43,413 nucleotides of DNA from Clostridia bacterium (GTDB taxonomy: Bacteria; Bacillota; Clostridia; Oscillospirales; CAG-272): contig JAFUIQ010000049.1 in assembly GCA_017468385.1 (NCBI GenBank), forward strand, positions 1 through 43,413. Direction: 5' to 3'. The stretch's first letter is position 1; each line of letters begins with the position of its first letter. The translations under genes were made by a program, and so were the position numbers. This document shows positions 1 through 43,413 of this stretch, piece by piece. The notes beneath the pieces are model-generated. The model saw nothing but the letters and a program-made list of their open reading frames with translations, was not told the DNA's origin and ran no database searches.

Positions 1-95
1 GACACAGAGTGCAGGATGTAGAAATCAGTTATAACTACATCGGTATTCTTCCCGCCAATTTACTCTATGACATTCAAAAGGGAAAAACGGCATGA
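1..95 (+). CDS. C-terminal end of a probable serine recombinase (partial)
   Basis: An open frame enters from the left edge (first full codon at 3) and ends at TGA 93-95, giving 30 residues that begin HRVQDVEISYNYIGILP and end QKGKTA. The pattern HRVQ-x-VEI-x-YN-x-IG resembles the extreme C-terminus of large serine recombinases (DUF4368-type) carried by clostridial mobile elements; this is recalled family knowledge, not a search. A plus-strand rho-independent terminator at 143-165 fits a gene ending here. Only the tail is visible, so catalytic residues cannot be checked. It could also be another protein or a chance open frame. Confidence 0.45.
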   Translation, partial: HRVQDVEISYNYIGILPANLLYDIQKGKTA

Positions 96-110
96 CGAAT
101 CATGCCGTTT
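85..110 (-). terminator. Probable terminator of the uronate operon
   Basis: An 11-bp perfect stem (85-95 pairing with 100-110, loop CGAA) lies about 75 bp beyond the kdgK stop. Read on the minus strand it is followed by TTTTTCCCTTTT. The stop codon of the plus-strand partial gene lies inside the stem, so the two transcripts converge here. Confidence 0.6.
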
Positions 111-142
111 ACCCAAAACTTATTATACTGTCTTATTGGAAT

Positions 143-165
143 ACACCCTCTCGGGTGTCTTTTTT
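143..165 (+). terminator. Plus-strand rho-independent terminator
   Basis: Stem ACACCC / GGGTGT (143-148 and 153-158) with loop TCTC, followed by a C and six T. It is oriented to end transcription from the partial plus-strand gene at the left edge. Confidence 0.65.
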
Positions 166-183
166 ATTTGGCTGTATTTTCGT

Positions 184-1206
184 TTATCTCTGCACACGAC
201 CGGAGCCGTCGCCGCCGGCCAGTTTTTCTACTTCAGCCACGCTGACGCGGTTGTAGTCGCCTTCCACGCTGTGCTTCAGCGCGGATGCGGCCACAGCGAA
301 CTCAATGGCCTGCGCGGAGGTTTTGCCTGTCAGCAAAGCGTAAATCAATCCGCCGCCGAAGGAGTCACCGCCGCCTACGCGGTCCACGATGTGGAGGTGA
401 TAGCTCTTGGAGAAGCAGTAGTTCTCGCCGTCGTAGAGCATGCCCGCCCAATCGTTGTCGCTGGCAGAGATGGATGTACGGAGGGTGATGGCCACCTTCT
501 CAAAGCCGAAGGTATCGGCCAACTGCTTGGCCACGGATTTGTATCCCTCGTGATTCAGCTTGCCGCCGTAGATGTCCGTGTTCTCCGCTTCGATACCGAA
601 CACATCCTTGGCATCTTCCTCATTGGAGATGCACACATCCACGTACTTGCAAAGCTCCGTCATGGTCTTTCTTGCCTGCTCGCGAGTCCAGAGTTTGCCG
701 CGATAGTTCAGATCGCAGGAAATCTTCACGCCGCGGGCCTTGGCGGCCTTGCAGGCATCCAGGCAGATGGCGGCCACATTCTCGCCCAGGGCGGGGGTAA
801 TGCCCGTGAAGTGGAACCAATCGGCACCGTCGAAGATGCTGTCCCAATCGAACTCCTCCGCCTTGGCTTCAGCGATAGCGGAATGAGCGCGGTCATAGAT
901 GCAGACGGATCCCCGCTGGGATGCGCCTTTCTCCAGGAAATAGATGCCCACGCGGTCACCGCCGCGGACGATCTCGTCGGTATCCACGCCGAAATAGCGG
1001 AGGGAATCCACCGCTGCCTGGCCGATGGCGTGCTTGGGCAGCTTGGTCACGTAGGTGCTGTGCAGTCCGTAATTGGCCAGGGAGACGGCCACATTAGCCT
1101 CGCCGCCGCCGAAGGTAGCCTGCATCTGATCGTTCTGGAAGAAGCGATAGTATCCGTTGGGTGCCAGGCGAAGCATCAATTCACCGAATGTAACTACTGT
1201 TTTCAT
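184..1206 (-). CDS. kdgK: 2-keto-3-deoxygluconate kinase (PfkB family)
   Basis: Cytosolic ribokinase/PfkB-family kinase of 340 residues, expected to phosphorylate 2-keto-3-deoxygluconate (KDG) with ATP to KDPG, the substrate of the aldolase encoded just upstream. The N-terminal substrate region GGGEANVAVSLANYG (about residues 33-47) and the C-terminal anion-hole and catalytic motif GGGDSFGGG (usual family form GAGDAF) are present. The start ATG overlaps the kdgA stop by 4 bp (ATGA), pointing to translational coupling. It is the last gene of the araC-uxuA-uxuB-kdgA-kdgK operon and is followed by a hairpin terminator. Sugar specificity is inferred from the operon; the family alone would also allow fructokinase or ribokinase. 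Confidence 0.93.
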   Translation of the reverse strand: MKTVVTFGELMLRLAPNGYYRFFQNDQMQATFGGGEANVAVSLANYGLHSTYVTKLPKHAIGQAAVDSLRYFGVDTDEIVRGGDRVGIYFLEKGASQRGSVCIYDRAHSAIAEAKAEEFDWDSIFDGADWFHFTGITPALGENVAAICLDACKAAKARGVKISCDLNYRGKLWTREQARKTMTELCKYVDVCISNEEDAKDVFGIEAENTDIYGGKLNHEGYKSVAKQLADTFGFEKVAITLRTSISASDNDWAGMLYDGENYCFSKSYHLHIVDRVGGGDSFGGGLIYALLTGKTSAQAIEFAVAASALKHSVEGDYNRVSVAEVEKLAGGDGSGRVQR

Positions 1207-1760
1207 GCGTTAGCCTCCATTTTATCCAGAGATTCTTTGACGAAGAAGCTGCCGCCGATGGCTGCGATCTTGTCAAAAGCCAGGAATTCATCGATGTTGG
1301 AGCGATCTACGCCTCCGGTGGGAATGAATTTCACCTGCGGGAACGGAGCGGACAGGGCCTTCAGCGCCTTCAAACCGCCGTAGACGTTGGCCGGGAAGAA
1401 TTTGACGGTGGTAATGCCCAACTCCAGGGCCTGCATGATCTCGGTAGGCGTAACGCATCCGGGATAATAGGGGATGTTCCGCTCACGGCAGATATTGGCT
1501 ACGGCCACCGACAGGCCGGGGGATACGATAAACGTAGCACCGGCGGCCAGTGCGGCTTCGCACTGCTCCGCATTGATGACGGTGCCGGCACCGATTTCCA
1601 TATCGGGATACTGCTTGACCGCATAGGCGATGGCCTCGGCGGCGCAGGCGGTGCGGAAGGTGATCTCCGCGCAATGGATGCCGTTGTTTTTGAGGGCAGT
1701 CAGAATCTTATCCGTTTCACCAAGTTCCTTGATGACAACAACAGGAATAAACTTTTCCAT
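1203..1760 (-). CDS. kdgA: KDPG / 4-hydroxy-2-oxoglutarate aldolase
   Basis: Class I aldolase (Eda/KdgA family), 185 residues, slightly shorter than the usual 195-215. It should split 2-keto-3-deoxy-6-phosphogluconate into pyruvate and glyceraldehyde-3-phosphate. Visible family marks are AEITFRT near residue 32, GAGTVIN, the Schiff-base lysine in TTVKFFPAN, and the phosphate-binding IPTGGV near the C-terminus. A GGGAG ribosome binding site precedes the ATG. It starts 17 bp after the uxuB stop and ends in a TGA that overlaps the kdgK start, which also shows that TGA works as a stop in this genome. It is the final carbon-splitting step of the hexuronate pathway encoded here. Confidence 0.93.
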   Translation of the reverse strand: MEKFIPVVVIKELGETDKILTALKNNGIHCAEITFRTACAAEAIAYAVKQYPDMEIGAGTVINAEQCEAALAAGATFIVSPGLSVAVANICRERNIPYYPGCVTPTEIMQALELGITTVKFFPANVYGGLKALKALSAPFPQVKFIPTGGVDRSNIDEFLAFDKIAAIGGSFFVKESLDKMEANA

Positions 1761-1777
1761 AGTATTTCTCCCTTTCG

Positions 1778-2623
1778 TTATACGCCGGAATAGGCGGCAA
1801 ATCCGCAGTCAATGGGAAGCACCACGCCGGTGATGGCGGATGCGGAGGTGTCGTCGCAGAGGAACAAGGTAGCACCGAGCAGCTCGCTGGCATCCACAAA
1901 GCGGTCCATGGGAGTTCCCTTCAGGATCTTGGCACTGCGGGCGGTGGGGGTGCCGTCCTCGTTGAACAGCAGGGCTTTATTCTGGGCGGATACCAGGAAT
2001 CCGGGAGCGATGGCATTGCAGCGGATGCCGGTGCCGGCAAAGTGAGTAGCCAGCCACTGGGTGAAGTTGGAGATGCCGGCCTTCGCGGCGGAGTAGGCGG
2101 GAATCTTGGTAAGAGGCGTGTACGCATTCATGGAGGAAATGTTCAGAATGCATCCGGCCTTCTTTTCTACCATGTCCTTGGCAAATGCCTGGGTGGGAAG
2201 AAGTGTTCCCTGGAAGTTGAGCTTGAATACGAAATCCACGCCGTCCGCTTCCAGATCGAAGAAGGATTTTCCGCCTTCCTTGGCCTCATGCTGATACTCG
2301 TTGTCGGTGGTGGCACGGGGATTGTTTCCGCCGGCGCCGTTTACCAGAATATCGCACTTGCCCAGATCGCGTACAACGGCCTGATGCACCTCTTCCAGTG
2401 CGGCGGGATCCAGCACATTGGCTTTGTATCCTTCGCAGATGAAGCCCTCTGCCTTCAATTCATCAGCCAGTTTCTTAACGGCATCTTCGTTGAGATCCAG
2501 TGCGGCTACTTTCGCACCGGACTGGGCAAAGGCACGGGCCATGGCACCGCAGATCAGACCGCCGGCACCGGTAACCACAACGACTTTATCTTTGTAATCG
2601 ACATTCAATGGAAGCTGTATCAT
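1778..2623 (-). CDS. uxuB: SDR-family D-mannonate oxidoreductase (fructuronate reductase)
   Basis: Classical short-chain dehydrogenase of 281 residues. The N-terminal cofactor motif is a variant, TGAGGLICGAMA (usual TGxxxGxG), followed by LVNGAGG in place of NNAG; the catalytic Ser and the Tyr-Lys pair lie in ISSMNAYTP and YSAAKAG. Firmicutes such as B. subtilis use an SDR protein (YjmF) as UxuB in place of the long-chain enzyme of E. coli, and its position directly between uxuA and kdgA supports NAD-dependent interconversion of D-fructuronate and D-mannonate. RBS GGAGG lies 6 bp upstream. Substrate is inferred from context. Confidence 0.88.
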   Translation of the reverse strand: MIQLPLNVDYKDKVVVVTGAGGLICGAMARAFAQSGAKVAALDLNEDAVKKLADELKAEGFICEGYKANVLDPAALEEVHQAVVRDLGKCDILVNGAGGNNPRATTDNEYQHEAKEGGKSFFDLEADGVDFVFKLNFQGTLLPTQAFAKDMVEKKAGCILNISSMNAYTPLTKIPAYSAAKAGISNFTQWLATHFAGTGIRCNAIAPGFLVSAQNKALLFNEDGTPTARSAKILKGTPMDRFVDASELLGATLFLCDDTSASAITGVVLPIDCGFAAYSGV

Positions 2624-2640
2624 ACTTTTCCTCCGAAAAT

Positions 2641-3729
2641 TTATTTACCATTCAGTTTATCCAGCATATCCCACACGCCCAGCATATACATGATGCCCAG
2701 CGCGCGGTCATACAGGCCGTATCCGGGACGCACGTTGCCGGGACCCTCATCCCACAGATGGCGTCCGTGGTCGGGGCGGATATATCCTTCAAAGCCGCAG
2801 TCGTGATATGCCTTCAGAATCTCCAGAATACCCGTATCGCCGTCGCAGTCCCGGTGGCTGGCCTCGGAGAAATCTCCGTTTTCAAAATGCTTCACGTTGC
2901 GGATATGGGCAAAGGCAATGCGGTCGCAGTGCTTGCGGACGATGTCGGCCACATTGTTATTGGGATCGGCATTCAAGCTTCCCGAGCAGAGCGTCAGGCA
3001 GTTGTAGGGATCGTCCACCATTTTCAGGAAGCGGTCGATATTTTCTTCATTGATCAAGAGGCGGGGGAGTCCGAAGATATCCCACGGCGGATCGTCCATA
3101 TGGATCGCCATTTTGATATCGCACTCATGGCAGGTGGGCATGATGGCCTCCAGGAAGTATTTCAGGTTGGCCCATAGTTTTTCGTGATCCACGCCCTCGT
3201 AGGCCTTGAACAGCTCATCCAGCTTGGCCATTCTCTCCGGCTCCCAGCCGGGGAAGGACATATTGTATTTCTCAGTGAAATCCAGAATGTATTTCGCCAT
3301 GGCGTTGTAGTCATCCTGGATCATGTTCTTTTCGTAGAAGAGCGCGGTGGATCCGTCGCCGACGGGATGGAACAGATTGCTGCGGGTCCAGTCGAAGATG
3401 GGCATGAAGTTGTAGCAGATCACCTTCACGCCGAACCGGGACAGGTTGCGGATGCACTGCTTGTAGTTTTCGATATACTTGTCTCTGGTAGGAAGTCCGA
3501 TCTTAATGTCATCGTGAACGTTCACCGATTCGACCACATCCATATTGAAGCCATACTCGTCCATCTGACGCTTGACCTCTGCGATCTCATCGATCTCCCA
3601 AATTTCGCCGGGCATCTTGTGATGCAGTGCCCAGACGATACCGTCCACGCCGGGAATCTGCTTGATATCGGAGAGTTTGATCTTATCGTTTCCCTCTCCA
3701 TACCAACGGAAAGTCATTTTCATGGGCAT
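2641..3729 (-). CDS. uxuA: Mannonate dehydratase
   Basis: UxuA-family TIM-barrel metalloenzyme of 362 residues, close to the family length. It dehydrates D-mannonate to 2-keto-3-deoxygluconate. Recognisable stretches include the N-terminal MKMTFRWYGEGNDKI, GVDGIVWALHH, the central MAIHMDDPPWDIFGLPR and C-terminal GYIRPDHGRHLWDE, which carry the conserved metal-binding His/Cys/Asp residues. GAGGAGGT with 6-bp spacing sets the start at the first of three near ATGs. Only 36 bp separate it from the araC-type gene, with no promoter in between, so the regulator and enzymes appear co-transcribed. Confidence 0.95.
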   Translation of the reverse strand: MPMKMTFRWYGEGNDKIKLSDIKQIPGVDGIVWALHHKMPGEIWEIDEIAEVKRQMDEYGFNMDVVESVNVHDDIKIGLPTRDKYIENYKQCIRNLSRFGVKVICYNFMPIFDWTRSNLFHPVGDGSTALFYEKNMIQDDYNAMAKYILDFTEKYNMSFPGWEPERMAKLDELFKAYEGVDHEKLWANLKYFLEAIMPTCHECDIKMAIHMDDPPWDIFGLPRLLINEENIDRFLKMVDDPYNCLTLCSGSLNADPNNNVADIVRKHCDRIAFAHIRNVKHFENGDFSEASHRDCDGDTGILEILKAYHDCGFEGYIRPDHGRHLWDEGPGNVRPGYGLYDRALGIMYMLGVWDMLDKLNGK

Positions 3730-3765
3730 GGAAATACCTCCTCTTTTTGTTCGGATTTATATCTT

Positions 3766-4986
3766 TTATTTCAGGGATTCGCGATATTCTTTCGGCGTCT
3801 TGCCGATCTGTTTTTTGAACACCTTGGAAAAATACTGCACATCCATGATGCCGCAATGCAATGCGATGGTCTGCACCTGCAGATTGGTGGTGGACAGCAG
3901 ATGGGCGGCATGCTTTATCCGCTTTTCGCTGATATATTTGGAGATGGGCTTCCCCGTTTCCTGCTTGAAAATGGTAGACAGATATCCGGAGCTGACATTC
4001 TGATTGGCCGCCAGCGATTTCAGGGTAAGATCGGCAGACAAATCCGAGTCGATCAGCAAGACCGTCTGCCGCACCACAGGGGAATAATGCTTCATGGAGT
4101 GGCGGCGCACCAGCCGGCAATAGGAGCGGAACATCTCGCACATCAGAGCGAAATTCTCGGAAAGCGCCGGCAGGCGCTCAATCTTCACCGCAAAGGAGGA
4201 GGACACCCGATCCAGATACACGGGGTGTACCCCACCCGCTTCGGCGGCTTTCCGCAGGAGTGTATTCATAATGATACAGTAATTTTGCGCGTTGCGCAAG
4301 GGATCCGCCGTACGTTTTTCAAATAACTGATCCGAAAACGCGGAAAACAGCTGGGATTCCTTATGAATCTGTCCCAAGGTTACGGCGTGTATCAGTTCGT
4401 TCTCAAAATCGTACCGTTTCTCCATGGCTTTCATGTTCATGAGAACATCGTCAAAGCCGTCGGTATGAATGCTGTCATGGATGGGGGAAACGGGCAGATG
4501 GGACTCCCGGTTCACATCCACAATGGCGAAAGAAGGGCTTTCCCATATCCGCTCGCAGAAGGTACTCAACATATCAAACAGATGACTGCTGGGCGGCAGG
4601 ACGGGAATGCCGGTATAATACTCATTCAGAAAGCGCTGGCTTTTCGGGGACAGTCCCCTCTCCTCGCCGATCTCCAGAATCTGGCGGGAGGTGAGCGCGG
4701 AGGACAGATAAGGGCCAACGAACAAAATCGTATCCGCCTCCGTCTCCGGAAGAAGCAGATAGGTATAGGAAAGCTTAAAGGGGCCCACCAGTTTATACAT
4801 GGTACGGGGAGCCAGATCTCCCAGGTACCCGTGAATAGTAGTTTGTCCGGAAATCCGACCGAACAAACTGTCCAGCTCCGTATCGATTATCCCATCGAGA
4901 GGATCGTCCGGAGATACAGTGGCAATCTGCACATGACATTTTTTGAATGTGTCACACAAAAAACGCAATTCGTTCTCGTAAAACAT
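3766..4986 (-). CDS. AraC-family transcriptional regulator of the uronate locus
   Basis: A 406-residue protein with two AraC-type helix-turn-helix motifs in the last 100 residues (LKSLAANQNVSSGYLSTIFK, then IALHCGIMDVQYFSKVFKKQ, ending GKTPKEYRESL). The N-terminal ~290 residues are a ligand or signal domain I do not recognise; it lacks a signal peptide or membrane segments. It is the first gene of the uxu operon and lies back to back with the transporter gene, so it most likely controls both directions. Its own promoter (5063-5091) contains an inverted repeat suited to autoregulation. The ligand is unknown; a uronate or glycoside is an inference from neighbours. Confidence 0.85.
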   Translation of the reverse strand: MFYENELRFLCDTFKKCHVQIATVSPDDPLDGIIDTELDSLFGRISGQTTIHGYLGDLAPRTMYKLVGPFKLSYTYLLLPETEADTILFVGPYLSSALTSRQILEIGEERGLSPKSQRFLNEYYTGIPVLPPSSHLFDMLSTFCERIWESPSFAIVDVNRESHLPVSPIHDSIHTDGFDDVLMNMKAMEKRYDFENELIHAVTLGQIHKESQLFSAFSDQLFEKRTADPLRNAQNYCIIMNTLLRKAAEAGGVHPVYLDRVSSSFAVKIERLPALSENFALMCEMFRSYCRLVRRHSMKHYSPVVRQTVLLIDSDLSADLTLKSLAANQNVSSGYLSTIFKQETGKPISKYISEKRIKHAAHLLSTTNLQVQTIALHCGIMDVQYFSKVFKKQIGKTPKEYRESLK

Positions 4987-5062
4987 ATGAGATCCTCACA
5001 CGAGCGGTGAATTGGGGCCGGAGATGCGAGAAAAATGAGCATAATCCCCAAACTACGAGTTC

Positions 5063-5091
5063 ATTATAGCATAGTTATTTGGGAATTACAA
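5063..5091 (-). promoter_or_regulatory. Promoter of the araC-uxu operon with overlapping inverted repeat
   Basis: On the minus strand: -35 TTGTAA (5086-5091), 17-bp spacer, -10 TATAAT (5063-5068), about 75 bp before the araC start. CCCAAA (5047-5052) and TTTGGG (5078-5083) form an inverted repeat around the -10, a plausible operator. Confidence 0.65.
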
Positions 5092-5189
5092 TGGAGAAAA
5101 AATCAAAAATATGATAAAAACACAAAAACAGTTGAAGATTTTACTCACAAGGTTTTGCAAAATACTTTATACTAATGATAGTGGCAATG

Positions 5190-5222
5190 TTACCGAAAAG
5201 TTATATCCATTACCGTAAACTT
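5190..5222 (+). promoter_or_regulatory. Tandem direct repeats, candidate AraC operator
   Basis: TTACCGAAAAGTT (5190-5202) and TTACCGTAAACTT (5210-5222) match at 11 of 13 positions and start 20 bp apart, about two helical turns, 40-70 bp upstream of the transporter start. This is the geometry of AraC-type half sites. I see no clear -35/-10 pair for the transporter; TATACT at 5169-5174 is the best -10 candidate. Confidence 0.45.
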
Positions 5223-5260
5223 TTGGCATATTACACAAATTCAAAAAAGAGGAAAAACGT

Positions 5261-6769
5261 ATGAAAAAGGCACCACAGCTTGATGCAAATGGAAAACGTA
5301 AGTTTGGCATTCGTGACAGCGTAGCTTATGCAGCCGGTGATCTCGGATGCAACATGAGTTTCGCTCTCAAGGGCACTATGGCGCTCTTCTGGACCCAGGT
5401 CATGGGCATGAGTGCATGGTACTCTCTGCTCCTCATCATCGTGCAGGTTTGGGACGCAATCAACGACCCGCTGATCGGCTCCATGATCGACGCAGACCGT
5501 CACAAGTACAAGAGAAACAAGTTCCTTCAGTACATCTGGTTCGGTTCCATCGGTTTGATCGTGGGCGGCGCATGCTGCTTCCTGCCGTTCCCCGGCGCTC
5601 CCGTATGGGCAAAGTTTATCATCTTCATCGCCGGATACGTAATTTGGGATGCGTTCTACACCATCGCAAACGTTCCCTACGGCTCTCTGCTTTCCCTGAT
5701 TTCCAATGAGCCCGCGGATAGAGCTTCTCTCTCCGCATGGCGTTCCATCGGTTCCATGGTCGGCAACATGCTTCCCATGGTTATCCTGCCGTTCCTGATC
5801 TATGACAAGGTTCCCGGCGCTGACGGTAAGATGGTGGACGTTCTGGACGGAAATATGGTCTTCATCGCCGCTCTCGTTATGGGCGTGCTTGGCTTCATCT
5901 GCTTCCAGTTCATGATCAAAAACACCGAAATCCGCGTGGATACCGAGACCAAGGTGAACGAAGATCAGCCCAAGTTCAACGTTTTCCAGGCGCTTGGCAA
6001 TTTCGTGAAGAACCGTCCCGCAGTCGGTGCTACTCTGGCCGCTATGGGCATGTTCATCGGTATGCAGGGCGCTGCTACCGCTGTTTCCGTTACCTTCCAG
6101 ATCTACTTCAAAAATGCAGAGATCTCGGGCATCGTTCAGTTGTTCTCGATGATTCCCATTCTCGTGTTCACGCCTCTTGCCCGTAAGATGGTTACCAAAT
6201 ACGGCAAAAAGGAATTGGCCGTTGTTGGCTCGCTCTGCTCCATCGTGGGTGCACTCGGCCTGTTTATTATCACCCCTGACAACACGGGCCTTGATCTGAT
6301 TATCTACATTCTTTGCCAGCTCGTTTACAGCCTTGGCCTTGGTGTTTACTCCACGGTTTCCTGGGCTATGATGGGTGACGCTATCGACTATAATGAGTGG
6401 AAAACCGGCCGTCGCGAAGAGGGCGTTGTATATTCTCTCCACTCCTTCTTCCGCAAACTGGCACAGGGCATCGGCCCTGCCGTTGCTCTGATCATCATGC
6501 AGGGCATGGGATATGTTAACAACGACATCAACGAGGCTGGCGAGGCGTACATCAACGTTGCCCTGCTTCCTTGGGAATTTGCTGTGGATCTGCGCGTCCT
6601 CGTTGCTATTCTGTTCCTCGTATCTGCCGTGATGCAGTTCGTTGGCCTTGGTCTTATCTACAACCTGGACAAGAAGACCCTTGCCAAAATGAACCACGAA
6701 CTCGGACGTGATATTGAGGCAGATAACGTTCCCGCCGTCACCGCTGAGAACAGCGACACCAACGCATAA
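5261..6769 (+). CDS. GPH-family glycoside/hexuronide:cation symporter
   Basis: Twelve-helix MFS-superfamily transporter of the glycoside-pentoside-hexuronide family, 502 residues. Family marks are the N-terminal YAAGDLGCNMSF, the loop WDAINDPLIGSMID, and the C-half LVYSLGLGVYSTVSWAMMGDAIDYNEW. It likely imports a glycoside or glucuronide with Na+ or H+ through the cytoplasmic membrane. A GAGG ribosome binding site sits 8 bp before the ATG. It is divergent from the uxu operon and followed by a strong terminator, with the GH2 glycosidase next; uptake of a uronic-acid-containing glycoside is the simplest reading. Exact substrate not determinable. Confidence 0.9.
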   Translation: MKKAPQLDANGKRKFGIRDSVAYAAGDLGCNMSFALKGTMALFWTQVMGMSAWYSLLLIIVQVWDAINDPLIGSMIDADRHKYKRNKFLQYIWFGSIGLIVGGACCFLPFPGAPVWAKFIIFIAGYVIWDAFYTIANVPYGSLLSLISNEPADRASLSAWRSIGSMVGNMLPMVILPFLIYDKVPGADGKMVDVLDGNMVFIAALVMGVLGFICFQFMIKNTEIRVDTETKVNEDQPKFNVFQALGNFVKNRPAVGATLAAMGMFIGMQGAATAVSVTFQIYFKNAEISGIVQLFSMIPILVFTPLARKMVTKYGKKELAVVGSLCSIVGALGLFIITPDNTGLDLIIYILCQLVYSLGLGVYSTVSWAMMGDAIDYNEWKTGRREEGVVYSLHSFFRKLAQGIGPAVALIIMQGMGYVNNDINEAGEAYINVALLPWEFAVDLRVLVAILFLVSAVMQFVGLGLIYNLDKKTLAKMNHELGRDIEADNVPAVTAENSDTNA

Positions 6770-6784
6770 TCGGTCCGTTTCTTC

Positions 6785-6817
6785 GGCGTCCGACGGCAAG
6801 CCGTCGGACGCCTTTTT
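6785..6817 (+). terminator. Rho-independent terminator after the GPH transporter
   Basis: Perfect 12-bp GC-rich stem (6785-6796 with 6801-6812, loop CAAG) followed by five T. Confidence 0.95.
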
Positions 6818-6858
6818 AGGAAAATTCCTATTCTTTTCACACCTCGTTTATAAATGTA

Positions 6859-6867
6859 TGCTACAAT
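6859..6867 (+). promoter_or_regulatory. Extended -10 promoter of the GH2 gene
   Basis: TGCTACAAT is an extended -10 element (TG at 6859-6860, TACAAT at 6862-6867) located 33 bp before the ATG and beyond the transporter terminator. No good -35 is visible. The glycosidase thus seems to have its own promoter. Confidence 0.5.
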
Positions 6868-6899
6868 ACTCATGAAATCAATACAGAACGGAGATTCAT

Positions 6900-9146
6900 A
6901 TGAGAACCATTTATAATTTCAACGCGAAATGGGCATTCACCAAGATGGCAACGGAAATCCCCTCCGCCATCGATTCCAAATGGGATTTTGTCAATCTCCC
7001 CCACTCCTGGAACGCCATTGACGGCCAGGACGGCGGCAACGACTACTTCCGCGGCACGGCATATTACGCCAAGGCCCTGGACAAGATGGATCTGCCCACG
7101 GCAGACCGCTACTATCTGGAAATCCGCGGCGCCAACTCCTCCGCCGATGTATACCTGAACGGCAAGCATCTGGCTCATCACGACGGCGGCTACTCCACCT
7201 GGCGTGTGGACATCACCGACGCACTGGTTCGTGAGAATCTGTTTGTGATCGCGGTGGACAACAGTGCCAACGAGAAGGTATATCCCCAGATGGCGGACTT
7301 CACCTTCTACGGCGGTCTGTACCGTGACGTAAACATCATCTGTGTCAACGAATCCCACTTCGATCTGGATTACTACGGAGGCCCCGGCATCAAGGTAACG
7401 CCCGCTGTCTGCGGTAAGGATGCCAAGGTGGATGTGGAAGTCTTCCTGACCAACAAGAAGGAAAATCAGCGCATCCGCTACACCGTTTACGATGCGAATG
7501 AAAATGTGATCGCGGACGGAACCACCGATGAGACGAACATCACGCTGGATATCCCGAATGTGCATCTGTGGAACGGCCGCAAGGATCCGTACCTGTACTG
7601 CTGTGAGGCAGAACTGCTCTGCGGCGAGGATGTACTCGACAGCGTATGCACCCGCTTCGGCTGCCGCACCTTCCGGATCGATCCGGAAAACGGATTCATC
7701 CTCAATGGCGAGGAATATCCCCTGCGCGGTGTATCCCGCCATCAAGACAGATGGGGTATCGGTAATGCCCTGCTCCCCGAGCATCATGAGGAAGATATCG
7801 ATCTGATTTGCGAAGTGGGCGCTACCACCATCCGTCTGGCTCATTATCAGCACGATCAGCACTTCTACGATCTGTGCGATGAGCGCGGTCTGGTGATCTG
7901 GGCGGAGATTCCCTACATCTCCAAGCACATGCCCGGCGGCCGTGAGAACACCATCTCCCAGATGAAGGAACTGATCACCCAGAACTACAATCACCCCTCC
8001 ATCGTGGTATGGGGTCTGAGCAACGAAATCTCCATCGGCGGCAGTGATGAGGATCTGCTGGAAAATCACCGCATTTTGAACGATCTGTGCCACGAGATGG
8101 ATAAGACCCGTCTGACCACCATTGCGGCGGTTTCCCCCTGCAAGATGGACGATCCCTATCTGCAGATCCCGGACGTGGTTTCCTACAACCATTACTTCGG
8201 CTGGTACGGCGGCGATACTTCCATGAACGGTCCTTGGTTTGACAAGTTCCACGCCACCCATCCTACCATTCCGATCGGATGCTCCGAATACGGATGCGAG
8301 GCACTGAACTGGCACACCTCCAAGCCCACCCAGGGTGACTACACGGAAGAATATCAGGCATACTATCACGAGGAACTGATCAAGCAGTTCTTTACCAGAA
8401 AGTACATGTGGGCTACCCATGTATGGAATATGTTCGACTTCGGTGCGGACGCCCGCAGCGAGGGCGGCGAAAACGGACAGAACCACAAGGGTCTGATCAC
8501 CTTCGACCGCAAGTATAAGAAGGATTCCTTCTATGCGTACAAAGCATGGCTGAATCCGGAACCGATGATCCATCTGTGCGGCAAGCGCTATGTGGATCGG
8601 GTGGAAGATGTAACCAAGATCACCGTATACTCCAATCTGCCCGAGGTTGAATTGTTCGCCAACGGCGTAAGCCTGGGCAAGAAGACGGCGGAGGATCATT
8701 TCTTCTACTTCGATGTACCGAACGTAGGCGAGCAGACGCTGGTGGCCGTAGCCGGCAATCTGAAGGACGAGAGCAAGATCCGCAAGGTGGAAGTATTCAA
8801 CGAAGCCTACCGTCTGAAAGAGAAAAACGCCATTCTGAACTGGTTCGACATCACCGAGGTGGAAGGCCACTTCTCCCTGAACGACAAGATCAGCGACATC
8901 ATGGCCACCATGCAGGGCAAGATACTGTTCGGTGGGCTGATGATGAAGATGATGCCCAAGGGCAAGACCCAGGGAGCCGGTTTTGATATCGATCTGAAGA
9001 ACAATCCCGAGATGATGCAGATGATGGGCGGCTTCACGGTACTCCGTCTGTCCGGCATGATCGGCACCATGGGCGTCAACTTGACGAAGGAAGATCTTCT
9101 GGATCTGAACGCTAAGCTGAACAAGATCAAAAAGCCCAACAAATAA
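6900..9146 (+). CDS. Glycoside hydrolase family 2 (beta-galactosidase/beta-glucuronidase type)
   Basis: A 748-residue GH2 enzyme without a signal peptide, so cytosolic. Order: jelly-roll sugar-binding domain (to ~170), Ig-like domain (~170-270), TIM barrel (~270-560), a further beta domain, then an unusual ~110-residue tail. Acid/base E376 lies in WGLSNEIS and nucleophile E463 in CSEYGCEA. An N-x-K motif (N528-H-K530) followed by GLITFDRK resembles the carboxylate-binding motif of beta-glucuronidases, but similar sequence also occurs in GH2 beta-galactosidases, so it does not decide. The uronate pathway next door favours glucuronide cleavage. Start set by GGAG 6 bp before ATG. Confidence 0.88.
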   Translation: MRTIYNFNAKWAFTKMATEIPSAIDSKWDFVNLPHSWNAIDGQDGGNDYFRGTAYYAKALDKMDLPTADRYYLEIRGANSSADVYLNGKHLAHHDGGYSTWRVDITDALVRENLFVIAVDNSANEKVYPQMADFTFYGGLYRDVNIICVNESHFDLDYYGGPGIKVTPAVCGKDAKVDVEVFLTNKKENQRIRYTVYDANENVIADGTTDETNITLDIPNVHLWNGRKDPYLYCCEAELLCGEDVLDSVCTRFGCRTFRIDPENGFILNGEEYPLRGVSRHQDRWGIGNALLPEHHEEDIDLICEVGATTIRLAHYQHDQHFYDLCDERGLVIWAEIPYISKHMPGGRENTISQMKELITQNYNHPSIVVWGLSNEISIGGSDEDLLENHRILNDLCHEMDKTRLTTIAAVSPCKMDDPYLQIPDVVSYNHYFGWYGGDTSMNGPWFDKFHATHPTIPIGCSEYGCEALNWHTSKPTQGDYTEEYQAYYHEELIKQFFTRKYMWATHVWNMFDFGADARSEGGENGQNHKGLITFDRKYKKDSFYAYKAWLNPEPMIHLCGKRYVDRVEDVTKITVYSNLPEVELFANGVSLGKKTAEDHFFYFDVPNVGEQTLVAVAGNLKDESKIRKVEVFNEAYRLKEKNAILNWFDITEVEGHFSLNDKISDIMATMQGKILFGGLMMKMMPKGKTQGAGFDIDLKNNPEMMQMMGGFTVLRLSGMIGTMGVNLTKEDLLDLNAKLNKIKKPNK

Positions 9147-9154
9147 TGCATAAC

Positions 9155-9189
9155 AAAAATCCCCGGAGTAAAAACTCCGGGGATTTTTT
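9155..9189 (+). terminator. Bidirectional terminator between convergent genes
   Basis: Stem TCCCCGGAGT / ACTCCGGGGA (9160-9169 with 9174-9183) with A-tract before and T-tract after, so it can serve both the GH2 gene and the minus-strand membrane protein. Confidence 0.9.
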
Positions 9190-9217
9190 AGATTCGTATA
9201 TATTCCAGACACGGGAT

Positions 9218-9269
9218 GCAAGTGCACTTGCCAGTTTCACTGAAACTCAAACGAACGGCTTGGCAAGTG
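9218..9269. repeat. Nested inverted repeats
   Basis: Three overlapping palindromes: GCAAGTGCACTTGC (9218-9231, perfect 14 bp), AGTTTCA-C-TGAAACT (9233-9247), and CACTTGCCA / TGGCAAGTG (9225-9233 with 9261-9269) enclosing the second. They lie between the bidirectional terminator and the stop codon of the minus-strand gene. Confidence 0.6.
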
Positions 9270-9271
9270 AC

Positions 9272-10654
9272 TTAGTAATTCTGCTCCAGACGCTGATACA
9301 CATCCTCATAGGCGCCCACCATGGCACGGATGGCCATAGCCACCCAAATGACCGATACCACGAAACTGGCAATCCAGAACTCGGGATGATGGACGGACAC
9401 GGTGTACGATGCGATCTCCATAATGAGATATGCCGCGCCGCACACAGCCGCACCGATCACGCGGGACAGCACGCTGTTGTACAGTTCCTTGCGGCGTGCA
9501 TCGGCGCTGTACTGGGGTTTGTGTTCACTGCCAAGGATCCCTATGTAGGCGGTATGGGCTTTCACCGCTCGGCAGAACACCACAAACACCCACGCAAAAG
9601 ACGCCAGAATCAAGAAGAACTCCAGCATGCCGCAGAGGCGGACGGATGTGTACATCTTGGCCGCTTCCGTGAAATAATAGGAATCCTGTGCGGTGTACTC
9701 GCTGAAATAGGGGATCTGCACAAACAGATTGCCAATGGAGAAGCCGCCCGTGATCACGGAAAGGATCAATCCGGGAAGCGCTCCTTTATCGTAAGGCATC
9801 AAAATGAGGAAGGACAGAAACAAGAACACGGCCGGTATGATGTTGGGCAGCACGTTCAGTCCGTCCAAGGTAATCGTAATGGAGGACAGGGCGGCAAAAC
9901 CGATCAGAAACAGCACCTTCTTCATGCGGATAGCCGCCATCAGCCCCGGCTGCGAGGCCACGTTCTCCGCAAAATACCGTGCAGTGCCCTCCCGCAAGCC
10001 GGAATCCCGGCGCAGGCGTTTCACATATCCCGCGGCCTTTGTCAGCCACACGATGCCCACTATCAGCACGAGAAGTCCCAAAAGCACATACATCCACGGC
10101 CGACAGGCAACCAACGGAAGCTGCCAGCGGGCATCCCCGGACAGATCCTCCGCCAACTGGAGTGCGGTCAATTCGGGCAGAACGGCGGCCACCGTTTTCA
10201 GGAGGAAGAACAGGATGGTGAAGTTCTTCAGCCGCTCCGCACGCTCGATCTGCACAGTTACCGTGCCGCGGGGAGTGCTCTTTTTCTTATGAATCACATC
10301 ATAGATGGATTCGCAGTCCAATCGGGTGCCCACAGCGTATGCTCCTTCGAAAATTGCCGCAATGGCCGGCAGAGCATACATGGTTTCCAGCACCGCGAAG
10401 ATAAACACAAGCAGCAAAGTGAACGTATCGGAAGTGTACGGAAGGAACACCACCGACACCGTGCGGACTGCGGTGATCAATGCCAGCTTCCAGATCAGAT
10501 CCCGGGCCTGACGCAGCTGATCCGAGAGGAAAGACGTGCCGAACAGCCCGTGATAGATGAGCAGATATCCGATGAAATCGGGGAACACATCGACCACATT
10601 GATATTTGGATTAAACAGAAAGAATACTCCTGCCAATATGTAAGTTAAACCCAT
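9272..10654 (-). CDS. Multi-pass membrane protein of unknown function
   Basis: A 460-residue protein with about ten predicted hydrophobic segments and no recognised catalytic motif. Its N-terminus (MGLTYILAGVFFLFNP, then DVFPDFIGYLLIYHGL) resembles that of the 237-residue protein encoded just upstream (MGFGYLLIGYIITFLF, then FFADIIGSVLMMIGL), so the two look like diverged paralogues; the PDFIGY-type motif recurs in uncharacterised clostridial membrane proteins. Start set by AAAGGGG 6 bp before ATG; 11 bp separate it from the upstream gene. It is the last gene after secA on this strand. Function unknown; the secA linkage may be mere co-transcription. Confidence 0.75.
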   Translation of the reverse strand: MGLTYILAGVFFLFNPNINVVDVFPDFIGYLLIYHGLFGTSFLSDQLRQARDLIWKLALITAVRTVSVVFLPYTSDTFTLLLVFIFAVLETMYALPAIAAIFEGAYAVGTRLDCESIYDVIHKKKSTPRGTVTVQIERAERLKNFTILFFLLKTVAAVLPELTALQLAEDLSGDARWQLPLVACRPWMYVLLGLLVLIVGIVWLTKAAGYVKRLRRDSGLREGTARYFAENVASQPGLMAAIRMKKVLFLIGFAALSSITITLDGLNVLPNIIPAVFLFLSFLILMPYDKGALPGLILSVITGGFSIGNLFVQIPYFSEYTAQDSYYFTEAAKMYTSVRLCGMLEFFLILASFAWVFVVFCRAVKAHTAYIGILGSEHKPQYSADARRKELYNSVLSRVIGAAVCGAAYLIMEIASYTVSVHHPEFWIASFVVSVIWVAMAIRAMVGAYEDVYQRLEQNY

Positions 10655-10665
10655 ATGTATCCCCT

Positions 10666-11379
10666 TTACTTGCGTTTGTGATTCTTTTTTCGCTTGACGC
10701 GAAGATAGCCGGGCTCTTCTTCCCTGGCCTTCTCCGGCGTTTTCTTCCGCAGGAATGCGTTATCCATGACAGCATCCGTCTTTTCGTTGAGACGATTGAT
10801 CCACTCGTGCCTGGACGGGGTGCGCTCGCCGTGCTCCTGCCCCTTCAGGCAAATGCGGCAATAACAGGAATGGATCAGGAAAATGCTGTACAAGATGGCC
10901 GCCAGGCCATACAGGAACACACATAAGGCGGCGATATTGCCCACCGTATTGCCCAAAGCGGGGCCAATCAAGAGCACCGCCATATGGAACAGATAGTAGG
11001 TAACCACCAGAAAGATGCTCCGCTTAGCACGGGCCGATTCCTTTTCCAGCTCCACCTCCCCAGCCAGATAGTGAATTCCGGCAAAGATAAAGAACTGCAG
11101 AACCAGACCGACAGCGGCAATTCCTACCGCCAAAGCGGTTGCGAGGAAGCCTTCCCCCGTGATCACGCGGAGCATCATCAGAAGCGCCCGCGTGAAGCAG
11201 AGGAGCAAAAATACGATATCCACCTGCATGGCACGGAGGAAATTCTTGCCGTGCCCGGCCAGTTTGGACAGGCCGATCATCATAAGGACGGAGCCTATGA
11301 TATCCGCGAAGAAATAGACATTGGAAAGAGAGAACAAAAATGTTATGATATATCCGATGAGCAGATAACCGAATCCCAT
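10666..11379 (-). CDS. Membrane protein of unknown function with basic tail
   Basis: A 237-residue protein with about six hydrophobic segments in the first 175 residues and a highly charged cytosolic tail ending in VKRKKNHKRK. A Cys-rich patch HSCYCRIC occurs near the last membrane segment. The first ~50 residues match the pattern of the next gene downstream (both MGxxYxLxG and DxIGxxLxxxGL), suggesting an ancient duplication. It begins 42 bp after the secA stop with GAGG 7 bp before the ATG and is probably co-transcribed with secA. No function can be assigned. Confidence 0.75.
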   Translation of the reverse strand: MGFGYLLIGYIITFLFSLSNVYFFADIIGSVLMMIGLSKLAGHGKNFLRAMQVDIVFLLLCFTRALLMMLRVITGEGFLATALAVGIAAVGLVLQFFIFAGIHYLAGEVELEKESARAKRSIFLVVTYYLFHMAVLLIGPALGNTVGNIAALCVFLYGLAAILYSIFLIHSCYCRICLKGQEHGERTPSRHEWINRLNEKTDAVMDNAFLRKKTPEKAREEEPGYLRVKRKKNHKRK

Positions 11380-11421
11380 GGGATAGCCTCACCGCCCTTC
11401 TTATGGGATGAATTTGCGGGA

Positions 11422-11994
11422 TCAGTCGCCGCTCGGGGCGCTGTCATCTCGTCCGCAGCATTTTTTATACTTTTTGCCGCTGCCGCAGGGGCAGGGATCG
11501 TTTCGTCCCACCTTGGGTCCCTTATTCACGACAGGACGGTTGGGCATCATGGCCGCCGGCTTGCCGGGAGCGGCAACCGGTCCTACGGGACGGCGCATAG
11601 GGGCCGCGCCGACGCGCGGTCCGGTACCGGATTCCTTGATGACCTGTACGCGCTGTACATTCTGGGGCTTGGGAACGATGGAGAGCATCATACGGACGGT
11701 GGCGTCACGGATTTCTGTGATCATTTCGTCAAACAGATCCGCGCCCTGGATGCGGTATTCGCTGATGGGATTACGCTGTGCGTAGGCCTGCAGGCCGATG
11801 CTTTCCATCAGGCTATCCATGGCTTCCAGATGATCCATCCACTTCTGGTCCACGTTGCGGAGCAGAACGACGCGCTCCACCTCGCGGAACTGTTCCTCGC
11901 CGAACATTCTCTCCTTGAACTCGTACAGTTTTTCCGCACGGTCAAAAAGTTCGGCGCGGACGGCCTCCCGCACTTCGGCGGGCGTGCCGGTCAT
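11422..11994 (-). CDS. secA: SecA, C-terminal portion after an in-frame TGA
   Basis: This is the C-terminal fifth of SecA, in the same frame as the upstream part and separated from it only by the TGA at 12016-12018 and seven further codons (SDDDFKD). It holds the helical scaffold and two-helix-finger region ([18 protein letters not shown], then [10 protein letters not shown]) and the zinc-binding tail [14 protein letters not shown] that contacts SecB or phospholipid in other bacteria. The listed ATG (11994) is only the first one after the TGA; AAGGA sits 1-2 bp before it, too close for an efficient ribosome binding site. True SecA needs this part fused to the motor, so it is best read with the upstream piece as one gene of about 934 codons. 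Confidence 0.85.
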
Positions 11995-12015
11995 ATCCTT
12001 GAAATCGTCATCGCT

Positions 12016-14226
12016 TCACAGAAGGCCGCGGTACTTGCCGCGCAGGCCATCCATATCCCACAGGGAGATATCGTCCTCGTGGAGATACTGATCCACCGCA
12101 TCGCTGATGGTATCGTGCATCATGGACTGGATCTTCTCCTGCATACTGCCGCCATCCAGAACCGCGCCGCGTTCCTTATAGATCAGGGTACGCTGCTGAT
12201 TCATCACGTCGTCGTAGGCAAGGACGTTCTTACGGCGCTCGAAGTTGTTATCCTCCAGACGCTTCTGGGCACTCTCAATGGAGCCGGACAGGATCTTGGC
12301 ATCGATGGGCTCATCGTCGCCCAGGCCGAGGCGATCCACCATGCCGATGATGCGCTCACTGCCGAACAGACGCATCAGATCGTCCTCCAGAGAGAGGAAG
12401 AAACGGGATTCGCCCGGGTCACCCTGACGGCCGGAACGGCCGCGAAGCTGGTTGTCGATACGGCGGCTTTCGTGCCGTTCCGTACCGATGACGAACAGAC
12501 CGCCTGCGGCGCAGACCTTCTCTGCCTCCGGCTTGATCTGCTCCTGGAATTTCTTATAGAGCTCCCGGTACACTTCCCGTGCGGCCATAGCCTCTTCGCT
12601 GATGGACTGGGAGGAACCGGTAGCGAGGGCGATCACGTCCTCTTCGTATCCGCGATTGCGCATTTCCGCCTTCGCCAGATACTCGGCGTTACCGCCCAGC
12701 AGGATATCCGTACCACGGCCCGCCATGTTGGTGGAGATAGTGACGGCACCCAATTTACCGGCCTGAGCCACGATATCTGCCTCACGCTCATGGAATTTCG
12801 CATTGAGCACGGTATGCTTGATGCCGTTCATCTTCAGTTTGTGAGAGAGTTCCTCGGATTTTTCGATGGAAACCGTACCGACGAGGACAGGCTGTCCCTT
12901 CTCGTGGCACTTCTTGATTTGGGCGATGATGGCGTTATCTTTTCCCTTTTTGGATTTGTACACCACGTCGGAGTGATCCGTACGGATCATGGGCTTATTG
13001 GTGGGCACCTCCACCACGTCCAGATTGTAGATCTCCCGGAACTCGTTTTCCTCGGACAGTGCCGTACCGGTCATACCGGACAGCTTGCTGTACATACGGA
13101 AATAGTTCTGGAAGGTGATGGTGGCAACGGTGCGGTTCTCCTTCTGAATCTCCACCCGCTCCTTGGCCTCAATGGCCTGATGCAGACCGTCGGAGAAGCG
13201 GCGGCCGGGCATAATACGGCCCGTAAAGGAATCGACAATCAGGACCTCATCGTCCTTGACCACGTAGTCGATATCCCGTTTCATGATGCCGTAGGCACGC
13301 ATGGCCTGATAGATGTGGTGGGAAATCTCTGCATTTTCCGGATCGGAGAAGTTTTCAATCTCAAAGAATTTCTCCGCCTTGGCGATACCGGATGCGGTCA
13401 TGGTGGTGCTGCGTGCTTTTTCGTCCACGATATAATCCGCGGCGATGTCGTCGTGATCTTCCTTGGCATCCAGTTCCTTAATGACAAACTTGGACAGCGT
13501 GCGCACGAACTTGTCCGCCCGGTCGTAGAGCTCATCGATCTTCTCACCGGCGCCGGAAATGATCAGAGGGGTACGCGCCTCATCGATAAGGATGGAGTCC
13601 ACCTCGTCCACGATGGCGAAGTTGTGGCCCCGCTGCACCTGATTCTCTTTATAAAGCGCCATGTTATCGCGCAGGTAGTCGAAGCCGAATTCGTTATTGG
13701 TACCGTAGGTGATGTCGCACCGGTACGCATACTGCTTCTGCATACGGTTCTGGTCATGGATCACGAGGCCCGTGGTCAGGCCCAGGAACTCATGGATACG
13801 TCCCATTTCCTCACAGCCCAGCCGTGCCAGATATTCGTTGACGGTAACGACGTGAACGCCCTTACCGGAAAGTGCATTCAGATAGGACGGCAAGGTAGCC
13901 ACCAGGGTCTTACCCTCACCGGTTTTCATTTCCGCCACACGGCCCTGATGCAGAAGGATGCCGCACAGCACCTGCACGTCAAAGGGACGCTTGCCCAGCA
14001 CGCGGTCTGCCGCCTCTCGCACGAGGGCGTAGGCATCCGGCAAAACGGAATCCAGCGTAGCACCGTCTGCGATGCTCCGCTTGAATTTGGCGGTCACTTC
14101 CGCCATTTCCGCGTCGGACAGGCGGCGGTACTGCTCCGCCAGATTATTGATCTGCGTAAGAGTGGGGCGAATTTTCTTGATCTGATGATCGCTGTATGTT
14201 CCAAACAGTTTGGTAATGAAACTCAT
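12016..14226 (-). CDS. secA: Preprotein translocase ATPase SecA, N-terminal 736 residues, ending at a premature TGA
   Basis: SecA drives ATP-dependent export through SecYEG. This part has the typical start [21 protein letters not shown], Walker [10 protein letters not shown] (residues 99-107), the [19 protein letters not shown] block near 205, the cross-linking domain, and the second nucleotide-binding domain with [10 protein letters not shown] and [12 protein letters not shown]. It stops after [14 protein letters not shown], inside the helical wing region, where homologues continue without a break. The frame continues downstream with clear SecA sequence. An upstream ATG extension to 14265 exists, but family comparison supports 14226; GGAGG lies 15 bp upstream, a rather long spacing. 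Consequence of the TGA is discussed in the findings. Confidence 0.93.
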
Positions 14227-14299
14227 GATTGCCGATGGCATCCTCCCGGGACGCCGTCCTCTCATAAAGATTTTTTGTGATATAAATTCTCGTTGGCCA

Positions 14300-14315
14300 T
14301 ATACTATTTAGTATA
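14300..14315. repeat. Perfect palindrome in the secA-trmL intergenic region
   Basis: TATACTA-TT-TAGTATA, 7-bp arms, 74 bp upstream of the secA start. The palindrome provides a TATACT -10-like hexamer on each strand; the minus copy (14310-14315) could be the secA -10, although no good -35 is seen. Confidence 0.5.
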
Positions 14316-14396
14316 CATCATTTCCCGCTGAATTGCGTAGATGAATTGTAAATTTATTATAAAAATCGGGAAAATCCTTGTGAATCATGGGATTTC

Positions 14397-14425
14397 TTGC
14401 AATTTTTGTCCGTATATAGTATAAT
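14397..14425 (+). promoter_or_regulatory. Promoter of trmL
   Basis: -35 TTGCAA (14397-14402), 17-bp spacer, -10 TATAAT (14420-14425), 30 bp before the trmL ATG. Confidence 0.8.
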
Positions 14426-14455
14426 GATGACATCGATTTTCACGGGAGACGCATT

Positions 14456-14923
14456 ATGGGACAAATAAACATTGTATTGGTAGAGCCGCTGATTCCCCAG
14501 AACACGGGCAACATTGCCCGCACCTGCGCCGCCACCGGCGCGTCGCTGCACTTGATCCGCCCTTTGGGATTTGAGATCGACAGTGCCAAACTGAAACGGG
14601 CGGGACTGGATTACTGGGACAGTCTGGACATCACCTATTATGACGGGCTGACCGACTTTTTTGACAAGCATCCCGACGCGGATTTCTACTGCTTCACATC
14701 CAAGGCAAAGCGCGCGTACACGGATGTGCCGTATCCCGTACCCGTGTATTTGTTTTTCGGCAAGGAAACCACCGGCCTGCCGACGGAATTCACCGAGGCG
14801 CATCCCGATCGCTGTGTGCGTCTGCCCATGCGTCCGGGCCAGCGTTGTCTGAATCTTTCCAACGCCGCCGCGGTGGGGGTATACGAGGTACTGCGCCAGC
14901 ACGGATTCCCCGATCAGGTTTAA
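14456..14923 (+). CDS. trmL: tRNA (cytidine(34)-2'-O)-methyltransferase TrmL
   Basis: SPOUT-superfamily (TrmH-like, minimal) RNA methyltransferase of 155 residues that 2'-O-methylates the wobble nucleotide of certain leucine tRNAs using S-adenosylmethionine. The three family motifs are visible: VEPLIPQNTGNIARTCAATG near the N-terminus, LFFGKETTGLP in the middle, and LNLSNAAAVGVYEVLRQHGF at the C-terminus, which form the knotted cofactor site. GGGAG ribosome binding site 7 bp before ATG. It is divergent from secA; its TAA overlaps the stop of the convergent cardiolipin synthase in the shared bases TTAA. Confidence 0.93.
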   Translation: MGQINIVLVEPLIPQNTGNIARTCAATGASLHLIRPLGFEIDSAKLKRAGLDYWDSLDITYYDGLTDFFDKHPDADFYCFTSKAKRAYTDVPYPVPVYLFFGKETTGLPTEFTEAHPDRCVRLPMRPGQRCLNLSNAAAVGVYEVLRQHGFPDQV

Positions 14924-16461
14924 ATCATCGGGGCAATCAACGCCATGATCGCGCGGAACAATTCCCGTATCAGACTCTTTTTGCAATCCTCCAACCGGAC
15001 TTCCCGACACTTGGCGAAGGTTTCCTCAAAATCCCGTTTGATAGGCTCGATAACCGACGAGCGGTACATCCACACGCCGCATTCGAAATGGAGATACAGA
15101 CTGCGGAAATCCAGATTGACCGTGCCCACGGTGGCGTATCGGTCGTCGCAGAGGAAGGTTTTCGCGTGAAGGAATCCGGGAGAATACTCATAGATTTTCA
15201 CGCCGTGGCGGATCAGATTCTCGTAGTAGGATTTGGATGTTTCGTATACGATGAACTTGTCCCCTACACCGGGGGTGATGATACGCACATCCACGCCGCA
15301 CCGCGCCGCGTTGCACAGGGCAGACTCCAGCTGGCCGTCGATAATCAAATAGGGCGTCATGATATACACATACCGCTCCGCCCGGTTGATCATATTCAGA
15401 TAGATAGTCTGGCCCACCGGCTCGTTATCCAGCGGATTATCTGTATATGGCTGTACCCAGCCCCGGGCGGCGGGTACGGGCTGTCCGTATTCCGCCGGGC
15501 GGTAATGCTCGTAAGACTGGGCCGCCGCACCGGCCTGATCCAGGTAATCCCACATGGTGAGGAACATGACCGTCATACTCCAGGCGGCATCGCCGCGAAG
15601 CACAACCGCATTGTCCTTCCAATGGCCGAAGCGGTTTTTTTCGTTGATGTATTCATCCGCCAGGTTGATACCGCCGGTGAAGGCCACCTTGCCGTCGATG
15701 ATACCGATCTTGCGGTGATCCCGGTTGTTCAGGCGTGCCGACAGCACGGGGATAAACCGGTTGAAGGCGTGACAGCGGATACCCCAATTACGCAGCTGCT
15801 CGTCGTACTTCCGGGGCAGGAGCATGATGCATCCCATATCGTCATAGATCATCCGCACATCCACGCCTGCGGCGGCTTTTCGCTTCAGGATTTCCAAAAT
15901 GGAGTTCCACATCCGCCCCTCATCGATGATGAAGTACTCCAGGAAGATATACTTCTCAGCCCGCTCCAGCTCTGCCAGAAGCGCGGGGAACATATCGTCT
16001 CCCAGGGGAAAATACTCCACCACCGTGTTTTGGAACAGAGGACATTTGGCGGTTGTATGGATATAGCGGCTTTGAAAGCCCGCGGAGGGGGACTCGGCAA
16101 TCAGGGGATCCACTGAGTGTTCGTCCCCGGGGAAGGTCTGCTCCATGGCCTCGTTGATACGGGCCATTTTTCTTTTCTTATGCTCGGACAGTCGGTTACC
16201 GCTGAATATCAGATACAAAAGTCCGCCGAACACGGGAATGAGGAGCACCGTAACCAGCCAGGCGATCTTATACTCTGCCCCGTCCTTGCGGTTGACAATC
16301 CGTAAAGTGAGCGTCACGGCAAACAGCATGGACACCAGATAGTAAAATACAAAGTACTCGGTAAAACGGATCGCGGCAAAAAACAAAAGGGCCAACTGAA
16401 ACAGAATCAGAACAGAAACGATCACGGCCCGGCTGAACAGCAGTTTCAATAATTTCTTCAT
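14920..16461 (-). CDS. cls: Cardiolipin synthase (phospholipase D family)
   Basis: A 513-residue membrane enzyme that condenses two phosphatidylglycerol molecules to cardiolipin and glycerol. Two N-terminal membrane helices (residues ~8-55) are followed by two PLD domains with HKD motifs, HRKIGIID and HAKTFLCDD (ending with TVNLDFRSL). ATG at 16461 is preferred because AGGAG lies 7 bp upstream; a GTG 18 bp earlier would overlap that site. It runs convergent to trmL with a 4-bp stop overlap. The ~220-bp upstream gap to 16683 holds the terminator of the next operon and presumably the cls promoter (TATAAA near 16540 is the best -10 I see). Confidence 0.92.
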   Translation of the reverse strand: MKKLLKLLFSRAVIVSVLILFQLALLFFAAIRFTEYFVFYYLVSMLFAVTLTLRIVNRKDGAEYKIAWLVTVLLIPVFGGLLYLIFSGNRLSEHKKRKMARINEAMEQTFPGDEHSVDPLIAESPSAGFQSRYIHTTAKCPLFQNTVVEYFPLGDDMFPALLAELERAEKYIFLEYFIIDEGRMWNSILEILKRKAAAGVDVRMIYDDMGCIMLLPRKYDEQLRNWGIRCHAFNRFIPVLSARLNNRDHRKIGIIDGKVAFTGGINLADEYINEKNRFGHWKDNAVVLRGDAAWSMTVMFLTMWDYLDQAGAAAQSYEHYRPAEYGQPVPAARGWVQPYTDNPLDNEPVGQTIYLNMINRAERYVYIMTPYLIIDGQLESALCNAARCGVDVRIITPGVGDKFIVYETSKSYYENLIRHGVKIYEYSPGFLHAKTFLCDDRYATVGTVNLDFRSLYLHFECGVWMYRSSVIEPIKRDFEETFAKCREVRLEDCKKSLIRELFRAIMALIAPMI

Positions 16462-16648
16462 GTCGCCACTCCTATCCACAAAATTTACGGAGAACCAACC
16501 GCTATGGATGTGTATATAGTGATGAGAATCCCGGGGCTTTATACTAGCCCTGCAGGCGGTGTTTTACACATACTGTATTCATCTTACCACAGATCCCCCC
16601 CCATGTCTACGGCCATATTGTAAACAAAGGATATGCAGAAAATGAAAA

Positions 16649-16671
16649 GCCCTGCGCATACCGCGCAGGGC
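16649..16671 (-). terminator. Terminator of the yitT-amidohydrolase operon
   Basis: Perfect 9-bp stem GCCCTGCGC / GCGCAGGGC with a 5-nt loop, about 12 bp beyond the amidohydrolase stop; on the minus strand it is followed by TTTTCATTTT. Confidence 0.85.
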
Positions 16672-16683
16672 AATGTTTTTCTG

Positions 16684-17712
16684 TCAGCCGCGGACCGCGT
16701 CGATCAATCGCTGGGCATTGTTGTTCATAATGTCCTCGATCTGCGTATCCGTCAGTTTCATATCGATGGCGCAGCGCTTCAGCGCCTTGATCTGCTCGTA
16801 GATCATGAGGGTGACATCCTTCTCGTCGGTCTCGCGCATATGCGGCACGTTGGTGATATCACCGTATTCGCCGCGGCGGACGATATTGATGTACTCTCCG
16901 TTTTCCACGATGCGGTACATACGCATCAGGGCGTACGGCAGGTCGGTACCGTAGATCAGCTTCTTCGTGCCGACGGCCTCGATACAGGCCTTGATGGCAT
17001 CGTCGCACAGATTGGCGGTGAAGTCGAAGTAGGTATTCTCCCCTTTGCCGATCAGATCGAAGGCGTTACCGATATCCTCCTTGGCGTATGCCCGGCCGAT
17101 ATGAGCGATAATCAGCTTGATATTGGGATACTTCTGCTCGATCTCCATCAGCTGGACCAGATTCACGGGATCCTTGAGACGGCCGTTGCGGGGGATATGG
17201 AGCATGAGAATCCAGCCGTGCTTATCCAGCACCCGCAGCTGCTCGTGGGTGACGAAGTCAAAGATTCTCGTCTCGGCGGCGGGAATGTAGGCAGGGCGGT
17301 TGGTCAGATAGGGCTTGATACCCAGATAGCCGCCTTTCAGGATCTCCGCCTCCATCTCCTCACCGCTGGTCAGGTAATCGGTGCGGTACAAAGTAGGATA
17401 GTTGAACTCCTTGCCCACTTTATAGATGTAATCGTTGGTCTGCTGCAGATTGCGGCCGGTACAGCCGAAGATCAGGGGCGTGACGTGATTTTCGGGGAAC
17501 AACTGGGCCAGGGTATCGTTGAGCTGCTCTACCGTCATCTCGCTGGCAATCATGCTGACCCAGGAGACCTTGTTCTTGGACACCACGCCGTAGCGCTCAT
17601 AATCGGAGCGGAACGCGTGAACGTGGAAGTCGATGAAATTGGTGGGCAAAAAGTTTTTCAGTTCGTTTTCATAGACGTACCGGTCGTACGCCTCTACGTT
17701 CAGATAACTCAT
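16684..17712 (-). CDS. Amidohydrolase-family metal-dependent hydrolase (Amidohydro_2 type)
   Basis: A 342-residue cytosolic TIM-barrel protein of the amidohydrolase superfamily. Metal-site features are the HxH of FIDFHVHAF (residues ~27-35), a His in LIIAHIGRAYA and the Asp in LIYGTDLPYAL. Family members hydrolyse or decarboxylate small carboxylic, lactone or amide substrates; which one cannot be told. GAGGAGG sits 5 bp before the ATG and only 14 bp separate it from the M20 gene, so they form one operon ending in a clear terminator. The pairing with an M20 hydrolase suggests consecutive steps in breakdown of an amide-linked compound (inference). Confidence 0.8.
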   Translation of the reverse strand: MSYLNVEAYDRYVYENELKNFLPTNFIDFHVHAFRSDYERYGVVSKNKVSWVSMIASEMTVEQLNDTLAQLFPENHVTPLIFGCTGRNLQQTNDYIYKVGKEFNYPTLYRTDYLTSGEEMEAEILKGGYLGIKPYLTNRPAYIPAAETRIFDFVTHEQLRVLDKHGWILMLHIPRNGRLKDPVNLVQLMEIEQKYPNIKLIIAHIGRAYAKEDIGNAFDLIGKGENTYFDFTANLCDDAIKACIEAVGTKKLIYGTDLPYALMRMYRIVENGEYINIVRRGEYGDITNVPHMRETDEKDVTLMIYEQIKALKRCAIDMKLTDTQIEDIMNNNAQRLIDAVRG

Positions 17713-17726
17713 GAGATCCTCCTCTG

Positions 17727-19058
17727 TTATCGGATATTTACTTTGGCAATGCCGGACTCATCGTATTCAATCCGGTCCCCGGAAGAACACAAACTGTCCA
17801 TGAAGGCCAGATACTCGTCTTTCCCGAAGCGGGGAACAAAGGCGTCAATGATCTGCTGCGCACGCTTTGCGCCATCTGTCAGCAGAAGATACAGCATACC
17901 CATCTGCATCTTGGCGTTGCCCACGCAGGCGGCCACGGGGTCTTTTACGTAATAATCGCTGCCGTGTGATTTGCCCTGGGCACCGGCGGCATAGGGATGA
18001 ACAACGGGCATGACACAGCTCAAGTCGCCCATGTCGGTGCTGCCCGATCCGAAGATTTCCAGAATCTCAAATGTATACTCGGGAATGGCGAGGGCCGCGG
18101 CTTCCGCCGTCAGGTTCATCAAATTCCGATCGTTGAACAGGGGGGCATAGCCGGGATTGTCCACGATCTCCACGTTGGTTCCGATGGAAAGAGCGGCACC
18201 GCACAGGGCCTGATTGACCTTGCGGTTAGCGGCGCAAATGGCATCAAAATTCTCACCGCGCACATAGCTTTCCAGCACCGTAATCTCGGGGATAGCGTTA
18301 ACCATGGCACCGCCGTTGGTGATGATGGGATGGACGCGGATGATATCGCTCTCCTTGAAGGTTTCACGGATGGCATTGATGGCGTTGAGACCGCAGGTGG
18401 CGGCATACAAGGCGTTCCGGCCGTTCCAGGGAGATCCGCCTGCATGAGCGGCCACGCCTTTATAGGTAACGCGTTTGGCCATACATCCGACACAGCCCTG
18501 CTTTACGTTGAAAGTGGGTCCCAGATGCACCATAAACGCCATATCCACATCGTCAAAATAGCCGCGGGACAAGAATTCGCTCTTGCCGCCGAAATACCGG
18601 ATTTTGCCTTCTTTTTTCAAATTGGTGCGGAATTCAATCTCAAGCAGTTCTTCTGCGGGAACGGCGCACAGTTTAACCTTACCGCAGAGCTTATCGGCAA
18701 TGTCCGGCTCCTTCAGTGCCGCGGCTACGCCAAGCAATGCAGCACACTGAGCATTGTGTCCGCAGGAGTGGACCGCGCCCGTTTCGGGATTGGCATTCTC
18801 ATGCTCGGGACAGATGATGGAATCCATCTCCGCCAGCACCAGCACGCAGGGACCGGGTCTGCCCGTATCCAGCGTGGTATAAAAGCCAGTGATGTTCTCC
18901 GCCATGACCAGATCATAGCCCAGCTTGCGGAAATTTTCTTCCATATAGGCGGAGGTTTCCACCTCTTTGTAGCCGGTTTCGGGATGGTTCCAGATATATC
19001 TCTCCGCATCCAGAATCATCCGGGAATGTTTTTCGACGGCCGCAATAATATCTTTCAT
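17727..19058 (-). CDS. M20-family amidohydrolase/peptidase
   Basis: A 443-residue zinc-dependent hydrolase like aminobenzoyl-glutamate hydrolase (AbgB) and N-acyl-amino-acid amidohydrolases. Metal-binding motifs are LAEMDSI, HSCGHNAQ and the catalytic Glu pair region PAEELLEIE; the dimerisation domain begins around AAHAGGSPWNGRNALYA. No signal peptide. ATG at 19058 is chosen because GGAG lies 6 bp upstream; an in-frame start 12 bp earlier has no such site. It lies between yitT and the amidohydrolase gene on the same strand. The substrate is probably an N-acyl or N-aryl amino acid or dipeptide; not determinable here. Confidence 0.88.
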   Translation of the reverse strand: MKDIIAAVEKHSRMILDAERYIWNHPETGYKEVETSAYMEENFRKLGYDLVMAENITGFYTTLDTGRPGPCVLVLAEMDSIICPEHENANPETGAVHSCGHNAQCAALLGVAAALKEPDIADKLCGKVKLCAVPAEELLEIEFRTNLKKEGKIRYFGGKSEFLSRGYFDDVDMAFMVHLGPTFNVKQGCVGCMAKRVTYKGVAAHAGGSPWNGRNALYAATCGLNAINAIRETFKESDIIRVHPIITNGGAMVNAIPEITVLESYVRGENFDAICAANRKVNQALCGAALSIGTNVEIVDNPGYAPLFNDRNLMNLTAEAAALAIPEYTFEILEIFGSGSTDMGDLSCVMPVVHPYAAGAQGKSHGSDYYVKDPVAACVGNAKMQMGMLYLLLTDGAKRAQQIIDAFVPRFGKDEYLAFMDSLCSSGDRIEYDESGIAKVNIR

Positions 19059-19108
19059 AAGTAACTCCAACTCAATTTTTCCTGTATACTGTCCATCGGA
19101 GCATCCGC

Positions 19109-19957
19109 TTACACGCCGCGGAAGCCGCGTCCGATGATTTCACTGCTGGTGGTAATAATGATGAACGAATTGGGGTCGATCTGACGCACACGGTTGCGGA
19201 GCTTGATGGCCTCCATACGCTTGCACACGGTGTGAATCATGGTTTTTTCTTCCTTGGTGAATTCACCCACCACGGAATTGACGGTAACGCCATGGTGCAG
19301 ATTTTCCATGATGTAGGACGAGATCTCCTCCCGCTTGGAGGTGATCACGATGAAATACTTGCAGGTATTGAAGCTCTCGATAACGCCGTCCACGATGAAC
19401 GCCTTGGCGAACAGGCCCATGAGAGAATACAAACCGGTTTCGATATCAAACACCACAAATGCACTGGCGGCCACAATGAAATCCACTATCAACAGCGCCT
19501 TACCCACGTCCATTTTCATGAACTTCTTCAGAATCAAAGCCGCGATATCCGTCCCGCCCGAGGACGCCTCGCAATTAAAAATGATGGCGGCACCGATAGA
19601 CGTGAGAAGCATGGCGTAAGCCAACTCCAGAAAGGGCTGATCGGTCAGCGGCTCTTTGACGGGCACGACCTTCTCCCACACGTAGGTGAGCGCAGAGTAC
19701 AGCATACTGCAGTACACGGTTTTGATACCGGTTTGCCGTCCGAGGAACAGAAATCCCAGAACCAGCAGTCCGATATTCAGAATCCAGATCCACGCGGCAG
19801 GGGAAATGGGCGTAATCTTACCGAGAATTGTACCCATACCGCTGACACCGCCGGTGGTAAAACCGTTGGGAATCTTGAAAAAGTATACGCCTGCAGCCAG
19901 CAGAACGCACCCCAGGTTCATCATCAGAAAACTTACGATTCTATTTGATTTTTTCAT
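19109..19957 (-). CDS. YitT family membrane protein (DUF2179)
   Basis: A 282-residue protein with about five or six membrane helices (MNLGCVLLAAGVYFFKIPNG opens the first; VSGMGTILGK and SGGTDIAALIL are conserved loops) followed by a cytosolic DUF2179 domain (residues ~205-282, with TVNSVVGEF and the ending RGFRGV). The biochemical role of YitT proteins is not established; transport is commonly assumed. It is the first gene of a three-gene operon with the M20 and amidohydrolase genes and may move their substrate or product (inference). GGAG 9 bp before ATG. It is driven by a near-consensus promoter with a long leader. Confidence 0.9.
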   Translation of the reverse strand: MKKSNRIVSFLMMNLGCVLLAAGVYFFKIPNGFTTGGVSGMGTILGKITPISPAAWIWILNIGLLVLGFLFLGRQTGIKTVYCSMLYSALTYVWEKVVPVKEPLTDQPFLELAYAMLLTSIGAAIIFNCEASSGGTDIAALILKKFMKMDVGKALLIVDFIVAASAFVVFDIETGLYSLMGLFAKAFIVDGVIESFNTCKYFIVITSKREEISSYIMENLHHGVTVNSVVGEFTKEEKTMIHTVCKRMEAIKLRNRVRQIDPNSFIIITTSSEIIGRGFRGV

Positions 19958-19990
19958 GCAGTATCACTCCATTGTTTATTATCCCGTGAA

Positions 19991-20060
19991 AGGGTGGCTG
20001 ATGATTCGGCCGGTGATCTCCGCTGAGCCATCAAACAGAATTATAGGTTTACCCCACCCT
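19991..20060 (-). ncRNA. Foldable 5' leader of the yitT operon, candidate cis-regulatory RNA
   Basis: The mRNA leader (about 108 nt from the predicted start near 20065) can close a 70-nt domain by pairing AGGGTGG with CCACCCT (20054-20060 and 19991-19997), with inner pairings TGATG/CATCA (19999-20003 with 20029-20033), CGG/CCG and GGT/ACC. GGCT/AGCC offers a competing helix. It does not match a riboswitch class I can recall. Unverified by covariation. Confidence 0.35.
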
Positions 20061-20152
20061 CTCATTTTCGTATTGTATCACGCCATGATCCTTATGTCAA
20101 TTCACACGTACACTGCACAGAACAAAAATGACAGGATGCCGGGTAAACCTAT
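20043..20152. repeat. 12-bp perfect inverted repeat flanking the yitT promoter
   Basis: ATAGGTTTACCC at 20043-20054 and its exact reverse complement GGGTAAACCTAT at 20141-20152, 86 bp apart. Match does not extend further on either side. Could be paired operator sites or remnant terminal repeats. Confidence 0.6.
20072..20100 (-). promoter_or_regulatory. Promoter of the yitT operon
   Basis: On the minus strand: -35 TTGACA (20095-20100), 17-bp spacer, -10 TACAAT (20072-20077). A perfect 12-bp inverted repeat (20043-20054 and 20141-20152) flanks it. Confidence 0.85.
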
Positions 20153-20201
20153 CCTTTTTCTGAATGAAAGTCTGTCATTGGAGGTAGATAGACTTCACAA
20201 C

Positions 20202-20235
20202 AAAATGCACATCCGCCCCTGCGGTGGATGGGTGC
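20202..20235 (-). terminator. Probable terminator of the OCD-family gene
   Basis: Imperfect stem GCAC-ATCC-GCC / GGTGGATGGGTGC with loop CCTGC, 13 bp past the stop codon; on the minus strand followed by ATTTTGTTG. Confidence 0.5.
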
Positions 20236-20247
20236 GGGCGGGAAAAA

Positions 20248-21273
20248 TTATTCCTCCCAGAAAGGCAGGCAGATGCCCTTGCCGGCTGCTTTGGCATTCT
20301 TGTAGCAGCGGGCGGTAACGGCGATATCCATAATGCCGGCGCCAACAGCGTTGAAGTAAATAATCTCCTCGTCGTTCTCACGGCCGGGCTTGCTTCCGTT
20401 TACGATCTGGCCCAGCTCTGCATGGAGTTCCTCATCCTTGAACAGACCGTCTTTCCACATGAGGGCAACGGTGCTGATCATACGGTGCTTAACATTTTCC
20501 CAGTAGTCAACGACTACCTTGCTGGAGCGCTTTACGCACTCGTTGTCCACTTCGTAGTCCGCCATGTTCATAACCAAAGCGCCGGGCTTCAGCCACTCAC
20601 CCTTGATAAAGGGCTCGCTGGCCAGCGTTACGCAGTCGATGATATCGCTTTCGCGAACAGCCGCTTCTACATCGGAGGTGGGGATGGCCTTCACGCCGGG
20701 ATACTGTGCCGTAATAAAATCGGCAAAACGCTGTGCGTTTTCCATACGGATGTCGTAGATATACAGGGTGTTGAGAGACGGACGGGCGATGTATGCCGCC
20801 TCAAACTGAGTGGGAGCCTGTGCGCCTGCACCGCAGATGGTCATAACGGAAGCATCCTTCTTGGCCAGATGCTTGATGGCCACACCGCCGGAGGCGCCGG
20901 TGCGCATGGTGCTGACCTTGGTACCGTCTGCCACGCACAGCGGGATCTTCGTATCGGGATCGTTCAGGATGATGGTTACGCTGGCGCGGGGCAGGCCCTT
21001 CTTGTAGTTCATGGGACCGCTGCCGATCCACTTGATACCGGCCATGTCATACTCGCCGCCTATGTAACCGGGCATAGCATTGATACGGCCGAGAACGTTC
21101 TCGTCCTCAACGGTCTTACCCCAGCGCATTACGCACTTACCGGGGGCGATCACATCGCCGGCCTGGGTCAGGACGTACACACGCTCCACGTCGTGGATAA
21201 CCTCTTCCATGGAAGCGGCACCCAGCTCATCCATTGCTTTATTGTTCAGAAACAGAATATCTGCCTTGCTCAT
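20248..21273 (-). CDS. Ornithine cyclodeaminase / mu-crystallin family protein
   Basis: A 341-residue NAD(P)-binding protein. The Rossmann fold is marked by TICGAGAQAPTQFEA around residue 145-160, and family features include the IGSGPMNYKKGLPRAS stretch and DGTKVSTMRTGASGGVA. Members include ornithine cyclodeaminase, alanine dehydrogenase, ketimine reductase and opine-type synthases; the reaction here is unknown. Start has AAGGAG 9 bp upstream. It is divergent from a LysR regulator whose likely operator overlaps its -35, and has its own terminator before the yitT operon. Possible metabolic link with the neighbouring M20 hydrolase is inference only. Confidence 0.85.
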   Translation of the reverse strand: MSKADILFLNNKAMDELGAASMEEVIHDVERVYVLTQAGDVIAPGKCVMRWGKTVEDENVLGRINAMPGYIGGEYDMAGIKWIGSGPMNYKKGLPRASVTIILNDPDTKIPLCVADGTKVSTMRTGASGGVAIKHLAKKDASVMTICGAGAQAPTQFEAAYIARPSLNTLYIYDIRMENAQRFADFITAQYPGVKAIPTSDVEAAVRESDIIDCVTLASEPFIKGEWLKPGALVMNMADYEVDNECVKRSSKVVVDYWENVKHRMISTVALMWKDGLFKDEELHAELGQIVNGSKPGRENDEEIIYFNAVGAGIMDIAVTARCYKNAKAAGKGICLPFWEE

Positions 21274-21312
21274 ACGAAAAAAACTCCTTACATTGGTTGA
21301 ATTTCATCCCAT

Positions 21313-21341
21313 ATTATACTCGTCATTTACTGAACTGTAAA
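21313..21341 (-). promoter_or_regulatory. Promoter of the OCD-family gene with LysR-type box
   Basis: Minus strand: -35 TTTACA (21336-21341), 17-bp spacer, -10 TATAAT (21313-21318). The interrupted palindrome TTTAC-N6-GTAAA (21326-21341, containing T-N11-A) overlaps the -35 and is a plausible LysR site. Confidence 0.75.
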
Positions 21342-21359
21342 GAATTTTCTGCGATGTGG

Positions 21360-21388
21360 TTGCTATATCTTGAAAAATGTAGTAAAAT
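21360..21388 (+). promoter_or_regulatory. Promoter of the LysR gene
   Basis: -35 TTGCTA (21360-21365), 17-bp spacer, -10 TAAAAT (21383-21388), 37 bp before the ATG and immediately next to the LysR-type box of the divergent gene. Confidence 0.65.
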
Positions 21389-21425
21389 GTAAATACATAC
21401 GATCCTTTCACACAGCGAGGTACAT

Positions 21426-22283
21426 ATGGAACTGCTTCAGCTCCGCTATTTTTACGAAAGCGCACGAAACGAAAATTTCACCAAAGCCGCCGAGAAATAT
21501 ATGGTCCCCATCTCCTCCGTCTCCGCGTCGGTCCGACGGTTGGAAAAGGAATTGGGATGCAAACTGTTTGACCGATCCTGCAACCGGATCACGCTGAACC
21601 AAAACGGAAAGCGGCTGCAGCAGTCCCTTTCCTCCATTTTCAACGAATTGGACAGCGTGGTGGATGCGCTGAGCACGCCGGATACGGACAATCGGGAGAT
21701 CAAAATGCTGGTGCGCGCCATGCGAAACCACATCACCGATTACATCATCGAGTTCAACCGGAAGCATCCCCACACCGCCTTCAAGACGGTGTTCGATTTC
21801 GGGGAGACGGCGCTGGAGGATTACGACATCATCATCGATGAAAAAACGGATACCTATCCGGGGTACGAGGGATTTGAGCTGTTCAACATGCGCCTGCGGC
21901 TGCGGGTAGCGGAAAACAGTCCTCTGCTGGGGCGGAAACTGAGTCTGAAGCAATTGTACAACCAGCCGTTTGTATCCTTGAGTGAGAGCAGTAACATGCA
22001 CAAAATTCTGATGGCGTCCTGCAAGCAGGCGGGATTTGTGCCCAACGTGGTGGCGCAGATCAACGATATCGAATGTTACGAGAAGCTGATTGAATCCGGC
22101 ATCGGCATCGGCATCGGCCGCGAGAGCATGAGTTCCCATACCTTCCCCCGCATCCGTCCTCTGGATGTGGCGGATTTTGAGGAGCGGTACGTGGTGTATG
22201 TGTACTACAAGCATCACGAGAACTACGGCAACATGAAGCACTTCCTCAATTTTCTGGAGAAGCACGCCTATACCCATCTGTAA
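21426..22283 (+). CDS. LysR-family transcriptional regulator
   Basis: A 285-residue LysR protein. The winged helix-turn-helix occupies residues 1-60 (MELLQLRYFYESARNENFT, then VPISSVSASVRRLEKELG and LFDRS), and the rest is a periplasmic-binding-protein-like co-inducer domain. The second recognition-helix start (VPISSVSASV) is slightly unlike the usual QPALS. It is divergent from the OCD-family gene with 152 bp between start codons, the classic arrangement for a LysR regulator and its target. Co-inducer unknown. A GAGG ribosome binding site precedes the ATG. It may also act on the yitT operon, but no similar box is seen there. Confidence 0.92.
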   Translation: MELLQLRYFYESARNENFTKAAEKYMVPISSVSASVRRLEKELGCKLFDRSCNRITLNQNGKRLQQSLSSIFNELDSVVDALSTPDTDNREIKMLVRAMRNHITDYIIEFNRKHPHTAFKTVFDFGETALEDYDIIIDEKTDTYPGYEGFELFNMRLRLRVAENSPLLGRKLSLKQLYNQPFVSLSESSNMHKILMASCKQAGFVPNVVAQINDIECYEKLIESGIGIGIGRESMSSHTFPRIRPLDVADFEERYVVYVYYKHHENYGNMKHFLNFLEKHAYTHL

Positions 22284-22290
22284 AGAAACA

Positions 22291-22316
22291 GGGCTGCCGC
22301 ACAAAAGCGACAGCCC
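22291..22316. terminator. Hairpin between convergent LysR and isomerase genes
   Basis: GGGCTG / CAGCCC stem (22291-22296 with 22311-22316) extended by an inner GC pair; followed by TTATTGT on the plus strand and TGTTTCTTT on the minus strand. Probably a shared terminator, weak T-tract. Confidence 0.55.
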
Positions 22317-22328
22317 TTATTGTATGTA

Positions 22329-23696
22329 TCAGAGCATATAGGTTTTCAGGCCCAGGGATTTTGCGAAGAACTCGATCTCCTCGGGTCTGGCATCATACAC
22401 CATGATGCTGTGGTGCGTAGCGCCGCAGCGGCTGATCTTCTCCAGCACCTCGGAGATGGGACGGGAGAAATCCAGCCATCCGCGGATGGATTTGCGGAAG
22501 TGGGCCGTCTTTTCCTGCACCACTTTCACGGGAGCGATGAAGGCGTTGAAGCCGTTTTCGTCCTCGTACACATTGAGGAACACCGCATTCCCCGGTTTAT
22601 AAGCGGCGGAGGCCGCAATGGGATCGGGACGGTCGCTGAAGGTGAACTTCTTCGTATAGGCCGTAGGCTTCTTATCCGCCACGGCGTAGTTCATCTCGCA
22701 GAAGTGGCTGATGAACAGCGTATTGTGTTCCCAGTCGGGGCAGAAAATCTCGATGAAGGATGTCTCGGCATAGCTCTGCAGAAGAGCACCGGTGAACAAA
22801 GCGGTAAGGGTATCACCCTCGCCGGCATAGCCCACACCCTCGGACATGGAGCGGCAGATGCCGTTGAACGGCATGGTGGGCAGCTCTTCAATATCACGGA
22901 AGTTGATGGTGAACGCCTGCAGGCCCTTATTCTGAATCCACTTCTTCAAAGTGAGATCGGCGGTAACGGAATTGGTATACACCGCCTCGTCCACTTCCTC
23001 AAGGAAGGTCAGCTCGGCATCGTTTCTTGCCTTTTCCGCCGCGATCTCCTCCGCGGTGACGGAGGCGGCCAGAGCGGTAAACTCGCCCTTCTCGGGATGA
23101 ACAACGGTAACGTCGAACTTCTTCAGCATATCCTCTTCGCTGACGCGGAAGTCGCCCATGCCGGGGAAGAATCCGCCCACGGCACCCACACGGGATCCTC
23201 GCAGGGATCTGGCGGCGACGGCGGCTTTCACAAAGCCTACCACCCGATCGATCACATCGCTCTTCTCGAAATGGCCGGCGGCAATAGCGTAGGGCTTGCC
23301 GTTCTTCTTCAGAAGATTGCACATATCCATGACGCCGTGGATACCGTGGCAGTACATTACTTCGCTGGAGAGCTGTTCGTCGGAGAAGTCGAACGTCTCG
23401 GTAGTATCGCAAACGATGACGGGCAATTTGGTATTCTTCAGCGCCTGCTCGGAGTACAGTCCGGGGGAATAGGCCAGATGCAAGGTTACAATGGCATCGC
23501 AATTGTTTGCCTCATAGGCTGCCACTTCTTTTTCGAACTGCTCTTCCTCGGTACAAATGGGACTGCGGACCACCTTCACACCGCGCTCTTCCAGCATAAC
23601 GGCGATCTTCTCATAGAAAACGCCCATTCGCTCACGCAGGTGGGGACTGGTCTTATCATACTGCGAAATGTACAGAGGCAATAATCCAACTTTCAT
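22329..23696 (-). CDS. L-fucose/L-arabinose isomerase-family protein
   Basis: A 455-residue protein related to FucI/AraA-type aldose-ketose isomerases. The N-terminus MKVGLLPLYISQYDK and segments CDAIVTLHLAYSPGL and VGAVGGFFPGMGDF fit the alpha/beta fold of this family; the usual metal-site glutamate and aspartate could not be placed with confidence. The upstream in-frame extension to 23774 lacks a ribosome binding site, while ATG 23696 has AAAGGA upstream. It follows the FGGY kinase gene at 95 bp on the same strand, so isomerisation followed by phosphorylation of one sugar is likely; which sugar is unknown. Confidence 0.82.
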   Translation of the reverse strand: MKVGLLPLYISQYDKTSPHLRERMGVFYEKIAVMLEERGVKVVRSPICTEEEQFEKEVAAYEANNCDAIVTLHLAYSPGLYSEQALKNTKLPVIVCDTTETFDFSDEQLSSEVMYCHGIHGVMDMCNLLKKNGKPYAIAAGHFEKSDVIDRVVGFVKAAVAARSLRGSRVGAVGGFFPGMGDFRVSEEDMLKKFDVTVVHPEKGEFTALAASVTAEEIAAEKARNDAELTFLEEVDEAVYTNSVTADLTLKKWIQNKGLQAFTINFRDIEELPTMPFNGICRSMSEGVGYAGEGDTLTALFTGALLQSYAETSFIEIFCPDWEHNTLFISHFCEMNYAVADKKPTAYTKKFTFSDRPDPIAASAAYKPGNAVFLNVYEDENGFNAFIAPVKVVQEKTAHFRKSIRGWLDFSRPISEVLEKISRCGATHHSIMVYDARPEEIEFFAKSLGLKTYML

Positions 23697-23747
23697 ACTA
23701 CCGGAATCCTTTCTTATGCCACAGATCCTCTGTGATTCTCTTTCATA

Positions 23748-23772
23748 GAGCGGTTCAATGACTGAACCGCTC
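23748..23772 (-). repeat. Intercistronic hairpin between kinase and isomerase genes
   Basis: Perfect 10-bp stem GAGCGGTTCA / TGAACCGCTC with a 5-nt loop, 19 bp past the kinase stop. No T-tract follows, so an RNA-stability element or partial attenuator is more likely than a full terminator. A second small hairpin CACAGA-TCC-TCTGTG lies between it and the isomerase start. Confidence 0.6.
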
Positions 23773-23791
23773 ACGAAAGATATTATCCATT

Positions 23792-25102
23792 TCAGAAGCC
23801 CAGAGATTCAAAGGCTTCTTTTTCGCCCGCATAGGCACCGACGCCCACGCCCGCCATGATAGCGGAGCCGATGGCACCGGCGTGCTCGCCGTTGATTACG
23901 CGGACTTCCTTGCCGGTGATCTGGCCAACGACCTCACACCAGGGCTTGGAGTTGGTGATACCGCCCACCAGCTTGACCACATCTGCCTTGATTTCCAGCT
24001 CTTCCAGGAAGTCTTTCAGTCTTCTGGCGATGTTCTCCATGATGGCGCGGGCGATGTCGGGACGGCTATAGCCGCTGACATCCGTATTCTCATCCTCAAT
24101 TACCAGGCCGTTGCAGCCCAGGGTGGCCTCGGCGGCCAGACGGTCGAATTCCTTCACGGAAATATCGCCCAGGAAGAGGGTGGTATACTTATCAATGGTT
24201 TCTGCCACGGAAGTCATGGACTTCATGCCGCACCAGTTTCCCTTGGGAGCCATGAAGGGATCCACAAGGATGCCCTTGGAATGGGGAATGTCGCGGGTAG
24301 CATAGGGGATGAATACAACCCAGGATGTACCGCAGGAAACCATGACATTGCTTTCGTCAAACACACCGGCACCTCTGGCGGCGCTGGGATGGTCGAAGGT
24401 ACCGGGGATAACGGGGGTGCCCACGTCAAGACCGGTCTTCTCTGCCGCTTCCGCGGTCACCGTACCCAGAATGGAGCAGGCGTCCACGATAGGCGGGAGT
24501 TTGTCCTCGGTGAGGCCGAGAACGTCCAGATGCTCTTTGCTGTATTTGCCTGCGGCCTGATCGATCAGGTAGAAGGTGGTACCCTGGGAGCGGGTAATGC
24601 CCCACGCACCGGTCAGCTTGTAATTCAGATACTCGATGTGCATGCAGACCATGTCCGCATTGTCCAGAGCCTGCGGATCCGTTGCTTTCAGATAGCCCAG
24701 GGCAGACAGAGGGAAGGAATCCAGCTTGGGCCAGCCAACGGTATTGTATACGGCCTCCTTACTCAGGGGAGCAAGCACCTTTTCGGTGATGGCGGGATCG
24801 TAAGAAGTCTGCCAGCCGTACACGGGAGAGCAGCTCTTGCCGTCCTTGACGAGCATCAGATTTCCGCCCGCGCCGGATACACATACACCGGCGATCTTGT
24901 CCTCACCCTGCAGGGAGTCGGAGAGTTCTTTGATAACGGAAAAACAATTGTCACAGAAATCTTCCGCATTCAGAAGTTTCAGGTTGTTTTCCCAGTAATA
25001 GGCATGTTTCTTGGTTTTTACGTTTTCTACTTTTCCGTCACGGGACATCAGAACGCCCTTCACCGAAGAAGTTCCGATATCAAGACCAACAAAATATTCC
25101 AT
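23792..25102 (-). CDS. FGGY-family carbohydrate kinase
   Basis: A 436-residue two-domain sugar kinase, shorter than the usual ~490-510. The N-terminal phosphate-binding motif is VGLDIGTSSVKGVLM, and the C-terminal lobe has KLVGGITNSKPWCEVVGQI followed by GEHAGAIGSAIMAGVG, the ATP-binding signature region. Family members phosphorylate xylulose, ribulose, rhamnulose, fuculose, erythritol, gluconate and others; the substrate here is unknown. GGAGG 7 bp before the ATG. Driven by a perfect consensus promoter and followed by the isomerase gene. Confidence 0.9.
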   Translation of the reverse strand: MEYFVGLDIGTSSVKGVLMSRDGKVENVKTKKHAYYWENNLKLLNAEDFCDNCFSVIKELSDSLQGEDKIAGVCVSGAGGNLMLVKDGKSCSPVYGWQTSYDPAITEKVLAPLSKEAVYNTVGWPKLDSFPLSALGYLKATDPQALDNADMVCMHIEYLNYKLTGAWGITRSQGTTFYLIDQAAGKYSKEHLDVLGLTEDKLPPIVDACSILGTVTAEAAEKTGLDVGTPVIPGTFDHPSAARGAGVFDESNVMVSCGTSWVVFIPYATRDIPHSKGILVDPFMAPKGNWCGMKSMTSVAETIDKYTTLFLGDISVKEFDRLAAEATLGCNGLVIEDENTDVSGYSRPDIARAIMENIARRLKDFLEELEIKADVVKLVGGITNSKPWCEVVGQITGKEVRVINGEHAGAIGSAIMAGVGVGAYAGEKEAFESLGF

Positions 25103-25158
25103 TATTGCGCCTCCAAAGCTTATGTAATAGGAGCCATTCTGTTACTTGGCTAAAGTTA

Positions 25159-25187
25159 ATTATAAAATATATAACCAAATATGTCAA
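25159..25187 (-). promoter_or_regulatory. Consensus promoter of the kinase-isomerase operon
   Basis: Minus strand: -35 TTGACA (25182-25187), 17-bp spacer, -10 TATAAT (25159-25164): full consensus. About 50 bp leader to the kinase ATG. Such a strong promoter would normally need a repressor; no operator was identified. Confidence 0.9.
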
Positions 25188-25259
25188 GTAAATAACGGCA
25201 CAAATCCCATAATTCACCACGGCACCCTGCCCTTTTTTCGGGCGGAACCGGTGTACACA

Positions 25260-26642
25260 TCACTTTTCGGCGGGAAGCGGATCGGCCTTTTTTGCGGCGA
25301 AATGTTCCTTTGTCAATTTCGTCACCACGCCGCACAGTCCCACCACACCGATCAGGTTGGGGATCGCCATCAGGCCGTTCATGGTTTCGGCGATGCTCCA
25401 GATCAGATCCAGACTGCCCACAGCGCCCACAAAGGAAACGGCCACATACACGATGCGATAAATGAGGACGGCCCACTTGGAATTTTTGAACAGATAGGAC
25501 ACGCTGACTTCCCCATAGTAGGCCCATCCCAAAAGAGTGGACAGAGCAAAGAATATGGTGGACAGCGTTACGATGACACGGCCGATGCCGGGAAGTATGG
25601 AGTCAAAGGAAGCGATGCTGAGAGCCGCTCCATCCAGTGCACCAGTGTCCCAAAGACCGCCGGTCAGGATAATGAGCGCGGACAGAGTACAGATAACAAT
25701 GGTGGTGAAGAACACCTCAAACATACCCCAAAGGCCCTGCTGCACCGGGTTCTTGGCACTGGATGCCGCGTGGGCCATGGGGGCACTGCCCAAACCGGCT
25801 TCGTTGGAGAACACGCCCCGGGCAAATCCGTAGTGCATGGCGGCCATGATGCCGTAACCGGCCGCACCGCCGGCCGCCGCCCGGAAATTGAATGCTTCGC
25901 GGAAAATGAGGGCGAATGCCGCAGGCACCTTCTCGATATTCAGAATCATAGCCACAACGGAGCAGCCCACAAAGAACACCGCCATAAAGGGCACCAGTTT
26001 CTCATTGACGGAGGCAATGCGGCGCATACCGCCCAGAATCACAGCGGCAGCAATAATTACCAGCACCACGCCGGTGATCCAGGGGGCTACGTGGAATGTG
26101 CTCTCGATCGCCACAGCAATGGAATTGGACTGGGTGGCGTTGCCGGTACCCAGACAGGCAATCATGGCAAAGACAGCGAACAGAGCCGCCAGCCATTTCA
26201 GCCCCAGGCCGTTCTTGATGTAGTACATGGGGCCGCCCACCCACTCACCCTTATCATTCTTCTCCCGATATTTCAGGGAAAGAACGATCTCGGCGTATTT
26301 TGTGACCATGCCCAATAGCGCGCTGATCCACATCCAGAAAACCGCACCGGGGCCACCGGCGACAATCGCCGTGGATAGGCCGGCGATACTGCCGGTTCCG
26401 ATGGTTCCTGCCATAGCGGTAGCTACTGCCTGAAACGGGCTGACACCGGCGGCGTCTTTTTGATGTTGGTTTTTGGAAAAGACACCGCAGATGGTGTTTT
26501 TCAGCATATAGCCAAAACGCCGGAACTGCAGAAAACCGGTTTTGACGGACAAAAACAATCCGGTTCCGATCAGAAGCGTGAGCATGACCGGTCCCCAGAC
26601 AATATCGTTGATAGCTGTGTTGATCGCGCGTAGTAATTCCAT
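25260..26642 (-). CDS. Sodium:alanine symporter family (AGCS) transporter
   Basis: A 460-residue membrane transporter with about 10-11 helices importing alanine or glycine with Na+. The family signature is in GTIGTGSIAGLSTAIVAGGPGAVFWMW split over residues ~85-112, and conserved segments AMHYGFARGVFSNEAGLGSAPMAH and the WAYYGE motif are clear. ATG 26642 is taken as the start; a GTG 15 bp upstream has AAGG immediately before it and cannot be used easily. It lies 41 bp after the Lrp-type regulator on the same strand, suggesting direct control of amino-acid uptake by that regulator. Confidence 0.93.
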   Translation of the reverse strand: MELLRAINTAINDIVWGPVMLTLLIGTGLFLSVKTGFLQFRRFGYMLKNTICGVFSKNQHQKDAAGVSPFQAVATAMAGTIGTGSIAGLSTAIVAGGPGAVFWMWISALLGMVTKYAEIVLSLKYREKNDKGEWVGGPMYYIKNGLGLKWLAALFAVFAMIACLGTGNATQSNSIAVAIESTFHVAPWITGVVLVIIAAAVILGGMRRIASVNEKLVPFMAVFFVGCSVVAMILNIEKVPAAFALIFREAFNFRAAAGGAAGYGIMAAMHYGFARGVFSNEAGLGSAPMAHAASSAKNPVQQGLWGMFEVFFTTIVICTLSALIILTGGLWDTGALDGAALSIASFDSILPGIGRVIVTLSTIFFALSTLLGWAYYGEVSVSYLFKNSKWAVLIYRIVYVAVSFVGAVGSLDLIWSIAETMNGLMAIPNLIGVVGLCGVVTKLTKEHFAAKKADPLPAEK

Positions 26643-26683
26643 AATCAGTACCTGCACACCTTACACGGCGGTGTGATGAAAAA

Positions 26684-27148
26684 TCAAGATATATCTTTTT
26701 CCTTATCGGGAAGCAGACACACATCCCGCTTGTTGGTGGACAGCACCACGGACGTTCGCGTCAGCGACACACCGCTGATGGATTTGACGCCGTTCAGTAT
26801 GCCCTCCAGCGTTTTTCCGCTGCCGGTAACCACTTTCAGAATAAAGTCAAAGTCGCCGGCAATGTAGTAACATTCCGCTACCGAGGTGTTTTCGTTGATC
26901 CGCCGGACAAAATTCTCGTAGTGCTTGGGATGCTCCAGGCGGACGCTGATAAATGCGGTCAGGTCTCTGCCCAGAGCGTTCTGGTTGATCAGGGTGGTGT
27001 ACTGCTGTATCACCCCGGAGTTCTCCAGTTTTTTGATTCGCTCAATAACGGCAGAGGTAGACAGATTGATCTTCGTTCCGATATTGGTGGCATTTTCCCG
27101 TGAGTTTTCTTTCAGACAGCATAAAATTTGATAATCGATTTCATCCAT
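26684..27148 (-). CDS. Lrp/AsnC-family transcriptional regulator
   Basis: A 154-residue feast/famine regulator. The N-terminal helix-turn-helix (MDEIDYQILCCLKENSREN, then INLSTSAVIERIKKLENSGVI) is followed by the RAM/AsnC ligand domain with AECYYIAGDFDFILKV and the terminal segment of the beta-alpha-beta fold. ATG 27148 is preferred over longer starts because GGGGTG lies 6 bp upstream and the family begins at this point. It is the promoter-proximal gene of a two-gene operon with the alanine symporter; an amino acid is the likely effector. Confidence 0.92.
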   Translation of the reverse strand: MDEIDYQILCCLKENSRENATNIGTKINLSTSAVIERIKKLENSGVIQQYTTLINQNALGRDLTAFISVRLEHPKHYENFVRRINENTSVAECYYIAGDFDFILKVVTGSGKTLEGILNGVKSISGVSLTRTSVVLSTNKRDVCLLPDKEKDIS

Positions 27149-27170
27149 GTTTAACACCCCCATGCGTATA

Positions 27171-27199
27171 ATTATACAACCCCATTCAATAAAAGTAAA
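27171..27199 (-). promoter_or_regulatory. Promoter of the lrp-symporter operon
   Basis: Minus strand: -35 TTTACT (27194-27199), 17-bp spacer, -10 TATAAT (27171-27176), 23 bp before the regulator ATG. The remaining ~170 bp up to the spoIVA terminator is AT-rich with no supportable gene. Confidence 0.75.
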
Positions 27200-27371
27200 T
27201 ACTTCCAAAAATGTCCCCAAATATTTCGTTAAAATGCCGCATTGAAAGAAATATTTTTTTCGGCACCGTTGTTTTTGGCAGTTTTGCAGTAATTTTTATT
27301 GCGATTCGTTTGGATGCACGGCGTTTTTATGGGGATTTTCACGAAACCGCGAATTATTTAACGGACGCAAA

Positions 27372-27401
27372 AAAGCGGCACATCCTGCGATGTGCCGCTT
27401 T
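27372..27401 (-). terminator. Terminator of spoIVA
   Basis: Perfect 13-bp stem (27372-27384 with 27389-27401, loop CTGC), ten bp past the spoIVA stop, followed on the minus strand by TTTTTT. Confidence 0.93.
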
Positions 27402-27411
27402 GATTTGTGTT

Positions 27412-28926
27412 TCAGAGAATGATACAGATCAGTCCGCCGCTTCCCTCGTTGATGACTCTGGATAAAGTTTCACCCAGCTTCTGTCGGGCATCGTCCGGCA
27501 TATGGGCCAGCTTGGCGTGGAGTCCGTCGTTGACCAACTCGTACAGCGAACGGCCGAACAGATTGGATTCCCAGATCTGTTTGGGATCCTCCTCAAAATC
27601 CCGCAAAAGATTGCGCACCAGCTCCTCGGACTGCTGTTCCGTCCCCACAATGGGATTGATCTCCGTCTCAATGGACGCCCGGATCATATGGACCGACGGT
27701 GCGGACGCCCGCAGACGAACCCCGTATCCGCCCGCCTGCTTGACGATCTCCGGCTCCTCCAATCGGAGGGAATCCACATCCGGCATGACGATGCCGTATC
27801 CGTTGGCATCCAATTCTCTTATGGCCTCGGCATATTTATCGTATTCCCGCTTTGCGTCGGTAAGAGAACGGAGCACGCAGAGCAATTCCCTCTCCCCGTG
27901 GATATCCAGCCCCGTCAACTCGCCGATGATGGAATAGTACAGGGAATCCGGCAGTGCCAGCCGCACCTGCGCCTTGCCGCTGCCCAGATCGATCTGTTCT
28001 GCCTCGGCGGACACGGTGTATTCCGTCCCGCCGCTTCCCTTCACTGACTCTGTGAGAGCCTCCGCCAGTGCGTCGGTATACATCCCGGGCACCTGCCCCA
28101 CTTTGGTCACGGTGCGAGCGGTTTTCAGCGCCGCATCCTCGATGGCAGCGCATAGCCAATGATCCGCCCCCAAGGCGGAGGTCCATCCGGGCATACGCAA
28201 GGCAATCTCCCGGATGGGGAATTCCATCAGGAGCATGTGCAGAATGTGCGAGATATCCTCCCCGTTCAATTCCAGACAGTTCACGAGAGCCACGGGCGCA
28301 CCGTATTTTTTCTCCAGATCCATGGCCAATGCTTCCGCCCGGGCGGAGTCCGGCTCGGCGGAATTGAGGATCACGGCGAAGGGCTTGCCGATGGCCTGCA
28401 TTTCCCGGGCCACCCGCTCCTCCGCCTCCAGATAACTGTCTCTGGGGATATCCCCAAAGCTGCCGTCCGTGGTGACCAGCATCCCGATGGTGGAGTGTTC
28501 CAGAATTACCTTGCGGGTGCCCGTTTCCGCCGCCTCATCAAAGGGAACGGCCTCCTCAGACCAGGGCGTATGGACCATGCGCGGGGTGCCGTTTTCCGTA
28601 TTTCCGATGGCATCGGGCACCAGATACCCCACGCAATCAATCATGCGCACGTTTACCCGTCCGCAATCCCCCACACTGATCTGCACTGCCTCGTCGGGGA
28701 TGAATTTTGGCTCGGTGGTCATCACGGTCCGCCCGCCCGCGCTTTGGGGCAATTCGTCCCGGGCACGCTTTTTATCGTGCTCACCTGAAATATTGGGAAT
28801 GACCACCGTTTCCATGAACTTCTTAATGAATGTGGATTTGCCGGTACGCACGGGGCCCACCACGCCGATATAAATATCGCCGCCTGTGCGCGTTGCTATA
28901 TCCCGGTAGATTTCCGAACCTGTCAT
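27412..28926 (-). CDS. spoIVA: Stage IV sporulation protein A, spore coat morphogenetic ATPase
   Basis: A 504-residue SpoIVA, near the usual ~490. In sporulating cells it is made in the mother cell and polymerises on the forespore outer membrane, using ATP, to form the basement layer of the coat and support cortex formation. A TRAFAC-type nucleotide site is visible: Walker A GPVRTGKS at residues 24-31, followed by a Walker-B-like NVRMIDCVGYLVPDA. GGAGG 6 bp before ATG. It is monocistronic, with its own terminator and a sigma-E-like promoter, as expected for a mother-cell gene. Its presence indicates an endospore former. Confidence 0.97.
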   Translation of the reverse strand: MTGSEIYRDIATRTGGDIYIGVVGPVRTGKSTFIKKFMETVVIPNISGEHDKKRARDELPQSAGGRTVMTTEPKFIPDEAVQISVGDCGRVNVRMIDCVGYLVPDAIGNTENGTPRMVHTPWSEEAVPFDEAAETGTRKVILEHSTIGMLVTTDGSFGDIPRDSYLEAEERVAREMQAIGKPFAVILNSAEPDSARAEALAMDLEKKYGAPVALVNCLELNGEDISHILHMLLMEFPIREIALRMPGWTSALGADHWLCAAIEDAALKTARTVTKVGQVPGMYTDALAEALTESVKGSGGTEYTVSAEAEQIDLGSGKAQVRLALPDSLYYSIIGELTGLDIHGERELLCVLRSLTDAKREYDKYAEAIRELDANGYGIVMPDVDSLRLEEPEIVKQAGGYGVRLRASAPSVHMIRASIETEINPIVGTEQQSEELVRNLLRDFEEDPKQIWESNLFGRSLYELVNDGLHAKLAHMPDDARQKLGETLSRVINEGSGGLICIIL

Positions 28927-28964
28927 ACTGTTTCCTCCGCATCTGTTTCTTAGGTTTGTACATC

Positions 28965-28991
28965 TTTATGCAAATGGAATCGGTAATATGA
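28965..28991 (-). promoter_or_regulatory. Sigma-E-like sporulation promoter of spoIVA
   Basis: Minus strand: TCATATT (28985-28991), 14-bp spacer, CATAAA (28965-28970), close to the sigma-E consensus (kmATATT, 14 bp, CATACA-T). It is about 39 bp before the spoIVA start; B. subtilis spoIVA is known to be sigma-E dependent. Confidence 0.6.
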
Positions 28992-29025
28992 CAAGCCGTA
29001 TTATTAAGATTGGTTTAAAAATCCC

Positions 29026-29054
29026 TTGACAAAACCGTTGCAATCCTGTACAAT
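29026..29054 (+). promoter_or_regulatory. Promoter of the nucleoside hydrolase gene
   Basis: -35 TTGACA (29026-29031), 17-bp spacer, -10 TACAAT (29049-29054), then GGAGG at 29067-29071. Confidence 0.88.
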
Positions 29055-29081
29055 GACAGCAGATACGGAGGTGTACGGATT

Positions 29082-29999
29082 ATGACGGAAGCACAACGAC
29101 TGAAAAACATGGAAATTCCCCGGGGCAAGGTGGACATGGTTCTGGACACCGATGCGTTCAATGAAATCGATGATCAATTTGCCATCGCTTATACACTGCG
29201 TTCCTCGGACAAATGCCATCTGCGTGAGATCTACGCCGCGCCCTTTTTAAACAAGAAGGTGGCGTCGGCTGAGGAAGGCATGGAATCCAGCTACAATGAG
29301 ATTCTGAAGATTCTGGATCTGGCCGGATGCGGTGAGATGAAGGATCGCACCTATCGCGGCTCCACCCGCTTTATGGTTAAGGAAGATGAGCCGGTGGACT
29401 CCCCCGCCGCCCGTGCGCTGATCCAGTTGTCCGCGGAGTACTCGGCGGAGAATCCCCTGTACGTAGTGGCACTGGGTGCCATCACCAACGTGGCATCCGC
29501 TCTGCTGCTGGATCCCACGCTGAAGGAGCGGATCACCGTGGTCTGGCTGGGCGGCCAATCCATCCACTGCGCTAACAATCGGGAATTCAATCTGCGGCAG
29601 GATGTGGCCGGTGCCCGGGTGCTCTTCGGATGCGGCGTGCCGCTGGTGATCCTTCCCTGCGCGGAGGTGGTACAGGCCTTCACCGTCAGCGGACCGGAGT
29701 TGGAATACTGGCTGGCCGGTAAGAATCCGCTTGCGGATTATCTGGCGAAGAACACCATCCGTGAAGCGGAATCCTACGCCAAAGGAACGGCGTGGACCCG
29801 TCCCATCTGGGACGTAACCGCGGTGGCGTGGCTGCTCAACGAAGGAGATCGGTTTATGACATCCTACATGATACCGGCGCCGATCCCGGAATACGATCAC
29901 CATTACGCATTTGATCACACGCGGCATCTGATCCGCTATGTGAACTGGATCCGACGGGACGCTTTGATGACGGATCTGCTGACCAAACTGGCACGATAA
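29082..29999 (+). CDS. Inosine-uridine nucleoside hydrolase family protein
   Basis: A 305-residue Ca2+-dependent nucleoside N-ribohydrolase family member, expected to split a nucleoside into base and ribose for salvage. The N-terminal metal motif appears as VLDTDAFNEIDDQFA, a spaced variant of the usual DTDPGxDDAxA, and the later LVILPCAEV and IWDVTAVAWLL regions supply further active-site residues (the terminal Asp ligand is in IWDVT). No signal peptide, so intracellular. It is a single gene between its own promoter and terminator. Substrate range (purine, pyrimidine or modified nucleoside) cannot be told, and the altered metal loop may reflect a different specificity. Confidence 0.88.
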   Translation: MTEAQRLKNMEIPRGKVDMVLDTDAFNEIDDQFAIAYTLRSSDKCHLREIYAAPFLNKKVASAEEGMESSYNEILKILDLAGCGEMKDRTYRGSTRFMVKEDEPVDSPAARALIQLSAEYSAENPLYVVALGAITNVASALLLDPTLKERITVVWLGGQSIHCANNREFNLRQDVAGARVLFGCGVPLVILPCAEVVQAFTVSGPELEYWLAGKNPLADYLAKNTIREAESYAKGTAWTRPIWDVTAVAWLLNEGDRFMTSYMIPAPIPEYDHHYAFDHTRHLIRYVNWIRRDALMTDLLTKLAR

Positions 30000-30003
30000 C
30001 GCA

Positions 30004-30038
30004 AAAACGCTTGGAGAAACCTCCAAGCGTTTTCTTTT
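30004..30038 (+). terminator. Terminator of the nucleoside hydrolase gene
   Basis: Perfect 13-bp stem (30004-30016 with 30021-30033) that ends TTTTCTTTT. Confidence 0.93.
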
Positions 30039-30078
30039 AGAATGTCCCAATTCGTGTTCCCGGTAGACCACGGTACAC

Positions 30079-30199
30079 AAAAGGCTCCCCTGTGCAAGGG
30101 GAGATGTCAGCCAAAAGGCTGACTGAGGGGTTGTATATACTCGATTTTGACAATCCCTCCGCCCCTTCGGGGCACCTCCCTTTACACAAGGGAGGCTTT
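30079..30199. mobile_element. MITE-like palindromic element
   Basis: About 121 bp without coding capacity. Ends are imperfect inverted repeats: AAAGGCTCCCCTGTGCAAGG on the left and AAAGCCTCCCTTGTGTAAAG as the reverse complement of the right. Each arm contains further hairpins (CTCCCC-TGTGCAAG-GGGAG, GTCAGCC-AAAA-GGCTGAC, GCCCC-TTC-GGGGC, CTCCCTT-TACAC-AAGGGAG), and the arms continue in parallel to GAGGGGTTGT / GAGGGATTGT. Elements of this form are common in gut Clostridia from my recollection. No clean target duplication is seen, but TGTTCCCGG(T/C)AG occurs on both sides (30055-30066, 30205-30216). Confidence 0.75.
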
Positions 30200-30242
30200 G
30201 CTTTTGTTCCCGGCAGTGAGAACACCAAAGGCAATGGGAAGT

Positions 30243-33200
30243 TCAGAACAAGGTTAGCTGATTGGTGGCGGTGAGGCCTTTCAGGACGCCATTGCGCTCC
30301 AGAATTTCCACGACCGTCTTGGATATACCCGCCTCCCGTTTCAGCGCCTCAATGGAGTAGATCTCCTTCTCGTCGCGGCAGCGCATGATGTTATCCGCCG
30401 CGGTCTCGCCCAAGCCCGGCAGGGAGCCGAAGGGCAAGCGGATCTTTCCGTTTTCCGGCACAAATTTGCGGGCGTGGGATTTCTGCAGATCCACGGGAAG
30501 GAAGGAGAATCCCCGCTGATAATACTCATTGACCAGCATCAGGGCGTTGTAGATTTCCACATCCTTCTGGAGCAGTTCGTTCTTCCGCTTTTTCAGATCC
30601 ATCATGGTATCGTACACGTATTTCTTGCCGCGCATGACGATCTCGGAATCGAATCCGCCGGGTGCGGCAGAGAAATAGCCGGCGTAGAACTCCACGGGAT
30701 AGTAGACCTTATACCACATGAGCCGCAAGGCATCGATGGCGTAGGCCGCCGCGTGGGCCTTGGGGAACATGTAGCGGATCTTCTGAAGCGAATCGATATA
30801 CCACTGGGGCACGCCCTGCTCTACCATGGTGGACATCATATCCTCGGGGATCTTGGATCCCTTTTTGTTTTTGCGGACGAACTCCATGATTTTGAAGGCT
30901 TTGCCTTTTTCGACACCGTATTTCTGGATCAGCGTCAGCATGATGTCGTCACGGCACCCGATTACCTGGGAGACGGTGCAAACGCCGTCCCGGATCAGAT
31001 CCTGGGCATTGCCCACCCACATTCCCGTTCCGTGGGTCAGCCCCTCAATCTGCAAAAGATCCGCGAAATTCTTGGGCTGTGCCTCCATGAGAATATCGCG
31101 GCTCAGCTTGGTGCCCATCTCGGGCAAGCCGAGGGTGGATGTCTTGGAATCGATCTGCTCCGGGGACACGCCGATAGGCTCCGTGGAAGTGAATCCCTGA
31201 TAGGTGATGGGATCCGTCAGGGGCACATCCAGGATATTGATGCCGGAGAACTCCTCCATCCGCTTGTACTTGGTGGGAATATCGTGTCCGAGGATATCCA
31301 GCTTGAGGATGGTATCATGTAGATATGTAAAGGCGAAATGAGTGGTAATGATATCAGAATCTGCCTTGTCCGCGGGATGCTGGATGGGGGTAAAGTCGTA
31401 GATATCGTACTCCTGGGGCACGACGATGATGCCGCCGGGGTGCTGACCCGTGGTACGCTTGGTGCCAAGGCATCCGTTGATCAAACGTTCCATCTCCGCC
31501 CGATTGACGGAGATGCCCTTATCCTCCAGGAAGTGAGCCGTATAGCCGAAGGCGGTCTTATCCGCCAGGGTACCGATGGTGCCGGCCTTGAAGGCCTTTC
31601 CCGCACCGAACAGCACTTCCGTGAACTTATGGGCATCCGCCTGCACGTCGCCGGAGAAGTTCAGATCGATATCCGGCGTTTTATCGCCGTAGAAGCCGAG
31701 GAAGGTCTCAAAGGGGATATCGTGGCCGTCCCGGACCATATCCGTGCCGCACGCGGGGCAATCCTTCGGCGGCAGATCGAATCCGGAGCCTACGGAGCCG
31801 TCCTCCACGAATTCCGTATGGCGGCAATGGGGACAGCGGTAGTGGGGCGGCAGGGGATTGACTCGGGTGATTCCCGCCATGGTGGCGGCGAAGGAAGATC
31901 CCACAGAGCCGCGGGAGCCCACCTGATAGCCCTTGGATTCGCTGTTTTCCACCAGCTTGCGGGCAATGATGTACATGATGGCGAATCCGTTTTTGATGAT
32001 GGAATCCAACTCACGGGACAGCCGGGCAGAGACCTGCTCCGGCAGGGGATCGCCGTAGAGGGATTTCGCCAGTTCCCAGCACTTACTCGTCAACTCTTCC
32101 TCCGCGCCGTCGATGTGGGGCGGGTAGTTTCCCTCGGGGATGGGGCGGACCTTCTCGATCATATCGGAAATCTTTTTAGGATTCTCGATGACGATTTCCC
32201 GGGCGGTTTCGGGATCCAGATAATCAAACTCAGCAAGCATTTCCTCCGTGGTGCGGAAATACAACTCCGTGATCTTATCCGCGTCGGAGAACTTCATACC
32301 GGAGAGGATGATGCGTCGGAAAATCTCGTCCTCCGGATCCAGATAGTGAGCATCGCAGGTAGCCACCACCGGCTTGCCCAACTTTTTGCCCAGCTCGATG
32401 ATTTTGCGGTTCAGATCCTGCAGCGCGGCGTCGTCCGTCACCTTTCCCTGCTCCACCAGGAAGCGGTTGTTGGAAATAGGCTGTACCTCCAGGTAATCGT
32501 AGAAGGAGGCGATCTCCTCCAACTCATTCTGGGGTTTGCCCTCCAGGACCGCAGTGAACAGCTCTCCCGCCTCGCAGGCGGAGCCGATGATGAGTCCCTC
32601 TCTCAGCTCCATCAGGCGGGTTTTGGGGATGCGGGGATTGCGTCGGTAGTATTTGAGGAAGGAATCGGATACCAGACGGTACAGATTCTTCAGTCCGACA
32701 GAGTTCTTCACCAGAATGATCTGGTGGTATGTTTTCAGCTTCAAGGGATCGGAGCGGCTGCTCATGGCGGTGTTCAAGGCATCCATGGTACGGATGCCCT
32801 CATCCGCCAGCTTGTCCACCATTTTCTGATAGATCATGGCCAGCATTTCCGCGTCGTCCGACGCACGGTGATGATTGAATTCGCCCAGTTTGAAATAGGC
32901 AGCCAGGGTGTCCAGTTTGTGCTTATTCAGTTCCGGATTCACATAGCGGGACATGGCCACCGTGTCCAGATAGCCGTTGGTAAAGGGGATCCCCTGATCC
33001 TCGGCGGCTTTGCGGATGAAGCTGATATCAAATCCCGCGTTGTGGGCCACCAGCATCCGATCGCCCACGAAGGCCAGAAATTCCGGCAGAACTTCCTCGA
33101 TAGGACGTTCATTTTTCACCATTTCGTCGGTGATGCCGGTCAGACGGACAATCTCCTCCGGGATCTCCACCCCGGGATTGACCAGCGAATTGTATACTTC

Positions 33201-34670
33201 CAGTACCTTTCCGCCCTTGGCGCGGACAGCACCGATTTCGGTGATCTTGCAGGTCTGGGGAGACAGGCCGGTGGTCTCGATATCGAACACCACCACTTCC
33301 TCCTGCAGATCGGACACGCCCTTGCCGTACACCGCACGGGCGGTATCGTCCACAAAATAGGCCTCCACGCCATAGATGACCTTCATGCCCAGCTTTTCCG
33401 CTTTGAGCATGGCGGTGGGGAATGCCTGCAGATTGCCGTGATCCGTGATCGCCACGGCTTCGTGTCCCCAACGATGGGCGGTTTCCACCACTTCCTCCGG
33501 CTTGGCCGTGGCATCCATGGCAGACTGGCAGGTATGCAGATGCAACTCGATCCGTTTCTCGGAGGCGTTGTCCTCCCGCTTGATCTGCTTGACCTTCTGC
33601 ACATCGGCATACTGCAGATAGATCTCACCGTCGAACTTGTCCACCTTCACGTCCCCGCGGACAGCGATGGCGGATCCGGTTTTGAAGATGCCGAACAGTT
33701 CGTCCTGTGCATCCTCGGTGATTTGCGTTTTGATAAAAATCGACGAATCCCGGTCGGTCAGACCGATGTTGACCGCCAATTTGCTGCTGTTCCGGATCTC
33801 CTTGGTGGTAGAGCCGAACACAGTACCGAGGACGGTAATGCTTTTATCGGTAGCCTTGAGGGAGCGGATCGGCACGGGATTTTCCACCACAAAGCCGTCG
33901 CCCACCAACACCTCGGGCGCAGACACGTCGAACTTCATGCGGCCGCTCCGGATGACGCCCTCGCCAATAACGGCGGATTCCGCACTTCCCTCAAAGAGGG
34001 AGTTTACACGGGTGAGATTGGGCTTGTCCACCGATGCATTTCCATCGGCGGGAGCGGCGGCTTCTGCCGCACGGGCCGCAGCTACGGCGGCCTGGCGGGC
34101 GGGAATCTGGGCGGCTTCTTCCCGAAGCCACGCTTCCCTGGCCGCTTCGTAATCCTTATAATGATCGGCGTAATCGGCGGCCTGCACGATCTTTACCGTG
34201 CGCTCCACGCCGAACTCACTGCGGATGATGCCTGTCAGGATCTCGCCGGTTTTGGCCAGATCCAGCAGATTGATCCCGCCCTGCAGAAAGGGAATGCGGA
34301 TCTCGATGGTATCGCCGTTTTCCACGATTTCATACCGGTCAAAAAAGCCGTTGACCACACTGCCGATGCGCTTGGCCTCGCACAGCACCTCATCCATATA
34401 CGATGTGGTAAACAACTCAGAGGGATAATGGGGAAAGAGGCGAATGGAATTCTGGCCGTAGAACTCCGTCAGCGCCGCCTCCGTTTCATACAGAACGGCT
34501 TTGCGGAACAGTTTGGGAAGAGTGAAGTTGACCTCCACCATCTTGAGTTCCTGGGCGGCGCGGATACGCACATTTTCCGCCAAGGCAAACAACTCACGCT
34601 GTGCCCGGGACACGGGCATATAGCGTGAGAAGTATTCACCAAGTGTTCTTTTTTTCTTTTCTACAGCCAT
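30243..34670 (-). CDS. polC: DNA polymerase III alpha subunit, PolC type
   Basis: The replicative polymerase of low-GC Gram-positives, 1475 residues (B. subtilis PolC 1437). Order: N-terminal domain (1-~180), an Ala-rich linker (~190-215), OB fold (~275-370), PHP domain starting ELHLHT near 375 and interrupted by the DEDD proofreading exonuclease (VFDIETTG near 461; VAHNAGFDISF), zinc-binding CPHC and CPAC pairs near 945 and 972, then catalytic palm PDIDLNF near 997, fingers and a C-terminal helix-hairpin-helix region (LPGLGETAADNIM). The start overlaps the ispG stop by 1 bp (TAATG). It is the last gene of the pyrH-to-polC operon. Confidence 0.97.
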   Translation of the reverse strand: MAVEKKKRTLGEYFSRYMPVSRAQRELFALAENVRIRAAQELKMVEVNFTLPKLFRKAVLYETEAALTEFYGQNSIRLFPHYPSELFTTSYMDEVLCEAKRIGSVVNGFFDRYEIVENGDTIEIRIPFLQGGINLLDLAKTGEILTGIIRSEFGVERTVKIVQAADYADHYKDYEAAREAWLREEAAQIPARQAAVAAARAAEAAAPADGNASVDKPNLTRVNSLFEGSAESAVIGEGVIRSGRMKFDVSAPEVLVGDGFVVENPVPIRSLKATDKSITVLGTVFGSTTKEIRNSSKLAVNIGLTDRDSSIFIKTQITEDAQDELFGIFKTGSAIAVRGDVKVDKFDGEIYLQYADVQKVKQIKREDNASEKRIELHLHTCQSAMDATAKPEEVVETAHRWGHEAVAITDHGNLQAFPTAMLKAEKLGMKVIYGVEAYFVDDTARAVYGKGVSDLQEEVVVFDIETTGLSPQTCKITEIGAVRAKGGKVLEVYNSLVNPGVEIPEEIVRLTGITDEMVKNERPIEEVLPEFLAFVGDRMLVAHNAGFDISFIRKAAEDQGIPFTNGYLDTVAMSRYVNPELNKHKLDTLAAYFKLGEFNHHRASDDAEMLAMIYQKMVDKLADEGIRTMDALNTAMSSRSDPLKLKTYHQIILVKNSVGLKNLYRLVSDSFLKYYRRNPRIPKTRLMELREGLIIGSACEAGELFTAVLEGKPQNELEEIASFYDYLEVQPISNNRFLVEQGKVTDDAALQDLNRKIIELGKKLGKPVVATCDAHYLDPEDEIFRRIILSGMKFSDADKITELYFRTTEEMLAEFDYLDPETAREIVIENPKKISDMIEKVRPIPEGNYPPHIDGAEEELTSKCWELAKSLYGDPLPEQVSARLSRELDSIIKNGFAIMYIIARKLVENSESKGYQVGSRGSVGSSFAATMAGITRVNPLPPHYRCPHCRHTEFVEDGSVGSGFDLPPKDCPACGTDMVRDGHDIPFETFLGFYGDKTPDIDLNFSGDVQADAHKFTEVLFGAGKAFKAGTIGTLADKTAFGYTAHFLEDKGISVNRAEMERLINGCLGTKRTTGQHPGGIIVVPQEYDIYDFTPIQHPADKADSDIITTHFAFTYLHDTILKLDILGHDIPTKYKRMEEFSGINILDVPLTDPITYQGFTSTEPIGVSPEQIDSKTSTLGLPEMGTKLSRDILMEAQPKNFADLLQIEGLTHGTGMWVGNAQDLIRDGVCTVSQVIGCRDDIMLTLIQKYGVEKGKAFKIMEFVRKNKKGSKIPEDMMSTMVEQGVPQWYIDSLQKIRYMFPKAHAAAYAIDALRLMWYKVYYPVEFYAGYFSAAPGGFDSEIVMRGKKYVYDTMMDLKKRKNELLQKDVEIYNALMLVNEYYQRGFSFLPVDLQKSHARKFVPENGKIRLPFGSLPGLGETAADNIMRCRDEKEIYSIEALKREAGISKTVVEILERNGVLKGLTATNQLTLF

Positions 34671-35761
34671 TATGTATTCTCCGATGCGGCAGCAAGAAAT
34701 TGATGGGTTTCCTGGAGAAGGCGTTCAACAATCTGATCTTCTTCCACACGGCACACCGTCTCACCGCGGCGGAACAGAACGGCAAATCCGTCCCCGCCGG
34801 CGATGCCGAAATCCGCATCCCGCGCTTCGCCCGGGCCGTTGACCACGCATCCCATGACGGCAACTTTGACGGTCTTTCCTTTGGTATCGATGGTCTGTGC
34901 CGCTTCCTTGAAACGGGCGGCCAGGCCGATCAGATCGATTTTAGTCCGGCCGCAGGTGGGACAGGAGATGACCTCCACCCCGCCCCGGGTATCCAGACCG
35001 AAGATGCGAAGCAGTTCCCTGCCTGCACGGACTTCCTCCACCACGTCGGCAGTGAGGGACACGCGCAAGGTATCACCGATACCGTCCGCCAACAGAGCGC
35101 CGATACCGGCGGCGTTTTTGATGAGGCCGGTGTAGGAATCCCCTGCCTCCGTCACGCCCAGATGCAAGGGATAGGAGCATCCCTGTGCCGCCAGGCGGTA
35201 CACTTCCACAGAATCCTGCACGGAGGAGGTTTTCAGGGACAAAACGATATCGGAAAAGCCGAACTTCTCCAGCATTTCCGCCTGGGAAAAGGCGGATTCC
35301 ACCAGTGCCTGCGGCGTGGGACGGCCGTAGGCTTTCCGCAGATCGGCGGCGAGAGATCCGCCGTTGACGCCGATGCGGATGGGGATGCCGGCCGCACGGC
35401 AGGCCTCTGCCACCTCGCGGACCTTCCACTCCACCCCGATATTGCCGGGGTTGATGCGGATTTTGGACGCGCCGGCTTTCACGGAAGCCAGCGCCAATGT
35501 ATAATCAAAATGGATATCGGCTACCAGAGGGATCGTGATCCCCCGCTCCCGCAGATAGCGGAAGGCATCCGCCGATTCGGTATCCGGCACGGCCAGACGG
35601 ACGATATCGCACCCCGCCTGCACCAGCCGCTCGGTAAGAGCATAGGCCGCCGGGAAATCGTGGGCGGGCGTATTCAGCATGGACTGCACCGGGATCGGCG
35701 CACCTCCGCCGATCGGCACATCGCCTGCGCGTATGGCGCGGCTGACTCTTCTTTCTTTCAT
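34670..35761 (-). CDS. ispG: 4-hydroxy-3-methylbut-2-en-1-yl diphosphate synthase
   Basis: IspG (GcpE), 363 residues, a 4Fe-4S enzyme of the methylerythritol phosphate isoprenoid pathway that converts MEcPP to HMBPP. It opens with a TIM barrel (GGGAPIPVQSMLNTPAHD; DIVRLAVPD; LVADIHFDY; IRINPGNIG) and ends with the cluster-binding domain: CPTCGRTKIDL near residue 265 and GCVVNGPGEARDADFGIAGG near 302, which provide three Cys and one Glu. 11 bp separate it from rseP upstream, and its stop overlaps the polC start. The operon also carries dxr, so two MEP-pathway steps are co-expressed with UppS, which uses the product. Confidence 0.97.
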   Translation of the reverse strand: MKERRVSRAIRAGDVPIGGGAPIPVQSMLNTPAHDFPAAYALTERLVQAGCDIVRLAVPDTESADAFRYLRERGITIPLVADIHFDYTLALASVKAGASKIRINPGNIGVEWKVREVAEACRAAGIPIRIGVNGGSLAADLRKAYGRPTPQALVESAFSQAEMLEKFGFSDIVLSLKTSSVQDSVEVYRLAAQGCSYPLHLGVTEAGDSYTGLIKNAAGIGALLADGIGDTLRVSLTADVVEEVRAGRELLRIFGLDTRGGVEVISCPTCGRTKIDLIGLAARFKEAAQTIDTKGKTVKVAVMGCVVNGPGEARDADFGIAGGDGFAVLFRRGETVCRVEEDQIVERLLQETHQFLAAASENT

Positions 35762-35772
35762 AATTACCTCGT

Positions 35773-36801
35773 TTATCGGATCAATCCGATAATATCCTTG
35801 AACGTGATCAGCACCATGGCCAGCATAAGGACAGCCAGGCCGGCGAAGTGGATATATCCCTCAATCCGTGCGGGGATCGGCTTGCGGCGGATGCCCTCGA
35901 TCAAAAGAAACACGAGCCGTCCGCCGTCCAGCGCAGGCAGGGGCAGCAGATTCATAATGCCCAGATTCATACTGATGACCACCGCCAGATAGACCAGGCT
36001 GGACAGGCTGGTGGAGGCGGCTTCCGTCATGGCCTGGGTAACGCCCACAGGGCCGGACACGGCTTCCATGCCGTACCGTCCGCTGACCAGATCGAACAGG
36101 GATTCCCAGATCATTTTGATGGTGGAAACGGAACGGACGCAGGCGTGCTTCAGCACGGTCAAGGGCGTTTTTGCCTCCGCATAGGGAATGAAATCCACGT
36201 TGCCGAAGACAACGCCGCTATCGGTGATGGTGGGGAAAACCACATCGGAGACGGTGATCTCACTGCCGTCTCGCACAACGGTGATATCGATGGGCTCCAC
36301 GCCCTTGCGCATGATTTCGTAGAGCAGATCATTGAAGGTATACACGCGGGTGCCGTCCACCGCCGTGATCTGATCCTTCGCCTGCAGATACTGCACGCTG
36401 GTGCTGTTTTCATCAAAGGAATGGATAGTGGTGGACGGGAGAGCCTTCGCTGCAGCCACCAGGATGCCCATCACCAGAATGCCCGCCACCAGATTGACGG
36501 TGGCACCGGCGGCGGTAATGATAAACCGCTGCCACACGGGCTTTTTATTGAATGCATTGGGATCGTCGGACTCCTCATCCTCCCCGGCCATGCTGACAAA
36601 GCCGCCGAAGGGGAGCAGGCGGAGCGAATAGACGATGCCTGTTTTCTTGGATGTATGAGAAAGAATTTTCGGTCCCATACCGATGGCGAATTCGTACACG
36701 GTCACGCGGAACAGCCGGGCAAAGAGGTAGTGTCCCGCTTCGTGAATCAGAATGAGAATTCCGAAAATAAAGATCGCGAGAAGGATGTATAAAAAGGTCA
36801 T
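35773..36801 (-). CDS. rseP: RIP metalloprotease RseP (site-2 protease)
   Basis: A 342-residue intramembrane zinc protease (RasP/RseP, M50) that cuts anti-sigma factors and signal-peptide remnants within the membrane. The first helix carries HEAGH (H20, E21, H24); a single PDZ domain occupies the middle (~residues 115-200, DENSTSVQYLQAKDQITAVDG region), and the second zinc-site motif NLLPLPALDGGRL lies near 290 before the final helix. Start at 36801 is set by AAAGGTGG 9 bp upstream; the longer in-frame start at 36873 would overlap dxr. Its place between dxr and ispG is the normal Firmicutes order. Confidence 0.95.
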   Translation of the reverse strand: MTFLYILLAIFIFGILILIHEAGHYLFARLFRVTVYEFAIGMGPKILSHTSKKTGIVYSLRLLPFGGFVSMAGEDEESDDPNAFNKKPVWQRFIITAAGATVNLVAGILVMGILVAAAKALPSTTIHSFDENSTSVQYLQAKDQITAVDGTRVYTFNDLLYEIMRKGVEPIDITVVRDGSEITVSDVVFPTITDSGVVFGNVDFIPYAEAKTPLTVLKHACVRSVSTIKMIWESLFDLVSGRYGMEAVSGPVGVTQAMTEAASTSLSSLVYLAVVISMNLGIMNLLPLPALDGGRLVFLLIEGIRRKPIPARIEGYIHFAGLAVLMLAMVLITFKDIIGLIR

Positions 36802-36835
36802 GGGGAATGTCCACCTTTCTATTTTTGCGCTGCTA

Positions 36836-38065
36836 TCAGCGCGTGTATTTCTTGAGAATCTGCCGGGCCGCATCCCGGGCGGTCTGCTCTGCCGTGTAGA
36901 TATCCTCCACGCAGGCGGGCTCGTAGTCCCCGGTGCGCTCCAGCGTTTCCATCACCACGTCGGCCATGGTGGTCAGCGGGATTATTCCCTGCAAAAAGGC
37001 CTCCACGGCCTCCTCATCGGCGGCTACCAGGGCCGCGGGCACGACACCGCCGCGGCGGATGGCATCCCGGGCTGTTTCCAGCAGGGGGAATGTCTTTGTA
37101 TCGGGGGCGTGGAAGGTGAGAGATTGCAGCGCGGCGAAATCCAGCCCCGGTGCATCCACCCATGTGCGAGTAGGATAGGACGCAGCATAGCGAATGCAGG
37201 AACGCATATCCGGTGCGCCCAGCTGGGCAATAACGGTATTATCAATATACTCCACCATAGAGTGAATTATACTCTGGCGGTGGACAAGCACGTCAATCTG
37301 ATCCACGGACACGCCGAACAGGCGCACCGCTTCGATGACTTCAAATCCCTTATTCATAAGGGTGGCACAGTCGATGGTGATTTTCGGTCCCATCTTCCAG
37401 GTGGGGTGAGCCAGAGCCTGGGCGGGCGTGACTTTCTCAAGTTCATCCCGATCCATGCCGAAAAACGGGCCGCCCGAGGCGGTCAGCAAAATCCGACGGA
37501 CGATGGGAGAGCCGCTGCATCCGTTAGCCTGTACGGCACCGGAGGCTGCCAGGCACTGGAAGATGGCGCTGTGCTCGCTGTCCACGGGGATCAGTTGTCC
37601 CCCGCTCTGCTTCAGGGCGTTGTAAATCTTATCACCGGCCACGATGATGGCTTCTTTATTGGCCATGCCGATCCGGGCACCGCTTTCGGCCGCCGCCATA
37701 GCGGACGGCAGTCCTGCCAGACCGGCGATAGAATGGATGATCAGATCCGCGCCGCACTCGGCGATGCCGCGGCATACCGCCTCCTTACCGCCGTAAACAC
37801 GGACATTCTCCCCCGCCAAGGCGAGGCGAAGATCGGCGGCAGCCGCTTCGCTGTCCATGGTACAGAGCTCTGGTTTATGCAGCCGTACCTGCTCGGCCAC
37901 GGTTTTGGCATCCCGTCCGGCGGCCAGCATCACGATGCGGCATCCCATGGTACTCAAGGCATCGATGGCCTGAGTACCCACGCTGCCGGTACTGCCGAGG
38001 ATAGCCACCCGCAAGGGATTCTCCCGCGGGGAAACGAAAGGCTGTAATCCGATATTCTCTATCAT
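36836..38065 (-). CDS. dxr: 1-deoxy-D-xylulose 5-phosphate reductoisomerase
   Basis: Dxr (IspC), 409 residues, makes methylerythritol 4-phosphate from DXP with NADPH, the first committed MEP step. Visible: NADPH-binding LGSTGSVGTQAIDAL near residue 23, metal and substrate residues in PVDSEHSAIFQ, the flexible loop TASGGPFFG, and WKMGPKITIDCATLMNKGFEVIEA. The ATG overlaps the cdsA stop by 4 bp. The N-terminal ~18 residues before the first beta strand are a short extension. Cytosolic. Confidence 0.97.
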   Translation of the reverse strand: MIENIGLQPFVSPRENPLRVAILGSTGSVGTQAIDALSTMGCRIVMLAAGRDAKTVAEQVRLHKPELCTMDSEAAAADLRLALAGENVRVYGGKEAVCRGIAECGADLIIHSIAGLAGLPSAMAAAESGARIGMANKEAIIVAGDKIYNALKQSGGQLIPVDSEHSAIFQCLAASGAVQANGCSGSPIVRRILLTASGGPFFGMDRDELEKVTPAQALAHPTWKMGPKITIDCATLMNKGFEVIEAVRLFGVSVDQIDVLVHRQSIIHSMVEYIDNTVIAQLGAPDMRSCIRYAASYPTRTWVDAPGLDFAALQSLTFHAPDTKTFPLLETARDAIRRGGVVPAALVAADEEAVEAFLQGIIPLTTMADVVMETLERTGDYEPACVEDIYTAEQTARDAARQILKKYTR

Positions 38066-38901
38066 TGAAACAACTGAATTCCTTTTACAAGTTCACTTAA
38101 AATAACGACAAGCGGCACGACACCGAGCACGCTGTCAAATCGGTCCAGGATTCCGCCGTGTCCCGGCAGGATGAATCCGTAGTCCTTTATGCCATATTTG
38201 CGCTTGATATGGGACATGATCAGATCGCCGATCTGGGAAACCACGGCGATCACCGCACCGATCAAAGCAAGGGCGCCGTAACTGACGGCGGTGATCTCAC
38301 CGATGAAGGTTTTCAGAATAAATCCGTACAGCATGGCCGCCAGGGCGCAGAACACCACGCCGCCGATGGCACCCTCCACGGTTTTATTGGGGCTCACATC
38401 GGGGATCAGTTTATGCCGGCCGAAAAGCCGTCCGCAGAAATAGGCAAACACATCGGAGATCCACGGTCCGTACAGGGTGAGGATGAGGAAATACAGTCCG
38501 AAATCCCGATCCCGCAGAAGCACCAGCGCGCCAAAGGAGGCGATTATGTAGAAGACGGTGGTATAGGACGAAAATACGGCTTCCAGCCCCAATTTCCCGT
38601 GAGAAAACACGCTGATCGCAAACAGGTAGATGAGATAGCAGAACATAGCGATCATAAAGAGGAGGAGCATATCACGGGGAGCGCTGTGGTACCGCAGGGC
38701 GAACGGAAACAAGGCCGCCATCAGCAAGGCAGGCGCGGCAATGGCCGCCTTACCTCTCGTACCCACACAGCCGAGCATTTCAAACACAGCCATAAAGCTC
38801 ATAGCGGCAACAAACGCGGGCCAGGCAACGGTATGGGAAAGCAGGCACAGCGGTGCTGTCACCAATATAATAAAAATTGCTGTAATAACTCTTGTACGCA
38901 T
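38062..38901 (-). CDS. cdsA: Phosphatidate cytidylyltransferase
   Basis: Integral membrane enzyme of 279 residues that forms CDP-diacylglycerol from phosphatidate and CTP, precursor of phosphatidylglycerol and hence cardiolipin (see cls in this window). It has about eight hydrophobic segments and the family signature SHIKRKYGIKDYGFILPGHG followed by GILDRFDS near the C-terminus. It lies 33 bp after uppS, and its TGA stop overlaps the dxr start (ATGA). Confidence 0.96.
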   Translation of the reverse strand: MRTRVITAIFIILVTAPLCLLSHTVAWPAFVAAMSFMAVFEMLGCVGTRGKAAIAAPALLMAALFPFALRYHSAPRDMLLLFMIAMFCYLIYLFAISVFSHGKLGLEAVFSSYTTVFYIIASFGALVLLRDRDFGLYFLILTLYGPWISDVFAYFCGRLFGRHKLIPDVSPNKTVEGAIGGVVFCALAAMLYGFILKTFIGEITAVSYGALALIGAVIAVVSQIGDLIMSHIKRKYGIKDYGFILPGHGGILDRFDSVLGVVPLVVILSELVKGIQLFQ

Positions 38902-38934
38902 GGAATCACCTTCCGCTTTGTATTGATCGTATGG

Positions 38935-39657
38935 TCACACGCCGCCAAAGCGACGTTTCCGATGGGAAAACTCCTCGACGGCTGCACGCAGATCCGCAAA
39001 ATGGAAATCGGGCCACAGCACATCGGTGAAGTACAGCTCCGCATAGGCGGCCTGCCACAACAGGAAATTGGACAGGCGGTATTCCCCGGCAGTACGGACA
39101 ATCAGATCCGGATCGGCGCAATGGCCGGTGTACAGTGCCGCGGACAGATCCGCCTCCGTGATCTCGCCGCCCCGCTCCGCCAGTTGGCGGCAGGCGTGGA
39201 CCAACTCGGCCCGTCCGCCGTAGTTCAGGGCGATATTGAGAAGGGAGTGGTTGTCCTTGGTCAACTGCTCCAGTTCAGTACATTTGGCGGCCAGGGCCGG
39301 TTTCAAGCCGGACTTATCCCCCAAAAAGACATAGCGGATGCCGTTTTCGTCATTGGACGCCTTAGCCTCGGCGATGAACCGATCCAGCAGCTGCATGATC
39401 GCGTTGACCTCCAAGGCGGGACGCTTCCAATTTTCGGTGGAAAATGCATACACGGTAACGGCGTGAATACCGATATCGCCGCACAGGCGAACGATCGATT
39501 TCAGATTGTCCGCGCCGGCACGGTGTCCTGCCTCCCGGGGCAGATTCTGCCGGGTAGCCCAGCGGCCGTTGCCGTCCATAATGAAGGCGATGTGGCGCAG
39601 GGAGGTTTTCTCCACGGTTTCACGCAAAGCGATTATCTCTTGTTGTTCCATTATCAT
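38935..39657 (-). CDS. uppS: Isoprenyl transferase (undecaprenyl diphosphate synthase)
   Basis: A 240-residue cis-prenyltransferase that extends farnesyl diphosphate with isopentenyl diphosphate to the C55 carrier needed for peptidoglycan and wall polymers. Motifs: HIAFIMDGNGRWA near residue 22, FSTENWKRP, RTAGEYRLSNFLLWQAAYAE split with the catalytic region, and the C-terminal DVLWPDF. GGAGG lies 10 bp before ATG 39657 (a second ATG follows two codons later). About 80 bp separate it from frr. Confidence 0.96.
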   Translation of the reverse strand: MIMEQQEIIALRETVEKTSLRHIAFIMDGNGRWATRQNLPREAGHRAGADNLKSIVRLCGDIGIHAVTVYAFSTENWKRPALEVNAIMQLLDRFIAEAKASNDENGIRYVFLGDKSGLKPALAAKCTELEQLTKDNHSLLNIALNYGGRAELVHACRQLAERGGEITEADLSAALYTGHCADPDLIVRTAGEYRLSNFLLWQAAYAELYFTDVLWPDFHFADLRAAVEEFSHRKRRFGGV

Positions 39658-39736
39658 TCAAAAAGATCCTCCTATAGCAACAAACGCCCCGGCAGTGCCA
39701 AGGCGATTGCGCAGATGGGTACGATGTCCGTATCCA

Positions 39737-40291
39737 TCAGATCTCCATAATTTCCTTGTCTTTTTTCGCAGTGATCTCGTCCACCAGCTTGATGTACTTA
39801 TCCGTCAGATCCTGTACGGACTTCTCGGACTGCTTCTGCTCATCCTCGTTCATCTCGGACGCCTTCTTCATGTCCTTGCACTTGTCGTTGGCTTCGCGGC
39901 GGATGTTGCGGAGTGCTACCTTGGTATCCTCGCCCATCTTAGAGATCTGCTTCTTCAATTCCTTGCGGCGCTCCTCCGTCAGCTGGGGGAACAGCAGGCG
40001 AATCACCTTACCGTCATTGGAAGGAGTGATGCCCACATCGGATGCCAGAATGGCCTTCTCGATGGGCTTATTCAGGGAAGCATCCCAAGGAGTGATGGTC
40101 AGCGTTCTTGCATCGGAAACGTTTACGTTTGCCACGCTGCTGATGGGGGTGGGGGTTCCGTAGTAATCCACATTCACGCGGGACAATACGGCGGCGTTGG
40201 CACGGCCTACGCGGACGCTGCCCAGATTATCTTCGTAAACCTCGATCGTTTTCTTCATTTTGCTCTCATAAGCTGTGGTATCCAGTTTCAT
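39737..40291 (-). CDS. frr: Ribosome recycling factor
   Basis: RRF, 184 residues, the standard length, which with EF-G splits post-termination ribosomes. The three-helix and beta domain is seen in KMKKTIEVYEDNLGSVRVGR at the start, VDYYGTPTPISSVANV, and a C-terminal helical arm rich in Lys/Asp/Glu (DLTDKYIKLVDEITAKKDKE). The ATG overlaps the pyrH stop (ATGA). Confidence 0.97.
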   Translation of the reverse strand: MKLDTTAYESKMKKTIEVYEDNLGSVRVGRANAAVLSRVNVDYYGTPTPISSVANVNVSDARTLTITPWDASLNKPIEKAILASDVGITPSNDGKVIRLLFPQLTEERRKELKKQISKMGEDTKVALRNIRREANDKCKDMKKASEMNEDEQKQSEKSVQDLTDKYIKLVDEITAKKDKEIMEI

Positions 40292-41010
40292 TTCTGTACT
40301 CCTCCTTTGACTATTGTTCCGAGCGTTTCGCCCATAATAACTTTGGAAATGTTCTCCGGATCATCCAGACCGAAGATATGGATCGGCATCTTGTTCTCCA
40401 TCGCAAAAGCGGTGGCGGTAATATCGATGGCGGTCAGATGGTTGTCCAGAATGTGCATATAATCCACCTCACGCAGAGGGGTGGCTGTGGGATCCACACG
40501 GGGATCGGCGGTGTAGATGGCGTCGATATTCTTGGCCATCAGGGTAACGTCCGCGCCGATTTCCGCCGCACGAAGCACCGCGGCGGTATCCGTGGAAAAG
40601 AACGGGGCACCGGAACCGCCGGCCAGGATGACAACGCTTCCCTTCTCAAGATACTCCACAGCCTTATCGCAGAGGTAAGGCTCGGTGAAGGTTTCCATCA
40701 TAACGGGAGTCATAACGTGGGCATCCAATCCTGCACGGACCAAAGCGTCTTTCATACCGATGGAGTTGATGACGGTAGCAAGCATTCCCATATGGTCCGC
40801 ACGGGTACGATTCACATCGGTTCCCTTGGCACCGCGCCAGATGTTGCCCGCGCCGATGACGATAGCCACCTGCACGCCGGACTCCACACAGCGTTTGATC
40901 TGATCGACCACGGTATCCATATAAGCAAAATCCAAAATGGATGCTGCGTCATTCTTCAAAGCTTCCCCGGACAATTTCAAAAGCACACGACGATAAACGG
41001 GTGTCGGCAT
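40288..41010 (-). CDS. pyrH: UMP kinase
   Basis: Hexameric bacterial UMP kinase of the amino-acid-kinase family, 240 residues; phosphorylates UMP to UDP. Motifs: VLLKLSGEAL near residue 9, VIGAGNIWRG, RTRADHMGMLATVINS, and GGSGAPFFSTDTAA, where the family more often has GGTGNPFFTTDTAA. AAGGAGG 6 bp before ATG. First gene of the eight-gene housekeeping operon, with a promoter 33-61 bp upstream. Confidence 0.97.
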   Translation of the reverse strand: MPTPVYRRVLLKLSGEALKNDAASILDFAYMDTVVDQIKRCVESGVQVAIVIGAGNIWRGAKGTDVNRTRADHMGMLATVINSIGMKDALVRAGLDAHVMTPVMMETFTEPYLCDKAVEYLEKGSVVILAGGSGAPFFSTDTAAVLRAAEIGADVTLMAKNIDAIYTADPRVDPTATPLREVDYMHILDNHLTAIDITATAFAMENKMPIHIFGLDDPENISKVIMGETLGTIVKGGVQK

Positions 41011-41042
41011 GACAACGCCTCCTTAGATAATATAACACATAT

Positions 41043-41071
41043 ATTTTACTCCGAAATATCGGATTTGTAAA
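41043..41071 (-). promoter_or_regulatory. Promoter of the pyrH-polC operon
   Basis: Minus strand: -35 TTTACA (41066-41071), 17-bp spacer, -10 TAAAAT (41043-41048), immediately downstream of the tsf terminator. Confidence 0.75.
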
Positions 41072-41090
41072 TACACTTCGTAAAATTCGC

Positions 41091-41124
41091 AAAAAAACCC
41101 GTCGGCATATTTTTTGCCGACGGG
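41091..41124 (-). terminator. Terminator of rpsB-tsf
   Basis: Perfect 10-bp stem CCCGTCGGCA / TGCCGACGGG (41098-41107 with 41115-41124), followed on the minus strand by seven T. Confidence 0.95.
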
Positions 41125-41135
41125 CTGTAAGACAA

Positions 41136-42068
41136 TTATTTCTTCATCATGCTGGCAATTTCTTCAGCGAAATTGTCTTCCTTCTTCTCCAGGCCTTCGC
41201 CTCTCTCGTAGATGGAGAAGCCCTTGATGGCGATGTTGCCGCCGAACTCCTTGGCGCATGCAGCCACATACTGGGAAACGGACATATTGTCGTCCTTGAT
41301 GTAGGACTGCTCGGTCAGGCAGTTCTTCTCGTAGAACTTGTTCATCTTACCCATGATCATCTTCTCGAGGATGTTCTCGGGCTTATTTGCGTTCTTGGGA
41401 TCGTTCTTCATCAGGGTGAGCTGGATCTGCTTCTCAGCTTCCAGATCGGCTGCGGGAACGGACTCCTTGTTCAGGTACAGAACGGGCATTGCAGCAACCT
41501 GCAGAGCGATGTTCTTAGCGAACTCAGCAAAGCCGGGGTTTGCAGCGCAAACGTCGTCAGCCTCGAAGTTGATGATAACACCGGTGGTGCCCTTACCGTG
41601 GATATAGGTGCTCAGAACACCGTCAACGATCAGGAAACGGCGGATGTTCATGTTCTCACCGATGGTGAAGATCATGTCCTTCAGCTTGCCTTCTACGTTG
41701 AAATCGGAATTCGGATAAGGCAGAGTCTTGAGAGCCTCTACATCAGCGGGTCTGTGTGCGATGATGGTTGTCAGCAGGCCGCGAACGAACTCCTGGAACT
41801 TCTCATTCTTAGCAACGAAGTCAGTCTCAGCGTTAACTTCGATCATAGCGGCGGTCTTGCCATCCTCAGAGAGCATGATATCTACAACGCCCTCGGAAGC
41901 GATACGGGTTGCCTTCTTAGCGGCAACAGCCAGACCCTTCTCGCGGAGAACCTTTACTGCCTCGTCAAAATCCCCATTGGAAGCGGTGAGCGCTTTCTTG
42001 CACTCCATCATGCCGCAGCCGGTCTGCGCGCGGAGATCGGCTACCATTTTTGCGGTAATAGCTGCCAT
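41136..42068 (-). CDS. tsf: Translation elongation factor Ts
   Basis: EF-Ts, 310 residues, the guanine nucleotide exchange factor of EF-Tu. The N-terminal UBA-like domain (ITAKMVADLRAQTGCGMMEC) and the core motif EVNAETDFVAKNEKFQEFV are clear, followed by two repeated core subdomains. GGAGG 9 bp before ATG; 26 bp after rpsB. Ends just before a strong terminator. Confidence 0.97.
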   Translation of the reverse strand: MAAITAKMVADLRAQTGCGMMECKKALTASNGDFDEAVKVLREKGLAVAAKKATRIASEGVVDIMLSEDGKTAAMIEVNAETDFVAKNEKFQEFVRGLLTTIIAHRPADVEALKTLPYPNSDFNVEGKLKDMIFTIGENMNIRRFLIVDGVLSTYIHGKGTTGVIINFEADDVCAANPGFAEFAKNIALQVAAMPVLYLNKESVPAADLEAEKQIQLTLMKNDPKNANKPENILEKMIMGKMNKFYEKNCLTEQSYIKDDNMSVSQYVAACAKEFGGNIAIKGFSIYERGEGLEKKEDNFAEEIASMMKK

Positions 42069-42094
42069 TGTATATATCCTCCGTAAATGTTCGA

Positions 42095-42835
42095 TTAGTT
42101 GTTTGCTTCTTCAGCTTCCTCAGCTGCGGGAGCCTCAGCCTCGGTGAGCTGCTCACCCTGCTTGCCCTCGATAACAGCGTCAGCGAGAACAGAGGAGATC
42201 AGACGGATAGCGCGGATAGCGTCATCGTTACCGGGGATGATGTAGTCAGCGTCATCAGGATCGCAGTTGGTATCCACGATAGCAACAACCGGAATACCCA
42301 GCTTCTTAGCTTCCAGAACAGCGTTGTGCTCCTTGCGGGGGTCAACGATGAAGATAGCGGAAGGCAGGCCCTGCATGGTCTTGATACCGCCCAGGTTCTT
42401 CTCCAGGTTGTACATTTCCTTCTGGAGCTGTGCAACTTCCTTCTTGGGAAGCATATCGAAAGTGCCATCCTCCTGCATCTTTTCCAGAGCGTTCAGACGG
42501 TTGATGCTCTGACGGATGGTCTTGTAGTTGGTCAGCATACCGCCGAGCCAACGAACGTTTACGAAATACATGCCGCAGCGCTCAGCCTCTTCGCGGATTG
42601 CGTCAGCTGCCTGCTTCTTGGTACCAACGAACAGAACGGTGCCGCCCTGTGCAGCCACGTCACGAACGTACATGTACGCTTCCTCAAACTTCTTGATGGT
42701 CTTCTGCAGGTCGATGATGTAGATGCCGTTACGCTCGGTGAAGATGTACTCAGCCATCTTGGGGTTCCAGCGTCTGGTGTGGTGACCGAAGTGTACACCG
42801 GCTTCCAGAAGCTGCTTGATGCTTACAATTGCCAT
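42095..42835 (-). CDS. rpsB: 30S ribosomal protein S2
   Basis: S2, 246 residues. The N-terminus [20 protein letters not shown] and [20 protein letters not shown] are typical, as are the core [10 protein letters not shown] and [13 protein letters not shown]-like segment (here [20 protein letters not shown]). ATG 42835 has AAGGAG 9 bp upstream; a longer open frame to 42928 is leader RNA. The acidic, Ala/Glu-rich C-terminal tail ([15 protein letters not shown]) is longer than the E. coli form. Confidence 0.97.
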
Positions 42836-42980
42836 GATTTTATTCTCCTTACGGTTATTTTCCGCCACGCGAAAGCGTCTGAACTGCAGCCAATGGCATC
42901 GGTAAACTTTATCTTTACCGTGCAGCACCGCCAGGCGCCGTCACAAGCGTGTGTGTGCTATGTGCGATTTCCGCACATGC
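42836..42980 (-). promoter_or_regulatory. rpsB mRNA leader
   Basis: About 145 nt between the predicted transcription start and the rpsB ATG. It includes the hairpin ATGTGCG / CGCACAT (42960-42966 with 42972-42978) right at the 5' end and a second complementary pair GTAAA / TTTAC around 42902-42919. S2 leaders in several bacteria bind S2 for autoregulation; this one may do the same (inference). Confidence 0.4.
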
Positions 42981-42986
42981 CTCGGT

Positions 42987-43015
42987 ATTATACCATATTA
43001 TAGATAATATTGCAA
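42987..43015 (-). promoter_or_regulatory. Promoter of rpsB-tsf
   Basis: Minus strand: -35 TTGCAA (43010-43015), 17-bp spacer, -10 TATAAT (42987-42992). Confidence 0.85.
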
Positions 43016-43063
43016 TGCATTTTTGATTGTTAACAAAATATTTACAATCATACAGCTGAACCG

Positions 43064-43095
43064 CAAAAAAAGAGTCCGGTCAAACCGGACTCTTT
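43064..43095 (-). terminator. Terminator of the right-edge gene
   Basis: Perfect 12-bp stem AAAGAGTCCGGT / ACCGGACTCTTT (43069-43080 with 43084-43095, loop CAA), followed on the minus strand by a T-run. Confidence 0.95.
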
Positions 43096-43101
43096 CGCAT
43101 A

Positions 43102-43413
43102 TTAGTCTTCGAGAGTACCACCGTTGTCGGTAAAGAAGTCAAAATAGAGAGAATAGAGGCTGACAGAATCTTCTTGGCTCAGAAGTCGGAGTATCGCCTC
43201 GTTGGCATTTACTTCTTTTCTCAGAGCGGCAAGGCCATCGGAGAATTCCTGCGCGCTCATAGCTTCAATGCGATCGTAGATTTCCTTGGAGTACTGCTCC
43301 AACTGTACCAGATACTCATCGATTTCGGTGGTATCGCAGTTAGCAAGATCAAATCCGTAGTAAGGAGATACTTGGCTGGCCAGGTTCTGGGTCTTGCTGT
43401 ATTCCCAAACATC
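43102..43413 (-). CDS. C-terminal part of an unrecognised protein (partial)
   Basis: The frame is open from the right edge to the stop at 43102, giving 103 visible residues that begin DVWEYSKTQNLASQVSPYYG; no start codon is reached, and the TTG at 43302 is internal. The segment is acidic and helical-looking, with no membrane helix or motif I recognise, and ends FFTDNGGTLED. It is followed by a clean terminator and is transcriptionally separate from rpsB. It may be the tail of a secreted or lipid-anchored protein, but nothing here proves this. Confidence 0.75.
   Translation of the reverse strand, partial: DVWEYSKTQNLASQVSPYYGFDLANCDTTEIDEYLVQLEQYSKEIYDRIEAMSAQEFSDGLAALRKEVNANEAILRLLSQEDSVSLYSLYFDFFTDNGGTLED

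Follow-up and report, generated by a model that had tools for sequence, protein, structure and literature searches.

The interrupted secA locus

The window, i.e. the whole stretch of DNA that was analysed (positions 1-43413 of contig 49; 43,413 nucleotides), belongs to a genome of 2.23 Mb in 62 contigs that is 93.6% complete, with 3.5% contamination. The nearest named relatives are Clostridia metagenome genomes, the best of them being a water-buffalo cecum genome at 71% identity. The window contains a secA gene that is interrupted by an in-frame TGA and has the following parts:

12019..14226, minus strand: secA before the TGA, 736 codons from ATG 14226, with Pfam and NCBIfam matches; nucleotide-binding domain, preprotein cross-linking domain and first half of the wing/scaffold domain
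12016..12018, minus strand: in-frame TGA; this wing/scaffold position is variable, and the congeners have Cys or Thr at it
11992..11994, minus strand: candidate restart ATG, in frame, 22 bases past the TGA
11422..12015, minus strand: secA after the TGA; remaining half of the wing/scaffold domain, then the SEC-C zinc tail

On the minus strand secA runs from 14226 to 11422 as a single continuous frame whose sole internal stop is TGA 12016-12018, with no indel. The frame is open on either side of the TGA, which is X750 in a 949-position reading, and the next stop, X948, is TGA 11422-11424. In Pfam the upstream piece matches SecA_DEAD, P-loop_SecA, SecA_PP_bind and positions 1-96 of the 200 of SecA_SW, and the downstream piece matches SecA_SW positions 102-198 and then SEC-C. 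As the two SecA_SW pieces are consecutive and lie in the same frame, they belong to a single gene that carries one stop, without an indel, which bears out the claim of an earlier sequence-only reading that a TGA splits secA here; its figure of 736 residues for the product is also correct, counted from ATG 14226. The DEAD motor, preprotein cross-linking, P-loop and wing/scaffold domains of a SecA are all present in one frame, although in the assembled sequence the TGA breaks what would otherwise be a single chain. The upstream region alone (12019-14265) scores 1072 bits with PRK12904 (cut-off 814), and the two-helix finger presumably lies in the part after the TGA. The surroundings of the TGA carry no sequence sign of low quality.

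Two membrane-protein genes after secA stay adjacent to it in all four of the congeners (G001-G004, genomes of the same genus), and the PLD-like gene before secA is near it in three of the four. This retention of neighbours indicates that the interrupted gene is the secA at its usual place. The two membrane-protein genes, which are putative and adjoin each other directly downstream of secA (9272-10654 and 10666-11379, both minus strand), have no Pfam or NCBIfam match, but the four congeners (39-55% identity) and a further genome, G027 (24-31%), have homologues of them after secA. prfB is located ∼6 kb from secA in G001 and ∼3 kb in G003, and here is on another contig (C1). Antisense to secA there is an open frame of 1098 codons (10984-14280, plus strand), and another of 1096 codons (31338-34628, plus strand) is antisense to the DNA polymerase III alpha gene; both of these long frames are probably the result of codon and base composition. 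The minus-strand open reading frames at 5231-6799, 6870-9227 and 21408-22304 are shadows of plus-strand genes, i.e. those for an MFS transporter, a glycoside hydrolase of family 2 and a LysR regulator.

secA is essential in bacteria. In this genome PF07517 gave one match over its cut-off, and the SecA protein and the 1,001 bases of DNA around the TGA site each found one match when used as queries. The only other PF07517 match, considered as a candidate second SecA, reached 19 bits, under the cut-off of 24.6. Rescue by a second secA, an option that the sequence-only reading had listed, thus found no candidate in the 93.6% complete genome with Pfam, protein or DNA queries. Elsewhere, the relative G036 has a second SecA-like gene (G036:C11:20476-22911, an 858-residue frame) in addition to its main secA.

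The stop and restart positions in relatives

We aligned 122 secA loci, i.e. that of this genome, 109 from relatives and 12 that were additionally fetched; the 121 other proteins are all distinct. Alignment with SecA of close relatives had been proposed in the sequence-only reading as a check, and at the TGA the congeners encode Cys in three cases (TGC in G001 and G004, TGT in G002) and Thr in one (ACT in G003). Cys is found in 14 of the 28 same-family loci (L004-L031), Thr in four, Ile, Phe or Val in two each and His, Leu or Arg in one each, with one gap. Over all 121 other loci Leu occurs 20 times, Cys 16 times and a gap eight times, with the rest spread over 16 other residues, and the position is therefore a variable one. 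None of the 121 other aligned loci has a stop before residue 900; this genome alone has one. Stops are listed inside the secA matches of several relatives, and when these loci were checked none lay before residue 900; in the relatives beyond the aligned loci the secA matches are listed without stops. A SecA protein search of 59 genomes, this one included, left two without a match and gave only a partial match in G016 (residues 645-942), which was considered as a possible split and rejected because the gene is cut by the end of its contig and so gives no evidence of one. The 27-base sequence surrounding the site, with one position allowed to vary, had no match in a scan of viral contigs.

These comparisons bear on the possibility that SecA is made in two pieces, i.e. 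that the 736-residue part forms a working translocase together with a 190-residue part whose translation restarts at ATG 11994. Domains are kept in both parts and there is an in-frame ATG shortly after the TGA with AAGGA upstream of it, but the AAGGA is only one base ahead of the ATG, which is too close for a usual ribosome-binding site (the sequence-only reading had rightly called this restart poor), and the split falls inside the wing/scaffold domain, between the two SecA_SW pieces. At the restart residue the congeners G001, G002, G003 and G004 have Ile, Leu, Ile and Thr respectively, although G004 has a GTG one codon ahead of it. Met is found there in 10 of the 121 other loci, all without a stop and including L033 from the nearest named relative; on this alignment Met at the restart position appears not to be rare, and there is no apparent sign of its use as a start. 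The marks of a split SecA, i.e. the same split in relatives together with a conserved restart, were not found: 0 of the 121 other loci are split, and Met stands at the restart residue in 10 of 121 and in none of the four congeners. Given the absence of a stop from all 121 loci and of the restart Met from the congeners, a two-piece SecA, which the sequence-only reading had listed as an option, is disfavoured, and we consider it very unlikely, although Met does occur at this residue in some relatives. A truncated SecA construct, lacking the C-terminal helical domains, has been described, in a report whose available part does not deal with two-piece function in cells (PMC5603524). A Staphylococcus epidermidis variant has a missense change in secA, and the part of that report available shows no stop in the gene (PMC10620731).

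Tests for machinery that would read UGA

Of the 26 Pfam-supported genes in the window (the secA part being left out), 13 end in TGA and 13 in TAA, and RF2 is present and intact (501.8 bits; cut-off 370). Together these observations contradict a changed genetic code, which the sequence-only reading had already judged unlikely. The SelB model had matches in all five genomes of the genus, with none of the five reaching the cut-off, and we infer that the best match (188 bits, in a 405-residue frame) is EF-Tu. The genome has 43 tRNA matches, with anticodons read by ARAGORN; these include tRNA-Trp(CCA) and tRNA-Cys(GCA) and none with a UCA anticodon. The tRNA-Sec model, with which 150 of 274 first-look candidates were scored, gave one match over its cut-off (48.5 vs 47 bits), which ARAGORN reads as tRNA-Ser(TGA), and all 11 of its matches coincide with matches of the general tRNA model. 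Hence the SelB and tRNA-Sec that a selenoprotein requires were not found in the 93.6% complete genome with that number of tRNA-Sec candidates scored, and the UGA suppressor tRNA suggested by the sequence-only reading did not appear either, there being neither a UCA anticodon among the 43 matches nor a selenocysteine tRNA. The RNA fold of the 81 bases around the TGA has a z-score of -0.13 against shuffles, in a general fold test that is not specific for SECIS elements, and no Rfam family reached its threshold in the window.

A real, very recent nonsense mutation fixed in the sampled strain could be tolerated if leaky reading of UGA by the near-cognate tRNA-Trp or tRNA-Cys yielded enough full-length SecA. 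Both of these tRNAs are present, a single SecA was found in the genome, the site accepts many residues and, as described below, constraint on the downstream part is intact. However, background leakage at UGA is usually low, at a few per cent, RF2 is present, and neither the fold near the TGA nor the Rfam search of the window gave anything remarkable; we therefore regard leaky reading as unlikely. Dedicated decoding is another route, in which the UGA would be read as selenocysteine or cysteine, by selenocysteine machinery or by an opal selC*-type tRNA-Cys, after a swap from Cys to UGA. selC* tRNA-Cys, some with UCA anticodons, are described in anaerobic bacteria including Firmicutes (PMC7609411), and Cys is the commonest residue at the site in same-family loci (14 of 28), but it is not conserved more widely (16 of the 121 other loci), SelB is below cut-off throughout the genus, the sole tRNA-Sec match over cut-off among the 150 of 274 candidates scored reads as a serine tRNA, none of the 43 tRNA matches in the 93.6% complete genome has a UCA anticodon, and half of the 26 genes end in TGA. 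Such decoding is, in our estimate, extremely improbable.

Constraint, assembly and the preferred explanation

Between this genome and the four congeners, dN/dS over residues 751-945 is 0.177, 0.142, 0.209 and 0.166, and in the six pairs without this genome it is 0.113-0.221, all of these values being rough since synonymous sites are near saturation. Before the TGA the values for all 10 pairs are 0.030-0.102, i.e. constraint is stronger there than after the TGA, and as this holds in all 10 pairs the weaker downstream constraint belongs to the gene in general rather than to this genome. Over 177 downstream positions, a count of the residues that occur in a single genome gives three here and one, nine, five and seven in the four congeners. 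Over residues 751-880 the nonsynonymous difference to three outgroups is 0.163-0.167 here vs 0.146-0.150 for G001; this slight excess counts against a reading of normal constraint, and it is small and comes from few sites. Overall, the downstream part appears to be about as constrained as in congeners, which suggests that it was translated until very recently, or still is, and that the stop is either very recent or not real. An old nonsense mutation was considered and is contradicted by the normal downstream constraint. The same result argues against the idea that this copy is a pseudogene in decay and that the true secA lies in an unassembled part of the genome: incompleteness (93.6%) leaves some room for this, but constraint is normal on either side of the TGA and the neighbouring genes match the secA locus of the congeners, i.e. 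the usual place, and we consider a pseudogene highly improbable.

We surveyed 538,784 bases (∼24% of the genome; the unique length is slightly less, as a redundant contig, C58, is included) with a codon model trained on 27 Pfam-supported genes, which detects in-frame stops and is blind to frameshifts. The survey held 825 stops flanked on both sides by 60 or more open codons, 12 of which passed the test for coding on both sides. The secA TGA tops these 12 by a clear margin, with scores of 0.52, 0.55 and 0.52 (for the last 60 codons before, the first 60 after and the first 20 after the stop), compared with 0.48, 0.48 and 0.33 for the next. The other 11, judged by eye, look like gene ends before the next start or shadow frames. 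In a leave-one-out estimate of sensitivity 6,521 of 7,525 eligible positions passed; a position counted as eligible (7,525 of 10,765) when it lay 60 codons or more from any gene end. The secA TGA is not a chance result, and the outcome of the survey gives no sign of general UGA reading or of general decay, making this TGA a one-off.

The assembly itself contains redundant sequence. Two contig ends (C18 and C32) share an exact overlap of 141 bases, and C58 (7,139 bases; C58:1-7139, L204) is wholly contained in C2:7391-14530 (L187) with one mismatch and one gap, ∼seven bases apart and between two tRNA genes; tRNA-His, tRNA-Arg and tRNA-Gly consequently appear twice. The overlap and the contained contig together indicate that redundant or variant sequence was kept in the assembly. 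De Bruijn short-read assemblers run with k=141 leave exact overlaps of this length, and such assemblies can retain low-coverage read errors and strain variants. In the congener G002, secA is cut at a contig end with an overlap of 47 residues, which would fit the same de Bruijn cause. The assembly is a draft, probably made from short metagenome reads.

We conclude that the TGA very probably reflects an erroneous base in the consensus or a minority allele represented there, and that the population would then have an ordinary one-piece SecA. A single-copy essential gene, constraint on both sides, an isolated stop and the absence of the decoding machinery from what was searched make this the best explanation, and the finding of one SecA, of no stop in the 121 other loci and of the strongest internal-stop candidate in the survey also count for it. 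The single-base oddity would stem from an error at this base or from the assembler having picked a minority allele, rare or dead; the reads, or most cells, would carry a sense codon, and the living population would most likely make one full-length SecA from this gene, as congeners do. The TGA is therefore most likely not a working feature of the organism. Against an error stand the surroundings of the TGA, free of any mark of low quality as noted above, and the survey, which, with a single such case in roughly a quarter of the genome, suggests that errors of this kind are uncommon here, so that a one-off is needed and generally poor sequence is not the cause. From the options of the sequence-only reading an error, or a very recent or minority allele, remains; a second SecA and a suppressor were not found in the 93.6% complete genome, and a changed code and an old nonsense mutation are contradicted. 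As matters most likely stand, the locus matters only as a warning: an automatic annotation would give this genome two partial genes, or no SecA at all. It is decidedly unlikely that the TGA is real and fixed, with SecA in two pieces or with UGA read efficiently without the recoding machinery looked for; if it were, this essential single-copy translocase ATPase, although interrupted, would demonstrate either that SecA can work in two parts or that a single UGA can be decoded efficiently with no dedicated machinery.

The locus can be compared with three known systems. It resembles opal decoding by selC* tRNA-Cys(UCA) in having UGA where close relatives have Cys and in the occurrence of that system in anaerobic bacteria including Firmicutes (PMC7609411), but neither such a tRNA nor SelB was found in this genome. 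Canonical SecA (PRK12904, TIGR00963) is matched by SecA domains in order in one frame, by an upstream part that alone exceeds the cut-offs of both of these equivalog models, and by a downstream part with the end of the wing/scaffold domain and SEC-C; the difference is one TGA within the wing/scaffold domain. The third system is the sporadic nonsense codon of draft metagenome-assembled genomes, which is generally familiar; our literature search for stop codons that arise as errors of metagenome assembly returned no matching paper. The case here differs in that an error or minority allele is deduced from the consensus sequence, and it is similar in that the stop is isolated, the residue variable, the gene essential, single-copy and still constrained, and the draft assembly carries a redundant contig.
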